Positions 1 to 49,169 of a stretch of 49,169 nt of DNA are shown piece after piece; position 1 is the stretch's first letter, and every line of letters starts with the position of its first letter. The notes under the pieces are model-generated. The model was not told where the DNA came from and ran no database searches. It saw only the letters and a list, made by a program, of their open reading frames with translations. Made by a program: the position numbers and the translations under genes. The DNA is from Candidatus Enterocloster faecavium (GTDB lineage: Bacteria > Bacillota > Clostridia > Lachnospirales > Lachnospiraceae), in NCBI GenBank assembly GCA_019118585.1, contig DWYS01000100.1, positions 1 to 49,169 on the forward strand, read 5' to 3'.

Positions 1-294
1 AACAGTCCCGCAGAGGCATGTTGGGATTGAAGGTGGACTGATGCTCGTAAAGACTCATATACCCATCAATTAAAAATGAAATATCATTCTTCATGTGCAT
101 ATAAATCGCATTGTCCAGGGTGGTGATTTCCAACTCATCCGGATCCTGATAATCGGAGCCGTTTACTGCATTGTAAAGGTTGAGCAAATCTTCTTTGCGC
201 TCAAAGATCTTTATAAACAGCCGGTCCTTATAGGCTCTGTTTGCTCTGCGGCGGTGCCGCCTGCGTATGTTTGCCCCTCTGCTTTTCTTGCCAT
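1..294 (-). pseudogene. Rpn/PD-(D/E)XK nuclease-type transposase, 5' part, frameshifted, runs off the left edge
   Basis: On the minus strand, a frame open from about position 281 to the window edge encodes the N-terminal pattern of the Rpn family recombination-promoting nucleases/putative transposases that are abundant in Lachnospiraceae: a basic leader, then AYKDRLFIKIFERKEDLLNL, then NAVNGSDY, ITTLDNAIYMHMKNDISFLI and YEHQSTFNPNMPLRDL-like residues. That frame has no ATG, GTG or TTG start before an upstream stop. An ATG at 294 (reading MARKA...) lies in the neighbouring frame. Adding one A to the AAAA run (TTTT at 283-286 on the plus strand) would join them as MARKSRGANIRRRHRRA. So the gene looks broken by a one-base deletion, or the run is a sequencing error. 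Family assignment is by recognition of the motif pattern; the catalytic region is outside the window. Confidence 0.6.
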
Positions 295-533
295 AGGCAT
301 TTCTTCTCTTATTTTACTAAAGTTCATTTTCCTTGTAAAGGATATACGGCTGTGAAAATTCAGCCAGGATACCTGAACAGTCAGGTAAAGTGAAAGATGT
401 TAGCAGACGGAATGCTGCTGATGAAGATAGTTTAGCAGATGGGGAGAAAGATGACAAGGAATTTTTTGTGCTGGCAAAAGTTATGCCTGTATGGTAGAAT
501 AGGGCAAAACACAGGTTCGGAGGATTAAAATAC
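295..533. other. Intergenic stretch, no gene recognised
   Basis: Between the left-edge nuclease fragment and the GNAT gene. It holds the ribosome binding site GGAGG at 519-523 for the next gene. A TAGAAT at about 495-500 could be a -10 element but I find no good -35 partner. I see no terminator or RNA gene. Confidence 0.5.
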
Positions 534-1022
534 ATGGAACATCAGATGAGTTTTCGGTTTGCCGAACGCCGGGATACGGCGCTGATTCTGCAGTTCATCC
601 GGGAATTGGCCGATTATGAGAAGATGCTTGACCAGGTGGAGGCCACGGAAGAATTACTGGAGGAGTGGATTTTTGAAAAACGGAAGGCGGAGGTGATTTT
701 TGTCCTGGAGGATGGGACGGAAGCGGGGTTCGCCCTGTTTTTCCACAACTTCTCCACCTTTCTTGGAAGGGCTGGAATCTATCTGGAAGATTTGTATGTC
801 CGTCCGGAGTACCGCAAAAAGGGATATGGGAAGGCTCTCATTCGGAAACTGGCCGGAATCGCCAGGGAGCGCGGCTGCGGGCGTCTGGAGTGGTGGTGCC
901 TGGACTGGAATCAGCCAAGTATTGAATTTTACCTGTCTCTGGGAGCGGAGCCTATGAAGGACTGGACCGTGTACCGGATTGCGGGAGATACCTTGGAGAA
1001 ACTTGCGGGGGAGGGAGACTGA
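534..1022 (+). CDS. GNAT family N-acetyltransferase (SSAT/diamine acetyltransferase-like)
   Basis: Acetyl-CoA dependent N-acetyltransferase of 162 residues, the usual length of a single GNAT domain. The acetyl-CoA pyrophosphate loop is seen as RPEYRKKGYGK at residues 90-100 (R/Q-x-x-G-x-G/A pattern), preceded by the beta strand GIYLEDLYV. The stretches FFHNFSTF, GIYLEDLYVRP and LEWWCLDWNQPSIEFYLSLGA are typical of the spermidine/spermine or thialysine N-acetyltransferase branch, so a polyamine or small amine substrate is plausible but not shown. The start at 534 has GGAGG at 519-523, ten bases upstream. A second in-frame ATG lies four codons in. It stands alone, upstream of the promoter of mgtE. 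Family is confident; substrate is inference. Confidence 0.9.
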   Translation: MEHQMSFRFAERRDTALILQFIRELADYEKMLDQVEATEELLEEWIFEKRKAEVIFVLEDGTEAGFALFFHNFSTFLGRAGIYLEDLYVRPEYRKKGYGKALIRKLAGIARERGCGRLEWWCLDWNQPSIEFYLSLGAEPMKDWTVYRIAGDTLEKLAGEGD

Positions 1023-1064
1023 GTGTTACCTCCCCTTTTATAAAAAATCCTCCCTAAAATCCTC

Positions 1065-1093
1065 TTGCGCCCTTCCGCTTCATTCGCTATAAT
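1065..1093 (+). promoter_or_regulatory. Promoter of the mgtE leader transcript
   Basis: TTGCGC at 1065-1070 and a perfect TATAAT at 1088-1093, separated by exactly 17 bases. Transcription would begin near 1100, giving a leader of about 335 nt before mgtE. Confidence 0.75.
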
Positions 1094-1137
1094 AGCTATG
1101 TGATCAAAAAATGAGATATTAAAAGAGAGGTGAGATT

Positions 1138-1224
1138 ATGGACGGCAGTAGTGGTGGTCGAAGTACAGACAGGGCTTTCATATATGGTCGAAGTACAGGC
1201 GGCCCTGGGCCGTTCATGTCTTAA
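1138..1224 (+). CDS. Candidate leader peptide (28 codons) upstream of mgtE
   Basis: ATG at 1138 sits seven bases after AGAGAGG (1124-1130), a respectable ribosome binding site, and reads 28 codons to TAA at 1222-1224. The peptide begins MDGSSGGRSTDRAF and ends GGPGPFMS; the block GRST occurs twice because the DNA repeat units are 30 bases, ten codons, apart. The reading frame covers the 5' arm of the hairpin 1173-1187/1239-1253, so a translating ribosome would disrupt it. It resembles in arrangement, not in sequence, the Gly/Pro/acid-containing leader peptides mgtL and corL upstream of enterobacterial Mg2+ transporter genes. That it is translated or regulatory is inference; a chance ORF inside a structured RNA is the alternative. 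Confidence 0.4.
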   Translation: MDGSSGGRSTDRAFIYGRSTGGPGPFMS

Positions 1225-1249
1225 CGGGATAGCTGCGCCTATATATGAA

Positions 1250-1335
1250 TGCCATTGTCCGTTTCTGAAACTGCACTGCGTCGGCGAAGGCGCAGGCGTG
1301 GAAAGCCTTGGGAAATCAGTGACAATGGTATTTTT
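1250..1335 (+). terminator. Candidate intrinsic terminator inside the mgtE leader
   Basis: TGCCATTGTC at 1250-1259 pairs along ten positions (one G-U) with GACAATGGTA at 1321-1330 and is followed directly by TTTTT. The 61-nt apical part can itself fold (CACTG/CAGTG, a GTTTC/GAAAC hairpin and a GC-rich stem). A long-looped terminator of this type would stop transcription before mgtE unless the 5' arm is captured by the competing upstream stem. Confidence 0.4.
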
Positions 1336-1434
1336 ATGCCCATTTTTACTGAGATTTTGGCTCTGCGCCTGCCTTTGCGCCAGGGAGCTGGATTGGCTCA
1401 CAAAAACAAAAACGCGTGAAGGAGGAACAGAACA

Positions 1435-2859
1435 ATGAGTGTAAAGAATCTTACGGATCTTCAGCAGGATAATAATCAGAAGTCCATCCATCCGGATTAT
1501 CAGGCGGAAATTGTAGATATCATCCGCAGCAATCTGACTCCCGGATTAAAGCGGGAAAAGCTTCTGGCCTATCATGAAAATGATATTGCGGTGGCGTTGG
1601 AGCAGCTGACAGCGGACGAGAGGGGCAGGCTCTACTGCCTGCTGGATGCAGAGACGCTGGCAAACATTTTTGAATATTCAGACAACCCCAGTCAGTATAT
1701 CAATGAGCTGGGAATACAGAAGCGGGTAGCAGTCTTATCCCGCTTTGAGATCACCACAGTAGTGGACTGCCTCCGCCAGATGGACAAGGCGGACCGGAAT
1801 ACGCTGCTGGAACTGCTGGACGAGGATACCAAGCGGGAGGTCCTGCTCTTAAATTCATTTGATGAGGATGAAATCGGAAGCAGGATGACCACCAACTATA
1901 TTGCGGTTCCGGCAGGCATCGGCGTGCGCCAGGCCATGCACGATCTGATCGACCAGGCGGCGGAGAATGACAACATTTCCACCATTTACGTGGTGGATCA
2001 GGATAAGACCCTGGTGGGAGCCATTGATTTGAAGAAGCTGATCATCGCCAGGGAGGGAACGGAGCTGTCGGCTATTACCATGACCTCCTATCCCTACGTT
2101 TATGCAAATGAGGAAATCGAGGACTGCATCAGCCGGATGAAGGACTACTCCGAGGACTCCATTCCGGTGCTGGATTCCGACAATAAGCTGCTGGGAGTAC
2201 TGACCTCCCAGGACGTGATGCAGCTGGTAGACGATGAGATGGGAGACGATTATGCCAAGCTGGCCGGCCTGGCTTCCGAGGAGGATTTAAACGAGCCAAT
2301 GGCCAGGAGCATCCACAAGAGACTTCCCTGGCTGATCATACTTCTGTTTCTGGGAATGGTGGTGTCCAGCGTGGTGGGCGCCTTTGAGGGAGTGGTAGCC
2401 CAGCTGCCCTTGATCATTGCCTTCCAGTCTCTGGTTTTGGATATGGCGGGAAATGTGGGAACCCAGTCACTGGCGGTCACCATCCGCGTTCTGATGGATG
2501 AGAATGTGAGCGGCGTTCAGAAACTCTATCTGGTGGCAAAGGAAGCAAAGGTAGGACTGGCCAACGGCCTGGTACTGGGGGTAATGTCCTTTCTGTTCAT
2601 TGGCCTGTATCTTCTGACGGTTAAGGGACAGAGTGCTCTTCTGTCATTTTCCATATCCTTCTGCGCCGGCATCGCGCTGCTGGCCTCCATGGTGCTGGCC
2701 AGCTTGTCGGGAACCATCGTTCCCCTGGCGTTTAAGAAGATTCACATTGACCCGGCGGTGGCTTCCGGACCGCTGATTACCACCATAAACGATCTGATGG
2801 CGGTTGTGATCTACTATGGACTGGCCTGGCTGCTTTTGATCCATGTGATCGGACTTTAA
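1435..2859 (+). CDS. mgtE: Magnesium transporter/channel MgtE
   Basis: Homodimeric Mg2+ channel of the cytoplasmic membrane, 474 residues, full length for the family. Order: cytosolic N domain of acidic helical repeats (about 30-150), two CBS domains (about 150-280, including MTTNYIAVPAGIGVRQAM and DSIPVLDSDNKLLGVLTSQD) that close the pore when Mg2+ is bound, a connecting helix, and five membrane helices from about residue 295. Signature residues DMAGNVGTQSLAVTIR in the membrane region and PAVASGPLITTINDLMAV, which carries the pore acidic residue, are present. Start ATG has GGAGG about eight bases upstream. It is transcribed from the 1065 promoter through a long leader that probably regulates it. 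Identification is confident. Confidence 0.96.
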   Translation: MSVKNLTDLQQDNNQKSIHPDYQAEIVDIIRSNLTPGLKREKLLAYHENDIAVALEQLTADERGRLYCLLDAETLANIFEYSDNPSQYINELGIQKRVAVLSRFEITTVVDCLRQMDKADRNTLLELLDEDTKREVLLLNSFDEDEIGSRMTTNYIAVPAGIGVRQAMHDLIDQAAENDNISTIYVVDQDKTLVGAIDLKKLIIAREGTELSAITMTSYPYVYANEEIEDCISRMKDYSEDSIPVLDSDNKLLGVLTSQDVMQLVDDEMGDDYAKLAGLASEEDLNEPMARSIHKRLPWLIILLFLGMVVSSVVGAFEGVVAQLPLIIAFQSLVLDMAGNVGTQSLAVTIRVLMDENVSGVQKLYLVAKEAKVGLANGLVLGVMSFLFIGLYLLTVKGQSALLSFSISFCAGIALLASMVLASLSGTIVPLAFKKIHIDPAVASGPLITTINDLMAVVIYYGLAWLLLIHVIGL

Positions 2860-2880
2860 ACAGGAAAGAGGAGGAGTTTT

Positions 2881-4251
2881 ATGGCAGAGGTCCTTGATTC
2901 GGCCTTCCTGCTGGACGATTTTTATCGCTGCGGGGAGAACAGAGACGAATTTGAGGCTCTGGTACGTGCCATTGACAGACAGACTGACCATATCAGCAGA
3001 AGCGGCCTGACCGGTTTCCAGCTGGCATATTTGGAAGACGGGGAAGGAGAGGGGGATTTCGCTCTGGGCTACCTGCTGGAGCCCGGACAGCCATTGCAAA
3101 AGAAAACGGATGGAAGAGGAGAAACGCTTCTCCTGCCGGAAAAACAGGTGATCTGTGATGCTTCCTGGCCGGAGGGACGGGGTGGCGCGGGGCTTCTGGA
3201 GGAGTCCCTGCGGAAAAACCGGACGATGCTGCTGGAAAAGGAGAGCGGCAGGCTCCTGTTCGTTTCCGATCTTGCGTTCACTACCCTGGCCCAACGGCTG
3301 GGCATGACAGCGGGGCCTTTAAAGGAGGCAACGCTGGAGCGGAATCTGTTCCTTGCCCGAAAGATGGCCGGGGCACAGGAATGTACGCTGGTGATCCGCC
3401 GGGGAGTGACGGACGGCATGGAACTGCATAAAATTTTTGCATTTCTGGGCGGAGAATACCGGGGAATGAAACTGTTCGGACTTTGCGAGCTCTACGGTGA
3501 ACTTTCGGAGCAGTTTGGGCAGAGGCTGAATCTGGGACCTATGGAATGCTGTTTCTGGGAGGTCAGCCATGAGAGGGTCTCCGTCTGCTTTGAATTTCCG
3601 CGTTATGGACAAGAACTGTGCCGGCGGGAAGGATGGACACATCTCATGACGCCCTGCCTGGAGTTTTCAACTTCTGATATAGGAGAAAGTTCTCTTCATG
3701 TGCGGACATGCTGGAGGACAAAAGAGGGCTCCGTTGTTCCGGGAAGGTCATATTCCAGAAAGCATAGAGGAGATTCGCTGAAAGCGTTGGACCGGATGGA
3801 AGAGGAGATTTTGTCCATGGTTCAGGCGGAATTTACCCTCTTTCCCAAACGCCTGAAGGAACTGGAGGCGGTCCGGATCACCCCAAAGGACTTTAACCCT
3901 GGCTCCAAGCGGCAGCGCCAGAAAAATGCAGCATGTATCAGCCGCGTTTTTCTACATATATTAAGATCAACAGGGGTCTCAAAGGCGATCGGGAAGAAAC
4001 GGGAGATGGCCTTAAAGGATTTTCTGGACAGCGGGGTGATCCAGGATGAGCAGGTCTATACCGCTTACGATGTGATGATGGAGGTATTCCGCTTACCGGA
4101 AGATCTGAATGCATATTTGAGCCGTCAGAGGGGAAGCGTGGCCCCTATGAGCCCGGAAACGATCCGAAAATTCCGGAAGGAGTCCATTGCCAGGGCAGTT
4201 TATGCAGACTTTTCACAGAATGATAAGGAGAAACAGGAGGAGAGAAGATGA
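2881..4251 (+). CDS. Hypothetical protein, 456 aa, cotranscribed with mgtE and pyrC
   Basis: Not recognised with confidence. It is a soluble protein of 456 residues with no signal peptide or membrane segment. The N-terminal half contains LLFVSDLAFTTLAQRLGM; the centre has LVIRR and HKIFAFLGGEYRGM; the C-terminal half is charged and helical (ALDRMEEEILSMVQAEFTLF, then a basic stretch around residues 340-375). The general pattern faintly recalls DUF932-like phage/plasmid proteins, which I cannot confirm. The start has GGAGG seven bases upstream. It begins 21 bases after mgtE and its stop overlaps the pyrC start (ATGA), so it is translationally coupled to pyrC. Real coding is supported by the coupling and ribosome binding site; function is unknown. 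Confidence 0.8.
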   Translation: MAEVLDSAFLLDDFYRCGENRDEFEALVRAIDRQTDHISRSGLTGFQLAYLEDGEGEGDFALGYLLEPGQPLQKKTDGRGETLLLPEKQVICDASWPEGRGGAGLLEESLRKNRTMLLEKESGRLLFVSDLAFTTLAQRLGMTAGPLKEATLERNLFLARKMAGAQECTLVIRRGVTDGMELHKIFAFLGGEYRGMKLFGLCELYGELSEQFGQRLNLGPMECCFWEVSHERVSVCFEFPRYGQELCRREGWTHLMTPCLEFSTSDIGESSLHVRTCWRTKEGSVVPGRSYSRKHRGDSLKALDRMEEEILSMVQAEFTLFPKRLKELEAVRITPKDFNPGSKRQRQKNAACISRVFLHILRSTGVSKAIGKKREMALKDFLDSGVIQDEQVYTAYDVMMEVFRLPEDLNAYLSRQRGSVAPMSPETIRKFRKESIARAVYADFSQNDKEKQEERR

Positions 4252-5516
4252 TCATTAAAAACGGTTATGTGCTGGACCCGGAGAGCAGACGGGAGGGAAC
4301 GATGGACATTCGGATTCAGGACGGGGTAATCTGCGAAATAGGTCCGGATCTTCAGGCTGACGGGGAGGAGATTGTGGACGCAGCCGGACTGACCGTAGCT
4401 CCCGGACTGATTGACGGACATGTCCATTTCAGAGATCCGGGGCTGACCTACAAGGAGAATATTGAGACCGGTGCAGCAGCAGCGGCGGCAGGCGGCTTTA
4501 CCACGGTGATCTGTATGGCCAACACAAAGCCGCCGGTGGACACGCCGGATACTCTGTCCTATGTGCTGCAGAAGGGAGAGTCCACCGGGATTCGGGTGAT
4601 GTCCTGCGCGGCTGTCACCAAGGGAATGGAAGGCAGGGAACTGGCGGATCTGGAGGCTCTGGCCAGGGCCGGAGCCGTGGGCTTTACCGATGACGGAAAG
4701 CCGATTCTGGATGAAAAGCTGGCAGTGGCAGCCATGGAGAAGGCAAAGGCACTGGGGCTGCCTTTGAGCTTTCACGAGGAGGACCCGGCCTTTATCGTCA
4801 ATAACGGCATCAACGCAGGGGAAGCGGCCAAAAAGCTGGGGATTGAGGGTTCTCCCGCGGTGGCGGAGGATGTGATGGTGGCCAGAGACTGCATGCTGGC
4901 TCTCTACACGGGGGCAAGAATCAACGTGCAGCACATCAGTTCCGCCCACTCCGTAGCCCTGGTGAGGGCTGCCAAGGAGATGGGAGCCGATGTGTGGGCG
5001 GAGGCGACGCCTCATCACTTTACTCTGACGGAGGATGCGGTGCTGCAGTACGGCACCCTGGCAAAGATGAATCCGCCTCTTCGGACCGAGGCAGACCGCC
5101 AGGCCATTATCCGGGGCTTGAAGGATGGGACCATTGATATGATCGCCACAGACCATGCACCTCACAGCAGGGAGGAGAAGAATCTTCCTCTGACAAAGGC
5201 GCCCAGCGGGATCATCGGGCTGGAAACTTCCCTTGCCCTGGGCATCACGCAGCTGGTCCATGGCGGGCATCTGACCATGATGGAGCTGATGGAGAAGATG
5301 AGCCTGAACACCGCGAACATGTATCATCTGGACTTAGGAAAAATCTCTGTGGGGAAACCGGCAGACCTGGTGATTTTTGATGAGAATGAAAGCTGGAAGC
5401 CGGAGCAGTATGTATCGAGAGCGGATAATACACCCTTTACCGGCATGGAGCTGACGGGAAAGGTGAAGTGCACGATTTGTAAGGGAAAAATTGTCTACCA
5501 GGAATCCCGCCCGTGA
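4248..5516 (+). CDS. pyrC: Dihydroorotase (class I)
   Basis: Zinc amidohydrolase that closes carbamoyl-aspartate to dihydroorotate, third step of UMP synthesis. The 422 residues match the long class I (PyrC/AllB-like) type. Seen: HVHFRDPG near residue 60, the first zinc ligands; the loop GAVGFTDDGKP; SFHEEDP and INVQHISS carrying further His ligands; and TDHAPHSREEK with the catalytic Asp near residue 303. The C-terminal KISVGKPADLVIFD is typical of the beta-sandwich end of the amidohydrolases. The ATG overlaps the previous stop and follows AGGAGGAGAG. Other pyr genes are not adjacent. Its last 22 bases overlap the end of the convergent YwaF-like gene. An allantoinase or hydantoinase is a less likely alternative. 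Confidence 0.93.
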   Translation: MIIKNGYVLDPESRREGTMDIRIQDGVICEIGPDLQADGEEIVDAAGLTVAPGLIDGHVHFRDPGLTYKENIETGAAAAAAGGFTTVICMANTKPPVDTPDTLSYVLQKGESTGIRVMSCAAVTKGMEGRELADLEALARAGAVGFTDDGKPILDEKLAVAAMEKAKALGLPLSFHEEDPAFIVNNGINAGEAAKKLGIEGSPAVAEDVMVARDCMLALYTGARINVQHISSAHSVALVRAAKEMGADVWAEATPHHFTLTEDAVLQYGTLAKMNPPLRTEADRQAIIRGLKDGTIDMIATDHAPHSREEKNLPLTKAPSGIIGLETSLALGITQLVHGGHLTMMELMEKMSLNTANMYHLDLGKISVGKPADLVIFDENESWKPEQYVSRADNTPFTGMELTGKVKCTICKGKIVYQESRP

Positions 5517-6319
5517 AGGCAAAGCTGACGGCAGAGCAGGTGGACCAGGAATCCTCCCGCCAGAACTCCTGTGAGGTAGACCAGGTTTCCGGCTGTGACG
5601 CCGATTTCCAGAGCGATCTGGTGAAATACGATCTGCCCGTTGGGGTAATAGGGGCTGATATAGAACATATCCGCGTTGCCGTAAGGATGTGAGGCCACAT
5701 TGACGGCGGTGGCGATGGCGCAGCAGATGAAAAACAGGGGGATGATCCGGAAAAAATCCCGGATTTTTGTTCCGGCTCTGCCGCTGAGGGCGCAGTAAAG
5801 TCCAACGAAGATCAGCATAAAATGCCAAAGAAAGCCATGGAGGGTCAGAGTCCAGTAAGGGTGCATCAGGCCGGAAGGTTCCAGAAGGGCCATGACGCCG
5901 CCTAAGAGTCCGAAGTCCTGGAGAAAGGTATAGACTGCCAGACGGAACGAACGGCACCTGGGGGAGGACAAAAAAGGAAGGATCAGGCACAGATACATGG
6001 GTACGCTGCACAGCTGGAAGGGAAAATACCACCAGTCATAGCGGCCTCCGTCAACAATCTCATACAGAAACAGCTGCTTATAAACCTCGCTGAGTGCGAG
6101 AAGGAGCCCGCAGAGAAAGAGAAGGGAGTCCGAAAAAGCAGCTGTTTTTCTTTTTTCCTCCGCCCTGCTGTTCCGGCTGTTTCGGGTAGCAGCCCTGGCT
6201 CCCAGTACGGCAGCCGAAATTCCTGAAAGCATCAGGCAGATATGAAAGGGAGAATAGGGAACGGGCGTTTCCATAGGCCATGCCGTTGCCTGAAGAAGCT
6301 GTATGATGATGTGCTCCAT
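5495..6319 (-). CDS. YwaF-like integral membrane protein (TIGR02206 type)
   Basis: Predicted multi-pass membrane protein, 274 residues, with about six to seven hydrophobic segments. The stretch WWYFPFQLCSVPMYLCLILPF and a later HGFLWHFMLIFVGLY are typical of the YwaF/TIGR02206 membrane family, whose function is not established. The start at 6319 is chosen because GGAGG lies nine bases upstream in GGAGGTGAACGATTCATG; a longer frame begins 14 codons earlier without a ribosome binding site. A promoter with 17-bp spacing lies at 6352-6380. Its 3' end runs 22 bases into pyrC on the opposite strand, with no intrinsic terminator visible between them. Family call is moderate. Confidence 0.75.
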   Translation of the reverse strand: MEHIIIQLLQATAWPMETPVPYSPFHICLMLSGISAAVLGARAATRNSRNSRAEEKRKTAAFSDSLLFLCGLLLALSEVYKQLFLYEIVDGGRYDWWYFPFQLCSVPMYLCLILPFLSSPRCRSFRLAVYTFLQDFGLLGGVMALLEPSGLMHPYWTLTLHGFLWHFMLIFVGLYCALSGRAGTKIRDFFRIIPLFFICCAIATAVNVASHPYGNADMFYISPYYPNGQIVFHQIALEIGVTAGNLVYLTGVLAGGFLVHLLCRQLCLHGRDSW

Positions 6320-6351
6320 GAATCGTTCACCTCCTGATCTGGCTGCCTTAA

Positions 6352-6380
6352 AATATAGCACATTCCAACGGTCAAGGCAA
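6352..6380 (-). promoter_or_regulatory. Promoter of the YwaF-like gene
   Basis: Read on the minus strand: TTGCCT (6375-6380), 17 bases, TATATT (6352-6357). It lies 33 bases upstream of the chosen start codon. An overlapping TTGACC is present but is poorly spaced. Confidence 0.55.
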
Positions 6381-6405
6381 GGGAAGCCACAGCCGCTGCT
6401 GCCCT

Positions 6406-6441
6406 CAAACGTTTGCGTGGCCGGACAGCGGCAGGGAATAA
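6406..6441 (+). promoter_or_regulatory. Possible promoter with overlapping palindrome upstream of the YdcZ-like gene
   Basis: TTGCGT at 6413-6418 and a weak GAATAA at 6436-6441 are 17 bases apart. A perfect 10-bp palindrome CAAACGTTTG at 6406-6415 overlaps the -35 element and could be an operator. The weak -10 makes the assignment tentative. Confidence 0.3.
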
Positions 6442-6496
6442 AAAACAGCCTGCGGGTTATCCTAAGGATACCATGACAGAAAGGCGGTAGGAGCGG

Positions 6497-6922
6497 ATGG
6501 GGATTATCATCGCATTAATTTCAGGGGCATTGATGAGTATTCAGGGTGTGTTTAATACAAAGGTAACGGAGCAGAGCAGCATGTGGGTAGCCGCCGGCTG
6601 GGTCCAGTTCAGCGCTTTTTTGACCTGCGCAGGCATTTGGCTGTTTACAGGCAGACAGCCGGTAGGAGATCTGCTTCAGGTGACGCCCAAATATGTGCTG
6701 CTGGGCGGGGTCATCGGGGCCCTGATCACCTATACGGTTGTAAAAAGCATGAGCGGACTGGGGCCGGCCCAGGCTGCACTGCTGATCGTGGTCTCTCAGA
6801 TCGTGGTGGCTTATGGAATTGAACTTTTTGGACTTTTTGGCGTAGAAAAGGCAGATTTTCAGTGGCGCAAGCTCATAGGAGCTTTAATAGCTGTGGCAGG
6901 AATCGTCATTTTCCGCAAATAA
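6497..6922 (+). CDS. DMT superfamily transporter, YdcZ (DUF606) type
   Basis: Small integral membrane protein, 141 residues, with four to five hydrophobic helices (GIIIALISGALMSIQGVFNT, then around residues 30-50, 63-85, 88-112 and 118-138). The N-terminal pattern with ALMSIQGVFNTKV, and the short length corresponding to one half of a drug/metabolite transporter, fit the YdcZ/DUF606 family, which often works as a dimer or with a paired copy. No partner copy is adjacent here. Start ATG follows GGTAGGAGCGG. Substrate is unknown. Confidence 0.85.
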   Translation: MGIIIALISGALMSIQGVFNTKVTEQSSMWVAAGWVQFSAFLTCAGIWLFTGRQPVGDLLQVTPKYVLLGGVIGALITYTVVKSMSGLGPAQAALLIVVSQIVVAYGIELFGLFGVEKADFQWRKLIGALIAVAGIVIFRK

Positions 6923-7038
6923 GGGACTTCTTCGGCCTGGATATTTTCCGTAAATAACCCTTGTATTTAAGCTGGGATTCCGATAAAATATGATTATCAG
7001 GCCAAAATGGCTCCCTTCGCAAAAAGGAGGGAATGCCA

Positions 7039-7692
7039 TTGAAAATGAATCTGAAGCTGCTGAAAAAGCTGCGGATGGGAACATTGATCCTGGCGGCGTC
7101 AGCTGCCGGCATCTGTTACAGCTGCGGCCCCCGGAATGGGGAAGAACAGGAGATCGTATTGGAAACCGCGTCCGGATACGGCGGGGAGGAGGCGGAGGAA
7201 AGCTCTTCTGAAAAGAGTTCATCTCAGGAGATGACGTCCTCCGGCCAGAGTTCCTGTTTTGTCCATGTATGCGGACAGGTCAATGCGCCGGGAGTCTATG
7301 AACTGGAGGCGGGAAGCCGCATTTATCAGGCGGTGGAGATGGCCGGCGGATTTGGCGCCGATGCCGCTGTCTGGTATCTGAATCTGGCTCAGGAGATTAC
7401 AGACGGGATGAAAATCCAGGTTCCCAGCGTCCAGGAAGCAGAGCAGTGGGAGCAGACAGGAGGTCCCCGGGCAGACAGCCAGTGGGAAGCTTCTCAGGAA
7501 ATGAAGGTGAATCTGAACACTGCCGACAAGGAGCAGCTGATGACTCTGACAGGAATCGGTGAGTCGCGGGCAGAGGATATTATCCGCTACCGGCAGGAAC
7601 ACGGTCCCTTTGAACAGATTGAGGACATTATGAATGTGTCCGGCATCAAGGAGGGAGCTTTTCAGAAGATCAAAGATTCGATTACGGTATAG
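7039..7692 (+). CDS. comEA: ComEA-type DNA-binding protein (SLBB + helix-hairpin-helix)
   Basis: Membrane-anchored DNA-binding protein of the competence uptake type. A short basic N terminus leads into one hydrophobic segment (LILAASAAGICYSC, possibly a lipoprotein-like anchor), then a Ser/Glu-rich linker, an SLBB domain (CFVHVCGQVNAPGVYEL and following) and a C-terminal helix-hairpin-helix pair: VNLNTADKEQLMTLTGIG and RYRQEHGPFEQIEDIM. The length fits ComEA. I place the start at TTG 7039, eight bases after AAGGAGG; ATG 7033 is only two bases from it and ATG 7045 is 14 away. comEB and comEC are not adjacent, so a role in competence is by family only. Confidence 0.88.
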   Translation: MKMNLKLLKKLRMGTLILAASAAGICYSCGPRNGEEQEIVLETASGYGGEEAEESSSEKSSSQEMTSSGQSSCFVHVCGQVNAPGVYELEAGSRIYQAVEMAGGFGADAAVWYLNLAQEITDGMKIQVPSVQEAEQWEQTGGPRADSQWEASQEMKVNLNTADKEQLMTLTGIGESRAEDIIRYRQEHGPFEQIEDIMNVSGIKEGAFQKIKDSITV

Positions 7693-7711
7693 CGTATGCC
7701 GGCCGGAAACT

Positions 7712-7740
7712 CCGGGCGCCTGCAGGTGCCCGGCGTTTCT
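7712..7740 (+). terminator. Candidate weak terminator after comEA
   Basis: CCGGGCGCC at 7712-7720 pairs with GGTGCCCGG at 7725-7733 (one G-U) around a TGCA loop. The following CGTTTCT is a poor T tract, so termination may be partial. Confidence 0.4.
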
Positions 7741-7816
7741 GCGCATAAAAGCCTGATGGTATCTGAATAATGAGAAAAGCGGAAGACGGCTTTGCGTGAT
7801 AGAACAGGGGAAAGAT

Positions 7817-8524
7817 ATGCCGAGAGTATTAGTGGTAGATGATGAGAAGCTGATTGTGAAGGGAATCCGTTTCAGCCTGGAGCAGGATGGAATGGAGGTT
7901 GACTGCGCCTATGACGGCGAGGAGGCCATTGAGCTGGCGAAAAAGACAGAGTATGATATGGTCCTGCTGGATGTGATGCTGCCGAAATTTGACGGCTATG
8001 AGGTCTGCCAGGCCATCCGGGAATTTTCCGATATGCCCATTATTATGCTGACGGCCAAGGGCGGAGATATGGATAAGATTTTGGGATTGGAGTACGGGGC
8101 AGATGATTATATCAGCAAGCCCTTTAATATTCTGGAGGTAAAGGCCAGGATCAAGGCGATTATGCGCCGCAGCAATAAAAACCGCAAATACCGGAAAGAA
8201 GAGAAAAAGAACACCATAATCGGAGCGGGAGACCTGCAGATGGATACGGAGAGCCGGCGGGTGAACATTGCCGGCAAGGAGATCAATCTGACGGCCAAGG
8301 AATTTGACCTTTTAGAGCTGCTGGTCCGCAATCCCAACAAGGTTTACAGCAGGGAGGCGCTGCTGACCTATGTATGGGGCAACCGGGCCATGGAAAACGG
8401 GGATGTGCGCACGGTAGATGTCCATGTGCGCCGCCTGAGGGAAAAGATTGAGCCCAGTCCCAGTGACCCGAAGTACGTCCACACCAAGTGGGGGGTGGGC
8501 TACTACTTCCATGTAAAAAATTGA
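7817..8524 (+). CDS. OmpR/PhoB-family response regulator (no adjacent kinase)
   Basis: Two-domain transcription factor, 235 residues. Receiver domain: acidic pocket D8-D9, phosphoacceptor D52 in MVLLDVMLP, conserved Thr in IIMLTAKG and Lys in YISKPFN. C-terminal winged helix from about residue 135: LTAKEFDLLELLVRNPNKVY, the recognition region RTVDVHVRRLREKIE and the terminal hairpin TKWGVGYYF. The ATG at 7817 is preceded by GGGGAAAG; an in-frame GTG seven codons earlier lacks a ribosome binding site. The next gene is an acetyltransferase and no histidine kinase is beside it, so its partner must lie elsewhere. Targets are unknown. Confidence 0.92.
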   Translation: MPRVLVVDDEKLIVKGIRFSLEQDGMEVDCAYDGEEAIELAKKTEYDMVLLDVMLPKFDGYEVCQAIREFSDMPIIMLTAKGGDMDKILGLEYGADDYISKPFNILEVKARIKAIMRRSNKNRKYRKEEKKNTIIGAGDLQMDTESRRVNIAGKEINLTAKEFDLLELLVRNPNKVYSREALLTYVWGNRAMENGDVRTVDVHVRRLREKIEPSPSDPKYVHTKWGVGYYFHVKN

Positions 8525-8539
8525 AAAGGAAAGAGAACG

Positions 8540-9052
8540 ATGAGAGAGAAAGCAGAATACAGAATACGGACGGCCCGCCCGGAGGATTTGGAGCAGATCA
8601 CTGCCGTGGAGGAGGCCTGTTTTCCTGCGGCTGAAGCGGCGGGAAGAGAGCAGTTTAAGGAGCGGCTGGCTGCTTACCCGGAAAGCTTCCTGGTGGCCCA
8701 GCTGATGAAGTCTGACCGGATCATCGGTTTTATCAACGGCGCGGTAACGGATGAGCGGACCATTTCCGATGAAATGTTTGAGGATGCCAGCCTGCACAAT
8801 CCGGCAGGGGCTTACCAGGCAGTTTTTGGACTGGATGTCGCAGAGGAATTCAGAGGACAGGGAATCGCCTCGGACCTGATGAGGGCTCTGATCGAGAAGG
8901 CCGGACATCAGGGCAGAGCCGGATTGATCCTGACCTGCAAGGAGCGCCTGATCGGATTTTATGAAAGACAGGGCTACCGTCTTATGGGACTTTCCAAGTC
9001 CGTTCACGGAGGCGCTGTGTGGTATGATATGATTTTGGAGTTTGAAAAATGA
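8540..9052 (+). CDS. GNAT family N-acetyltransferase (AANAT-like)
   Basis: Single-domain acetyl-CoA dependent acetyltransferase, 170 residues. The acetyl-CoA loop is EEFRGQGIA at about 103-110, within FGLDVAEEFRGQGIASDLM. The C-terminal LILTCKERLIGFYERQGYR and HGGAVWYDM resemble the arylalkylamine N-acetyltransferase-like branch common in Firmicutes. The ATG follows GGAAAGAGAACG. It starts 15 bases after the response regulator and its stop overlaps the rlmH start (ATGA), so the three genes are probably one transcript. Substrate unknown. Confidence 0.9.
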   Translation: MREKAEYRIRTARPEDLEQITAVEEACFPAAEAAGREQFKERLAAYPESFLVAQLMKSDRIIGFINGAVTDERTISDEMFEDASLHNPAGAYQAVFGLDVAEEFRGQGIASDLMRALIEKAGHQGRAGLILTCKERLIGFYERQGYRLMGLSKSVHGGAVWYDMILEFEK

Positions 9053-9528
9053 AAATTACCCTGATTGCGGTGGGAAAGATTAAAGAGCGGTATTTTGAGG
9101 ATGCCATCAAGGAGTATTCCAAGCGTCTGAGCCGCTACTGCCGTCTGGAGATCATCCAGGTGGCGGATGAAAAGACGCCGGATGGGGCGGGAGAGGCCCT
9201 GGAAAACCAGATCAAGGAAAAGGAGGGGCGCCGGATCCTGGAGCAGATTCGGGAAGGCTCCTATGTGATCGCCCTGGCGGTGGAGGGAAAACAGATGGAT
9301 TCCCTGGAGTTTGCCGCCCGCATGGAACGGCTGGCAGTGGAGGGGAAAAGCCATCTGGTCCTGATCATCGGGGGTTCCCTGGGGCTTTCCAAAGAAGTAA
9401 TGAAGCGGGCGGACCTTGCCCTCAGCTTTTCTCCCATGACTTTCCCTCATCAGCTGATGCGGGTCATTTTGCTGGAACAGATCTACCGAAGCTTCCGGAT
9501 ACGGGCAGGGGAGCCCTATCACAAGTAA
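9049..9528 (+). CDS. rlmH: 23S rRNA (pseudouridine-1915-N3)-methyltransferase RlmH
   Basis: SPOUT-class methyltransferase that methylates N3 of pseudouridine 1915 in helix 69 of 23S rRNA on the 70S ribosome. The 159 residues match the family exactly. Seen: the N-terminal MKITLIAVGKIKERYF, the AdoMet-binding trefoil-knot region LVLIIGGSLGLSKEV, LALSFSPMTFPHQLMRVILLEQ, and the C-terminal RAGEPYHK. The start overlaps the previous stop by four bases. Identification is confident. Confidence 0.97.
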   Translation: MKITLIAVGKIKERYFEDAIKEYSKRLSRYCRLEIIQVADEKTPDGAGEALENQIKEKEGRRILEQIREGSYVIALAVEGKQMDSLEFAARMERLAVEGKSHLVLIIGGSLGLSKEVMKRADLALSFSPMTFPHQLMRVILLEQIYRSFRIRAGEPYHK

Positions 9529-9580
9529 TGAGGCGCCGGGCGGCTTGGATCTGCCGCAGAAAAAACGGAAAGGATATGCC

Positions 9581-11500
9581 ATGATACACGATTTTTTGCC
9601 AATCAGCCGGGCCGATATGGAGAAACGGGGATGGGAGCAGTGCGATTTTGTCTATGTAACGGGGGATGCCTATGTGGATCATCCCTCTTTTGGTCATGCC
9701 ATCATCAGCCGGGTGCTGGAGGCGCACGGATACAAGGTTGGGATCATCGCTCAGCCGGACTGGAAGAACCCGCAGAGCATCACGGTGCTGGGAGAACCCA
9801 GGCTGGGCTTTCTGATTTCCGGAGGAAATATGGATTCCATGGTAAACCATTACTCGGTTTCCAAGAAGCGCCGGTCTAGGGATTCCTACACGCCCGGAGG
9901 CGAGATGGGAAAACGTCCCGATTACGCTACCATCGTATACGGCAATCTGATCCGGTCGGTTTACAAGCATAAACCGATCATCATCGGGGGAATCGAGGCC
10001 AGCCTGCGCAGACTGGCCCACTATGATTACTGGTCAGACCGCCTGAAGCGCTCCATTCTTCTGGATTCCCAGGCAGACCTGATTTCCTACGGAATGGGGG
10101 AGCGCTCCATCGTGGAGATCGCCGATGCCCTGAATGCCGGCATCGAGGTCAGGGATATTACCTTTATTGACGGGACCGTGTACCGGACGAAGAATTTGGA
10201 GATGGTTTACGATTATGAGCTCCTTCCCTCCTATGAGGAGGTTCTGAGAGACAGAAGAAAATACGCCAGGAGCTTCTATATCCAATACTGCAACACGGAC
10301 CCTTTTACGGGGAAACGGCTGGCGGAGCCCTACAGCTCGGACCATCTGTGGGTGGTGCAGAATCCGGCGGCCAAACCGCTGACCCAGGAGGAGATGGATG
10401 AGGTTTACGATCTGCCCTATATGCGCACGTATCATCCCTCCTACGAAGCCCAGGGCGGAATCCCGGCTATCCAGGAGGTGAAGTTTTCCCTCATCAGCAA
10501 CCGGGGCTGCTTCGGCGCCTGCAGTTTCTGCGCCCTGACCTTTCACCAGGGGAGGATTATCCAGGCTAGAAGCCACGACTCTCTGGCCGCTGAGGCCCAG
10601 CTTCTGACGAAAGAGCCGGATTTTAAAGGTTACATCCACGATGTGGGCGGCCCTACTGCCAATTTCCGTTTTCCGGCCTGCGAAAAGCAGATGACCAAAG
10701 GGGCATGCCCCGGCCGGCAGTGCCTTTTCCCGGAACCCTGCAAAAACCTCAACGCAGACCACAGCGATTATATCCGTCTGCTGCGGCGTCTTCGGTCTCT
10801 GCCCGGGGTGAAAAAGGTGTTCATCCGTTCCGGAATCCGCTTCGACTATCTGCTGGCGGACAAGAGCCGGCAGTTTTTAAGGGAATTGTGCCAATACCAC
10901 GTCAGCGGCCAGCTGAAGGTAGCGCCGGAGCATGTGTCCGATGAAGTGCTCTCCAGGATGGGGAAACCGAAAAATAAGGTTTACCGCCAGTTTGTGAAGG
11001 AATATGAGCAGATGAATGCCCGGCTGGGCCTAAAGCAGTACCTGGTCCCCTACCTCATGTCCTCCCATCCCGGCTCTACCTTAAAGGATGCGGTGGAGCT
11101 GGCGGAGTATCTTCGGGATTTGGGATACATGCCGGAACAGGTGCAGGATTTTTATCCCACTCCATCCACCATTTCCACCTGCATGTACTACACGGGACTG
11201 GACCCCAGAACCATGGAGCCGGTGTATGTGCCGGTCAGCCCCCACGAGAAGGCCATGCAGAGGGCGCTGATCCAGTACCGGAATCCCAAGAATTACGACC
11301 TGGTGGAGGAGGCGCTGAAGAGGGCCGGGCGTACGGACCTGATCGGATACGACCGGAAATGCCTCATCCGGCCCAGGCGGGGGAGAAATGCCGGGAAAAT
11401 GAGGACGGTGAAGGCGATGCCTGGTGAAAAGAAAAAGCCGGAGCAGAAGCGCTCGAAGAAGAAAACCATACGAAATATTCATAAGAAGAAAAATATTTAG
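9581..11500 (+). CDS. YgiQ family radical SAM protein
   Basis: Radical S-adenosylmethionine enzyme of the YgiQ type, 639 residues, a usual length. The N-terminal module, DFLPISRADMEKRGWEQCDF and TGDAYVDHPSFGHAIISRVL, is a cobalamin-binding-like fold typical of the family. The [4Fe-4S] ligands are C-x3-C-x2-C in CFGACSFC near residue 312. A later segment HVSGQLKVAPEH is characteristic. The last 40 residues are very basic (Lys/Arg-rich). The ATG at 9581 has AAAGG eight bases upstream; an in-frame TTG twelve codons earlier lacks a site. A strong terminator follows. The reaction catalysed is not known, so no gene symbol is given. Confidence 0.92.
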   Translation: MIHDFLPISRADMEKRGWEQCDFVYVTGDAYVDHPSFGHAIISRVLEAHGYKVGIIAQPDWKNPQSITVLGEPRLGFLISGGNMDSMVNHYSVSKKRRSRDSYTPGGEMGKRPDYATIVYGNLIRSVYKHKPIIIGGIEASLRRLAHYDYWSDRLKRSILLDSQADLISYGMGERSIVEIADALNAGIEVRDITFIDGTVYRTKNLEMVYDYELLPSYEEVLRDRRKYARSFYIQYCNTDPFTGKRLAEPYSSDHLWVVQNPAAKPLTQEEMDEVYDLPYMRTYHPSYEAQGGIPAIQEVKFSLISNRGCFGACSFCALTFHQGRIIQARSHDSLAAEAQLLTKEPDFKGYIHDVGGPTANFRFPACEKQMTKGACPGRQCLFPEPCKNLNADHSDYIRLLRRLRSLPGVKKVFIRSGIRFDYLLADKSRQFLRELCQYHVSGQLKVAPEHVSDEVLSRMGKPKNKVYRQFVKEYEQMNARLGLKQYLVPYLMSSHPGSTLKDAVELAEYLRDLGYMPEQVQDFYPTPSTISTCMYYTGLDPRTMEPVYVPVSPHEKAMQRALIQYRNPKNYDLVEEALKRAGRTDLIGYDRKCLIRPRRGRNAGKMRTVKAMPGEKKKPEQKRSKKKTIRNIHKKKNI

Positions 11501-11504
11501 ACAA

Positions 11505-11555
11505 AACCGGATGCTCTCTCAATATTTTCGGATATGGAGAGGGCATCCGGTTTTT
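11505..11555 (+). terminator. Intrinsic terminator after the YgiQ gene
   Basis: AACCGGATGC followed by TCTCTC pairs with GAGAGGGCATCCGGTT around a 16-nt loop and runs into TTTTT at 11551-11555. It begins five bases after the stop codon. Confidence 0.9.
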
Positions 11556-11589
11556 AGAACATACGTTTGTGATAAAAGGGAAAAATCCC

Positions 11590-11618
11590 TTGTTTTCCAT
11601 AATATAATCGGTTATAAT
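11590..11618 (+). promoter_or_regulatory. Promoter of the double methylase gene
   Basis: TTGTTT at 11590-11595, 17 bases, then TATAAT at 11613-11618. It lies just after the upstream terminator and about 45 bases before the chosen methylase start, so the methylase is an independent transcription unit. Confidence 0.75.
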
Positions 11619-11663
11619 GTCCAATGGAACAGAAATTTAGTTGCAGAAGAGGAGAAGAAACTT

Positions 11664-13811
11664 ATGGACATGACGGCAACTCAGATTGCCAGGGAATTGG
11701 ACATTTCCAGATCCTATCTCTATTATCTGAAAAATAACGGAGCCTTCCAGGTAGAGCTGGATGAGAATGGAAGGCCCCGGTGGACCCGTCAGGTCTGTGA
11801 GACGGTCAGGCAGCTGCTCAAGGAGCGGAAGGTTCCGGCGGAGGAGAAGCAGGAGGAATCCTACAAAACCATCCACATCAACAACCGCCGCTATCTGGGG
11901 AACAAGTACAAGCTGCTGGACTTCATCCGGTCGATCGTAAAGGAGCAGTGTCCGGGTATCCGGACGGTGGCGGATATTTTTGCCGGAACCGGAGCGGTGG
12001 CCTCCGCCTTTACAGACAAGAAGCTGATCACCAATGACCTGATGTACAGCAACTACATCTGCCATGTGGCCTGGTTTGACAGCCAGCCCTATTCGGAGGA
12101 AAAGCTTCTGGAGCTGATCCTGGACTACAACACGGTCCCGGTGGATGAGGAGAACTATATGACCGAGAACTTTTCGGATACCTACTTCTCCAGAGAGGAC
12201 TGTGCCAGGATCGGATATATCCGGGAGAACATCGAAGTACTCTATGGCAGAGGAGAGATCAACCGGAGGGAGCGGGCGCTTCTCATCACCTCCCTTCTGT
12301 ACGCCATGGACAAGATCGCCAATACCTGCGGCCATTACGATGCTTACCGTCAGGGAGCGAAATTTGAGCGCAGGCTGACCCTTGCCCTTCCGCAGCCCTC
12401 CCAGCATCTGAACCCCAACAACCAGTGCTTTAACGAGGATACAAACCAGCTGGTGCGCCATATTGAGGCGGATCTGGTCTACATTGACCCGCCCTACAAT
12501 TCCAGGCAGTACTGCGATGCCTATCACCTTCTGGAAAATGTGGCCCGCTGGGAGAAGCCTGCCGTATACGGCGTGGCCCGGAAGATGGACCGGACCGCCT
12601 TAAAAAGCGATTACTGCACTGCGCGGGCGGCAGAAGCATTTGAGGATTTGGTGGACCACATCCACGCCAGATACATCCTCCTTTCCTATAACAATATGGC
12701 CCGCAAGGGAAATGAGCGCTCCAATGCGAAGATCAGCGATGAGGATATTCTGAGAATTTTGGAAAAGAAGGGGGAGGTAAAGGTCTACTCCGAGAGCTAC
12801 AAGGCCTTTACCACCGGAAAATCAGATATTAAGGAAAATGAGGAGCGTTTGTTTCTGTGCAAATGCCGGGATGTCCGCAGGGAGCTGATCCCGTCTCCTT
12901 TAAACTACACAGGGGGAAAGTTTAAGCTGCTGCCCCAGCTTTTGCCTCTGTTTCCCCGGACGATGGAGCAGATGGTAGATCTGTTCTGCGGCGGCTGCAA
13001 TGTGGGAATCAACGCGCCCACCAGCAAAGTTCTGTTCAACGATACCAATCCCTGGCTGACCGGGCTTTTTGAGGTGCTGAAGGAGCAGGAGGAGAAAGAG
13101 GTATTCCGGCAGATTGACAGCCTGATCAGCCGGTTTGGACTTTCGAGATCCTGGGAGAACGGCTATGGCGCTTATCACTGCGAAAATTCCGGGGACGGCC
13201 TGGCTGCTTTTAACCGGGAGCCTTTTTTAAAGCTGCGGGAGGCCTTTAACAGCAAGAAGGAGAAGGATGAGGAGTATTACCTGATGCTTTATGTGCTCAT
13301 CGTCTACTCCTTCAACAATCAGATCCGCTTTAACCGGAAAGGGGAATTTAACCTGCCGGTAGGCAAGCGTGATTTTAACCTGCGGATGCAGCAGAAGCTG
13401 AGGGGATTTATGGAACGGCTGAAGTGCGGCGACTACCGGTTTTCAAACCAAGATTTCCGCAGGATCCGTCCGGATGAATTTCCGCAGGGGACCTTTTTCT
13501 ATGCGGACCCGCCTTATCTCATCACCTGCGCCACCTACAACGAGCAGAGAGGGTGGACCGGGAAGGACGAGGAGGAGCTTCTGGCTTACCTGGACCAGGT
13601 GGATGTTCTGGGACATTTCTTCGCCCTCTCCAATGTAGTGGAGGGGCCCGCCGGCAAAAATGAGATCCTGCTGGGCTGGGTGAAGAAGAATCAGGGGCGC
13701 TACCGCATGATTCCCCTGGATTTCGGCTATTCCAATTCCAGCTATCACAAGAAAGACAAAAAGGGACAGGAGCGGGAGGTTCTCATCGTCAATTATGGGC
13801 AGCCACATTGA
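11664..13811 (+). CDS. Fused double DNA adenine methyltransferase (two D12/Dam-class domains) with N-terminal HTH
   Basis: A 715-residue protein with two complete adenine-N6 methylase domains in the alpha (D12 class) order X-I-IV. Domain 1: NRRYLGNKYKLL near residue 75, AdoMet motif DIFAGTGAVA near 104, catalytic DPPY at about 275. Domain 2: LNYTGGKFKLL near 412, DLFCGGCNVG near 439, catalytic DPPY at about 615. Before them, TATQIARELDISRSYLYYLK at residues 4-23 looks like a helix-turn-helix. The architecture matches M.FokI-type methylases, where each domain modifies one strand of an asymmetric site. No restriction endonuclease gene is adjacent: a radical SAM gene lies upstream and metF downstream. 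The start at 11664 has GGAG nine bases upstream and a dedicated promoter. Site specificity cannot be read from sequence. Confidence 0.88.
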   Translation: MDMTATQIARELDISRSYLYYLKNNGAFQVELDENGRPRWTRQVCETVRQLLKERKVPAEEKQEESYKTIHINNRRYLGNKYKLLDFIRSIVKEQCPGIRTVADIFAGTGAVASAFTDKKLITNDLMYSNYICHVAWFDSQPYSEEKLLELILDYNTVPVDEENYMTENFSDTYFSREDCARIGYIRENIEVLYGRGEINRRERALLITSLLYAMDKIANTCGHYDAYRQGAKFERRLTLALPQPSQHLNPNNQCFNEDTNQLVRHIEADLVYIDPPYNSRQYCDAYHLLENVARWEKPAVYGVARKMDRTALKSDYCTARAAEAFEDLVDHIHARYILLSYNNMARKGNERSNAKISDEDILRILEKKGEVKVYSESYKAFTTGKSDIKENEERLFLCKCRDVRRELIPSPLNYTGGKFKLLPQLLPLFPRTMEQMVDLFCGGCNVGINAPTSKVLFNDTNPWLTGLFEVLKEQEEKEVFRQIDSLISRFGLSRSWENGYGAYHCENSGDGLAAFNREPFLKLREAFNSKKEKDEEYYLMLYVLIVYSFNNQIRFNRKGEFNLPVGKRDFNLRMQQKLRGFMERLKCGDYRFSNQDFRRIRPDEFPQGTFFYADPPYLITCATYNEQRGWTGKDEEELLAYLDQVDVLGHFFALSNVVEGPAGKNEILLGWVKKNQGRYRMIPLDFGYSNSSYHKKDKKGQEREVLIVNYGQPH

Positions 13812-13836
13812 CAGATGAATCCGCAGTCCGTATAAT
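13808..13836 (+). promoter_or_regulatory. Consensus promoter of the metF-metH operon
   Basis: TTGACA at 13808-13813 and TATAAT at 13831-13836 with a 17-bp spacer: a perfect consensus. The -35 overlaps the stop codon of the methylase gene. Expected start of transcription is near 13843, leaving an untranslated leader of only about 18 nt, too short for an S-box or T-box. Confidence 0.9.
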
Positions 13837-13860
13837 GGGATGACAAAGGAGAGACATAAG

Positions 13861-14718
13861 ATGAAGATTAAAGATATACTGGCACAGGGAAAACCAACCT
13901 TATCCTTTGAAGTATTTCCGCCGAAAACAGAGGCGGCCTACGAGAGCGTGGAGGCGGCAGCCAAGGAAATTGCAAAGCTGAAGCCGTCCTTTATGAGCGT
14001 TACCTACGGGGCAGGCGGCGGAACCAGCAGATATACGGTGGCGATCGCTTCTATGATCCAGGACCAGGGCGTGACGCCTCTGGCCCATCTGACCTGCGTT
14101 TCCTCCACCAGGGAGAAAGTCCATCAGGTCCTGGAGGAGCTGAAGGAAAAGAAAATTGAAAATATCCTGGCCCTGAGAGGGGACATTCCGGCGGACGGCG
14201 TAACTCCCAGGGAATATCAGTATGCTTCCCAGCTGATCCGGGAGATCAAGGCCAGCGGAGATTTCTGCATCGGCGCGGCCTGCTATCCGGAGGGCCATGT
14301 GGAGTCTGCCAACAAATCGGTGGATATCGATTACTTGAAGGAAAAGGTGGATGCGGGCTGTGATTTCGTTACCACCCAGATGTTTTTTGACAACAGCATT
14401 CTGTACAGCTATCTCTACCGCATCCGCGAGAAGGGCATCACGGTTCCGGTGATCGCCGGAATCATGCCGGTGACCCACGCCAGCCAGATCAAGCGCATCA
14501 CCTCAATGAGCGGCACTTATCTTCCTGCCCGGTTCAAGGCCATTGTTGACCGTTTCGGGGATAACCCGGCGGCCATGAAGCAGGCAGGCATCGCCTATGC
14601 CACGGAGCAGATTATCGATTTGATCGCCAACGGGGTCAACGGAATCCATGTTTATTCCATGAATAAACCCGATGTGGCGGCGAAGATTCAGGAAAATCTG
14701 AAGGAGATCTTGGCATAA
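13861..14718 (+). CDS. metF: Methylenetetrahydrofolate reductase
   Basis: Flavoprotein that reduces 5,10-methylene-THF to 5-methyl-THF, the methyl donor for methionine synthase. The 285 residues fit the bacterial MetF barrel. Seen: LSFEVFPPKTEAAY with the conserved catalytic Glu, FMSVTYGAGGG, LAHLTCVSSTRE, ILALRGDIP, GAACYPEGH and DFVTTQMFFDN, and PVIAGIMPV. The start at 13861 is chosen over an ATG seven codons upstream because AAAGGAG (13845-13851) is nine bases before it. It is the first gene of an operon with the MetH activation-domain protein and metH, which consume its product. Confidence 0.95.
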   Translation: MKIKDILAQGKPTLSFEVFPPKTEAAYESVEAAAKEIAKLKPSFMSVTYGAGGGTSRYTVAIASMIQDQGVTPLAHLTCVSSTREKVHQVLEELKEKKIENILALRGDIPADGVTPREYQYASQLIREIKASGDFCIGAACYPEGHVESANKSVDIDYLKEKVDAGCDFVTTQMFFDNSILYSYLYRIREKGITVPVIAGIMPVTHASQIKRITSMSGTYLPARFKAIVDRFGDNPAAMKQAGIAYATEQIIDLIANGVNGIHVYSMNKPDVAAKIQENLKEILA

Positions 14719-15369
14719 ATGGATTTTGCAAAGGTAAAACGCAGGGAGGTCCTGCGCTATATGGGCTGCAGGGGGGAGGTCCCCCCGGAGGTCTTAAACC
14801 TGGCGGAGGAATGTCTGGCCATGCTGGGGGAAGTCTGCGAGCCCAGACATGTGGTCCGGGAGTTCCCTTTAAGGCTGCCCGGAGACGGGGTGATTGAAAC
14901 CGACTGTTTTCGGACTGTCAGCCGGAATTTGGAGAAAAATCTGAAGGACTGCCATAAGCTGCTGATCTTTGCGGCTACCCTTGGAATTGGGGTGGACCAT
15001 CTGATCCGCCGCTACAACCGGCTGGATATGAGCCGGGCGGTGGCACTTCAGGCGGGAGCGGCAGCCGTTTTGGAGGAATACTGCGATCAGGTCTGCCAGG
15101 ACTTAAAGGCGCGCTATGAGAAGGAAGGACTTTACCTGCGTCCCCGGTTCAGTCCGGGGTATGGGGATTTCCCTCTGAACTGCCAGCCTCAGATCCTTCA
15201 CGGGCTGGAGGCGGGGAAGAGGGTTGGGATTACCCTGACGGAAGGCTTCCTTATGATGCCTACCAAATCAGTGACCGCTGTGATGGGCCTTGGGGAAAAC
15301 CCTGTCCGCTGCAAGGTGGGGGGCTGCGAGGTCTGCGAAAAGAAGGACTGCGTTTACCGCAGAAGTTAG
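14719..15369 (+). CDS. Free-standing MetH activation (AdoMet-binding) domain protein
   Basis: A 216-residue protein resembling the C-terminal reactivation domain of cobalamin-dependent methionine synthase, which binds AdoMet and remethylates oxidised B12. The key stretch RPRFSPGYGDFPL near residue 143 corresponds to the AdoMet-binding R-x-S-x-G-Y motif; LTEGFLMMPTKSV follows. The end carries a four-Cys cluster (CKVGGCEVCEKKDC), possibly a metal site, which classical MetH lacks. It begins directly after the metF stop codon and 12 bases before metH, whose product lacks this domain. The natural inference is that the two polypeptides together replace full-length MetH. Confidence 0.88.
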   Translation: MDFAKVKRREVLRYMGCRGEVPPEVLNLAEECLAMLGEVCEPRHVVREFPLRLPGDGVIETDCFRTVSRNLEKNLKDCHKLLIFAATLGIGVDHLIRRYNRLDMSRAVALQAGAAAVLEEYCDQVCQDLKARYEKEGLYLRPRFSPGYGDFPLNCQPQILHGLEAGKRVGITLTEGFLMMPTKSVTAVMGLGENPVRCKVGGCEVCEKKDCVYRRS

Positions 15370-15381
15370 AAAGGGAAATTC

Positions 15382-17874
15382 ATGGAATTATTAGAGGAAA
15401 TCAGGACCCGCCGCATTTTTTTTGACGGCGGCACCGGGAGCCTTCTTCAGGCAAAAGGACTGAAGGCGGGAGAGTTTCCGGAGATCTGGAATATTACCCA
15501 TCCGGAAGTCTGCCGGGAACTTCACATTGAGTATCTGAAGGCGGGGGCGGATCTGATTAAGACCAACACCTTTGGAGCCAACGGGCTGAAATTCAGGGGA
15601 GAGCCCTGGGAGGGAGAAGGGGAGCGGCCTGCGTCCTCCTACGGAGTAGAGGAGATCGTGGCCGCTGCCATGAAGAATGCCAGGGAAGCCATCGAACAGG
15701 TGGGAAGAGGAAGAATCGCCCTGGATCTGGGACCTACGGGAAAGCTTCTGGAGCCGCTGGGGGACCTGCCTTTTGAGAAGGCGGTAGCTCTTTACCGGCA
15801 GGTGGTGGCAGCCGGGAAGAAGGGCGGAGCAGACTTGGTGCTGATCGAGACCATGAGCGACAGCCTGGAGCTGAAGGCGGCCATTCTGGCGGCAAAGGAG
15901 GAGGCTCCGAAACTTCCGGTTTTTGCTACCGTGATCTTCGACGAGAAGGGAAAGCTTTTGACCGGGGGAAATGTGGAGTCGGTGACGGCACTTCTGGAGG
16001 GTTTGAGGGTGGATGCCCTGGGGATCAACTGCGGCCTGGGGCCGGTTCAGATGAAGGGCATTCTGGAGGAGATCTTACAGGTAACTTCCCTTCCGGTGAT
16101 CGTCAACCCCAACGCGGGCCTGCCCAGAAGTGAGAACGGCCAGACCTTTTACGACATCGATGACGATGAATTTGCCTCTGTCATGGAGGAACTGGCCCGG
16201 ATGGGAGCTCATATTCTGGGAGGCTGCTGCGGCACTACGCCGGAGCATATCCGAAAGATGCGGGAGCGCTGCGCCGGCGTTCCGCTAAAGCCCATCCGGC
16301 CAAAGCGGCGGACTGTGGTTTCCTCCTACGCGCAGGCGGTGCCACTGGAAGGAAAAACCGTTATAATCGGGGAGCGCATCAACCCCACGGGAAAATCCAA
16401 ATTCAAACAGGCACTCAGAGACCGCAACATGGAATATATTTTAAAGGAGGGAGTTACCCAGCAGGAGAACGGCGCCCAGATCCTGGATGTAAACGTAGGA
16501 CTGCCGGAAATCGACGAACCCCAGATGATGGAGGAGGCAGTGAGGGAGCTCCAGGCCGTCATTGACCTGCCTCTTCAGATCGATACCTCCAATATTCAGG
16601 CTATGGAGCGGGCCATGCGGATTTACAACGGAAAGCCTATGATCAACTCGGTCAACGGCAAGGCAGAGGTGATGGAGGCCATCTTCCCGCTGGCTGCCAA
16701 GTACGGAGGCGTGATCGTGGCCCTTTGTCTGGACGAGGAGGGAATCCCGGAAACGGCAGAGGGCAGAATCCGGGTGGCGAAAAAAATAATAGAGCGGGCG
16801 GCGGACTACGGCATCGGAAAAGAGGACCTGGTTTTTGACGGCCTGTGCATGACGGTCAGTTCAGACCCCAATGGAGCGCTGGTCACGCTGGAAACTCTGA
16901 GGCGCATCCGGGATGAGCTGGGCTGCAAGTCCGTTCTGGGCGTGTCCAATATTTCCTTTGGCCTGCCCCAGCGGGAAATCATCAACAGCGCCTTCTTTAC
17001 AATGGCGATGGAAGCCGGCCTTGACGCGGCCATTATCAATCCCAACTCAGAGGCTATGATGAGGGCTTACTACAGCTTCAACGCCCTGATGAACCGGGAC
17101 CCGCAGTGCGGCCGGTATATTGAGATTTACGGGGGACAGACCGGCGGCCTGGGGGCTACGATCTCAGGGGCTAAAAAGACCATGAGCGTCCAGGAAGCCG
17201 GGGGCGGTTCTCTGCATCCGGCCGGCAAAGAGATCTCACTATCCGGTGCGATCGAGAAGGGGCTGAAGGATGGAGCCTGTCAGGCGGCTGTCCGGCAGCT
17301 GGAAACGAGAGATCCCCTGGAAGTGATCAATCAGGAAATGATCCCGGCCCTGGACCGGGTGGGAAAGGGATTTGAGAAAGGGACGATTTTCCTTCCGCAG
17401 CTGCTGATGAGCGCAGAGGCGGCCAAGGCGGCCTTTGCCGTCATCCGGGAAAAGCTGGAGGCGGGAGGACAGACCCAGGAGAAGAAGGGGAAGATCGTTC
17501 TGGCCACAGTGAAGGGGGATATCCATGATATTGGAAAGAATATTGTGAAGGTCCTTCTGGAAAATTACAGCTATCAGGTTCTGGATTTAGGAAGAGACGT
17601 GCCTCCGGAGAAGGTAGTGGAGACGGCGCTTCGGGAGAAGGCGCCTTTAGTGGGATTAAGTGCCCTGATGACCACCACGGTGCCCAGCATGGAGGAGACC
17701 ATCCGCCAGCTGAGAAAAGAGGCGCCGGGGGTCCGGGTGATGGTAGGAGGAGCCGTTTTGACGGAGGAATACGCAAAGACCATTGGGGCGGATGCCTACT
17801 GCCGGGATGCCATGGCTTCCGTGAACTACGCGGAGCAGGTATTCGGGGAGAAAACCAACCTTAAAGGAGATTGA
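15382..17874 (+). CDS. metH: Cobalamin-dependent methionine synthase, lacking the activation domain
   Basis: Transfers the methyl group of 5-methyl-THF to homocysteine via B12. Domain order in 830 residues: homocysteine-binding barrel (1 to about 300, zinc ligands in GINCGLGP near 217 and GGCCGTTP near 282); pterin-binding barrel (about 320-590, GERINPTGKSKFKQAL, LDVNVGLPEID, GVSNISFGLP); cobalamin cap (about 610-690); and B12 Rossmann domain with the DxHxxG ligand loop KGDIHDIGKNI near 713. Full-length MetH is about 1200 residues; the missing C-terminal AdoMet activation domain is encoded just upstream. Start follows AAAGGGAAATTC. Identification is confident. Confidence 0.96.
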   Translation: MELLEEIRTRRIFFDGGTGSLLQAKGLKAGEFPEIWNITHPEVCRELHIEYLKAGADLIKTNTFGANGLKFRGEPWEGEGERPASSYGVEEIVAAAMKNAREAIEQVGRGRIALDLGPTGKLLEPLGDLPFEKAVALYRQVVAAGKKGGADLVLIETMSDSLELKAAILAAKEEAPKLPVFATVIFDEKGKLLTGGNVESVTALLEGLRVDALGINCGLGPVQMKGILEEILQVTSLPVIVNPNAGLPRSENGQTFYDIDDDEFASVMEELARMGAHILGGCCGTTPEHIRKMRERCAGVPLKPIRPKRRTVVSSYAQAVPLEGKTVIIGERINPTGKSKFKQALRDRNMEYILKEGVTQQENGAQILDVNVGLPEIDEPQMMEEAVRELQAVIDLPLQIDTSNIQAMERAMRIYNGKPMINSVNGKAEVMEAIFPLAAKYGGVIVALCLDEEGIPETAEGRIRVAKKIIERAADYGIGKEDLVFDGLCMTVSSDPNGALVTLETLRRIRDELGCKSVLGVSNISFGLPQREIINSAFFTMAMEAGLDAAIINPNSEAMMRAYYSFNALMNRDPQCGRYIEIYGGQTGGLGATISGAKKTMSVQEAGGGSLHPAGKEISLSGAIEKGLKDGACQAAVRQLETRDPLEVINQEMIPALDRVGKGFEKGTIFLPQLLMSAEAAKAAFAVIREKLEAGGQTQEKKGKIVLATVKGDIHDIGKNIVKVLLENYSYQVLDLGRDVPPEKVVETALREKAPLVGLSALMTTTVPSMEETIRQLRKEAPGVRVMVGGAVLTEEYAKTIGADAYCRDAMASVNYAEQVFGEKTNLKGD

Positions 17875-17878
17875 ATCT

Positions 17879-18706
17879 ATGAAGAATCGAGATGGATGGA
17901 TTACCCTGTTAAAGGGGATGTGGATTGGAGGGACCATGACGGTGCCGGGGGTCAGCGGCGGTTCCATGGCCATGATTACAGGCATTTATGACCGGCTGAT
18001 CACTTCTGTCAGTTCCTTTTTCCGCAGGCCAAAGGAGTGTACCATATTTCTGCTCCAGTTTTTGGCAGGGGCGGCAGTGGGGATGGTCCTCTTTGCCCGT
18101 CTGATCAGCACGCTGTTTACCACCGCAGCAGATATCCCGGTACGGTTTTTCTTCCTGGGCGCGGTAGCCGGGGGCGTGCCCATGATTTACAAGGAGTCGG
18201 GGCTGAAACGGCTGGACTATAAGGTGGTGCTGTACCCGGTGATCGGTATTCTCCTGGTGGTGGGCCTGGCATTTCTGCCGGCCGGCCTCTTCGGACCTCA
18301 GGACGGAGGCGGAATCGCCGGAGCCCTGATGCAGATCGTGGGAGGCGTGATCATTGCCATCGGCCTGGTTCTTCCGGGGATCAGCGTATCCCAGATGCTC
18401 TACATGCTGGGAATCTATGAGGGGATCATGAGCAATATCAGCAGCCTCAACATCGTTCCCTTGATCCCGCTGGGGATCGGAGTGGTGGGAGGAATCTTTT
18501 TAACCACCAGAGTGCTGGAAAATCTGATGAAGCGCCATCCTCAGAGCACCTATCTGATCATTCTTGGATTTATGTTCGGTTCCCTGCCGGAGCTGTTTCC
18601 GGGAATCCCCGGAGGGATCACACTGGTGTTCAGTATTGCCACTGCCCTGTTGGGCTTCTTTGCCATCTACTTCATGTCACTGAAAGAGAGCGGGCTGCAG
18701 GCATAA
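17879..18706 (+). CDS. popT: Polyprenyl-phosphate transporter, DUF368/PopT family
   Basis: Multi-pass membrane protein, 275 residues, with about eight hydrophobic segments. The opening GMWIGGTMTVPGVSGGSMAM and the repeated motif IAIGLVLPGISVSQMLYMLG are the duplicated, inverted re-entrant signatures of DUF368. Members of DUF368 have been shown to recycle undecaprenyl phosphate across the membrane for cell-wall synthesis. AAAGGAG lies nine bases before the ATG and overlaps the end of metH (four bases between genes), so it is probably carried on the same transcript, ended by the hairpin at 18708. The link with methionine genes appears fortuitous. Confidence 0.85.
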   Translation: MKNRDGWITLLKGMWIGGTMTVPGVSGGSMAMITGIYDRLITSVSSFFRRPKECTIFLLQFLAGAAVGMVLFARLISTLFTTAADIPVRFFFLGAVAGGVPMIYKESGLKRLDYKVVLYPVIGILLVVGLAFLPAGLFGPQDGGGIAGALMQIVGGVIIAIGLVLPGISVSQMLYMLGIYEGIMSNISSLNIVPLIPLGIGVVGGIFLTTRVLENLMKRHPQSTYLIILGFMFGSLPELFPGIPGGITLVFSIATALLGFFAIYFMSLKESGLQA

Positions 18707-18707
18707 G

Positions 18708-18734
18708 AAAAAGCCGCCTTTTGGGCGGCTTTTT
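18708..18734. terminator. Bidirectional terminator between popT and the DegV gene
   Basis: AAAAAGCCGCC at 18708-18718, loop TTTT, GGGCGGCTTTTT at 18723-18734. The A run on one side and T run on the other let it serve both convergent genes. Confidence 0.92.
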
Positions 18735-18744
18735 GCGCCTGTAT

Positions 18745-19626
18745 TTACAGGGTCCTCTCATCTCCCCAGAAAAAGAGGGCTACGGTTCCGGGACCGGTGT
18801 GGGAGCCGATGACGGTGCCGATGGGAAAAATCTCTACCGGCCCGTCAAGGTGGGGGAAGGCCTGTTCCACCATGGCTGCGAGCTCTTTGGCATCCTGGGG
18901 ACAATCGGAGTGGGAGAGAAAGCAGCGTCCCCGGTAGGCAGTTCCTTCCTGGGCGTGGAGTTCCATCTGCCGGAGCATCTGCCCCATAACCCGCTTTTTG
19001 CCCCGGATTTTTTCGCGGGGGATCAGCTTGCCCTGTGAATTGACGTTCATCAGGGGACAGATATTCAGCATGTTTCCGAAAAGGGCGGAGGAAGCGGAAA
19101 TTCGTCCGCCCCGCCGAAAATGAGTCAAATCGGTTGAAAAGAACCAGTGGTGAAGCTTCCGTTTGTTTTCTTCGATCCAGGAAACCAGCTGGTCAAAGGA
19201 CATGCCCTCCTGCTGTCTGGTATAGGCCTCCTCCACCAGCAGGCCGTACCCGGAGGCAGCGGCCAGGGAATCGATTACCTGGATGCGCCGGCCGGGGTAA
19301 CGCTCTGCCAGCTCCCGGGCTGCAATCCGGGCGGAACTGATGGAGCCGGAGATGCCGGAGGAGAGGGTCAGATGGATCAGATCCCTGCCGGAGCAGAGGA
19401 CAGGCTCAAAGAGCTCCTCGTACTGCTGGACGTTGACCTGAGAGGTAACCGGGAGAGCTCCCTGGCGGATCTGCTGGTAGAAGGCCTCAGGAGAGATGGA
19501 GGCACCTAGATCATCCTCATACTCCACGCCGTTCATGGAAAAATGAAACCTGGCGTAGGAGATCCCGGTTTTTTCAAAAAACTGCGCCGGAAGGTCGGCA
19601 GTTGAGCAGCAGGTAATCGCATACAT
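18745..19626 (-). CDS. DegV family fatty-acid-binding protein (FakB-like)
   Basis: Soluble lipid-binding protein, 293 residues. DegV/FakB proteins present a fatty acid to the kinase FakA for phosphorylation and phospholipid synthesis. Seen: N-terminal AITCCSTADLP, the TSQVNVQQYEELF segment, LTLSSGISGSISSAR (conserved Ser ligand region), VIDSLAAASGYGLLV, and the C-terminal IGTVIGSHTGPGTVALFFWG. The start at 19626 gives the usual DegV N terminus; an upstream extension of 35 codons overlaps the promoter. FakA is not in the window. Family is confident; ligand unknown. Confidence 0.92.
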   Translation of the reverse strand: MYAITCCSTADLPAQFFEKTGISYARFHFSMNGVEYEDDLGASISPEAFYQQIRQGALPVTSQVNVQQYEELFEPVLCSGRDLIHLTLSSGISGSISSARIAARELAERYPGRRIQVIDSLAAASGYGLLVEEAYTRQQEGMSFDQLVSWIEENKRKLHHWFFSTDLTHFRRGGRISASSALFGNMLNICPLMNVNSQGKLIPREKIRGKKRVMGQMLRQMELHAQEGTAYRGRCFLSHSDCPQDAKELAAMVEQAFPHLDGPVEIFPIGTVIGSHTGPGTVALFFWGDERTL

Positions 19627-19657
19627 TCCCAAGCACCCCCTGTTTGGATTTTTTTTC

Positions 19658-19686
19658 AGTATACCATCGGAAAATCCAGGTGTCAA
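19658..19686 (-). promoter_or_regulatory. Promoter of the DegV gene
   Basis: On the minus strand, TTGACA (19681-19686), 17 bases, TATACT (19658-19663). It lies about 32 bases upstream of the chosen DegV start and fixes that start, because the longer reading frame would begin upstream of the promoter. Confidence 0.85.
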
Positions 19687-19730
19687 TGAAGGGGATGCGG
19701 ACAGCTTGAGACAAAGGAGGCGCGTTTTCA

Positions 19731-21224
19731 ATGGGTTGGAAGACCGGAGAACGGCTGGCAGGCAGCTGGTACAGCTTGTCCCTGCGGAAAAAAATGTATA
19801 TTCTGGTGGCGGCCCTGGGCCTGATCGTAGGCGCCTCCATTTTCCTGAATCTGAAGGTACTCTACTATTTTACGGACACCTTCAATGCGGTTATGAGCGA
19901 TAATCTGTCCTGCCACCGCTTTCAGGAGGCCCTGTCAGAGGAGACGGAGGCCTTTGCAGCCGCCATTGATGACCGCAGCCCGGAGCATCTGGAGAAGTAT
20001 GAGGAAGCCTGCAGCAATACGGCCGGACTTTTGGATCAGCTTCCCTACGATTACGGGAAGATCGGGGAAAACCGGTATGCCATTACCTGGAATATCCGCA
20101 ACAGCTATGGGGCCTATGAGAAGAAACGGGATGAAGTGTTTTCCATGAGGGCAGGAAAGCCGGAATACGTCTATCAGCTCTATGAGGTTTACGACATGCA
20201 GGATTATCTGGCCGCCTATGCCTCCCGGCTGACCCAGGCGGTCCTTCTGGAGGGAAATGCCTACTACGAGGAGCAGCTTCCCAAGCTGACCGGCCTTCCT
20301 TTTGTCCTGGGGGCCATCGGGGTGGCGGTATTTCTTGCCCTTCTCTTTTCCATGGGGTTTCTGACCAAGGGGATGGTGGCTACCATGGGGCAGCTGGCGG
20401 CCGTATCCCGCAGCATCGAAAAAAATGACTTCAGCACAGCGGATGTGACCTGGAAGGGTGAAGACGAGATGGGACAGCTGGTCAAGGCCTTCAACAAGAT
20501 GAAGCGGGCGATGGAGGATTATGTCCGTACCTCTGAGGAAAAGAGCCGGATGGAGATCCAGCTTCACCGCCAGCAGATGGAGCAGGCCCAGTTAGAGCAG
20601 CGTTTTTCCATGGCTCAGCTGGAGCTGCTGAAAAGCCAGATGAACCCTCATTTCCTCTTTAACACCTTAAATATGATCACGCGCATGTCCCAGATGGAGG
20701 AGGCCCCGGTTACGGAGGAGATGCTGGTGGCCATGAGCAACCTCCTGCGCTACAGTCTGCGCACGGCGGAGCCGCTGGCCCCCTTAAAGGAGGAGCTGAA
20801 GGTGGTGCAGGACTACATGTATATTCAGCAGATGCGCTTTGGGGAACGGATCCGCTGGAAAGTCATCTGTCCCCAGGAACTTTACGGCAGAGAGGTTCCG
20901 GTTTTTCTTTTGCAGCCCCTGGTGGAAAATGCGGTTATCCACGGCATTTCCTGCAGGGAGGAAGGGGGGAGCATTTCCATCTGTGTGGAAGAGAAGGACG
21001 GAATTATGCGGATCTGCATAGAAGATACGGGAGCCGGCATGAGCCAGGAGCGCCTAAAGCAGATTCGGGGCGCTATGGCAAACAGGGGGAGCGGCCTGGG
21101 AATCGGGCTTGGGAATATTTACCGCAGGATTACCACCTATTATGAGCATGGGCATGTAGCAGTGGACAGCAGGGAGAATGAGGGAACCAGGGTGGAGATT
21201 TCGTTTGGAGCCAGAAAAATGTAG
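19731..21224 (+). CDS. Sensor histidine kinase, YesM/LytS type (His_kinase + HATPase)
   Basis: Membrane sensor of 497 residues. TM1 at about 22-42, an extracytoplasmic domain of about 145 residues, TM2 at about 190-212, then a HAMP region (DFSTADVTWKGEDEMGQLVK), a coiled coil, the phospho-accepting His in SQMNPHFLFNTLN (H307) and an ATP-binding domain with N box LLQPLVENAVIHG and G box GSGLGIGLGNIYRR. This is the YesM class that pairs with AraC-type regulators controlling carbohydrate uptake. GGAGG precedes the start. The regulator gene follows 17 bases later and a sugar ABC transporter after that, so sensing of an external carbohydrate is likely. Confidence 0.94.
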   Translation: MGWKTGERLAGSWYSLSLRKKMYILVAALGLIVGASIFLNLKVLYYFTDTFNAVMSDNLSCHRFQEALSEETEAFAAAIDDRSPEHLEKYEEACSNTAGLLDQLPYDYGKIGENRYAITWNIRNSYGAYEKKRDEVFSMRAGKPEYVYQLYEVYDMQDYLAAYASRLTQAVLLEGNAYYEEQLPKLTGLPFVLGAIGVAVFLALLFSMGFLTKGMVATMGQLAAVSRSIEKNDFSTADVTWKGEDEMGQLVKAFNKMKRAMEDYVRTSEEKSRMEIQLHRQQMEQAQLEQRFSMAQLELLKSQMNPHFLFNTLNMITRMSQMEEAPVTEEMLVAMSNLLRYSLRTAEPLAPLKEELKVVQDYMYIQQMRFGERIRWKVICPQELYGREVPVFLLQPLVENAVIHGISCREEGGSISICVEEKDGIMRICIEDTGAGMSQERLKQIRGAMANRGSGLGIGLGNIYRRITTYYEHGHVAVDSRENEGTRVEISFGARKM

Positions 21225-21241
21225 AAAGGCGGAGTGTGTGG

Positions 21242-22123
21242 ATGTACGGATTATTAATTGCCGAGGACGAGCTCATTGAGCGTATGGTCTTAAAGAAGAC
21301 GTTGGAGAAGCGGCTGTCGGACCAGTGCCGGATTTTCGAGGCTCAGAATGGGAGAGAGGCTCTGGAGATTTTCCGGAGAGAATCCATTCAGATTGCGATT
21401 TTGGATATCGCCATGCCGGGGATGAACGGGATTGAGGCGGCGGAGGCGATCCGAATGGAAGATGGGGAGTGCTGCCTGATTTTTCTGACTGCCTATGACC
21501 GGTTCGAGTATGCCAAGAAGGCAGTATCGGTGCGTGCCATGGAATACCTGCTGAAGCCTTATTCCCAGCTGGAGATGCTCTCGGTCGTGGAGGAAGCCAT
21601 CCGCCTGACGGAGGAACGGATGCGCTGGCGTGAGCTTCGCCGGGAGGTGGAGCAGGCGAAAGGCCTGGAGACGGGAGCGGGAGAAACGGCTCAGTTCCGG
21701 GAGAAGGAGCCGCAAAAGGGGGAGGAAAAAGTTTTCCGGGAGCCGGAAAAACCGGAGCAGAGTCCGGAGGATGGAGGCGTCAACCGGCTCAGCCTCATGA
21801 CCTCCATGATTCAGGAATATATCCAGAAGAATTACATGCGGGAGATTTCCATGAGCGACGGGGCCAGGGCGGTCAATTACTCCGAGCCCTATTTCTGCAA
21901 GATGTTTAAGCAGCAGTTCGGACAAAATTTTACCTCTTATGTGGCGGAATACCGCATCAAGGAGGCGAAAAAGCTGCTGATGCAGCCCAATGTCAATGTG
22001 AAGGAGGTAGGGGAGCGGGTGGGATACCCGGATTCCAATTATTTTACCAAGGTCTTCCGGAGGATGACGGGAGAAAGCCCGTCGGAGTACCGGAGCCATA
22101 TCTTAAAAGAACTCCAAAATTAA
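21242..22123 (+). CDS. AraC-type response regulator, YesN family
   Basis: Receiver plus AraC DNA-binding domain, 293 residues. Receiver: AEDE acidic pocket at 7-10, phosphoacceptor D55 in IAILDIAMPGMNG, IFLTAYDRFEYAKKA and LLKPYSQ. A charged linker rich in Glu/Lys/Pro (about 130-180) joins two helix-turn-helix motifs: SDGARAVNYSEPYFCKMFKQ and VKEVGERVGYPDSNYFTKVF, ending GESPSEYR. The start ATG 21242 has GGAG seven bases upstream; GTG 21236 in the same frame is too close to it. It forms a pair with the preceding kinase and probably activates the downstream transporter operon. Confidence 0.94.
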   Translation: MYGLLIAEDELIERMVLKKTLEKRLSDQCRIFEAQNGREALEIFRRESIQIAILDIAMPGMNGIEAAEAIRMEDGECCLIFLTAYDRFEYAKKAVSVRAMEYLLKPYSQLEMLSVVEEAIRLTEERMRWRELRREVEQAKGLETGAGETAQFREKEPQKGEEKVFREPEKPEQSPEDGGVNRLSLMTSMIQEYIQKNYMREISMSDGARAVNYSEPYFCKMFKQQFGQNFTSYVAEYRIKEAKKLLMQPNVNVKEVGERVGYPDSNYFTKVFRRMTGESPSEYRSHILKELQN

Positions 22124-22163
22124 AAAATGACAGCATAGCCGGAAGGAAAAAATGATTTTATGG

Positions 22164-22204
22164 AAAAAGCGCCTTTAAGAGTTGGGAAAAAGGCGCTTTT
22201 TTTT
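22164..22204 (+). terminator. Intrinsic terminator after the two-component pair
   Basis: AAAAAGCGCCTTT pairs with AAAGGCGC at about 22188-22196 and the transcript ends in eight T (22197-22204). It separates the regulator pair from the ABC transporter. Confidence 0.92.
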
Positions 22205-22279
22205 AACATTTTCCACAAGAAGTTAAAAACATACTAGGAATGATAAAATGTTACCATATGAATCGGATTGCCCCGCCGT

Positions 22280-22285
22280 TATAAT
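22280..22285 (+). promoter_or_regulatory. -10 element of the sugar ABC operon, without a recognisable -35
   Basis: TATAAT at 22280-22285, 67 bases before the ATPase start. The position of a -35 box reads TATGAA, far from consensus. A good -10 with a poor -35 is usual for an activator-dependent promoter, consistent with the AraC-type regulator encoded just upstream; that link is inference. Confidence 0.45.
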
Positions 22286-22351
22286 AAAATCACAGTTTGG
22301 AGCGGCAAAAGAGCCGCCTCGGACAACCAAACAGAAAGAGGGGAGGACGGC

Positions 22352-23881
22352 ATGGGACAGGAATTGTTTCGTATGGAAGGGATCAGCAAGAGCTTTCCCG
22401 GAGTGAAAGCCTTGGATCATGTATCCTTGAGCGTAAACAAAGGCGAGGTTCTTGGCCTGGTAGGTGAGAACGGAGCCGGAAAGTCCACGCTGATGAAGAT
22501 TCTCTCCGGCGTATACCGCGCCGATGAAGGAGAAATCTTCATTGAGGGAGAAAAAGTGGTCATTGATTCCGTTGCAAAGGCCCATGAGCTGGGAGTCAGC
22601 ATCATCATGCAGGAGCTGAATATGTGCGGACACCTAAGCGTAGCCGACAACATTTTCATTGGCAGGGCCCCGAAAAAGGGCATATTTATTGATGACAAGC
22701 GGATGCACAAGGAGGCAAAGGCGATCCTGGACGATTTGGGGATCGAACTGGATACCTACGCGATGGTAGGGTCCTTGAGCATTGCCAAGCAGCAGATGGT
22801 GGAAATTGCCAAGGCCATCAGCTTCAATTCAAAAATCCTGGTTCTGGACGAGCCCACCGCCACGCTGACAGAGCGGGAAATCGACCAGCTTTTTGAAATC
22901 ATCGGACGTTTGAAGGAAAAGGGAGTGGGAATGGTTTACATCTCCCACCGTATGGCAGAGCTGAACCGCATCTGCGAGCGGGTAACCATCATCCGTGACG
23001 GACAGTACATCGGAACCAGAAATTTAAGCGACATCACCATGGATGAGCTGGTAAACATGATCGTGGGGCGCGCCCTGGAGGACAAGTACCCCAAACACAA
23101 ACGGACCATCGGCGATATCGTGCTGGAGGCCAGAAATGTGCGCAGGGGAGACAAGGTAAATGCGGACCATTTCTTTGTAAGAAAGGGAGAGATCCTGGGA
23201 ATCTCCGGTCTGGTAGGCGCAGGGCGGACCGAGCTTATGCGGTGTATCTTCGGTGCGGACCACGCGGATTCCATGGAGCTTTGGATTGAAGGAAAGCCGG
23301 TGAAGATCCACTCGGTGATCCAGGCCATCCGAAACGGGATCGGATACGCGACGGAGGACCGGAAGCGGGACGGACTGGCCCTGGGACTGGATATCAAATA
23401 CAACACCAACATGGCTCATCTTCCTCAGATTTCCCATTTCGGCTTTGTAGACGACAAGGCAGGTCTGGAGAATGCGGAAAAATATGTGCGTCTGCTGCAC
23501 ACCAAAACGCCCAGCGTCCATCAGCTGTGCCGGAACTTATCCGGAGGAAACCAGCAGAAGGTAGTTCTGGCGAAATGGCTGTGCAATGATGTTAAGGTAT
23601 TGATTGTGGACGAGCCCACCCGGGGAATCGATGTAGGAGCCAAGTATGAGGTATACGAGCTGTTCAACCAGCTCAGCGACCAGGGCGTGGCGATCATCAT
23701 GATCTCATCGGAGCTGCCGGAAATCCTGGGCATGAGCGACCGGATCCTGGTGATCCATCAGGGAGAGATCAACGGAGAGCTGGACGCAAAGACCGCCACT
23801 CAGGAGCAGATTCTGTACCTGGCGGCCGGATACAACAAGCTGGAGGGCAAACCGGCCCCCACCTTATCGCACGAGGCTTAG
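22352..23881 (+). CDS. Sugar ABC transporter ATP-binding protein (MglA/RbsA type, two ABC domains)
   Basis: Energises uptake of a monosaccharide. The 509 residues contain two fused ATPase domains. Domain 1: Walker A GENGAGKSTLMKILSG near residue 39, LSIAKQQMVEIAKAI, Walker B LVLDEPTATLT. Domain 2: degenerate Walker A GLVGAGRTELMRCIFG, complete signature LSGGNQQKVVLAKWL, Walker B LIVDEPTRGIDVGAK. The pattern, one altered P-loop and one altered signature, is normal for the class. The ATG at 22352 follows AGGGGAGGACGGC. Permease and binding protein genes follow in order. Which sugar is carried cannot be decided from this protein. Confidence 0.94.
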   Translation: MGQELFRMEGISKSFPGVKALDHVSLSVNKGEVLGLVGENGAGKSTLMKILSGVYRADEGEIFIEGEKVVIDSVAKAHELGVSIIMQELNMCGHLSVADNIFIGRAPKKGIFIDDKRMHKEAKAILDDLGIELDTYAMVGSLSIAKQQMVEIAKAISFNSKILVLDEPTATLTEREIDQLFEIIGRLKEKGVGMVYISHRMAELNRICERVTIIRDGQYIGTRNLSDITMDELVNMIVGRALEDKYPKHKRTIGDIVLEARNVRRGDKVNADHFFVRKGEILGISGLVGAGRTELMRCIFGADHADSMELWIEGKPVKIHSVIQAIRNGIGYATEDRKRDGLALGLDIKYNTNMAHLPQISHFGFVDDKAGLENAEKYVRLLHTKTPSVHQLCRNLSGGNQQKVVLAKWLCNDVKVLIVDEPTRGIDVGAKYEVYELFNQLSDQGVAIIMISSELPEILGMSDRILVIHQGEINGELDAKTATQEQILYLAAGYNKLEGKPAPTLSHEA

Positions 23882-23900
23882 AGAAAGGGAGTATTGAAAA

Positions 23901-24947
23901 ATGGCAAAATTAAATAAAGACGGGGAAGGCGCAGCAAGCGGGATCAGCAAGCTCAATGCCGCCACCCGGAGAGCGATCTTCTCATTTGGAATTCTGGTTG
24001 CCCTGTTTATCCTGTTCTCCGTAATTTCCGGAGACAAATTCCTGGCACCGGCAAACCTTCAGAATCTGCTTCAGCAGATTGTTACATACACCATCATCGG
24101 CTGCGGATTAAGCTTCTGCCTGGTCTGCGGAGGAAACGATTTGTCCGCCGGCGCATCCATGGCCCTTTCCGGCATTATCATGGTAAGCCTTCTGACCATG
24201 GGAGTACCCCTTCCCATTGCCATTGTGCTCTGCCTGGCTATGGGCGTGGCAACGGGTATCATGAACGGTTTCTTTATTGAGATCCTGGGAGTTGTGCCCT
24301 TTGTAGCCACGCTGGCAACCCAGTGGGTGTACAGAGGAATGGCAAACGTTCTGGTAAACGGTGCTCCTCTTTATACCACCAACATCCCCTCTGAGGCAGT
24401 TCAGAAGCAGTTTTACATTCTGGGCGGCGGAAGAATCGGGGGGAGCGGACTTCCCTACAGCGTGATCATCACCCTGGTGTACGCGGTTATCCTGGGAATC
24501 GTTCTGGCCAAGTCCAGAATCGGCCGTCAGATTTATGCCTGCGGCTCCAATCTGGAGGCGGCAAAGCTTTCCGGTATTAATGCAGTTAAGACCCGTATGT
24601 TCGCATACTGCATTTCCGGACTTTCCGCCGCGATCTGCGGAATCCTGGTTGCATCCCGTCTTTCCAGCGCTCAGCCTACCGCCGGAAACGGCTATGAGAT
24701 GGAGGCAATCGCGGCTTCCGTTCTGGGCGGAATCTCCATCCTGGGCGGCGAGGGAACGATCTTAAATACCGTTATCGGCGCTCTGATGATGGGTATGATC
24801 CGAAACGGACTGAACTTAAACGGCGTCAACTCCTTCTGGCAGCAGGTGGTAGTAGGATTCATCCTTCTGATCGCAGTTGCTTCCCAGACGGCAAAGCAGG
24901 GCGGAAATCTGGATTCCATCAAGAGAATCTTTGGATTAAAGAAATAA
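23901..24947 (+). CDS. Sugar ABC transporter permease (RbsC/MglC family)
   Basis: Membrane component of 348 residues with eight to ten hydrophobic helices. Conserved BPD_transp_2 features: FLAPANLQNLLQQI, the GGNDLSAGASMAL segment, LGVVPFVATLATQWVYRG, AKLSGINAVKTR (the ATPase contact loop) and SVLGGISILGGEGT. The start follows AGAAAGGGAG and begins 19 bases after the ATPase gene. It would form a homodimer with the double ATPase. Confidence 0.94.
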   Translation: MAKLNKDGEGAASGISKLNAATRRAIFSFGILVALFILFSVISGDKFLAPANLQNLLQQIVTYTIIGCGLSFCLVCGGNDLSAGASMALSGIIMVSLLTMGVPLPIAIVLCLAMGVATGIMNGFFIEILGVVPFVATLATQWVYRGMANVLVNGAPLYTTNIPSEAVQKQFYILGGGRIGGSGLPYSVIITLVYAVILGIVLAKSRIGRQIYACGSNLEAAKLSGINAVKTRMFAYCISGLSAAICGILVASRLSSAQPTAGNGYEMEAIAASVLGGISILGGEGTILNTVIGALMMGMIRNGLNLNGVNSFWQQVVVGFILLIAVASQTAKQGGNLDSIKRIFGLKK

Positions 24948-24965
24948 AGGAGGATATAAAAAACG

Positions 24966-26075
24966 ATGAGAAAGAGATTTGTAACATTGGTATTAACGGC
25001 GGCAATGGCAGCTTCCATGCTGGCTGGCTGTGGAAGTTCCGCAGGCGAGTCCACCACCACCACAGCGGCGGCAGCGGACACCGAGGCATCTTCCGGCGAA
25101 GAAGCAGCGGACACCCAGGCTGCAGATACCGAGGCGGCAGGAGATACCGCTTCCGCCGACAACAGCGACAAGACCATCTATGTAATCGTTAAGGTGCTGG
25201 GCAACCAGTATTGGAGCGTACTTCAGGCCGGAGCTGAGAAGGCCGGCGAGGATCTGGGCTGCAACGTAGTAGTGGTTGGAACTGCTCTGGAGTCCGATAT
25301 TGAGGGACAGCTTACCCTGCTGCAGAACGCAGTATCCGCACAGGCAGACGGCATTGTCATCGCCCCCTTGGACAGCGTATCCCTGGATGCACCGATCACC
25401 GAAGCTTACAATTCCGGAATTCCCGTTGTTCTGGTTGACACTGTGATCAACAGCGATAACTACAGCGCCGCTCTGCTGACCAACAACGTTGAGGCAGGAA
25501 AGACCGCCGCTGAGGAGATGCTGCGCCGCTTAAAGGCAAGAGGAGTTTCCGAGGATGAAGAGGCCCAGATCGCGATCCAGGTAGGCTCCACCGGTTCCCA
25601 GACCATCAATGACCGGGTAAAAGGCTTCAACGAGTATTGGGAGGAAAATGCTCCTGAGAAATGGGTGGTATTAAACGATGATGTGAAGGTAAATGACGGT
25701 GACATCAGCAAGGCCGTAGGCTTCTGCCAGGACTTCATCACCACTTACCCCAACTTAAAGGGTGTGTTCGGCCCCAATAACGGTTCTACCGTAGGATTTG
25801 TTACCGGACTGACCGAGACCAACCGCACCGATATCACGATGGTTGGATTTGACTTCTCCGCAGAGATCGAGACGATGATCCGCAGCGGAAACTTCGATGT
25901 TGCTTCTGTTGTACAGCGTCAGTACTACATGGGATATGACGGCGTTAAGACTGCTCTGGAACTGGCAGGCGGCGGAACGGTTGAAGAAAAAACCATTGAC
26001 ACCGGCGTTATTTTAGTGGATAGTACTAATGTAGATGATGAGGAGATTCAGAGCATCATCAATCCAGGTGTATAA
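24966..26075 (+). CDS. Sugar ABC transporter substrate-binding lipoprotein
   Basis: Periplasmic-binding-protein fold of the ribose/galactose type (Peripla_BP_4), 369 residues, anchored as a lipoprotein: signal peptide RFVTLVLTAAMAASMLAGCG with lipobox LAGC. A Ser/Thr/Ala/Glu spacer of about 45 residues follows. The mature domain shows IYVIVKVLGNQYWSVLQAG, LQNAVSAQADGIVIAPLDS, GIPVVLVDT and TMVGFDFSAEIETMI. GGAGG lies ten bases upstream. A strong hairpin follows, so the operon is ATPase, permease, binding protein. Ligand not determinable by eye. Confidence 0.94.
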   Translation: MRKRFVTLVLTAAMAASMLAGCGSSAGESTTTTAAAADTEASSGEEAADTQAADTEAAGDTASADNSDKTIYVIVKVLGNQYWSVLQAGAEKAGEDLGCNVVVVGTALESDIEGQLTLLQNAVSAQADGIVIAPLDSVSLDAPITEAYNSGIPVVLVDTVINSDNYSAALLTNNVEAGKTAAEEMLRRLKARGVSEDEEAQIAIQVGSTGSQTINDRVKGFNEYWEENAPEKWVVLNDDVKVNDGDISKAVGFCQDFITTYPNLKGVFGPNNGSTVGFVTGLTETNRTDITMVGFDFSAEIETMIRSGNFDVASVVQRQYYMGYDGVKTALELAGGGTVEEKTIDTGVILVDSTNVDDEEIQSIINPGV

Positions 26076-26102
26076 GAGGAAAGATTGGTTCCCTTTCAGC
26101 AG

Positions 26103-26133
26103 ACGCTTCCTCCCCTTTGGGAGGAGGCGTTTT
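26103..26133 (+). terminator. Intrinsic terminator after the sugar ABC operon
   Basis: ACGCTTCCTCCC at 26103-26114 pairs over twelve positions (one G-U) with GGGAGGAGGCGT at 26119-26130, followed by TTTT at 26130-26133. Confidence 0.88.
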
Positions 26134-26188
26134 AGAGCATCACCTGGGATCATTCTGCCAAAAGGGCAGATGGGACGGAGAAGCATTT

Positions 26189-27228
26189 ATGATGAAAAAA
26201 GGCAAAAAGAAAACCTTGATTCTGGGTCTGGCGGCAGCCGCCGCAGCCGGGATCGTTTGTATGGCGGGCGCCTGCCGGGAGCGGTCCGCTTTTTCTGCTG
26301 TCCGGGAGCAGGAACCGGAATTTATCCTAACCTATGCGGAAAATCAGCCTCAGGATTACCCCACCACCCAGGCGGCTTACCGTTTCGCGCAGCTGGTACA
26401 GGAGGAGACCAGGGGGAGGATCCGCATCAAGATATTTCCGGACGGTGCGCTGGGATCTGAGACGGAGGTGCTGAAACAGCTGCGCTACGGAGGCATTGAT
26501 TTCGCCAGATTGTCGGTGATGAGCCTGGGAGATGAGATCCCGGTGCTCAATGTGCTGCAGCTTCCCTATCTTTACCGGGACAGTGAGCATATGTGGAAGG
26601 TGCTGGATGGAGATACGGGGGGGGGGTTTTTATGGAGGCCTTTGAGGATTATGGCCTGAAAGGGCTTTCCTGGTACGATGCCGGGGCGCGCCATTTTTAC
26701 AACTCCGGAAAGCCGGTGGAATGCCTGGAGGATATGAGGGACTTGAAAATCCGGGTGGCCCAGTCGGAAATGATGGAGGATATGGTCCGGGCTCTTGGAG
26801 CGCAGCCCGTGATCATGGATTACTCCGAGGTCTACGGGGCTCTGGAAACGGGGCAGATTGACGGGGCGGAGAATAACTGGCCTTCCTATGATACCATGAG
26901 GCATTTTGAGATGGCGCCCTACATCACCCTGGATGGCCACAACCGGATCCCGGAGATCCAGGCGGCATCCGGGGAGACTTGGGAGAAGCTCTCGCAGGAG
27001 GACCAGGCCATCATCCGTTCCTGCGCCAGGGAGTCTGCCCTCTATGAGCGCAGGCTGTGGAAGGAGAGGGAGGATGAGTCCAGAAAGAAGCTGGAGGCGG
27101 CGGGCTGCCAGGTGACGGTATTAAATGAGCGGGAGCAGAGGCGGTTTGAGGCCATGGCCAAGACGGTCTACAAAGATTTTGCCAAGGGGTATGAGGAGCT
27201 GATCGACCGGATTGACCAGGTGCAGTGA
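26189..27228 (+). pseudogene. TRAP-type (DctP) solute-binding protein, split by a frameshift at a G10 tract
   Basis: Two adjacent frames together encode a complete DctP-family binding protein of about 346 residues. The first frame (26189-26659) carries a signal peptide, FILTYAENQPQDYPTTQAA, RIRIKIFPDGALGSETEVL and LPYLYRDSEHMWKVLDGDTG, then stops. The second frame resumes at FMEAFEDYGLKGLSWYDAG and continues through LEDMRDLKIRV, ALGAQPVIMDYSEVY, GQIDGAENNWPSYD to a TGA at 27226. The switch falls at ten G (26617-26626): 8 or 11 G would restore one frame. ATG 26189 has GGAG eight bases upstream. No DctQ or DctM membrane partner is beside it. It is either a phase-variable gene, a pseudogene, or a sequencing error in the homopolymer. 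Confidence 0.85.
26617..26626 (+). repeat. Homopolymer of ten G inside the dctP-like gene
   Basis: Ten consecutive G between GATAC and TTTTT. It is the point where the two halves of the binding-protein gene lose register. Long G tracts are typical slippage sites. I noticed no other G run of this length in the window. Confidence 0.9.
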
Positions 27229-27239
27229 GGAAAAATGGC

Positions 27240-27267
27240 TTGCAAAACTGTCAGGATATGCTATAAT
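27240..27267 (+). promoter_or_regulatory. Promoter of the HAD-znuACB operon
   Basis: TTGCAA at 27240-27245, 16 bases, TATAAT at 27262-27267. It lies about 50 bases before the HAD phosphatase start. I see no clear Zur-type palindrome around it. Confidence 0.65.
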
Positions 27268-27318
27268 CAGCCCGAACGATGAAGGAAGCAATCTGAATGA
27301 TGGAAAGGAATGAAATAT

Positions 27319-28008
27319 ATGGTTCGGTGCTGTATTTTTGACCTGGACGGAACGCTGGTAAACTCTGTTTACGCCATTCAGCGGTCGGTGAACCAGACCC
27401 TGGAGTCCTTTGGGCTGGAGCCGATCTCGGTGGAGGAGACAAAGCAGTACGCGGGAGATGGATATAAGAAACTGATGGAGCGGGCCCTGAAGGCCAGGGG
27501 AGATGAAAAACTGGCATTTTATCAGGAATCCCTGACCAGATACTCCGCATTTTTTAAGGACTGCTGCCTGTACCGTGTGGAGCCCTACGATGGGATCCGG
27601 ACGCTGCTGGGATTTTTGAAAAACCATGGAGTTAAGATTGCGGTACTCTCCAACAAGCCCCATGCCAGAGCGATGGACAATATCAACGGAATATTCGGCG
27701 AAGGATATTTTGACTGGGCCAGCGGTGAGCGGGAGAGCGAGGGGATTCCCAAAAAACCTGCGCCGGAGGGCGTGTGGGCCTGTGCCAGGGAGCTGGGAGT
27801 TTCCATGGAGGAATGCCTGTATCTGGGAGATACCAATACGGATATGAAGACCGGGATCAACGCCGGGGCAGTGACCGTTGGAGTGACCTGGGGGTTTCGG
27901 GACCGGGCGGAGCTAGAGTCCTTCTCCCCGGCTTACATTGCAGACCATCCCAGTGATGTGGTTCAGATCGTAAAGGATGTGAATGGGATTGAAGAAGATG
28001 AACAATAA
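27319..28008 (+). CDS. HAD family hydrolase, phosphoglycolate phosphatase-like
   Basis: Haloacid dehalogenase phosphatase of 229 residues with a helical cap. Motif I FDLDGTLVNS (D8 and D10), motif II AVLSNKPH, Lys in PKKPAPEGVW, and motif III/IV YLGDTNTDMKTGINAG. This resembles Gph/PpaX-type enzymes acting on small phosphate esters. I choose ATG 27319, ten bases after AAAGG, over ATG 27310, which is one base from it. The znuA start lies inside its last 26 bases, so it is cotranscribed with the zinc transporter. Substrate unknown. Confidence 0.9.
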   Translation: MVRCCIFDLDGTLVNSVYAIQRSVNQTLESFGLEPISVEETKQYAGDGYKKLMERALKARGDEKLAFYQESLTRYSAFFKDCCLYRVEPYDGIRTLLGFLKNHGVKIAVLSNKPHARAMDNINGIFGEGYFDWASGERESEGIPKKPAPEGVWACARELGVSMEECLYLGDTNTDMKTGINAGAVTVGVTWGFRDRAELESFSPAYIADHPSDVVQIVKDVNGIEEDEQ

Positions 28009-29020
28009 GACGGCTTTTGGAAGGGCCGTCCGGGGGCCGGTGCTGATCCTGGCCCTTTTGTTTCTTTTTTGGAGTCTGTCCGGCTGCAGCCTGGGCCGGG
28101 AGGCGGAAGAAACGCAGGAGGACGGACGCCTGAACGTGGTGACTACCATTTTCCCCTACTACGATTTTGTGCGCCAGGTGGCGGGAGACCGGGTAAAGCT
28201 GACCCTGGTGGTGCCGGCGGGGATGGACAGCCATTCCTTTGAACCCACCCCGGCGGATATGATCACCATCCAGGAGGCCGACCTTCTGGTCAGCAACGGG
28301 GGCGCCATGGAGCACTGGCTTTCCCAGGTGCTGGAAGCCACCGATACCTCCCGGATGAAGGTTCTCATGATGATGGATTACGTGGACGTTCTGGAGGAAG
28401 ATCTGGTGGAGGGAATGGAGGACGGGGAAGACGGCCATGACCACGGCCATTCCCACCCGGAGGATGAGGACGGCCACCAGATGGAGATCGAGTACGATGA
28501 GCATATCTGGACCTCGCCGGTGAATGCCATCCATATTGTGGAGATCATCCGGGATACCCTGGCAGAAGAGGATGAGGCCAACGGGGACTATTACCGGCAG
28601 AGGGCACAGGCATACCTAAAAGAACTGAAGGACCTGGATGAGGCCTTCCGGCAGGTAGCGGAAGAGGAGAAACGGAACCTTTTTATCGTGGCAGATAAAT
28701 TCCCCTTCCGGTATCTGGCAGATACCTACGGCTGGTCCTACCGGGCCGCCTTTTCCGGCTGCAGCACGGATACGGAGCCAAGCGCCAAGACCATTGCCTA
28801 TCTGATCGACAAGGTGCGGGAAGAACAGATTCCGGAGGTGTACTATCTGGAGCTTTCCAGCCACAGTACCGCCAGGGTCATCAGCGAGGAGACGGGGGCC
28901 GGCCAGCTTCTGCTTCACTCCTGTCACAATGTAACCCGTCAGGAATTTGACCAGGGAATCACCTATCTGCAGCTCATGCGGCAGAATGTGGAGAATTTGA
29001 GGAAGGGATTGGATGAATAA
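27983..29020 (+). CDS. znuA: Zinc (metal) ABC transporter substrate-binding lipoprotein, ZnuA-like
   Basis: Cluster A-I metal-binding protein, 345 residues. Signal peptide with lipobox LSGCS near residue 34. Metal ligands expected from the family: His in GMDSHSFEPTPAD, His in YDEHIWTSP, His in YLELSSHSTA and an acidic or His residue near the C terminus. Between the first two lies an acidic His-rich loop (HDHGHSHPEDEDGH), a hallmark of zinc rather than manganese binding proteins. The ATG at 27983 follows AAAGGA by five bases and overlaps the HAD gene by 26 bases; ATG 27998 is an alternative start. Followed by its ATPase and permease. Confidence 0.92.
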   Translation: MGLKKMNNKTAFGRAVRGPVLILALLFLFWSLSGCSLGREAEETQEDGRLNVVTTIFPYYDFVRQVAGDRVKLTLVVPAGMDSHSFEPTPADMITIQEADLLVSNGGAMEHWLSQVLEATDTSRMKVLMMMDYVDVLEEDLVEGMEDGEDGHDHGHSHPEDEDGHQMEIEYDEHIWTSPVNAIHIVEIIRDTLAEEDEANGDYYRQRAQAYLKELKDLDEAFRQVAEEEKRNLFIVADKFPFRYLADTYGWSYRAAFSGCSTDTEPSAKTIAYLIDKVREEQIPEVYYLELSSHSTARVISEETGAGQLLLHSCHNVTRQEFDQGITYLQLMRQNVENLRKGLDE

Positions 29021-29834
29021 TACGCCATTGATTCAGTGCACACATGTAGATTTTGGATATGACAACCAGGATGCGGTGGTGGATGTAAACCTCCGGGTGG
29101 ATGCCGGGGATTACATCTGCATTGTGGGGGAGAATGGTTCCGGAAAAAGTACGTTGATTAAGGGGCTTCTGGGACTGCTGAAGCCTACGGCGGGGACCAT
29201 TTGGCTGTCGGAGGACTTAAAAAAGGGGGGCATCGGCTATCTGCCCCAGCAGACCGCCGCCCAGAAGGATTTCCCCGCAACGGTGTGGGAGGTGGTTTTA
29301 AGCGGCTGCCTGGGCCGCATGGGAAGACTGCCCTTTTACTCCCGGGACCAGAAGAAACTGGCGGCGGAAAATATGGAGAAGCTGGGGATCACGCCTCTGA
29401 AAAACCACTGCTACCGGGAACTTTCCGGCGGACAGCAGCAGAGGGTGCTCATTGCCAGGGCTCTGTGCGCCACCAGCAGCCTGCTGATCCTGGATGAGCC
29501 CATTACCGGCCTGGACCCCATGGCGATCCAGGATTTTTATCAGATGCTTCGCAGACTGAACCGGGAGGACCATGTGGCCATCCTTATGGTGTCCCACGAT
29601 TTAAGAAACGCGGTGGAGGAGGCCAACAAGATTCTGCACCTTCAGAAGCAGGTGCTCTTCTATGGCCCTGCCCACGACTATATGAACAGCCAGGCAGCCG
29701 GACATTTCTTCCACGAAAAGGAGCAGGGACGCTGCAAACCTACGGCAGGCTGCCATGCGGTCCATCTTCAGGCGGACCGGAGCGTGCTGGAAAATGCCAG
29801 GGAAAGGAGGAAGGAACATGAGCGTGATTGCTGA
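29013..29834 (+). CDS. znuC: Zinc ABC transporter ATP-binding protein, ZnuC-like
   Basis: ATPase of the metal uptake system, 273 residues. Walker A GENGSGKSTLIKG near residue 38, Q-loop YLPQQTAAQ, signature LSGGQQQRVLIARAL, Walker B LLILDEPITGLD, switch His in MVSHDL. A C-terminal tail rich in His, Cys and charged residues (KPTAGCHAVHLQ) exceeds the core by about 40 residues. It overlaps znuA by 8 bases and znuB by 17, so the three are tightly coupled. Confidence 0.93.
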   Translation: MNNTPLIQCTHVDFGYDNQDAVVDVNLRVDAGDYICIVGENGSGKSTLIKGLLGLLKPTAGTIWLSEDLKKGGIGYLPQQTAAQKDFPATVWEVVLSGCLGRMGRLPFYSRDQKKLAAENMEKLGITPLKNHCYRELSGGQQQRVLIARALCATSSLLILDEPITGLDPMAIQDFYQMLRRLNREDHVAILMVSHDLRNAVEEANKILHLQKQVLFYGPAHDYMNSQAAGHFFHEKEQGRCKPTAGCHAVHLQADRSVLENARERRKEHERDC

Positions 29835-30633
29835 GATGCTCAGCTACCCATTTTTGGTGAGGGCCCTGGTGGGAGGACTGCTGGTTTCCCTGTGTGCCTC
29901 TCTTCTGGGGGTCAGCCTGGTGCTGAGACGATATTCCATGATTGGAGACGGACTTTCCCATGTGTCCTTCGGCGCCCTTTCGGTGGCCCTGGCGATGGGC
30001 TGGTCTCCTTTAAAGGTTTCCATTCCCGTTGTGGTGGTAGCAGCATTCTTTCTGCTCCGGATCACGGAGAATGCCAGGGTAAAAAGCGATGCAGCCATCG
30101 CCATGATTTCTGCCAGCGCCCTGGCCATTGGAATCATCATTACCTCCATGACCACAGGCATGACGACGGATGTCAGCAGCTATATGTTCGGGAGCATCCT
30201 GGCTATGAGCCGGGAGGATGTGATGTTAAGCGTGGTGCTGTCGGCGGCAGTGCTGATCCTCTTTGCGGTCTGCTACCACAAGCTTTTCGCCGTGACCTTT
30301 GACGAGAATTTCGCAAAGGCCACGGGGGTGAAGGTGGACCGCTATAATGTGATCATCGCCGTTCTCACCGCTGTGACCATCGTGCTGGGGATGCGGATGA
30401 TGGGAGCTATGCTGATCTCCAGCCTGGTGATCTTTCCGGCCCTTACCTCCATGCAGGTCTTTAAGAGTTTCCGCGGAGTGGTACTCTGCTCCGGCGTTCT
30501 GTCAGCGGTGTGTTTCGTCCTGGGGATGACCGCCTCCTACCAGCTGTCCACCCCGGCAGGAGCCAGCGTGGTGGTGGTGAACCTGGCGGCGTTTCTGCTG
30601 TTCGGGGCTTACCGGATGGTGGTGAGGCGGTAA
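29818..30633 (+). CDS. znuB: Zinc ABC transporter permease, ZnuB-like
   Basis: ABC-3 family membrane protein, 271 residues, with seven to eight hydrophobic helices. Typical segments: LLGVSLVLRRYSMIGDGLSH, SAIAMISASALAIG-like region, SSYMFGSILAMSREDV, FDENFAKATGV (cytoplasmic coupling loop) and LISSLVIFPALTSMQ. The ATG at 29818 follows AAAGGAGGAAGGAAC; the reading frame extends 21 codons further upstream inside znuC but without a ribosome binding site. No terminator is obvious after it. Confidence 0.93.
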   Translation: MSVIAEMLSYPFLVRALVGGLLVSLCASLLGVSLVLRRYSMIGDGLSHVSFGALSVALAMGWSPLKVSIPVVVVAAFFLLRITENARVKSDAAIAMISASALAIGIIITSMTTGMTTDVSSYMFGSILAMSREDVMLSVVLSAAVLILFAVCYHKLFAVTFDENFAKATGVKVDRYNVIIAVLTAVTIVLGMRMMGAMLISSLVIFPALTSMQVFKSFRGVVLCSGVLSAVCFVLGMTASYQLSTPAGASVVVVNLAAFLLFGAYRMVVRR

Positions 30634-30701
30634 AGCTGCCGTGCAAAATGGAAGAGGCCGCGGACTCTGCAGGAGGCAGGGAGAAGGGAAGAGGAAACGT
30701 C

Positions 30702-30730
30702 TTGACTTTAAAGATTCTTTGTGCCACAAT
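30702..30730 (+). promoter_or_regulatory. Possible promoter of the COG0523 pair
   Basis: TTGACT at 30702-30707 and a weak CACAAT at 30725-30730 with 17-bp spacing, about 80 bases before the GTPase start. The weak -10 could reflect regulation. Transcription from znuB may also continue, since I find no terminator. Confidence 0.4.
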
Positions 30731-30808
30731 ATTCAGATGAACCGTCCTGAACAAGTGACATTTTAATTGATAAAAAAGAGTGTTTTTTAGAAAGAAGGAT
30801 GAACCATT

Positions 30809-31921
30809 ATGACAAAAATCGATATTATCTCCGGCTTTTTGGGCGCTGGCAAGACCACTTTTATCAAAAAGCTTCTGGAGGAGGCCATCAAAGGCGAGCA
30901 GGTGGTGCTGATCGAGAACGAGTTCGGTGAGATCGGCATCGACGGCGGTTTCTTAAAGGACGCCGGAATCGAGATCCGGGAAATGAACTCCGGCTGCATC
31001 TGCTGTTCTCTGGTAGGAGACTTTGGAAAGAGCCTGGCAGAGGTCCTGACCAAGTACGCTCCGGACCGGATCATCATCGAGCCCTCCGGCGTAGGCAAGC
31101 TGTCTGACGTAATGAAGGCGGTCATCGATGTATCCGCGGATATGGATGTGGAGTTAAACAGTGCGGTGACCATTGTAGATGCCTCCAAGTGCAAGATGTA
31201 CATGAAGAATTTCGGCGAGTTTTTCAACAATCAGATTGAAAACGCGGGGACAATCGTACTGAGCCGGACGGATATTGTGGATTCCGACAAGGTTTTAAGG
31301 GATGTGGACCTGATCCGGGAAAAGAATCCCAAGGCAGCTATTGTCACCACGCCCATCGGCCAGCTGGAAGGCAGCCAGCTGCTGGATATCATCGAGAAGA
31401 AGGATACCATGCTGGATGATATGATGGAAGAGGTAAGGCGCAGCCACGAGCATGAGCATCACCATGACCATGATGAGTGCTGCGGCCATGACCATCATGA
31501 CCACGACCATCATCATGACCATGAGGAAGAGCATGAGCACCACCATGGCCACGAGGAGCACGAGCATGCGCATCACCATGACCATGACGAGTGCTGCGGC
31601 CACGACCATGACCACGAGGGCCATCACCACCACCATGCCGATGAAGTATTTACCAGCTGGGGCATGGAGACCATCGTGCCGGTGACGAAGGAGAGCCTGG
31701 AGGAAGTCTTAAAGCAGATGTCCCAGACCGAGGATTACGGCCAGGTGCTGCGGGCCAAGGGCATGCTTCCTACGGAGAATCCCGGAGAGTGGCTGTATTT
31801 TGATCTGGTTCCGGGACAGTATGAGATCCGTGACGGCAGACCGGATTACACCGGAAAGGTGTGCGTGATCGGCTCCAGCCTGAAGGAAGAAGCATTAAAC
31901 CAGCTGTTTGGAAGAGGTTAA
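30809..31921 (+). CDS. COG0523/CobW-type GTPase with large His-rich segment (zinc metallochaperone candidate)
   Basis: P-loop GTPase of the G3E family, 370 residues. Walker A GFLGAGKTTFIKK at 9-21, IENEFGEIGIDG switch, the family metal motif C-x-C-C as GCICC near residue 70, Walker B IIIEPSGVGK, and base-recognition SRTDIVD. Between the GTPase and C-terminal domains is a segment of about 65 residues (213-278) dominated by His with Asp, Glu and two CC pairs. The C-terminal CobW_C region includes LRAKGMLPTENPGEWLYFDLVPG. The His-rich loop plus location just after znuACB point to zinc delivery or storage; cobalt or nickel handling is possible. Confidence 0.92.
   Translation: MTKIDIISGFLGAGKTTFIKKLLEEAIKGEQVVLIENEFGEIGIDGGFLKDAGIEIREMNSGCICCSLVGDFGKSLAEVLTKYAPDRIIIEPSGVGKLSDVMKAVIDVSADMDVELNSAVTIVDASKCKMYMKNFGEFFNNQIENAGTIVLSRTDIVDSDKVLRDVDLIREKNPKAAIVTTPIGQLEGSQLLDIIEKKDTMLDDMMEEVRRSHEHEHHHDHDECCGHDHHDHDHHHDHEEEHEHHHGHEEHEHAHHHDHDECCGHDHDHEGHHHHHADEVFTSWGMETIVPVTKESLEEVLKQMSQTEDYGQVLRAKGMLPTENPGEWLYFDLVPGQYEIRDGRPDYTGKVCVIGSSLKEEALNQLFGRG
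31451..31614 (+). repeat. Duplicated His/Cys codon block inside the COG0523 gene
   Basis: About 50 bases starting at 31451 recur at 31565-31614 with few changes, encoding HHHDHDECCGHDH twice, separated by a more degenerate CAT/CAC/GAG-rich stretch. The repeat units are 114 bases apart, keeping frame. It is an internal coding repeat, liable to expansion or contraction. Confidence 0.8.
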
Positions 31922-31924
31922 GCT

Positions 31925-32881
31925 ATGGCGAATGAAATTGATGATGATGTAATGCCGGTGTTCCTGATTAACGGCTTTCTGGAGGCGGGCAAGACTCAGT
32001 TTTTGAGCTTCACCATGGATCAGGAATATTTCAAAACCGATGGAAAGACCCTTCTGATCGTCTGCGAGGAGGGGGAGGAAGAATACAGTGACCGTCTGCT
32101 GAAAAAGAACCGCACGGCTGCTGTTTTCATCGAAGACCAGGAGAAGCTGACTCCTCAGTATCTCAATGAGCTGGAAGTGGTTTACCGCCCGGAGCGGGTC
32201 CTGATCGAATGGAACGGCATGTGGAATCAGGACGAGCTGAAGCTGCCGGAGGACTGGATGATCTACCAGCAGATTACCATTATCGATGGTTCTACTTTTG
32301 AGCTCTATTCTCAGAACATGAAACCCCTTCTGGGAGCTATGCTGAGACGCTCCGAGCTGGTCATCGTCAACCGCTGCGACGGGATTTCCGATGAGAAGCT
32401 GAATACCTACCGCCGCAGCATTCGGGCTATGAGCCGGGACAGTGAGATCGTGATGGAGGACCAGAACGGGGAGATTGACCTGGCTACCCTGGAGGAGGAT
32501 CTGCCTTATGACCTGAAGGCTCCGGTCATCCAGCTGAAGCCGGAGGACTACGGCATCTGGTACATTGACTGTATGGATAATCCAGACCGCTACAAGGGAA
32601 AAACCGTGGAATTTACCGCTATGGTTCTGAAATCCTCCAAATTCCCCAAGGGAGTCTTTGTGCCGGGGCGGATGGCTATGACCTGCTGTGAGGCGGATAT
32701 GACCTTTTTGGGCTTCATGTGCAAGTGGCAGGGGGCAGAGCAGTTTAAGACAAAGGACTGGGTGAAAGTGCGGGCAAAAATCGGCATCGAGTACCAGAAG
32801 GATTACCATGGCGAGGGACCGGTTCTCTACGGTGAGATGGTGGAGCCGGCCGGGGAAATCAAGGATATCGTGCAGTTTTAG
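31925..32881 (+). CDS. CobW-like P-loop protein fused to a DUF1980 (YcgQ/TIGR03943-like) C-terminal domain
   Basis: A 318-residue protein. N-terminal half: FLINGFLEAGKTQFLSF is a P-loop like that of CobW proteins, followed by LLIVCEEGEEEY, VLIEWNGMW and VIVNRCD, so the G3E core is recognisable, though the C-x-C-C motif is absent (VCEEG in its place). C-terminal about 100 residues: VEFTAMVLKSSKFPKGVFVP, RMAMTCCEADMTFLG and WVKVRAKI match the conserved end of the DUF1980/TIGR03943 family, which in Bacillus is linked to zinc starvation genes. It starts three bases after the His-rich GTPase. A partner of that protein in zinc allocation is the likely role; the fusion is unusual. Confidence 0.8.
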   Translation: MANEIDDDVMPVFLINGFLEAGKTQFLSFTMDQEYFKTDGKTLLIVCEEGEEEYSDRLLKKNRTAAVFIEDQEKLTPQYLNELEVVYRPERVLIEWNGMWNQDELKLPEDWMIYQQITIIDGSTFELYSQNMKPLLGAMLRRSELVIVNRCDGISDEKLNTYRRSIRAMSRDSEIVMEDQNGEIDLATLEEDLPYDLKAPVIQLKPEDYGIWYIDCMDNPDRYKGKTVEFTAMVLKSSKFPKGVFVPGRMAMTCCEADMTFLGFMCKWQGAEQFKTKDWVKVRAKIGIEYQKDYHGEGPVLYGEMVEPAGEIKDIVQF

Positions 32882-32929
32882 AAAACGTTTGGAATTGCTG
32901 CGGGATCGAACAGCGCCGCATGATCAAGG

Positions 32930-32966
32930 GGCAGGAGGAAAAAAGTCCTCCTGCCTCTTTTTTCTC
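32930..32966 (+). terminator. Intrinsic terminator after the COG0523 pair
   Basis: GGCAGGAGGA at 32930-32939, loop AAAAAG, TCCTCCTGCC at 32946-32955, then a T-rich tail with TTTTTT up to 32963. Confidence 0.92.
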
Positions 32967-32995
32967 TTGACTTCCGGCTCCTGCCGTGATAGGAT
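32967..32995 (+). promoter_or_regulatory. Promoter of nrdD
   Basis: TTGACT at 32967-32972, 17 bases, TAGGAT at 32990-32995. It abuts the preceding terminator. The transcript would start near 33002 and include the two NrdR-like boxes. Confidence 0.7.
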
Positions 32996-33006
32996 AGCAG
33001 AGCGCC

Positions 33007-33054
33007 TATGCGCATATTGTATTTTAGAGAAAAGATGAACACAAGATATAGTAT
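33007..33054 (+). promoter_or_regulatory. Candidate NrdR box pair upstream of nrdD
   Basis: The second box, ACACAAGATATAGTAT at 33039-33054, matches the NrdR consensus core CwAtATaTwG at nine of ten positions. The first, at 33007-33022 (core 33010-33019), matches well only in its right half (ATATTGT). Their centres are 32 bp apart, the usual three-helical-turn spacing of NrdR box pairs. They lie just after the promoter, where bound NrdR would block transcription when dATP is high. Regulator identity is inferred. Confidence 0.5.
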
Positions 33055-33109
33055 TGAGCCCCTGGCCGGGAAACAACCGGGGCTTCAGGGGAAGGATGGA
33101 GGCAGAAAG

Positions 33110-35242
33110 GTGCAGTGCAGTGAGATTAAAGTAATAAAAAAAGACGGGACCAGAGAAGATTTTAATGTCCAGAAGGTGGTATCGGCAGTAGGCAAGTCCG
33201 CGGAGCGGGCCATGATCCGTTTCTCCGACGGGGAAATCCAGTTTATCTGCCGGTTTGTGGAGGAGAAGGCGGAGAGCATGAACACCAGCCAGATCCCCAT
33301 TGCCCAGATGCACAACATTGTGGAGGGAGCGCTGGAACAGGTCAATCCGGCGGTGGCCAAGAGCTACCGGGATTACCGCAATTACAAGCAGGATTTCGTG
33401 CAGATGCTGGACGATGTGTACAAGAAAAGCCAGTCCATCATGTATATCGGGGATAAGGAGAACAGCAATACGGACAGCGCCCTGGTTTCCACCAAGCGCA
33501 GCCTGATCTTTAATGAGCTGAACAAATCCCTGTACCAGAAGTTTTTCATGACGGTGGAGGAGCTGCAGGCCTGCCGGGAGGGCTATATTTACATCCACGA
33601 TATGTCTGCAAGACGGGATACCATGAACTGCTGCCTTTTTGACGTTCAGTCCGTTCTGACCGGCGGATTCGAGATGGGGAATCTGTGGTACAATGAGCCC
33701 AAGACCCTGGATGTGGCCTTTGATGTGATCGGCGATATTGTTTTAAGCGCCGCAAGCCAGCAGTACGGTGGATTTACGGTCCCCAATGTAGAAAATATCC
33801 TGGCTCCCTATGCGGAGAAATCCTACGAGAAATATACGGAGAAGTATGAAAAGCTGGGACTCTCCAGAGAGCAGGCCGAGAAGGTGGCGCTGGAGGATGT
33901 GAAACGGGAGATGGAGCAGGGCTTTCAGGGCTGGGAGTACAAGTTCAACTCCGTTTCCTCCAGCCGGGGAGATTACCCCTTTATCACCATGACTGCCGGA
34001 ACCGGAACCAGCCGTTTCGCCAAGATGGCCACCATCACCATGCTGAAGGTGAGGGGAGGCGGCGAGGGCAAGCCTGGCCACAAGAAGCCGGTGCTGTTCC
34101 CCAAGCTGGTATTTCTCTATGATGAGAAGCTTCATGGACCGGGAGGAGAGCTGGAGGATGTGTTCGAGGCGGGGATCGAGTGTTCCAGCAAGACGATGTA
34201 TCCCGACTGGCTGTCTTTGACTGGGGAGGGATATGTTCCCAGCATGTATAAAAAGTACGGCAAGGTGATCTCTCCCATGGGCTGCCGCGCCTTCCTTTCT
34301 CCCTGGTATGAGAGAGGCGGCATGAAGCCGGCGGATGAGAATGACCAGCCTGTATTTGTGGGTCGTTTTAACATCGGTGTGGTAAGCCTTCACCTGCCTA
34401 TGATCCTGGCAAAAGCCAGACAGGAGAACCGGGATTTCTATGAGGTGCTGGATTACTACCTGGAGCTGATCCGGAAAATCCATATCCGGACTTACGCTTA
34501 TCTGGGAGAAATGAAAGCCTCCACCAATCCGCTGGCCTACTGCGAGGGCGGCTTCTACGGCGGTCACCTGGGGCTGCACGATAAGATTAAGCCATTGCTG
34601 AAAACAGCCACCGCCTCCTTCGGCATCACCGCGTTCAACGAGCTTCAGCAGCTTTACAACCGGAAATCCCTGGTGGAGGACGGACAGTTTGCCCTTGAGG
34701 TGCTGGAGCATATCAACGAGAAGATTAACCAGTATAAGGAGGAGGACGGACATCTTTACGCCATTTACGCAACGCCGGCGGAAAATCTGTGCGGCCTTCA
34801 GGTGAAGCAGTTCCGGAAAAAGTACGGGATTGTGGAAAATGTTTCGGACCGGGAGTATGTGAGCAATGGATTCCACTGTCATGTGACGGAGGACATCACG
34901 CCGATCCAGAAGCAGGATTTGGAGCACCGTTTCTGGGATTTGAGCAACGGAGGAAAGATCCAGTATGTAAAATATCCCATCAGCTACAACCGGGAGGCAA
35001 TCCGCACGCTGGTCCGCAGAGCGATGAAAATGGGCTTTTATGAGGGCGTGAACCTTTCCCTGGCCTACTGCGATGACTGCGGACACGAAGAGCTGGAAAT
35101 GGATGTCTGCCCCAAGTGCGGAAGCAAAAACCTGACGAAGATTGACCGGATGAACGGCTATTTAAGCTATTCCAGGGTGAAGGGGGATACCAGATTAAAC
35201 GATGCCAAGATGGCGGAGATCGCGGAGAGAAAGAGCATGTAG
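33110..35242 (+). CDS. nrdD: Anaerobic (class III) ribonucleoside-triphosphate reductase
   Basis: Oxygen-sensitive glycyl-radical enzyme reducing ribonucleoside triphosphates to deoxy forms. With GTG 33110 as start it has 710 residues, the family size. N-terminal ATP-cone (IKVIKKDGTREDFNVQKVVS, to about residue 95) for allosteric control; catalytic barrel with SSSRGDYPFITMTAG and MGCRAFLSPWY; zinc site CDDCG near 654 and CPKCG near 667; C-terminal glycyl radical loop RMNGYLSYSRV with the Gly near 682. GTG is preferred because GGAGG lies seven bases upstream; ATG 33008 in the same frame has no site and falls in the operator region. nrdG follows after one small gene. Confidence 0.95.
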   Translation: MQCSEIKVIKKDGTREDFNVQKVVSAVGKSAERAMIRFSDGEIQFICRFVEEKAESMNTSQIPIAQMHNIVEGALEQVNPAVAKSYRDYRNYKQDFVQMLDDVYKKSQSIMYIGDKENSNTDSALVSTKRSLIFNELNKSLYQKFFMTVEELQACREGYIYIHDMSARRDTMNCCLFDVQSVLTGGFEMGNLWYNEPKTLDVAFDVIGDIVLSAASQQYGGFTVPNVENILAPYAEKSYEKYTEKYEKLGLSREQAEKVALEDVKREMEQGFQGWEYKFNSVSSSRGDYPFITMTAGTGTSRFAKMATITMLKVRGGGEGKPGHKKPVLFPKLVFLYDEKLHGPGGELEDVFEAGIECSSKTMYPDWLSLTGEGYVPSMYKKYGKVISPMGCRAFLSPWYERGGMKPADENDQPVFVGRFNIGVVSLHLPMILAKARQENRDFYEVLDYYLELIRKIHIRTYAYLGEMKASTNPLAYCEGGFYGGHLGLHDKIKPLLKTATASFGITAFNELQQLYNRKSLVEDGQFALEVLEHINEKINQYKEEDGHLYAIYATPAENLCGLQVKQFRKKYGIVENVSDREYVSNGFHCHVTEDITPIQKQDLEHRFWDLSNGGKIQYVKYPISYNREAIRTLVRRAMKMGFYEGVNLSLAYCDDCGHEELEMDVCPKCGSKNLTKIDRMNGYLSYSRVKGDTRLNDAKMAEIAERKSM

Positions 35243-35282
35243 CAGGACCTGGACAGAGGAGTGCTGATACGAAGACAAGATG

Positions 35283-35320
35283 CGGGGGGCACGGTATGGA
35301 ATATCGGTGTCTCCCGTTTT
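35283..35320 (+). terminator. Probable terminator after nrdD
   Basis: CGGGGGGCAC at 35283-35292 pairs over ten positions (two G-U) with GTGTCTCCCG at 35307-35316 and is followed by TTTTG. It lies 40 bases after the nrdD stop. Confidence 0.65.
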
Positions 35321-35421
35321 GTATGCGTCGGGAGCACGGTTATTTGTCCTGACCGGGCAGAATGTGAAAAGGCACAGCCGTGGAAATAAAAAATCATATA
35401 TAAATAGACATTGAAATAGTG

Positions 35422-35427
35422 TATAAT
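35422..35427 (+). promoter_or_regulatory. -10 element before the small ORF and nrdG
   Basis: TATAAT at 35422-35427 in an AT-rich stretch. The best-spaced -35 reads TATAAA and is weak. With the terminator upstream, this suggests the small gene and nrdG have their own start of transcription. The remaining bases between 35321 and 35421 show nothing I recognise. Confidence 0.4.
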
Positions 35428-35496
35428 CGATTTGGAAAGGCTAAGATACAGAGGCGGGAAACAGGGCTTCTGCGGGGTGTGCGGAAAGGGGAAAGA

Positions 35497-35763
35497 ATGG
35501 AAGATATTTTAAGAGAGCTGGAACAAGAGGAAATTGCGGAGTACAAAAAGGAGCTCAGGCAGTATCTGGATGAAATTCCGGACCAGGTATTCTACCAGTA
35601 TTTTGACATTATGCCCATGAGCAATGAAGACTATGATTTTATCTGCCGCGACCTGGCCCGGAGACACTATTATTGTCTTCTGGCGCGGTTTTCCGAGCGG
35701 CACAATGGAGTTCGCAGGCGGAGGGAAGAATCTGCCGGCGAAAGAAACAGTGGAAAAATTTGA
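35497..35763 (+). CDS. Small hypothetical protein, 88 aa, between nrdD and nrdG
   Basis: Not recognised. The peptide is soluble and mostly helical: an acidic N-terminal half (MEDILRELEQEEIAEYKKEL), a middle with DQVFYQYFDIMPMSNEDYDF and a basic C terminus. The ATG at 35497 follows AAAGGGGAAAGA. A longer frame from 35419 would start inside the -10 element, so it is rejected. It lies between the two subunits of the anaerobic reductase, but nothing in the sequence shows a functional link. Confidence 0.65.
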   Translation: MEDILRELEQEEIAEYKKELRQYLDEIPDQVFYQYFDIMPMSNEDYDFICRDLARRHYYCLLARFSERHNGVRRRREESAGERNSGKI

Positions 35764-35810
35764 TTCCCTGTGTTAGACTAATGGAACAGAACAGACAGGA
35801 GCAGATAGGT

Positions 35811-36305
35811 ATGCGGTATCACAATATTACGAAGGATGATATGCTGAACGGAGAAGGGCTCCGGGTGGTTCTGTGGGTAGCAGGCTGCACCCATGGATGT
35901 CCGGGCTGCCACAACCCGGTGACCTGGGATATCCAGGGAGGGATTCCTTTTGATGAAGGGGCCTGGAAGGAAATCCAGGCGGAGTTGGAGAAGGAGTATG
36001 TTTCCGGTCTTACTTTGAGCGGAGGAGACCCGCTCCATCCTGACAACCGGCAGGAGATCGGCCGTCTGGCCCAGCGGGTCAAAGAGCAGTACCCACAGAA
36101 GAACATCTGGCTGTACACCGGTTATCTCTGGGAGGAGATTAAAGGACTGCCCTGGCTGAGGTCAGTGGATGTGGTGGTGGACGGTGAGTTTATGCTCAGC
36201 CGGAAGGACAACAATCTGCACTGGAAGGGAAGCTCCAATCAGCGGGTGATCGATGTGAAGCGGTCTCTTGAAGAGGGCCAGGCGGTTTTGTACCAGGAGC
36301 GGTAA
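35811..36305 (+). CDS. nrdG: Anaerobic ribonucleoside-triphosphate reductase-activating protein
   Basis: Radical SAM activase that generates the glycyl radical on NrdD. 164 residues, typical size. Iron-sulfur ligands in CTHGCPGC (C-x3-C-x2-C) near residue 26, preceded by MLNGEGLRVVLWVAG; LTLSGGDPLHPDN and IWLYTGYLWEEI follow, and the C-terminal NQRVIDVKRSL is characteristic. The start at 35811 has AGGAG nine bases upstream; ATG 35781 in the same frame is an alternative. It begins 47 bases after the small ORF. Confidence 0.94.
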   Translation: MRYHNITKDDMLNGEGLRVVLWVAGCTHGCPGCHNPVTWDIQGGIPFDEGAWKEIQAELEKEYVSGLTLSGGDPLHPDNRQEIGRLAQRVKEQYPQKNIWLYTGYLWEEIKGLPWLRSVDVVVDGEFMLSRKDNNLHWKGSSNQRVIDVKRSLEEGQAVLYQER

Positions 36306-36347
36306 GCCAAAATATATGGGCGATCATAAAAACGGAATGAGGAAAGA

Positions 36348-36869
36348 ATGATGATGAATCGAATTGGAAAGTTTCATAAAGTAAGCTTTGAGCGTTTTGC
36401 GGAGGACTGGCAGGACACCTTCGGGGAGACAGCAAAGGAGGAACTGGAACGGATTTACGGGGAGATCAAGCTCCCGGCCAGAGCAACCTCTGGTTCTGCC
36501 GGATACGATTTCTATACTCCAGCAGCGTTTGTTTTAAAACCGGGGGAGACTATCAAGATGCCCACCGGCGTCCGGGTGGAGATGGAGGAAGGCTGGGTCC
36601 TGCAGATTTTTCCGAGAAGCAGTCTGGGATTTAAGTACCGCCTTCAGCTGAACAATACAGTGGGAATCATTGACAGCGACTATTTTTATTCTGACAATGA
36701 GGGCCATATGTTTATCAAAGTAACCAACGATTCCAGGGAGGAAAAGACGGTGGAACTGTCCGCAGGGGCTGCATTTGCCCAGGGCATCTTTATTCCCTTT
36801 GGAATTACGGTGGACGATGACTGCGAGGAGCAGCGCAACGGGGGATTCGGCAGTACGGATGTGAGGTAG
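36348..36869 (+). CDS. dut: dUTPase-like deoxyuridine triphosphate nucleotidohydrolase
   Basis: Trimeric dUTPase fold; hydrolyses dUTP to dUMP, preventing uracil in DNA and feeding thymidylate synthesis. 173 residues. Motif I RATSGSAGYDFY (about 44-55), motif III-like FPRSSLGFKY and LNNTVGIIDSDY with the catalytic Asp, and C-terminal motif V RNGGFGST. The first 40 residues are an extension beyond the core. Three consecutive ATG codons (36348, 36351, 36354) follow GAGGAAAG; the second or third has better spacing. It lies next to the reductase genes, consistent with deoxynucleotide metabolism. A dCTP deaminase/dUTPase variant is a less likely alternative. Confidence 0.88.
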   Translation: MMMNRIGKFHKVSFERFAEDWQDTFGETAKEELERIYGEIKLPARATSGSAGYDFYTPAAFVLKPGETIKMPTGVRVEMEEGWVLQIFPRSSLGFKYRLQLNNTVGIIDSDYFYSDNEGHMFIKVTNDSREEKTVELSAGAAFAQGIFIPFGITVDDDCEEQRNGGFGSTDVR

Positions 36870-36873
36870 CTTT

Positions 36874-37833
36874 ATGGGACAGGGAGGAAGAAAAACGGAC
36901 CGGGGGGCCGGGGCTTACGCGGCCAGGAAATATGCAGCCAGAAACGGCTACCCGCCCAGAAACGGCCGGGAGTTTGACCGGGAAAGACGGGCAGCCAGGA
37001 AGAAGCGCAGGCGCCGCAGACTGATGAAGGGATTGGCGGCCTGGGCGGTCTGTCTTGCGTTGGTGGCTCTCATTGCATTCGGGGTTACGCGGTTCGTTGG
37101 CTATCTGGGGACCTCCAAACAGCGGTCTCTGCGGGCACAGGGGATCGAGGCGGTACAGACCGGCAGTTATCAGGAGGCCATCGATCTTTTGGACCAGGCA
37201 TTGGAGGCTTCCGGGAATGGCAAGAGCGCTCTGACGGTGGATATTCTCCGCTGGCGGGCTGAGGCGGAGTATCAGCTTCAGGATTACGAGGCGGCCTCTC
37301 ATACCTATCAGCTCCTGATGGAGCAGGACCCGGACTGTCTGGAATACTGGTATATGGCGGCGATCTGCGACAGCGCCCTGGGAAATGCCGACCAGGCTTT
37401 GAACTGGTATCATTATGTTCAGGAGGCGGAACAGGACGGCAGGAAAAAAGCTGCCGGCAGGGAAAAGGCACTGGCTGCCGTAGGAGCCGCCTGTGCAAAG
37501 GCCGGGAAATATGAGGAGGCTCTGGGCTTATATCAGGACGCCATAGGAGATGGATTGGACAATGAGGAACTATATAATCAGATGGGTTTATGCCAGATGG
37601 CTGGAGAGAGCTATGAAGACGCTGCTGATTCGTTTGACCAGGGGAAAATAAAGGCCCAGGAAAGCGGAAACCAGGAGCTGCTTAGAGAACTGAGCTACAA
37701 TCAGGCGGTCTGCAGCGAGTATCTGGGCCGGTATCAGGAGGCACTGGAGCAGTTTCAGGCCTATGAACAGCAGTACGGCTCGGACGAAGAGATCGAGCAC
37801 GAGATCGAATTTTTGGAAAGCCGGGTGGAGTGA
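36874..37833 (+). CDS. TPR-repeat membrane-anchored protein
   Basis: 319 residues. A very basic cytoplasmic N terminus (Arg/Lys-rich, about 1-50) leads to a single membrane segment (AAWAVCLALVALIAFGVTRF, about 55-75). The rest is built of tetratricopeptide repeats, seen as AVQTGSYQEAIDLLDQALEA, EAEYQLQDYEAASHTYQLLM, ACAKAGKYEEALGLYQDAI and CSEYLGRYQEALEQFQAYEQ. Such repeats bind other proteins; the partner is unknown. It begins four bases after the dUTPase stop and ends six bases before hflX. Confidence 0.85.
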   Translation: MGQGGRKTDRGAGAYAARKYAARNGYPPRNGREFDRERRAARKKRRRRRLMKGLAAWAVCLALVALIAFGVTRFVGYLGTSKQRSLRAQGIEAVQTGSYQEAIDLLDQALEASGNGKSALTVDILRWRAEAEYQLQDYEAASHTYQLLMEQDPDCLEYWYMAAICDSALGNADQALNWYHYVQEAEQDGRKKAAGREKALAAVGAACAKAGKYEEALGLYQDAIGDGLDNEELYNQMGLCQMAGESYEDAADSFDQGKIKAQESGNQELLRELSYNQAVCSEYLGRYQEALEQFQAYEQQYGSDEEIEHEIEFLESRVE

Positions 37834-37839
37834 GGGCTT

Positions 37840-39123
37840 ATGGCAGAGTTATATGATCTGAGAGAAATGGAAGAGCGCGTGGTACTGGCCGCGGTTTCCA
37901 CCCAGGAGGGGGAGACTGCGGCCGCCTCCTTAGATGAGCTGGAGGAGCTGGCCAGGACGGCAGGAGCGGTCTGCGTGGCAAAGGTGATCCAGAACCGGGA
38001 GAGCATTCATCCGGGTACCTATCTGGGCAAGGGAAAGATTGACGAGGTAAAGGAGCTGGTATGGGAACTGGGAGCTACCGGCGTGATCTGTGACGATGAG
38101 CTTTCACCGGCCCAGCTGAAAAATCTGGAGGAGGCCCTGGATACCAAGGTAATGGACCGGACCATGGTCATTTTGGACATATTTGCTTCCAGAGCCCACA
38201 CGCGGGAAGGAAAAATCCAGGTAGAGCTGGCTCAGCTGCGCTACCGTGCAGCCCGCCTGGTGGGAATGAGAGCCTCCCTGTCCCGTCTGGGCGGAGGAAT
38301 CGGGACCAGGGGACCAGGAGAAAAGAAGCTGGAGATGGACCGCCGCCTGATCCACCAGAGAATCGGCCAGCTGAAGGGAGAACTGGAGGAAGTAAAGCGC
38401 CACCGGGAGGTGACGAGGCAGCAGAGGGAGAAAAATCATACCATCACGGCAGCTATTGTGGGATATACCAACGCGGGAAAATCCACTTTGCTGAACCGGC
38501 TGACAGGTGCCGGCATTCTGGCGGAGGACAAGCTGTTTGCAACCCTGGACCCTACCACCAGAAGCTTTACACTGCCTGACGGGCAGCAGATTCTTCTGAC
38601 GGATACGGTGGGATTTATCCGAAAGCTTCCCCACCATCTGATCGAAGCCTTCCGCAGCACCCTTGAGGAGGCCAGGTACAGCGATATCATTCTTCATGTG
38701 GTGGACTGTTCCAATCCTCAGATGGATATGCAGATGCATGTGGTGAGGGAGACCTTGAGGGAGCTGGAAATCGTAGATAAGACAGTGGTTACCGTATTTA
38801 ACAAAATAGACCGGCGAAGGGAGCAGCTGGAGGCCGGCGGTCAGGGGGAAACGGCCCTGGTCCCCAGAGATTTCTCCTCGGATTACCAGGTGAAGATATC
38901 GGCCAGGACAGGAGAAGGGCTCCAGGAGCTGGGTGAGATCCTGGAAACCATTATCCGAAGCCGGAGGGTTCTGCTCCGGAAAATCTATCCCTATTCCCAG
39001 GCCGGAAGGATCCAGACGATCCGCAGATATGGCCAGCTTTTAAAGGAAGAATATGGAGAAGACGGAATCCATGTGGAAGCTTATGTGCCGGCAGAGCTGT
39101 TTGGGGAGCTGTGGAAATCGTAA
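37840..39123 (+). CDS. hflX: Ribosome-associated GTPase HflX
   Basis: GTPase that binds the 50S subunit and splits or rescues stalled ribosomes. 427 residues. N-terminal HflX domain including IHPGTYLGKGKIDEVK and the glycine-rich linker GGIGTRGPGEKKLEMDRR; G1 VGYTNAGKSTLLNRL near residue 208, G3 DTVGFIRKLPHHLIEAF, G4 NKID. C-terminal region matches the family. Preceded closely by the TPR gene. Confidence 0.95.
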   Translation: MAELYDLREMEERVVLAAVSTQEGETAAASLDELEELARTAGAVCVAKVIQNRESIHPGTYLGKGKIDEVKELVWELGATGVICDDELSPAQLKNLEEALDTKVMDRTMVILDIFASRAHTREGKIQVELAQLRYRAARLVGMRASLSRLGGGIGTRGPGEKKLEMDRRLIHQRIGQLKGELEEVKRHREVTRQQREKNHTITAAIVGYTNAGKSTLLNRLTGAGILAEDKLFATLDPTTRSFTLPDGQQILLTDTVGFIRKLPHHLIEAFRSTLEEARYSDIILHVVDCSNPQMDMQMHVVRETLRELEIVDKTVVTVFNKIDRRREQLEAGGQGETALVPRDFSSDYQVKISARTGEGLQELGEILETIIRSRRVLLRKIYPYSQAGRIQTIRRYGQLLKEEYGEDGIHVEAYVPAELFGELWKS

Positions 39124-39161
39124 CAGTTGGCGCTGTCCTGAACGGTTGCTGCAAAAACTGG

Positions 39162-39190
39162 TTTACAACCGAAAAAGATTGTGCTATACT
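39162..39190 (+). promoter_or_regulatory. Promoter of rpsO
   Basis: TTTACA at 39162-39167, 17 bases, TATACT at 39185-39190. Gives an rpsO leader of about 90 nt. Confidence 0.8.
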
Positions 39191-39196
39191 GTCCCA

Positions 39197-39286
39197 GTAT
39201 GAGCAAACGCCGCCGCCCGGTTGCATGGTGACTCCAGCCGCAGCCTGGTGAACGGTGAGAATATTTATTTTAAGGAGGATGTTACC
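39197..39286 (+). promoter_or_regulatory. rpsO 5' leader, candidate S15 autoregulatory RNA
   Basis: About 90 nt between the promoter and rpsO, GC-rich (CGCCGCCGCCCGG, then CCAG/CTGG pairing and GTGA repeats) ending in the strong site AAGGAGG at 39272-39278. In many bacteria S15 represses its own synthesis by binding such a leader. I cannot assign a known S15 leader class by eye. Confidence 0.4.
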
Positions 39287-39553
39287 ATGATTTCCAAGGA
39301 AAAGAAATCTCAGATCATTGCACAGTACGGACGTAAGCCTGGCGATACCGGTTCACCGGAGGTTCAGATCGCAATTCTCACCGAGAGAATCAACGAGCTG
39401 ACCCAGCATCTTCAGAGCAATCCCAAGGATCACCACTCCAGAAGAGGACTTCTGATGATGGTTGGTCACAGAAGAGGACTTCTGGATTATTTAAAGAAGA
39501 CCGATCTGGAAGGCTACCGTGCCCTGATCGAAAAGTTAGGCATCAGAAAGTAA
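39287..39553 (+). CDS. rpsO: 30S ribosomal protein S15
   Basis: Primary 16S rRNA-binding protein of the small-subunit platform; 88 residues, exactly the family length. Conserved [20 protein letters not shown] and [20 protein letters not shown] are present. ATG 39287 has TAAGGAGG seven to eight bases upstream; an in-frame ATG 22 codons earlier lies in the leader and is rejected. Followed by pnp, the classic rpsO-pnp arrangement. Confidence 0.98.
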
Positions 39554-39564
39554 TTCCTGCGTAT

Positions 39565-39593
39565 TAGGGTGGAGCGAAACTCCACCCTATATT
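39565..39593 (+). terminator. Hairpin between rpsO and pnp, partial terminator
   Basis: TAGGGTGGAG at 39565-39574, loop CGAAA, CTCCACCCTA at 39580-39589, followed by TATTTG. The stem is perfect but the T tract is poor, so read-through into pnp is likely. Confidence 0.55.
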
Positions 39594-39615
39594 TGCATGG
39601 TACCGCTGCAACCAA

Positions 39616-39706
39616 TCTGGCAGAGGGATTACTCCGAGACCGCTGATGTGACCTTGAAGGGCCTTCTTTCAAGCTTAGATCAGTAGTTTCGGCGTCTTCT
39701 GCCAGA
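39616..39706 (+). promoter_or_regulatory. Long hairpin in the pnp leader, candidate RNase processing/autoregulation element
   Basis: Three nested stems stack into a nearly continuous 91-nt hairpin: 39616-39627 with 39695-39706 (12 pairs), 39634-39647 with 39679-39692 (13 of 14), and 39653-39658 with 39668-39673 (6). In Escherichia coli a leader hairpin of pnp, cut by RNase III, mediates PNPase autoregulation; the position here is the same, though sequence conservation is not claimed. Confidence 0.6.
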
Positions 39707-39745
39707 GTCACTTAAATCTCAGAAAAGAAAAAAAGGAGAAACCAT

Positions 39746-41845
39746 ATGTACAAGAGCTTCACTATGGACCTGGCCGGAAGAAAGCTGACCGTTGATGTCG
39801 GCAGAGTAGCGGCACAGGCAAACGGCGCCGCTTTTATGCACTACGGCGACACGGTAGTGCTTTCCACCGCAACCGCATCCGCAAAGCCCAGAGAGGGAAT
39901 CGACTTCTTCCCCTTGAGTGTGGAATATGAGGAAAAGATGTACGCAGTGGGAAAGATCCCCGGCGGATTTAACAAGAGAGAGGGAAAGGCTTCGGAGAAT
40001 GCCATCCTGACCTCCAGAGTCATCGACCGTCCCATGCGTCCCCTGTTCCCCAAGGATTACCGCAACGATGTGACCCTGGACAATGTGGTCATGAGCGTAG
40101 ACCCGGACTGCAGCCCGGAACTGACCGCTATGCTGGGTTCTGCTATTGCCACCTGCATTTCCGATATTCCCTTTGACGGCCCCTGCGCCATGACTCAGAT
40201 CGGTCTGATAGACGGAGCGTTCATTGTGAACCCCACCTCCGCCCAGAAGCAGGTTTCCGATATGGCCCTGACGGTCGCCTCCACCAGAGAAAAGGTGATC
40301 ATGATCGAGGCCGGAGCCAATGAGGTACCGGAGGCCAAGATGATTGAGGCCATTTTCAAGGCCCACGAGGTTAACCAGGAGATTATCAGATTCATCGATA
40401 CCATTGTAGCGGAGTGCGGAAAAGAGAAGCACACTTATGAGAGCTGTGCGGTTCCGGAGGAACTGTTTGCCGCAATCCGGGAGCTGGTTCCCCCTCAGGA
40501 GATGGAGGAAGCGGTATTTACCGATGAGAAGCAGCAGAGAGAGGCCAACATCGCCGCCATCACCGAGCGTCTGGAGGAGGCTTTTGCTGAGAACGAAGAG
40601 TGGCTGGGCCTGCTGGGAGACGCCATCTACCAGTATGAGAAGAAGACGGTCCGCAAGATGATTTTGAAGGACCACAAGCGTCCCGACGGCCGCCAGATTA
40701 CGGAAATCCGTCCGCTGGCTGCTGAGATCGACATTCTTCCCAGAGTACACGGCTCCGGCATGTTTACCAGAGGCCAGACTCAGATCTTAAATGCCTGCAC
40801 CCTGGCTCCCCTGTCCGAGGCTCAGAAGCTGGACGGACTGGATGAGAACGAAACCTGCAAGCGCTATATGCACCATTACAATTTCCCCTCCTTCTCCGTA
40901 GGAGAGACCAAGCCCAGCAGAGGACCGGGACGCCGGGAAATCGGCCATGGCGCCCTTGCAGAGCGGGCTCTGGTTCCGGTGCTCCCCAGCACGGAGGAGT
41001 TCCCCTATGCCATCCGCACGGTGTCTGAGACCATGGAGTCCAACGGCTCCACCTCCCAGGCCAGCATCTGTGCGTCCACCCTGTCTCTGATGGCGGCAGG
41101 AGTTCCCATCAAGGAGATGGTAGCCGGTATTTCCTGCGGACTGGTAACGGGCGAGACCGATGACGATTACATTGTTCTGACCGATATCCAGGGCCTGGAG
41201 GATTTCTTCGGCGATATGGACTTTAAGGTGGGCGGAACAAAGAACGGCATCACCGCCATCCAGATGGATATCAAGATTCACGGCCTGACCAGACCCATCA
41301 TCGAGGAGGCCATCGCGCGGACCAGAGAGGCCAGGATGTATATTCTGGACAATGTCATGAAGCCTGTAATTTCCGAGCCCAGAAAGCACTTGAGCCCCTA
41401 CGCTCCCAAAATCCGCCAGATCATGATTGATCCCCAGAAGATCGGCGATGTAGTTGGAAAACAGGGTAAGGTGATCAACAAGATCATTGAGGAGACCGGC
41501 GTAAAGATTGATATTACCGATGACGGAGCCGTAAGCGTATGCGGAACCGATGAGGCTATGATGGAGAAGGCTATTTCCATCATCCACAGCATCGTAACCG
41601 ACATCGAGCCGGGCATGGTATTCACCGGCAAGGTGGTGCGTCTGATGAACTTCGGCGCCTTCGTAGAGCTGGCACCCAACAAGGACGGCATGATCCACAT
41701 TTCCAAGCTGGCAGACCGGAGGGTTGCCAAAGTGGAGGATGTGGTGAACATCGGCGATGAGGTGACGGTAAAGGTGATCGAGGTGGACAAGATGGGAAGA
41801 ATTAACCTCAGCATGCGTCCCAGCGATCTGGCTGACCAGAAATAA
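39746..41845 (+). CDS. pnp: Polyribonucleotide nucleotidyltransferase (PNPase)
   Basis: 3'-5' phosphorolytic exoribonuclease of the RNA degradosome, trimeric, 699 residues. Two RNase PH-like cores (about 1-220 and 310-545), the second with the catalytic signature around [20 protein letters not shown] and [14 protein letters not shown] with metal-binding acids; a KH domain ([20 protein letters not shown], about 555-615) and an S1 domain ([20 protein letters not shown], about 620-690). AAAGGAG precedes the start. Confidence 0.98.
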
Positions 41846-41890
41846 TGCTTCCCGCCGTCTGAAACGTTACGCAATAAAAAGATTTCAAGC

Positions 41891-41918
41891 AGCGCCGGCA
41901 AGTCCGGCGTTGTTTTTT
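41891..41918 (+). terminator. Intrinsic terminator after pnp
   Basis: GCGCCGG pairs with CCGGCGT around CAAGT, followed by TGTTTTTT. The T tract is also the -35 region of the gltX promoter. Confidence 0.8.
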
Positions 41919-41938
41919 CCTGGGGAAAAGGATATAAT
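41910..41938 (+). promoter_or_regulatory. Promoter of gltX
   Basis: TTGTTT at 41910-41915, 17 bases, TATAAT at 41933-41938. It overlaps the end of the pnp terminator. Confidence 0.7.
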
Positions 41939-41972
41939 AACCCTAAATACCAAAGGTGTGAGGAGAAAAGCG

Positions 41973-43436
41973 ATGACTAAGAGAGTAAGAACAAGATACG
42001 CCCCAAGTCCCACAGGCCGGATGCATGTGGGCAATTTGAGAACCGCCCTTTACGCTTATCTGATTGCAAAGCATGAGGGGGGAGATTTCCTGCTGCGGAT
42101 CGAGGATACGGACCAGGAGCGCTATGTGGAGGGCGCAGTGGAGATCATCTACCGGACCCTGGAAGAGACCGGCCTGATTCACGATGAAGGCCCGGACAAG
42201 GACGGAGGCTGCGGTCCCTACGTTCAGAGCGAGCGCCAGAAGGCGGGCATCTACATGGAGTACGCCAAAAAGCTGGTGGAGAAAGGGGAGGCTTATTACT
42301 GCTTCTGTACCCCGGAGCGCCTGGAGTCCCTGCGCCGCACCGTAAACGGCGAGGAGATTATGACCTATGACAAGCACTGCCTGCATTTATCCAAGGAGGA
42401 AGTGGAAGCCAATCTGAAAGCCGGGATGCCCTTCGTGATCCGCCAGAACAATCCTACGGAGGGGACGACTACCTTCCACGATGAGATTTACGGCGATATT
42501 ACGGTAGATAATTCGGAACTGGACGATATGGTGTTGATCAAGTCCGATGGATACCCCACTTACAATTTTGCCAATGTGGTGGACGACCATCTGATGGGCA
42601 TCACCCATGTGGTCCGGGGAAATGAATACCTTTCCTCCTCTCCCAAGTACAACCGCCTGTACGAGGCTTTTGGCTGGGAAGTACCGGTGTACGTACACTG
42701 CCCGCTGATTACGGACGAAAACCACCACAAGCTCAGCAAGCGCAGCGGCCATTCCTCCTTTGAGGATTTGCTGGACCAGGGGTTTGTAGCAGAGGCCGTG
42801 GTCAATTATGTAGCTCTCCTGGGCTGGTCACCGGAGGGCAACCAGGAGATTTTCTCCCTGGAAGAGATGGTGAAGGAATTTGACTATCACCGCATGAGCA
42901 AGTCCCCTGCGGTCTTTGATATGACCAAGCTGAAATGGATGAACGGCGAGTATCTGAAAGCCATGGATGAGGAGCGCTTTTATGAGCTGGCACTGCCTTA
43001 CATCAAAGAAGTGATCCACAAGGATCTGGATCTAAGAAAAATTGCCTCCATGGTGAAGACCAGGATCGAGGTGTTCCCGGATATTGCAGGCCATATTGAT
43101 TTCTTTGAGGAGCTGCCGGAGTACGACATTTCCATGTACACTCACAAGAAGATGAAGACCAACAGCGAGAATTCCCTGAAGGTTCTTCAGGATGTGCTGC
43201 CGATCCTGGAAGCCCAGGAGCAGTTTGACAATGACAGCCTCTATGGGGTTCTGTCAAAATACGTAGCGGACACGGGCGTGAAGACCGGTTTTGTCATGTG
43301 GCCCATCCGCATCGCCCTGTCCGGCAAGCAGATGACCCCGGCCGGTGCCACGGAAATCATGGAGGTGCTGGGAAAAGAGGAGTCCTTAAAGCGAATCCGC
43401 TTTGGGATCGAGAAGCTGTCCCATGGCCTTCAGTGA
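41973..43436 (+). CDS. gltX: Glutamyl-tRNA synthetase
   Basis: Class I aminoacyl-tRNA synthetase, 487 residues. HIGH motif as HVGN at residue 18 within [26 protein letters not shown] motif as KLSKR near 253, with [20 protein letters not shown] and [13 protein letters not shown]-like region LLGWSPEG. The C-terminal anticodon-binding part is complete. ATG 41973 has AGGAG about seven bases upstream; a frame from TTG 41910 would begin in the promoter. Whether it is discriminating (Glu only) or also charges tRNA-Gln cannot be told here; many Clostridia use the indirect route. Confidence 0.96.
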
Positions 43437-45342
43437 GGCTCAGGAGAAGGCCATCCGCCATGGAAAAGGTCCGGCTCTGATTCTGGCAGGGCCGGGCTCC
43501 GGAAAAACCACGGTGATTACCAACCGGATTCGTTATCTGACTGAGGAGGAGGGGGCGGACCCTTCCTCCATTCTGGTGATCACCTTTACCAGGGCGGCAG
43601 CCAGGGAGATGGAAAGCAGATACCAGAAAATGATCGGGACAGAATGGAGCAGAGTGGCTTTTGGAACCTTCCATTCTGTCTTTTTTACCATTTTGAAGCT
43701 GGCGTATGGATACACGGGCGCCAGCATCATCACGGAGGAGGAGCAGAACCGCCTGATCCGGGAGCTGATGGAGCTGCACCGGGTAGATACGGAGGATGCC
43801 GGGGAATTTGTGTCCGGGATTCTGAATGAGATCAGCCGGGTCAAAGGCGAAATGATCCAGCTGGAACATTACTATCCGCAGATTTGTTCCCAGGAGATTT
43901 TCCGGAAGCTGTTTACGGGATACGAGGAACGGCTGCGGGCGGGGCGGCGCCTGGACTTTGACGATATGCTGGTGATGAGCTACCAGCTTCTGAAGGCCAG
44001 AGGAGATATTCTGAAGGCGTGGCAGAATAAATACCGTTATATTCTCATCGATGAGTTTCAGGACATCAACCGCCTTCAGTATAAGATTGTGCGGATGATG
44101 GCTCTGCCGGAGAATAACCTGTTCATTGTAGGGGATGACGACCAGTCCATTTACCGTTTCCGGGGAGCCAGGCCGGAAATCATGCTGGGTTTTGAACAGG
44201 ATTATCCGGGTGCGGTGCGGATCCTGCTGGACCAGAACTACCGTTCTACCCGGGAGATCGTAAAGGCGGCAGGGCGTGTGATCCGGCACAATAAAGCCCG
44301 CTTTCCTAAAAAGATCCGGGATGTGCGGGGACCCGGGAGAAGTATTGTGGTGCGGGAATGGGCCGATCCGGGGGAGGAGGCCAGGGCCATCGCAGGACAG
44401 CTGCGGGATTATCAGAGGATGGGCGTGTCCTGGGAAGATACGGCGGTTCTCTACCGGACCAATACGGGCCCCAGGCTTTTGGTGGAGGCGCTGATGGAAT
44501 ATAATATACCGTTCAATATGCGGGACGCGCTTCCAAATCTCTATGACCACTGGATCGCCCGTGATCTGCTGGCTTATCTGCGGGCCGGGAAGGGACATAT
44601 GGAGCGGTCCAATGTGCTCCGCTTTATAAACCGTCCGGTGCGCTATATCAGCCGGGATGCTCTGGAAGGACGCAGAGTTTCCATGGAAGCGGTAAAATCC
44701 TTCTACCAGGACCGGCCCTGGATGCTGGAGCGGGTAGAACAGCTGGAGTACGACCTTCATATGATTCAGGATATGGCTCCGGGAGCCGCCATCAACTACA
44801 TCCGCAAGGCGGTGGGATACGATGATTTTATCCGGGAGTATGCCCTGGAGAGGAGAGTGGACCCGGAGGAACTCCGGGAGACGGCGGACCAGATCCAGGA
44901 GAGTGCCCTAAAGTTTAAAACCCTGGAGGAATGGGAAGAATCCATTGAGAAGTACCGCAGAGAGCTGGAAAAGCAGCTTGAGAACCGTTCAAAGCAAAGA
45001 GAGGGCGTCAGCCTGATGACCATGCACAGCTCCAAGGGCCTGGAGTTCCGGGTGGTATTTATCCTGGATGCCAATGAAGGAGTGACGCCCCACCACAAGG
45101 CCCAGCTGGAGGCGGATATGGAGGAGGAGCGCCGGATGTTCTATGTGGCCATGACCCGGGCCAAAGACCGGCTGCATATTTACTATACCAGGGAGCGCTA
45201 TCATAAACGCCAGGAGGTATCAAGGTTTGTAAAGGAGATGGAGGAAGATGAAGGGACTGATTCACATATACTGCGGGGACGGCAAGGGAAAGACCTCGGC
45301 GGCCCTGGGGCTGGCCGTACGGGCAGCCGGAAGAGGCCTTAA
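43423..45342 (+). CDS. UvrD/PcrA-like superfamily 1 DNA helicase, 3' end overlapping cobO
   Basis: ATP-dependent 3'-5' helicase, 639 residues, shorter than PcrA (about 730). Motif [21 protein letters not shown] near 20, Ia [30 protein letters not shown] near 209, [65 protein letters not shown]. The ATG at 43423 lies inside the last 14 bases of gltX. The end is odd: after RFVKEMEE the frame runs 95 bases into cobO, giving a Gly/Arg-rich tail ([13 protein letters not shown]) not typical of the family. Confidence 0.92.
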
Positions 45343-45766
45343 GGTACAGGTGGTCCGCTTTTTAAAAAATGACCAGTCCGGGGAGGTGCCCGTCCTCATG
45401 GAAATTCCCGGAATCCAGGTGGCCTCCTGCGAAAGAAGTTTTGGCTTTTCCTGGAATATGAGCCAGGAGCAGAAGGCGGAGGCCGCAGCTTATTACACGG
45501 AGCTCTTTGAGAAAGTCTGGGAAATGGGCGCGGACCGGGATGTACTGGTTCTGGATGAGCTGTGCGGTGCCGTGGGCCTGGGATTTGTGCCGGAGGAACG
45601 GGTGATTGCCGCACTGAGCAGAAAGCCCGGGCACCTGGAGGTGGTATTGACCGGACGGAATCCCTCGCAGAAACTTCTGGAGCTGGCAGACTATGTAACA
45701 GAAATGAAAATGATCAAGCATCCCTATGAACAGGGGATCGGAGCCAGAGAAGGGATCGAATATTGA
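45248..45766 (+). CDS. cobO: Cob(I)alamin adenosyltransferase (CobO/BtuR type)
   Basis: Adds the 5'-deoxyadenosyl group of ATP to reduced cobalamin to make the B12 coenzyme. 172 residues. P-loop [12 protein letters not shown] at 10-21 starts the protein, followed by [16 protein letters not shown], the Walker B-like LVLDELCGAVGLG near 98, HLEVVLTGRNPSQKLLELAD and the C-terminal YEQGIGAREGIEY. The ATG follows GGAGATGGAGGAAG inside the helicase gene, which overlaps it by 95 bases in another frame. Other cob genes are not adjacent, though B12-dependent metH is in this window. Confidence 0.95.
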   Translation: MKGLIHIYCGDGKGKTSAALGLAVRAAGRGLKVQVVRFLKNDQSGEVPVLMEIPGIQVASCERSFGFSWNMSQEQKAEAAAYYTELFEKVWEMGADRDVLVLDELCGAVGLGFVPEERVIAALSRKPGHLEVVLTGRNPSQKLLELADYVTEMKMIKHPYEQGIGAREGIEY

Positions 45767-45774
45767 TGTTATTC

Positions 45775-45803
45775 TTGCTTTTTTGCTCCTGGTCTGCTAC
45801 AGT
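45775..45803 (+). promoter_or_regulatory. Promoter of the DUF1292 gene
   Basis: TTGCTT at 45775-45780, 17 bases, TACAGT at 45798-45803, 40 bases before the start codon. Confidence 0.55.
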
Positions 45804-45843
45804 ATAGAAGAAAGAAGCTCACAAAACAAAGAGAGGTACGAAT

Positions 45844-46173
45844 ATGGCAGATAAGAAGAAACTGGGAGATGATGAGCAGGAGATGACCGTAACCCTGACT
45901 CTGGATGACGATACGGAGCTGGAGTGCGTGGTGCTGACCATCTTTGAGGCGGGAGAAAGAGAGTATATCGCTCTGCTTCCCATGGAGGGAGTTGACTCCG
46001 AGGAGGGAGAGGTTTACCTCTACCGCTACAGCGAAACCGAGTCGGGCGAGCCGGTCCTGGACAATATCGAGGACGATGACGAGTACGAGATTGTAGCGGA
46101 TGCCTTTGACGAGCTGCTGGATTCTCAAGAATACGATGAGCTGGTGGGCGAGGACGAGCTGGACGATTTGTAA
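45844..46173 (+). CDS. DUF1292 domain protein
   Basis: Small, very acidic soluble protein, 109 residues. The DUF1292 core (MTVTLTLDDDTELECVVLTI, then FEAGEREYIALLPM, EVYLYRYSE) is complete and is followed by an Asp/Glu-rich tail (DNIEDDDEYEIVADAFDELL). Function of the family is unknown. GAGAGG lies seven to eight bases upstream. It is monocistronic between a promoter and a terminator. Confidence 0.88.
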   Translation: MADKKKLGDDEQEMTVTLTLDDDTELECVVLTIFEAGEREYIALLPMEGVDSEEGEVYLYRYSETESGEPVLDNIEDDDEYEIVADAFDELLDSQEYDELVGEDELDDL

Positions 46174-46220
46174 AAAGAGGACGGCTTAGTGCAGCGAAAA
46201 CCAGGTGAAAGAACATGAAG

Positions 46221-46272
46221 GGAGGGCAGGCGATTTCTCCGGTAAGGAGAGGCGCCTGCTCTTTTTTCTTTA
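46221..46272 (+). terminator. Intrinsic terminator after the DUF1292 gene
   Basis: A GC-rich arm (GAGGGCAGGCG) pairs with CGCCTGCTC with inner CTCC/GGAG pairing, followed by a tract with TTTTTTCTTT at 46262-46271. Confidence 0.75.
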
Positions 46273-46318
46273 AGAAGCACTCGGCGAGATCCTCTGTGCC
46301 AGGTGCTTTGCAATTCCT

Positions 46319-46368
46319 TGTGAAAACTCTGTGAAAAAGTGGAAATGGCCGGTTCTTTTTGCTAAAAT
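46319..46368 (+). promoter_or_regulatory. Direct repeats and -10 element upstream of the OmpR-type regulator
   Basis: TGTGAAAA occurs at 46319-46326 and again at 46330-46337, an 11-bp period, the geometry of OmpR/PhoB-family binding sites. TAAAAT at 46363-46368 can serve as -10 but has no consensus -35. Autoregulation by the response regulator encoded next is a reasonable inference. Confidence 0.4.
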
Positions 46369-46392
46369 GGAGTTAATCATTCAGGAGGTAGA

Positions 46393-47079
46393 ATGGCAAT
46401 GGAAGCGTTAAAAATATTAATGGTAGACGATGAGGCGCGGATGCGCAAGCTGGTGAAGGATTTTTTGACCAACAAGGGATTTAAGGTAATCGAGGCTGCC
46501 GACGGGGAAGAGGCCGTAGATATTTTCTTTGCCCAGAAGGACATCGCACTGATTCTGCTGGATGTGATGATGCCCAAGATGGACGGATGGGAAGTTTTGA
46601 AAACCATCCGAAAGTATTCACAGGTACCGGTTGTGATGCTGACGGCCCGCAGCGAAGAGCGGGACGAGCTTCAGGGATTTTCTCTGGGAGTGGACGAGTA
46701 TATTTCCAAGCCCTTCAGTCCCAAGATCCTGGTTGCCCGCGTGGAAGCCATCCTGCGCAGAAGCAATGCGGTTTCCTCCGATGTGCTGGAGGTAGGGGGC
46801 ATCCGGATTGACAAGGCAGCCCACCAGGTGACCATCGATGGAAAAGAGATTGATCTAAGCTTCAAGGAATTTGAGCTTTTAACCTATTTTGTGGAAAATC
46901 AGGGCATTGCCCTGTCCAGGGAGAAAATCCTGAACAATGTGTGGAACTACGACTACTTCGGAGATGCCCGGACCATAGACACCCATGTGAAAAAACTGCG
47001 CAGCAAAATGGGCGCAAAGGGTGAGTATATTAAGACGGTCTGGGGAATGGGCTATAAATTCGAGGTGAATGAGGGATGA
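46393..47079 (+). CDS. OmpR/PhoB-family response regulator
   Basis: 228 residues. Receiver with acidic VDDE at 11-14, phosphoacceptor D57 in ILLDVMMPKMDGWE, VVMLTARSEE and YISKPFSP; winged-helix output domain with LSFKEFELLTYFVENQGIA, ARTIDTHVKKLRSKM and TVWGMGYKF. GGAGG at 46384-46388 is four bases from ATG 46393 and ten from ATG 46399 (MEALKI), so the start may be two codons later. Overlaps the kinase gene by four bases (ATGA). Confidence 0.94.
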   Translation: MAMEALKILMVDDEARMRKLVKDFLTNKGFKVIEAADGEEAVDIFFAQKDIALILLDVMMPKMDGWEVLKTIRKYSQVPVVMLTARSEERDELQGFSLGVDEYISKPFSPKILVARVEAILRRSNAVSSDVLEVGGIRIDKAAHQVTIDGKEIDLSFKEFELLTYFVENQGIALSREKILNNVWNYDYFGDARTIDTHVKKLRSKMGAKGEYIKTVWGMGYKFEVNEG

Positions 47080-48644
47080 AACATTCCATTCGGGTTCGCT
47101 TCACATTAATCTTTGTAGGATTGATGGCGGCAGTGCTGCTGGCCAGCTGGGTGGTAAATTCATTCTTTCTGGAGAAGTTTTATACCCAGGAAAAGCTGAA
47201 AATCCTGGAATCCGGATACCAGCAGCTCAATGCGGCGGTAACGGAGAATATGGAAAACGGACAGGACATTTTTGAGAGCCTGGAAAGCCTCTACTCCCAG
47301 GACGGGGAGGAAACTCCGCTGAGCCGTTTTATCCGCAATATGAGCGAAAAGTACAATACGGCCATTGTGATTACAGACAGCCTGACCGGACGCACCATCT
47401 GGGCCAACTGGGACGGAAGATTTCTGGAGGACCGGGTCCAGCAGTATATCCTGGGACAGAATGACCCCAGAACGAAGATCCTGGTAGATGAGGAGAACTA
47501 TCAGATCCAGAAGAGCTATGACCGTCAGAGCAAGAATTTTTACCTGGAGAGCTGGGGGTACCTGGAGGACAACCGGACTGTTTTTATTATGTCCATGCCG
47601 GTGGCCAGTATCCGGGAGAGCGTGGATCTGTCCAATCAGTTTATGGCTTATGTGGGACTGTCCGCCCTTGTGGTGGGGAGTCTGGTAATGTACATTACGA
47701 CAAAAAAGGTTACCTCCCCCATTCAGTCTCTTTCCGCTCTGTCTGAACGGATGTCAGAACTGGATTTTGATGCCAGGTATCAGGGGGATTCCCAGGATGA
47801 GATCGGAATCCTGGGAAACAGTATGAATACGCTGTCGGAAAAGCTGAAGGAGACCATAGGGGAGCTGCAGCAGGCCAATGAGGAACTGCAGAAGGATATA
47901 CAGGAGAAGATCCGTATCGATGAGGCGAGAAAGGATTTTATTGCAAATGTTTCCCACGAGCTGAAAACACCCATTGCCCTGATCCAGGGATACGCGGAAG
48001 GCCTGACCGAGGGAATGGCAGAGGATGAAGACAGCCGCAATTACTACTGCGAGGTCATCATGGATGAAGCCAACAAGATGAATAAGATGGTAAAGCAGCT
48101 TTTGACCCTTACCGCTCTGGAGTTCGGCAACGATATGCCGGTGATGGAGCGCTTTGACATCATCGCACTGATTAAGGGGATCCTGTCCTCAGCCAATATT
48201 TTGCTTCAGCAGCATGACGCCCATGTGGAATTTGACGCGGACCGCTCTGTTTTTGTTACGGCAGATGAGTTCAAAATAGAAGAGGTCGTGACCAATTACC
48301 TGAACAATGCCTTAAATCATCTGGAAGGCGAAAAACGGATCCGGATTCAGGTGGAGGAACAGGAAAAGAATGTGAGGGTAACGGTATTCAATACGGGCAA
48401 TCATATTCCGGAGGAGGACCTGGGAAATCTGTGGACCAAGTTCTATAAGGTGGATAAAGCGAGGACCAGAGCTTACGGGGGAAGCGGAATCGGACTTTCG
48501 ATCGTGAAAGCGATCATGGATTCCCACCATCAGGAGTGCGGCGTGGAAAATGTACCAGATGGAGTGGAGTTTTGGTTTACGCTGGAGAAATCCTCTCAGG
48601 AGGAAGTGCAGGAAGAAACGGAATCGGCTGATTCATATGTTTGA
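47076..48644 (+). CDS. Sensor histidine kinase (HAMP-HisKA-HATPase)
   Basis: 522 residues. TM1 at about 8-28, an extracytoplasmic sensor of about 160 residues, TM2 near 190-212, HAMP (MYITTKKVTSPIQSLSALSE onward), coiled linker, dimerisation helix with phospho-His in FIANVSHELKTPIALIQGYA (H294), N box NYLNNALNHL, G boxes GNLWTKFYKVDK and GGSGIGLSIVKAIM. Partner of the preceding regulator. Ligand unknown; this architecture resembles cell-envelope sensors of Clostridia, which is only suggestive. Confidence 0.95.
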   Translation: MKHSIRVRFTLIFVGLMAAVLLASWVVNSFFLEKFYTQEKLKILESGYQQLNAAVTENMENGQDIFESLESLYSQDGEETPLSRFIRNMSEKYNTAIVITDSLTGRTIWANWDGRFLEDRVQQYILGQNDPRTKILVDEENYQIQKSYDRQSKNFYLESWGYLEDNRTVFIMSMPVASIRESVDLSNQFMAYVGLSALVVGSLVMYITTKKVTSPIQSLSALSERMSELDFDARYQGDSQDEIGILGNSMNTLSEKLKETIGELQQANEELQKDIQEKIRIDEARKDFIANVSHELKTPIALIQGYAEGLTEGMAEDEDSRNYYCEVIMDEANKMNKMVKQLLTLTALEFGNDMPVMERFDIIALIKGILSSANILLQQHDAHVEFDADRSVFVTADEFKIEEVVTNYLNNALNHLEGEKRIRIQVEEQEKNVRVTVFNTGNHIPEEDLGNLWTKFYKVDKARTRAYGGSGIGLSIVKAIMDSHHQECGVENVPDGVEFWFTLEKSSQEEVQEETESADSYV

Positions 48645-48686
48645 GAAAGCGGGAGGGCAGCAGGAGACCTTCCCGCTTTCATTTGT
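48645..48686 (+). terminator. Intrinsic terminator after the histidine kinase
   Basis: GAAAGCGGGAGG at 48645-48656 pairs with CCTTCCCGCTTTC (48668-48680) with one bulge, followed by ATTTGTT. It starts at the base after the stop codon. Confidence 0.75.
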
Positions 48687-48762
48687 TAGAAGCAGAAAAA
48701 GCCTGGTTGTCGGGCGTATTTGACGGCTTAAAAGAAAAAAATAAAAAAAATGAAAAAACTTG

Positions 48763-48791
48763 TTGACATTTGAGGCAGGGTCTGGTATTAT
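48763..48791 (+). promoter_or_regulatory. rrn promoter P1
   Basis: TTGACA at 48763-48768, 17 bases, TATTAT at 48786-48791. An A-rich tract (48730-48758) just upstream resembles an UP element. First of three tandem promoters driving the rRNA operon. Confidence 0.85.
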
Positions 48792-48846
48792 ACTCCTTGC
48801 GCTGCTGAGAAGCACAAAGGCGCGATAAAAAAACTTAAAAAAGTTG

Positions 48847-48875
48847 TTGACAGATCGAAAGAAATGTGGTAACAT
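48847..48875 (+). promoter_or_regulatory. rrn promoter P2
   Basis: TTGACA at 48847-48852, 17 bases, TAACAT at 48870-48875, preceded by an A-rich tract at 48826-48843. Its upstream module (AAAAAA then GTTGTTGACA) echoes that of P1. Confidence 0.8.
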
Positions 48876-48935
48876 ATAAAAGTTGCTGCTGAGCGATCAC
48901 AACAACGAAACAAAATAGTTTTTTAAAAAAAGTTC

Positions 48936-48964
48936 TTGACAAACAGAAAAGCTTATGATAAAAT
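48936..48964 (+). promoter_or_regulatory. rrn promoter P3
   Basis: TTGACA at 48936-48941, 17 bases, TAAAAT at 48959-48964, preceded by TTTTTTAAAAAAAG. Closest promoter to the 16S gene, about 190 bases before it. Confidence 0.88.
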
Positions 48965-48970
48965 ATATGA

Positions 48971-49156
48971 GCTGTCTGCGAGAGAGAACAGCGAAGAACC
49001 TTGAAAATCAAAGATTGAACAGTATGTAAAACCCTGAAAATTCTAGAAGAAAAGGTCTGGTTTGGACCTTTGAATTTGAGAAAATTCAGAACGAAACCAA
49101 GTAAAAACGGTTTAAGAAGATTAGCCAAGCTATTCATCTTAACCAAGAGAGAACTT
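48971..49156 (+). promoter_or_regulatory. rRNA operon leader
   Basis: About 185 nt of transcribed leader between P3 and 16S. It contains CCTTGAAAATCAAAG at about 48999-49013, similar to boxA-type antitermination elements, and short complementary stretches such as AGGTCTGGTTTGGACCT (49053-49069) that would form hairpins. The 5' arm of the RNase III processing stem of pre-16S should lie here; its 3' arm is beyond the window. Confidence 0.6.
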
Positions 49157-49169
49157 TAATATGAGAGTT
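49157..49169 (+). rRNA. rrs: 16S ribosomal RNA, first bases only
   Basis: The window ends in TTTAATATGAGAGTT, which is the conserved beginning of bacterial 16S rRNA (normally continuing TTGATCCTGGCTCAG). By alignment to the E. coli numbering, base 1 is near 49157. The tandem promoters and leader upstream support it. Confidence 0.85.

Follow-up and report, generated by a model that had tools for sequence, protein, structure and literature searches.

A conserved short-ORF leader upstream of type I mgtE genes in Clostridia, probably a ribosome-controlled transcription attenuator

The type I mgtE gene of the window (the whole stretch of 49,169 nucleotides from Candidatus Enterocloster faecavium analysed here, contig DWYS01000100.1) is preceded by a short open reading frame (ORF) belonging to a leader-peptide family whose specificity for mgtE is supported by coordinate-based searches in related genomes. 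On balance we favour the reading that this leader is a ribosome-controlled transcription attenuator, which would be on while a ribosome stands at the first codons of the short ORF, with low Mg2+ as the most likely signal. The ORF family, the conservation of its peptide, the conservation of an antiterminator helix (P2) and of an intrinsic terminator, the association with mgtE and, in silico, a dependence on ribosome position are supported by the analyses described below; that Mg2+ is the signal, that ribosomes are held up rather than dropping off, and that the regulation has the sign given here is what we infer from them.

The product of the window's mgtE gene matches the curated model NCBIfam TIGR00400 at 261.2 bits (cut-off 232.75) and the solved MgtE 2yvx at E=1.3e-48, and the source genome (86% complete) contains one match to it. 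The features of the gene and its leader are collected in Table 1. Transcription would start at about 1100, judged by eye from the possible promoter; a promoter consensus scan did not report this promoter, the first hexamer of which fits at only 3 of 6 positions. An earlier note on this DNA had described a 28-codon ORF with AGAGAGG seven bases before its ATG, a hairpin within and beyond this ORF, and a terminator-like stem followed by five T and sharing bases with the hairpin. All three are present: the ORF lies as described, the hairpin (P2) forms 14 of its 15 pairs, and the terminator, with the extent listed in Table 1, has bases 1249-1253 in common with the antiterminator. The leader folds with a z of -2.75, and none of 100 shuffles was as good. 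The same note interpreted the arrangement as an attenuation layout, and this interpretation is supported, the ORF and the pairings having been found conserved in relatives and no Rfam riboswitch having been detected. An additional helix pairing the start region with the end of the ORF (P1) was absent from that note; it is because P1 exists that the predicted switch depends on a ribosome on the first codons.

Table 1. Coordinates of mgtE and its leader features in the window
Feature	Position	Strand	Basis or remark
Possible promoter TTGCGC (1065-1070), 17-base spacer, TATAAT (1088-1093)	1065..1093	+	by eye
Shine-Dalgarno AGAGAGG of leader ORF	1124..1130	+	seven bases before ATG 1138
Leader ORF MDGSSGGRSTDRAFIYGRSTGGPGPFMS, stop included	1138..1224	+	28 codons, TAA 1222-1224
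Helix P1, 5' strand (start codon region)	1138..1146	+	pairing statistics
Conserved N-terminal codons 2-10 (acid at 2, rare CGA-AGT codons)	1141..1167	+	pN/pS
Helix P2, predicted antiterminator, 5' strand, codons 12-17	1173..1187	+	group alignment and family-wide pairing
Helix P1, 3' strand (leader ORF end)	1209..1217	+	pairing statistics
Helix P2, predicted antiterminator, 3' strand, overlaps terminator 5' strand	1239..1253	+	group alignment and family-wide pairing
Intrinsic terminator, 5' strand	1249..1259	+	covariation in the window's group
P3, terminator-loop segment GGCGCAG, can pair with post-terminator RNA	1289..1295	+	complementarity
Intrinsic terminator, 3' strand	1321..1331	+	covariation in the window's group
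Terminator U-tract	1331..1335	+	TTTTT invariant in the window's group
P3, post-terminator partner of 1289-1295	1363..1369	+	complementarity
Shine-Dalgarno AAGGAGG of mgtE	1419..1425	+	read from sequence
mgtE, 474 aa, type I MgtE	1435..2859	+	Pfam MgtE_N, CBS, MgtE

Short ORFs led by a Shine-Dalgarno (SD) sequence upstream of related mgtE genes have a common N-terminus with the consensus MDSCDSxGRS and with variants that include MDGSSGSRST, MDSPDG and MDNCDS. A position matrix was derived from a first set of leaders that had been selected visually and through a regular expression for the N-terminus. Type I mgtE loci with 300 or more upstream bases numbered 176; at a score of at least 5, leaders of this family were found ahead of 108 of them, the scored leaders having a median ORF length of 31 codons, and at the same threshold no such ORF was found at the other 68 loci. 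Among held-out upstream regions the score was reached in 43 of 91, compared with 0/91 on the opposite strand and 1/455 shuffles; L209, which is among the 43, has the same peptide as a training leader, and the held-out loci represent related lineages rather than independent samples. A search independent of the matrix, for SD-led ATG ORFs starting M[DE]xx[DE], recovered 35/91 held-out regions, 0/91 reverse strands and 3/455 shuffles, while control patterns of the same form gave 1/91 and 16/455 (held-out regions and shuffles, basic residues) or 9/91 and 33/455 (hydrophobic residues). A divergent form occurs in Bullifex porci, a spirochaete, where a type I MgtE that is 62% identical in the best segment is preceded by the variant leader MEEGSSRRSVQ (L063); mgtE and leader might have been transferred there jointly.

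The association with mgtE was assessed from the genomic positions of pattern and model matches. A strict leader pattern had nine matches in 299 Lachnospiraceae genomes (reversed control, 2), eight of them roughly 200-460 bases upstream of mgtE in the same orientation and the ninth inside cdsA. A 44-position sequence model (R1) gave 16 matches at E<=0.008 in 150 genomes. By coordinates 15 of these best 16 lie upstream of mgtE, seven of the 15 being leaders in the model's own alignment, and the remaining one lies inside mnmG; below the best 16, matches are mostly not near mgtE, with three upstream of it among the matches listed (G079, G136, G142). R1 has a single match in the source genome. Across the class the signal was weak, with 7 matches at E<=0.01 in 245 genomes; among the matches listed, three of the seven are upstream of mgtE (the window, G537 and G627) and four are not.

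Conservation at the level of the peptide is limited to the N-terminus. In 94 non-redundant leaders, pN/pS for codons 2-6 is 0.28 in frame versus 0.84 and 0.61 in the other frames, and it is 0.49 for codons 2-10 and 0.93 for codons 11-20. An acidic residue is found at position 2 in 93 and at position 5 in 96 of the 108 scored leaders, the score itself rewarding both; the window's peptide has Asp2 but Ser5, with no acid at position 5. Pro4 occurs in 6 of the 108. An initial set of 63 leaders was selected by the regular expression on the N-terminus and the sets of 94 and 108 by the matrix built from them, and the acidic-residue counts and pN/pS values in all three lean towards the motif (redundancy thinning reduced 63 leaders to 54 and, later, 110 to 94). 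Because the 94 leaders were selected by peptide, the calculation was repeated on 15 mgtE leaders picked by the nucleotide model. Here codons 2-6 gave 0.29 in frame versus 0.79 and 0.81, and codons 11-20 gave 0.91, with two of the 15 (L140 and L144) read from the wrong start and adding noise. The later codons keep RNA pairing rather than peptide. The motif GGPGPF near the end of the window's peptide, to which the earlier note had drawn attention, is not conserved and was rejected as a functional motif: relatives have the N-terminus in common and not the C-terminus, and the conserved part is the acidic N-terminus with its rare codons.

These values also bear on whether the leader could be an RNA-only element, that is, a new riboswitch-like structure with an open frame present only incidentally. 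Such an element would be expected to show the strong nucleotide conservation that is present (ATGGACAGTTGTGAT, CGAAGT) and the conserved pairings described below, but the low pN/pS of codons 2-6 is confined to the reading frame, in the leaders picked by the nucleotide model as well, and Rfam has no match. Moreover, the Shine-Dalgarno sequence and the start of the ORF are conserved in the family, the former (GAGGTGAGA) being invariant across alignments of the window's group, so that translation is predicted. We consider an RNA-only element very unlikely.

Codon usage in the leaders is biased. CGA accounts for 86 of 124 Arg codons at leader positions 6-13, against 27 of 925 in 35 ORFs of the window. 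Among Ser codons at positions 3, 6 and 10, AGT accounts for 149 of 163, against 49 of 870. Leaders from many genomes are here compared with the long ORFs of one window, some of which are perhaps antisense. In other bacteria, leader attenuators are known that respond to tRNA charging or to drugs. Both the preference for the rare codons AGT and CGA, which is strong, and the three Ser residues in the consensus would suit an attenuator with a signal other than Mg2+, such as uncharged tRNA for AGT Ser or CGA Arg, a drug acting on the ribosome, or a different metal that MgtE carries. However, the motif contains no single recurring amino acid, the gene in the window is an MgtE by curated models, near-exact matches of the leader lie ahead of mgtE, and similar short ORFs occur in tandem with the M-box on type II mgtE genes (called by homology), and we regard a signal other than Mg2+ as unlikely.

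Within the window's group the terminator covaries clearly, P2 moderately and P1 weakly. In six aligned leaders of this group, 96.9% of the terminator's cells are paired and four pairs are changed on both sides, and 0/500 shuffles reached either measure. For P2 the group alignment has 80.9% of cells paired and five pairs changed on both sides, with 13 to 27 of 500 shuffles reaching the observed value on four of five measures and 87/500 on the fifth. Two slid controls equalled or exceeded P2 in two-sided changes, with 6 and 5, yet had only 59.6% and 42.7% of their cells paired, far below its value; row L050 of the P2 alignment is out of register and counts against the helix. For P1, 79.6% of cells are paired, which 125/500 shuffles reached, and its covariation score was reached by 37/500.

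Across the family, P1 joins the SD and start region to the end of the same ORF, its 3' end lying a median of 2 bases before the ORF end (mean z -2.33; p<=0.05 in 54 of 94 leaders). P2 joins codons ~11-17 to the 5' side of the terminator, with p<=0.05 in 31 and p<=0.01 in 15 of the 70 leaders, out of 94, that have an accepted terminator. An earlier analysis of 54 leaders agrees (33 and 32 of 54). In the window alone P1 is not significant (z -0.8) and P2 is borderline (p 0.05, or 0.119 with other bounds). P1 and P2 cross, and a pseudoknot could make them compatible. The idea that P1 and the U-run following it form a first terminator was not supported (26 U-runs versus 20.3 expected in 94 leaders).

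Since 18 of 40 shuffled leaders likewise yielded terminators of accepted strength, single terminators are uncertain outside the window's group. The same figure, together with the commonness of SD-led short ORFs, is what would be expected had a chance ORF come to lie before an ordinary, unregulated intergenic terminator. That reading was already disfavoured and is hardly credible: a chance ORF was rejected on the held-out recovery, with the matrix and without it, and on the near-exact matches ahead of mgtE, and neither the specificity for mgtE nor the covariation of the terminator, unmatched in 500 shuffles, fits with it. In one subgroup (L078, L094, L099, L105, L112 and L114), with leaders resembling MDSCDxxGQHNMGGYT, the logic may differ because the terminator-like hairpin can fall inside the leader ORF.

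The segment GGCGCAG in the terminator loop had been assigned two alternative partners. It is indeed complementary to both 1233-1239 and 1363-1369, but the alignment columns of the upstream partner, 1233-1239, are not conserved in the window's group. Complementarity between the terminator loop plus 5' arm and the RNA after the terminator reached p<=0.04 in seven of nine group members, a result that holds for the whole stretch rather than for 1289-1295/1363-1369 alone. This pairing could form only after read-through. The complementary stretches are 1254-1320 and 1340-1430 in the window, and occupy the same region in L033, L167, L048, L049, L004 and L198.

To relate these structures to translation, leaders were folded without pseudoknots under a 30-base ribosome mask, the readout being the probability of the terminator base. 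For the window, RNA free of ribosomes gave 1.00. Placing the P-site at codon 3 lowered this to 0.36 and at codon 5 to 0.24; the probability recovered to 0.80 at codon 7 and to 0.98-1.00 over codons 9-19, was still 0.94 at codon 22, fell to 0.08 at codon 25 and stood at 0.99 on the stop codon. A ribosome close to the end of the ORF is therefore predicted to free the antiterminator as well. The nine group members averaged 0.85 without a ribosome, falling to 0.40 at codon 3 and 0.39 at codon 5 (or 0.86, 0.53 and 0.59 when the 5' flank was shortened). Among the nine, L048 and L051 showed no dip at early codons, and in L004 the dip came later, at codons 7-9. The contrast was small when all 70 terminator-bearing leaders were taken together (0.47-0.54 at codons 3-5 versus 0.67-0.70 at 9-13). 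In 49 leaders with better terminators, comprising the nine of the window's group and 40 with stricter terminators, the values were 0.42 at codon 3 and 0.54 at codon 5, versus 0.75-0.78 at codons 9-15 (late over early, p=4e-7; against shuffles, p=9e-6). Shuffling the intervening RNA of these 49 abolished the effect, giving 0.71-0.75 throughout, and a change of at least 0.3 was found in 21 of the 49 and five of the nine in the window's group, compared with 1/49 for shuffle means. In silico, then, the antiterminator is freed mainly when a ribosome is on the first codons, and the conserved codons are where the folding places this predicted "on" position.

The mechanism that we favour would run as follows. 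A ribosome would start the leader ORF at 1138 and be held up on its first codons, or repeatedly fail and re-start there, so that the start region stays covered; the slowing codons would be those for the acid at position 2, usually also at 5, together with the rare AGT and CGA codons. With the start region covered P1 would be blocked, codons 12-17 would be free to pair with 1239-1253 as P2, the base of the terminator would be broken, and mgtE would be transcribed. A ribosome that had advanced to codons 9-19 would cover the 5' strand of P2, allowing the terminator to form and turning mgtE off, and with no ribosome P1 would form and, in the window's group, the terminator would again be favoured. 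RNA polymerase may outrun ribosomes in Firmicutes, which would speak against such a mechanism. Low Mg2+ would act through its weakening effect on ribosomes that translate acidic N-termini, an effect reported for mgtL.

The Mg2+ effect could instead operate by drop-off only, in the manner of mgtL, with the ribosome dissociating after the acidic codons at low Mg2+ and the naked RNA forming the antiterminator. Acids at positions 2 and 5 fit the destabilising pattern given for mgtL (EPDP) and mgtQ (Asp2, Glu5) in the respective accounts (PMC11282234, PMC8092293), and outside the window's group naked RNA is not clearly terminated (terminator probability with no ribosome, 0.52). In the nested fold, however, naked RNA prefers P1 and the terminator (1.00 in the window, 0.86 in the group of nine), and we consider drop-off alone rather unlikely, although repeated failing and re-starting would blur its distinction from hold-up.

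Compared with known systems, the leader proposed here to act by ribosome hold-up resembles mgtL of mgtA (Escherichia coli, Salmonella) in being a short ORF with early acids before a Mg2+ transporter gene. According to PMC11282234, low Mg2+ causes ribosomes to be lost on the EPDP of mgtL, a leader that acts through Rho, and read-through to the transporter gene depends on the state of translation when Mg2+ is low, as we would expect here. Peptide and RNA have no evident kinship, the transporter and the phylum are different, and the Rho-dependent terminator of mgtL contrasts with an intrinsic terminator here whose antiterminator strand lies inside the ORF; with this intrinsic terminator conserved in the window's group, the leader was not classed as mgtL. 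The mgtQ ORF of Salmonella mgtCBRU, as described in PMC8092293, needs Asp2 and Glu5, has Pro4, and is similar in these acid positions and in the choice between alternative stems by a ribosome on the first codons. Unlike the present leader it is an 8-codon ORF between two genes and controls the translation of mgtB, whereas here the likely target is transcription termination. Despite the shared acid positions, the two differ in peptide, RNA, step controlled and phylum, which suggests convergence rather than membership. The mgtE motif of Thioalkalivibrio is also a structured mgtE leader; as described in PMC11109978, it is exclusive to Thioalkalivibrio, is a riboswitch candidate rather than an upstream ORF, and has a model that extends over mgtE's own SD and start. 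No published description of the present leader was found in the searchable literature, the scope of which excludes most subscription journals, preprints and supplements.

In Firmicutes, the M-box is the usual explanation for how Mg2+ controls mgtE. Named in Rfam as a Mg2+ aptamer (RF00380), the M-box likewise provides cis-control in mgtE leaders, but as an aptamer that senses through the RNA directly, and the leader in the window does not match it. The earlier note had seen no M-box in the sequence; the window has no Rfam match at the gathering threshold, with 900-1600 giving four chance-level matches at E<=10; nor was an M-box matched in the source genome (86% complete) or any Rfam family in 20 related mgtE loci, and the M-box and other Rfam RNAs were rejected as the identity of the leader. 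M-boxes were found in 20 of 150 Lachnospiraceae genomes, under stricter search filters that can lose weak matches. Going by position, 14 of the 20 precede type II mgtE genes and none precedes a type I mgtE locus listed in the homology search; the other six are not near any mgtE in that listing. Type II MgtE is ~28% identical to the window's, and type II genes were called by homology only. In one genome (G081) the type I gene has the leader ORF and the type II gene the M-box.

In 12 of the 14 M-box leaders an SD-led short ORF starting M-D lies between the M-box and mgtE, compared with 78 of 700 shuffled regions; a 13th match is the start of mgtE itself and was left out of the count. Examples are MDSSPGRSRQ and MDAGASYHS, and eight of the 12 are of the latter kind, are not independent, and overlap the mgtE start out of frame. 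The order M-box, SD-led M-D ORF, type II mgtE was observed in L247 (G040), L248 (G142), L251 (G157), L258-L263 and L265-L267. Such leaders possibly place two Mg2+ sensors in series, and because they exist the link of the type I leader to Mg2+, which we infer, is strengthened. Several type II mgtE genes that lack an M-box match carry leaders of the form M[DE]..GRS, those of the window's own genus included (MEGRSRKMEADNYHKR). In that genus (L035-L042), and in L274 and L277, the type II leaders have a GTG-start ORF, MEGRS..(M/L)(E/K)AD.., with G-R-S coded GGT/GGG CGA AGT; L041 diverges (MEGRSCKMKADESGYVHRR).

We suggest, tentatively, that Clostridia independently evolved a general ribosomal Mg2+ sensor, in which an M-D leader ORF precedes both mgtE classes, coupled in type I genes to an intrinsic terminator and placed behind the M-box on many type II genes, and in which mgtE would be on only while a ribosome occupies the first codons. 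In a large set of Clostridia, mostly from gut and rumen, one mgtE class is without an M-box and often has a conserved leader peptide instead. If the proposal is confirmed, evolution has at least twice made a Mg2+ gauge out of the weakness of ribosomes on acidic N-termini, and genes with the M-box and leader ORF in tandem would allow two sensors to be compared on the same RNA. If true, two chemically different Mg2+ sensors control one channel, and mgtE has a gate that responds to a ribosome that is present but not progressing.
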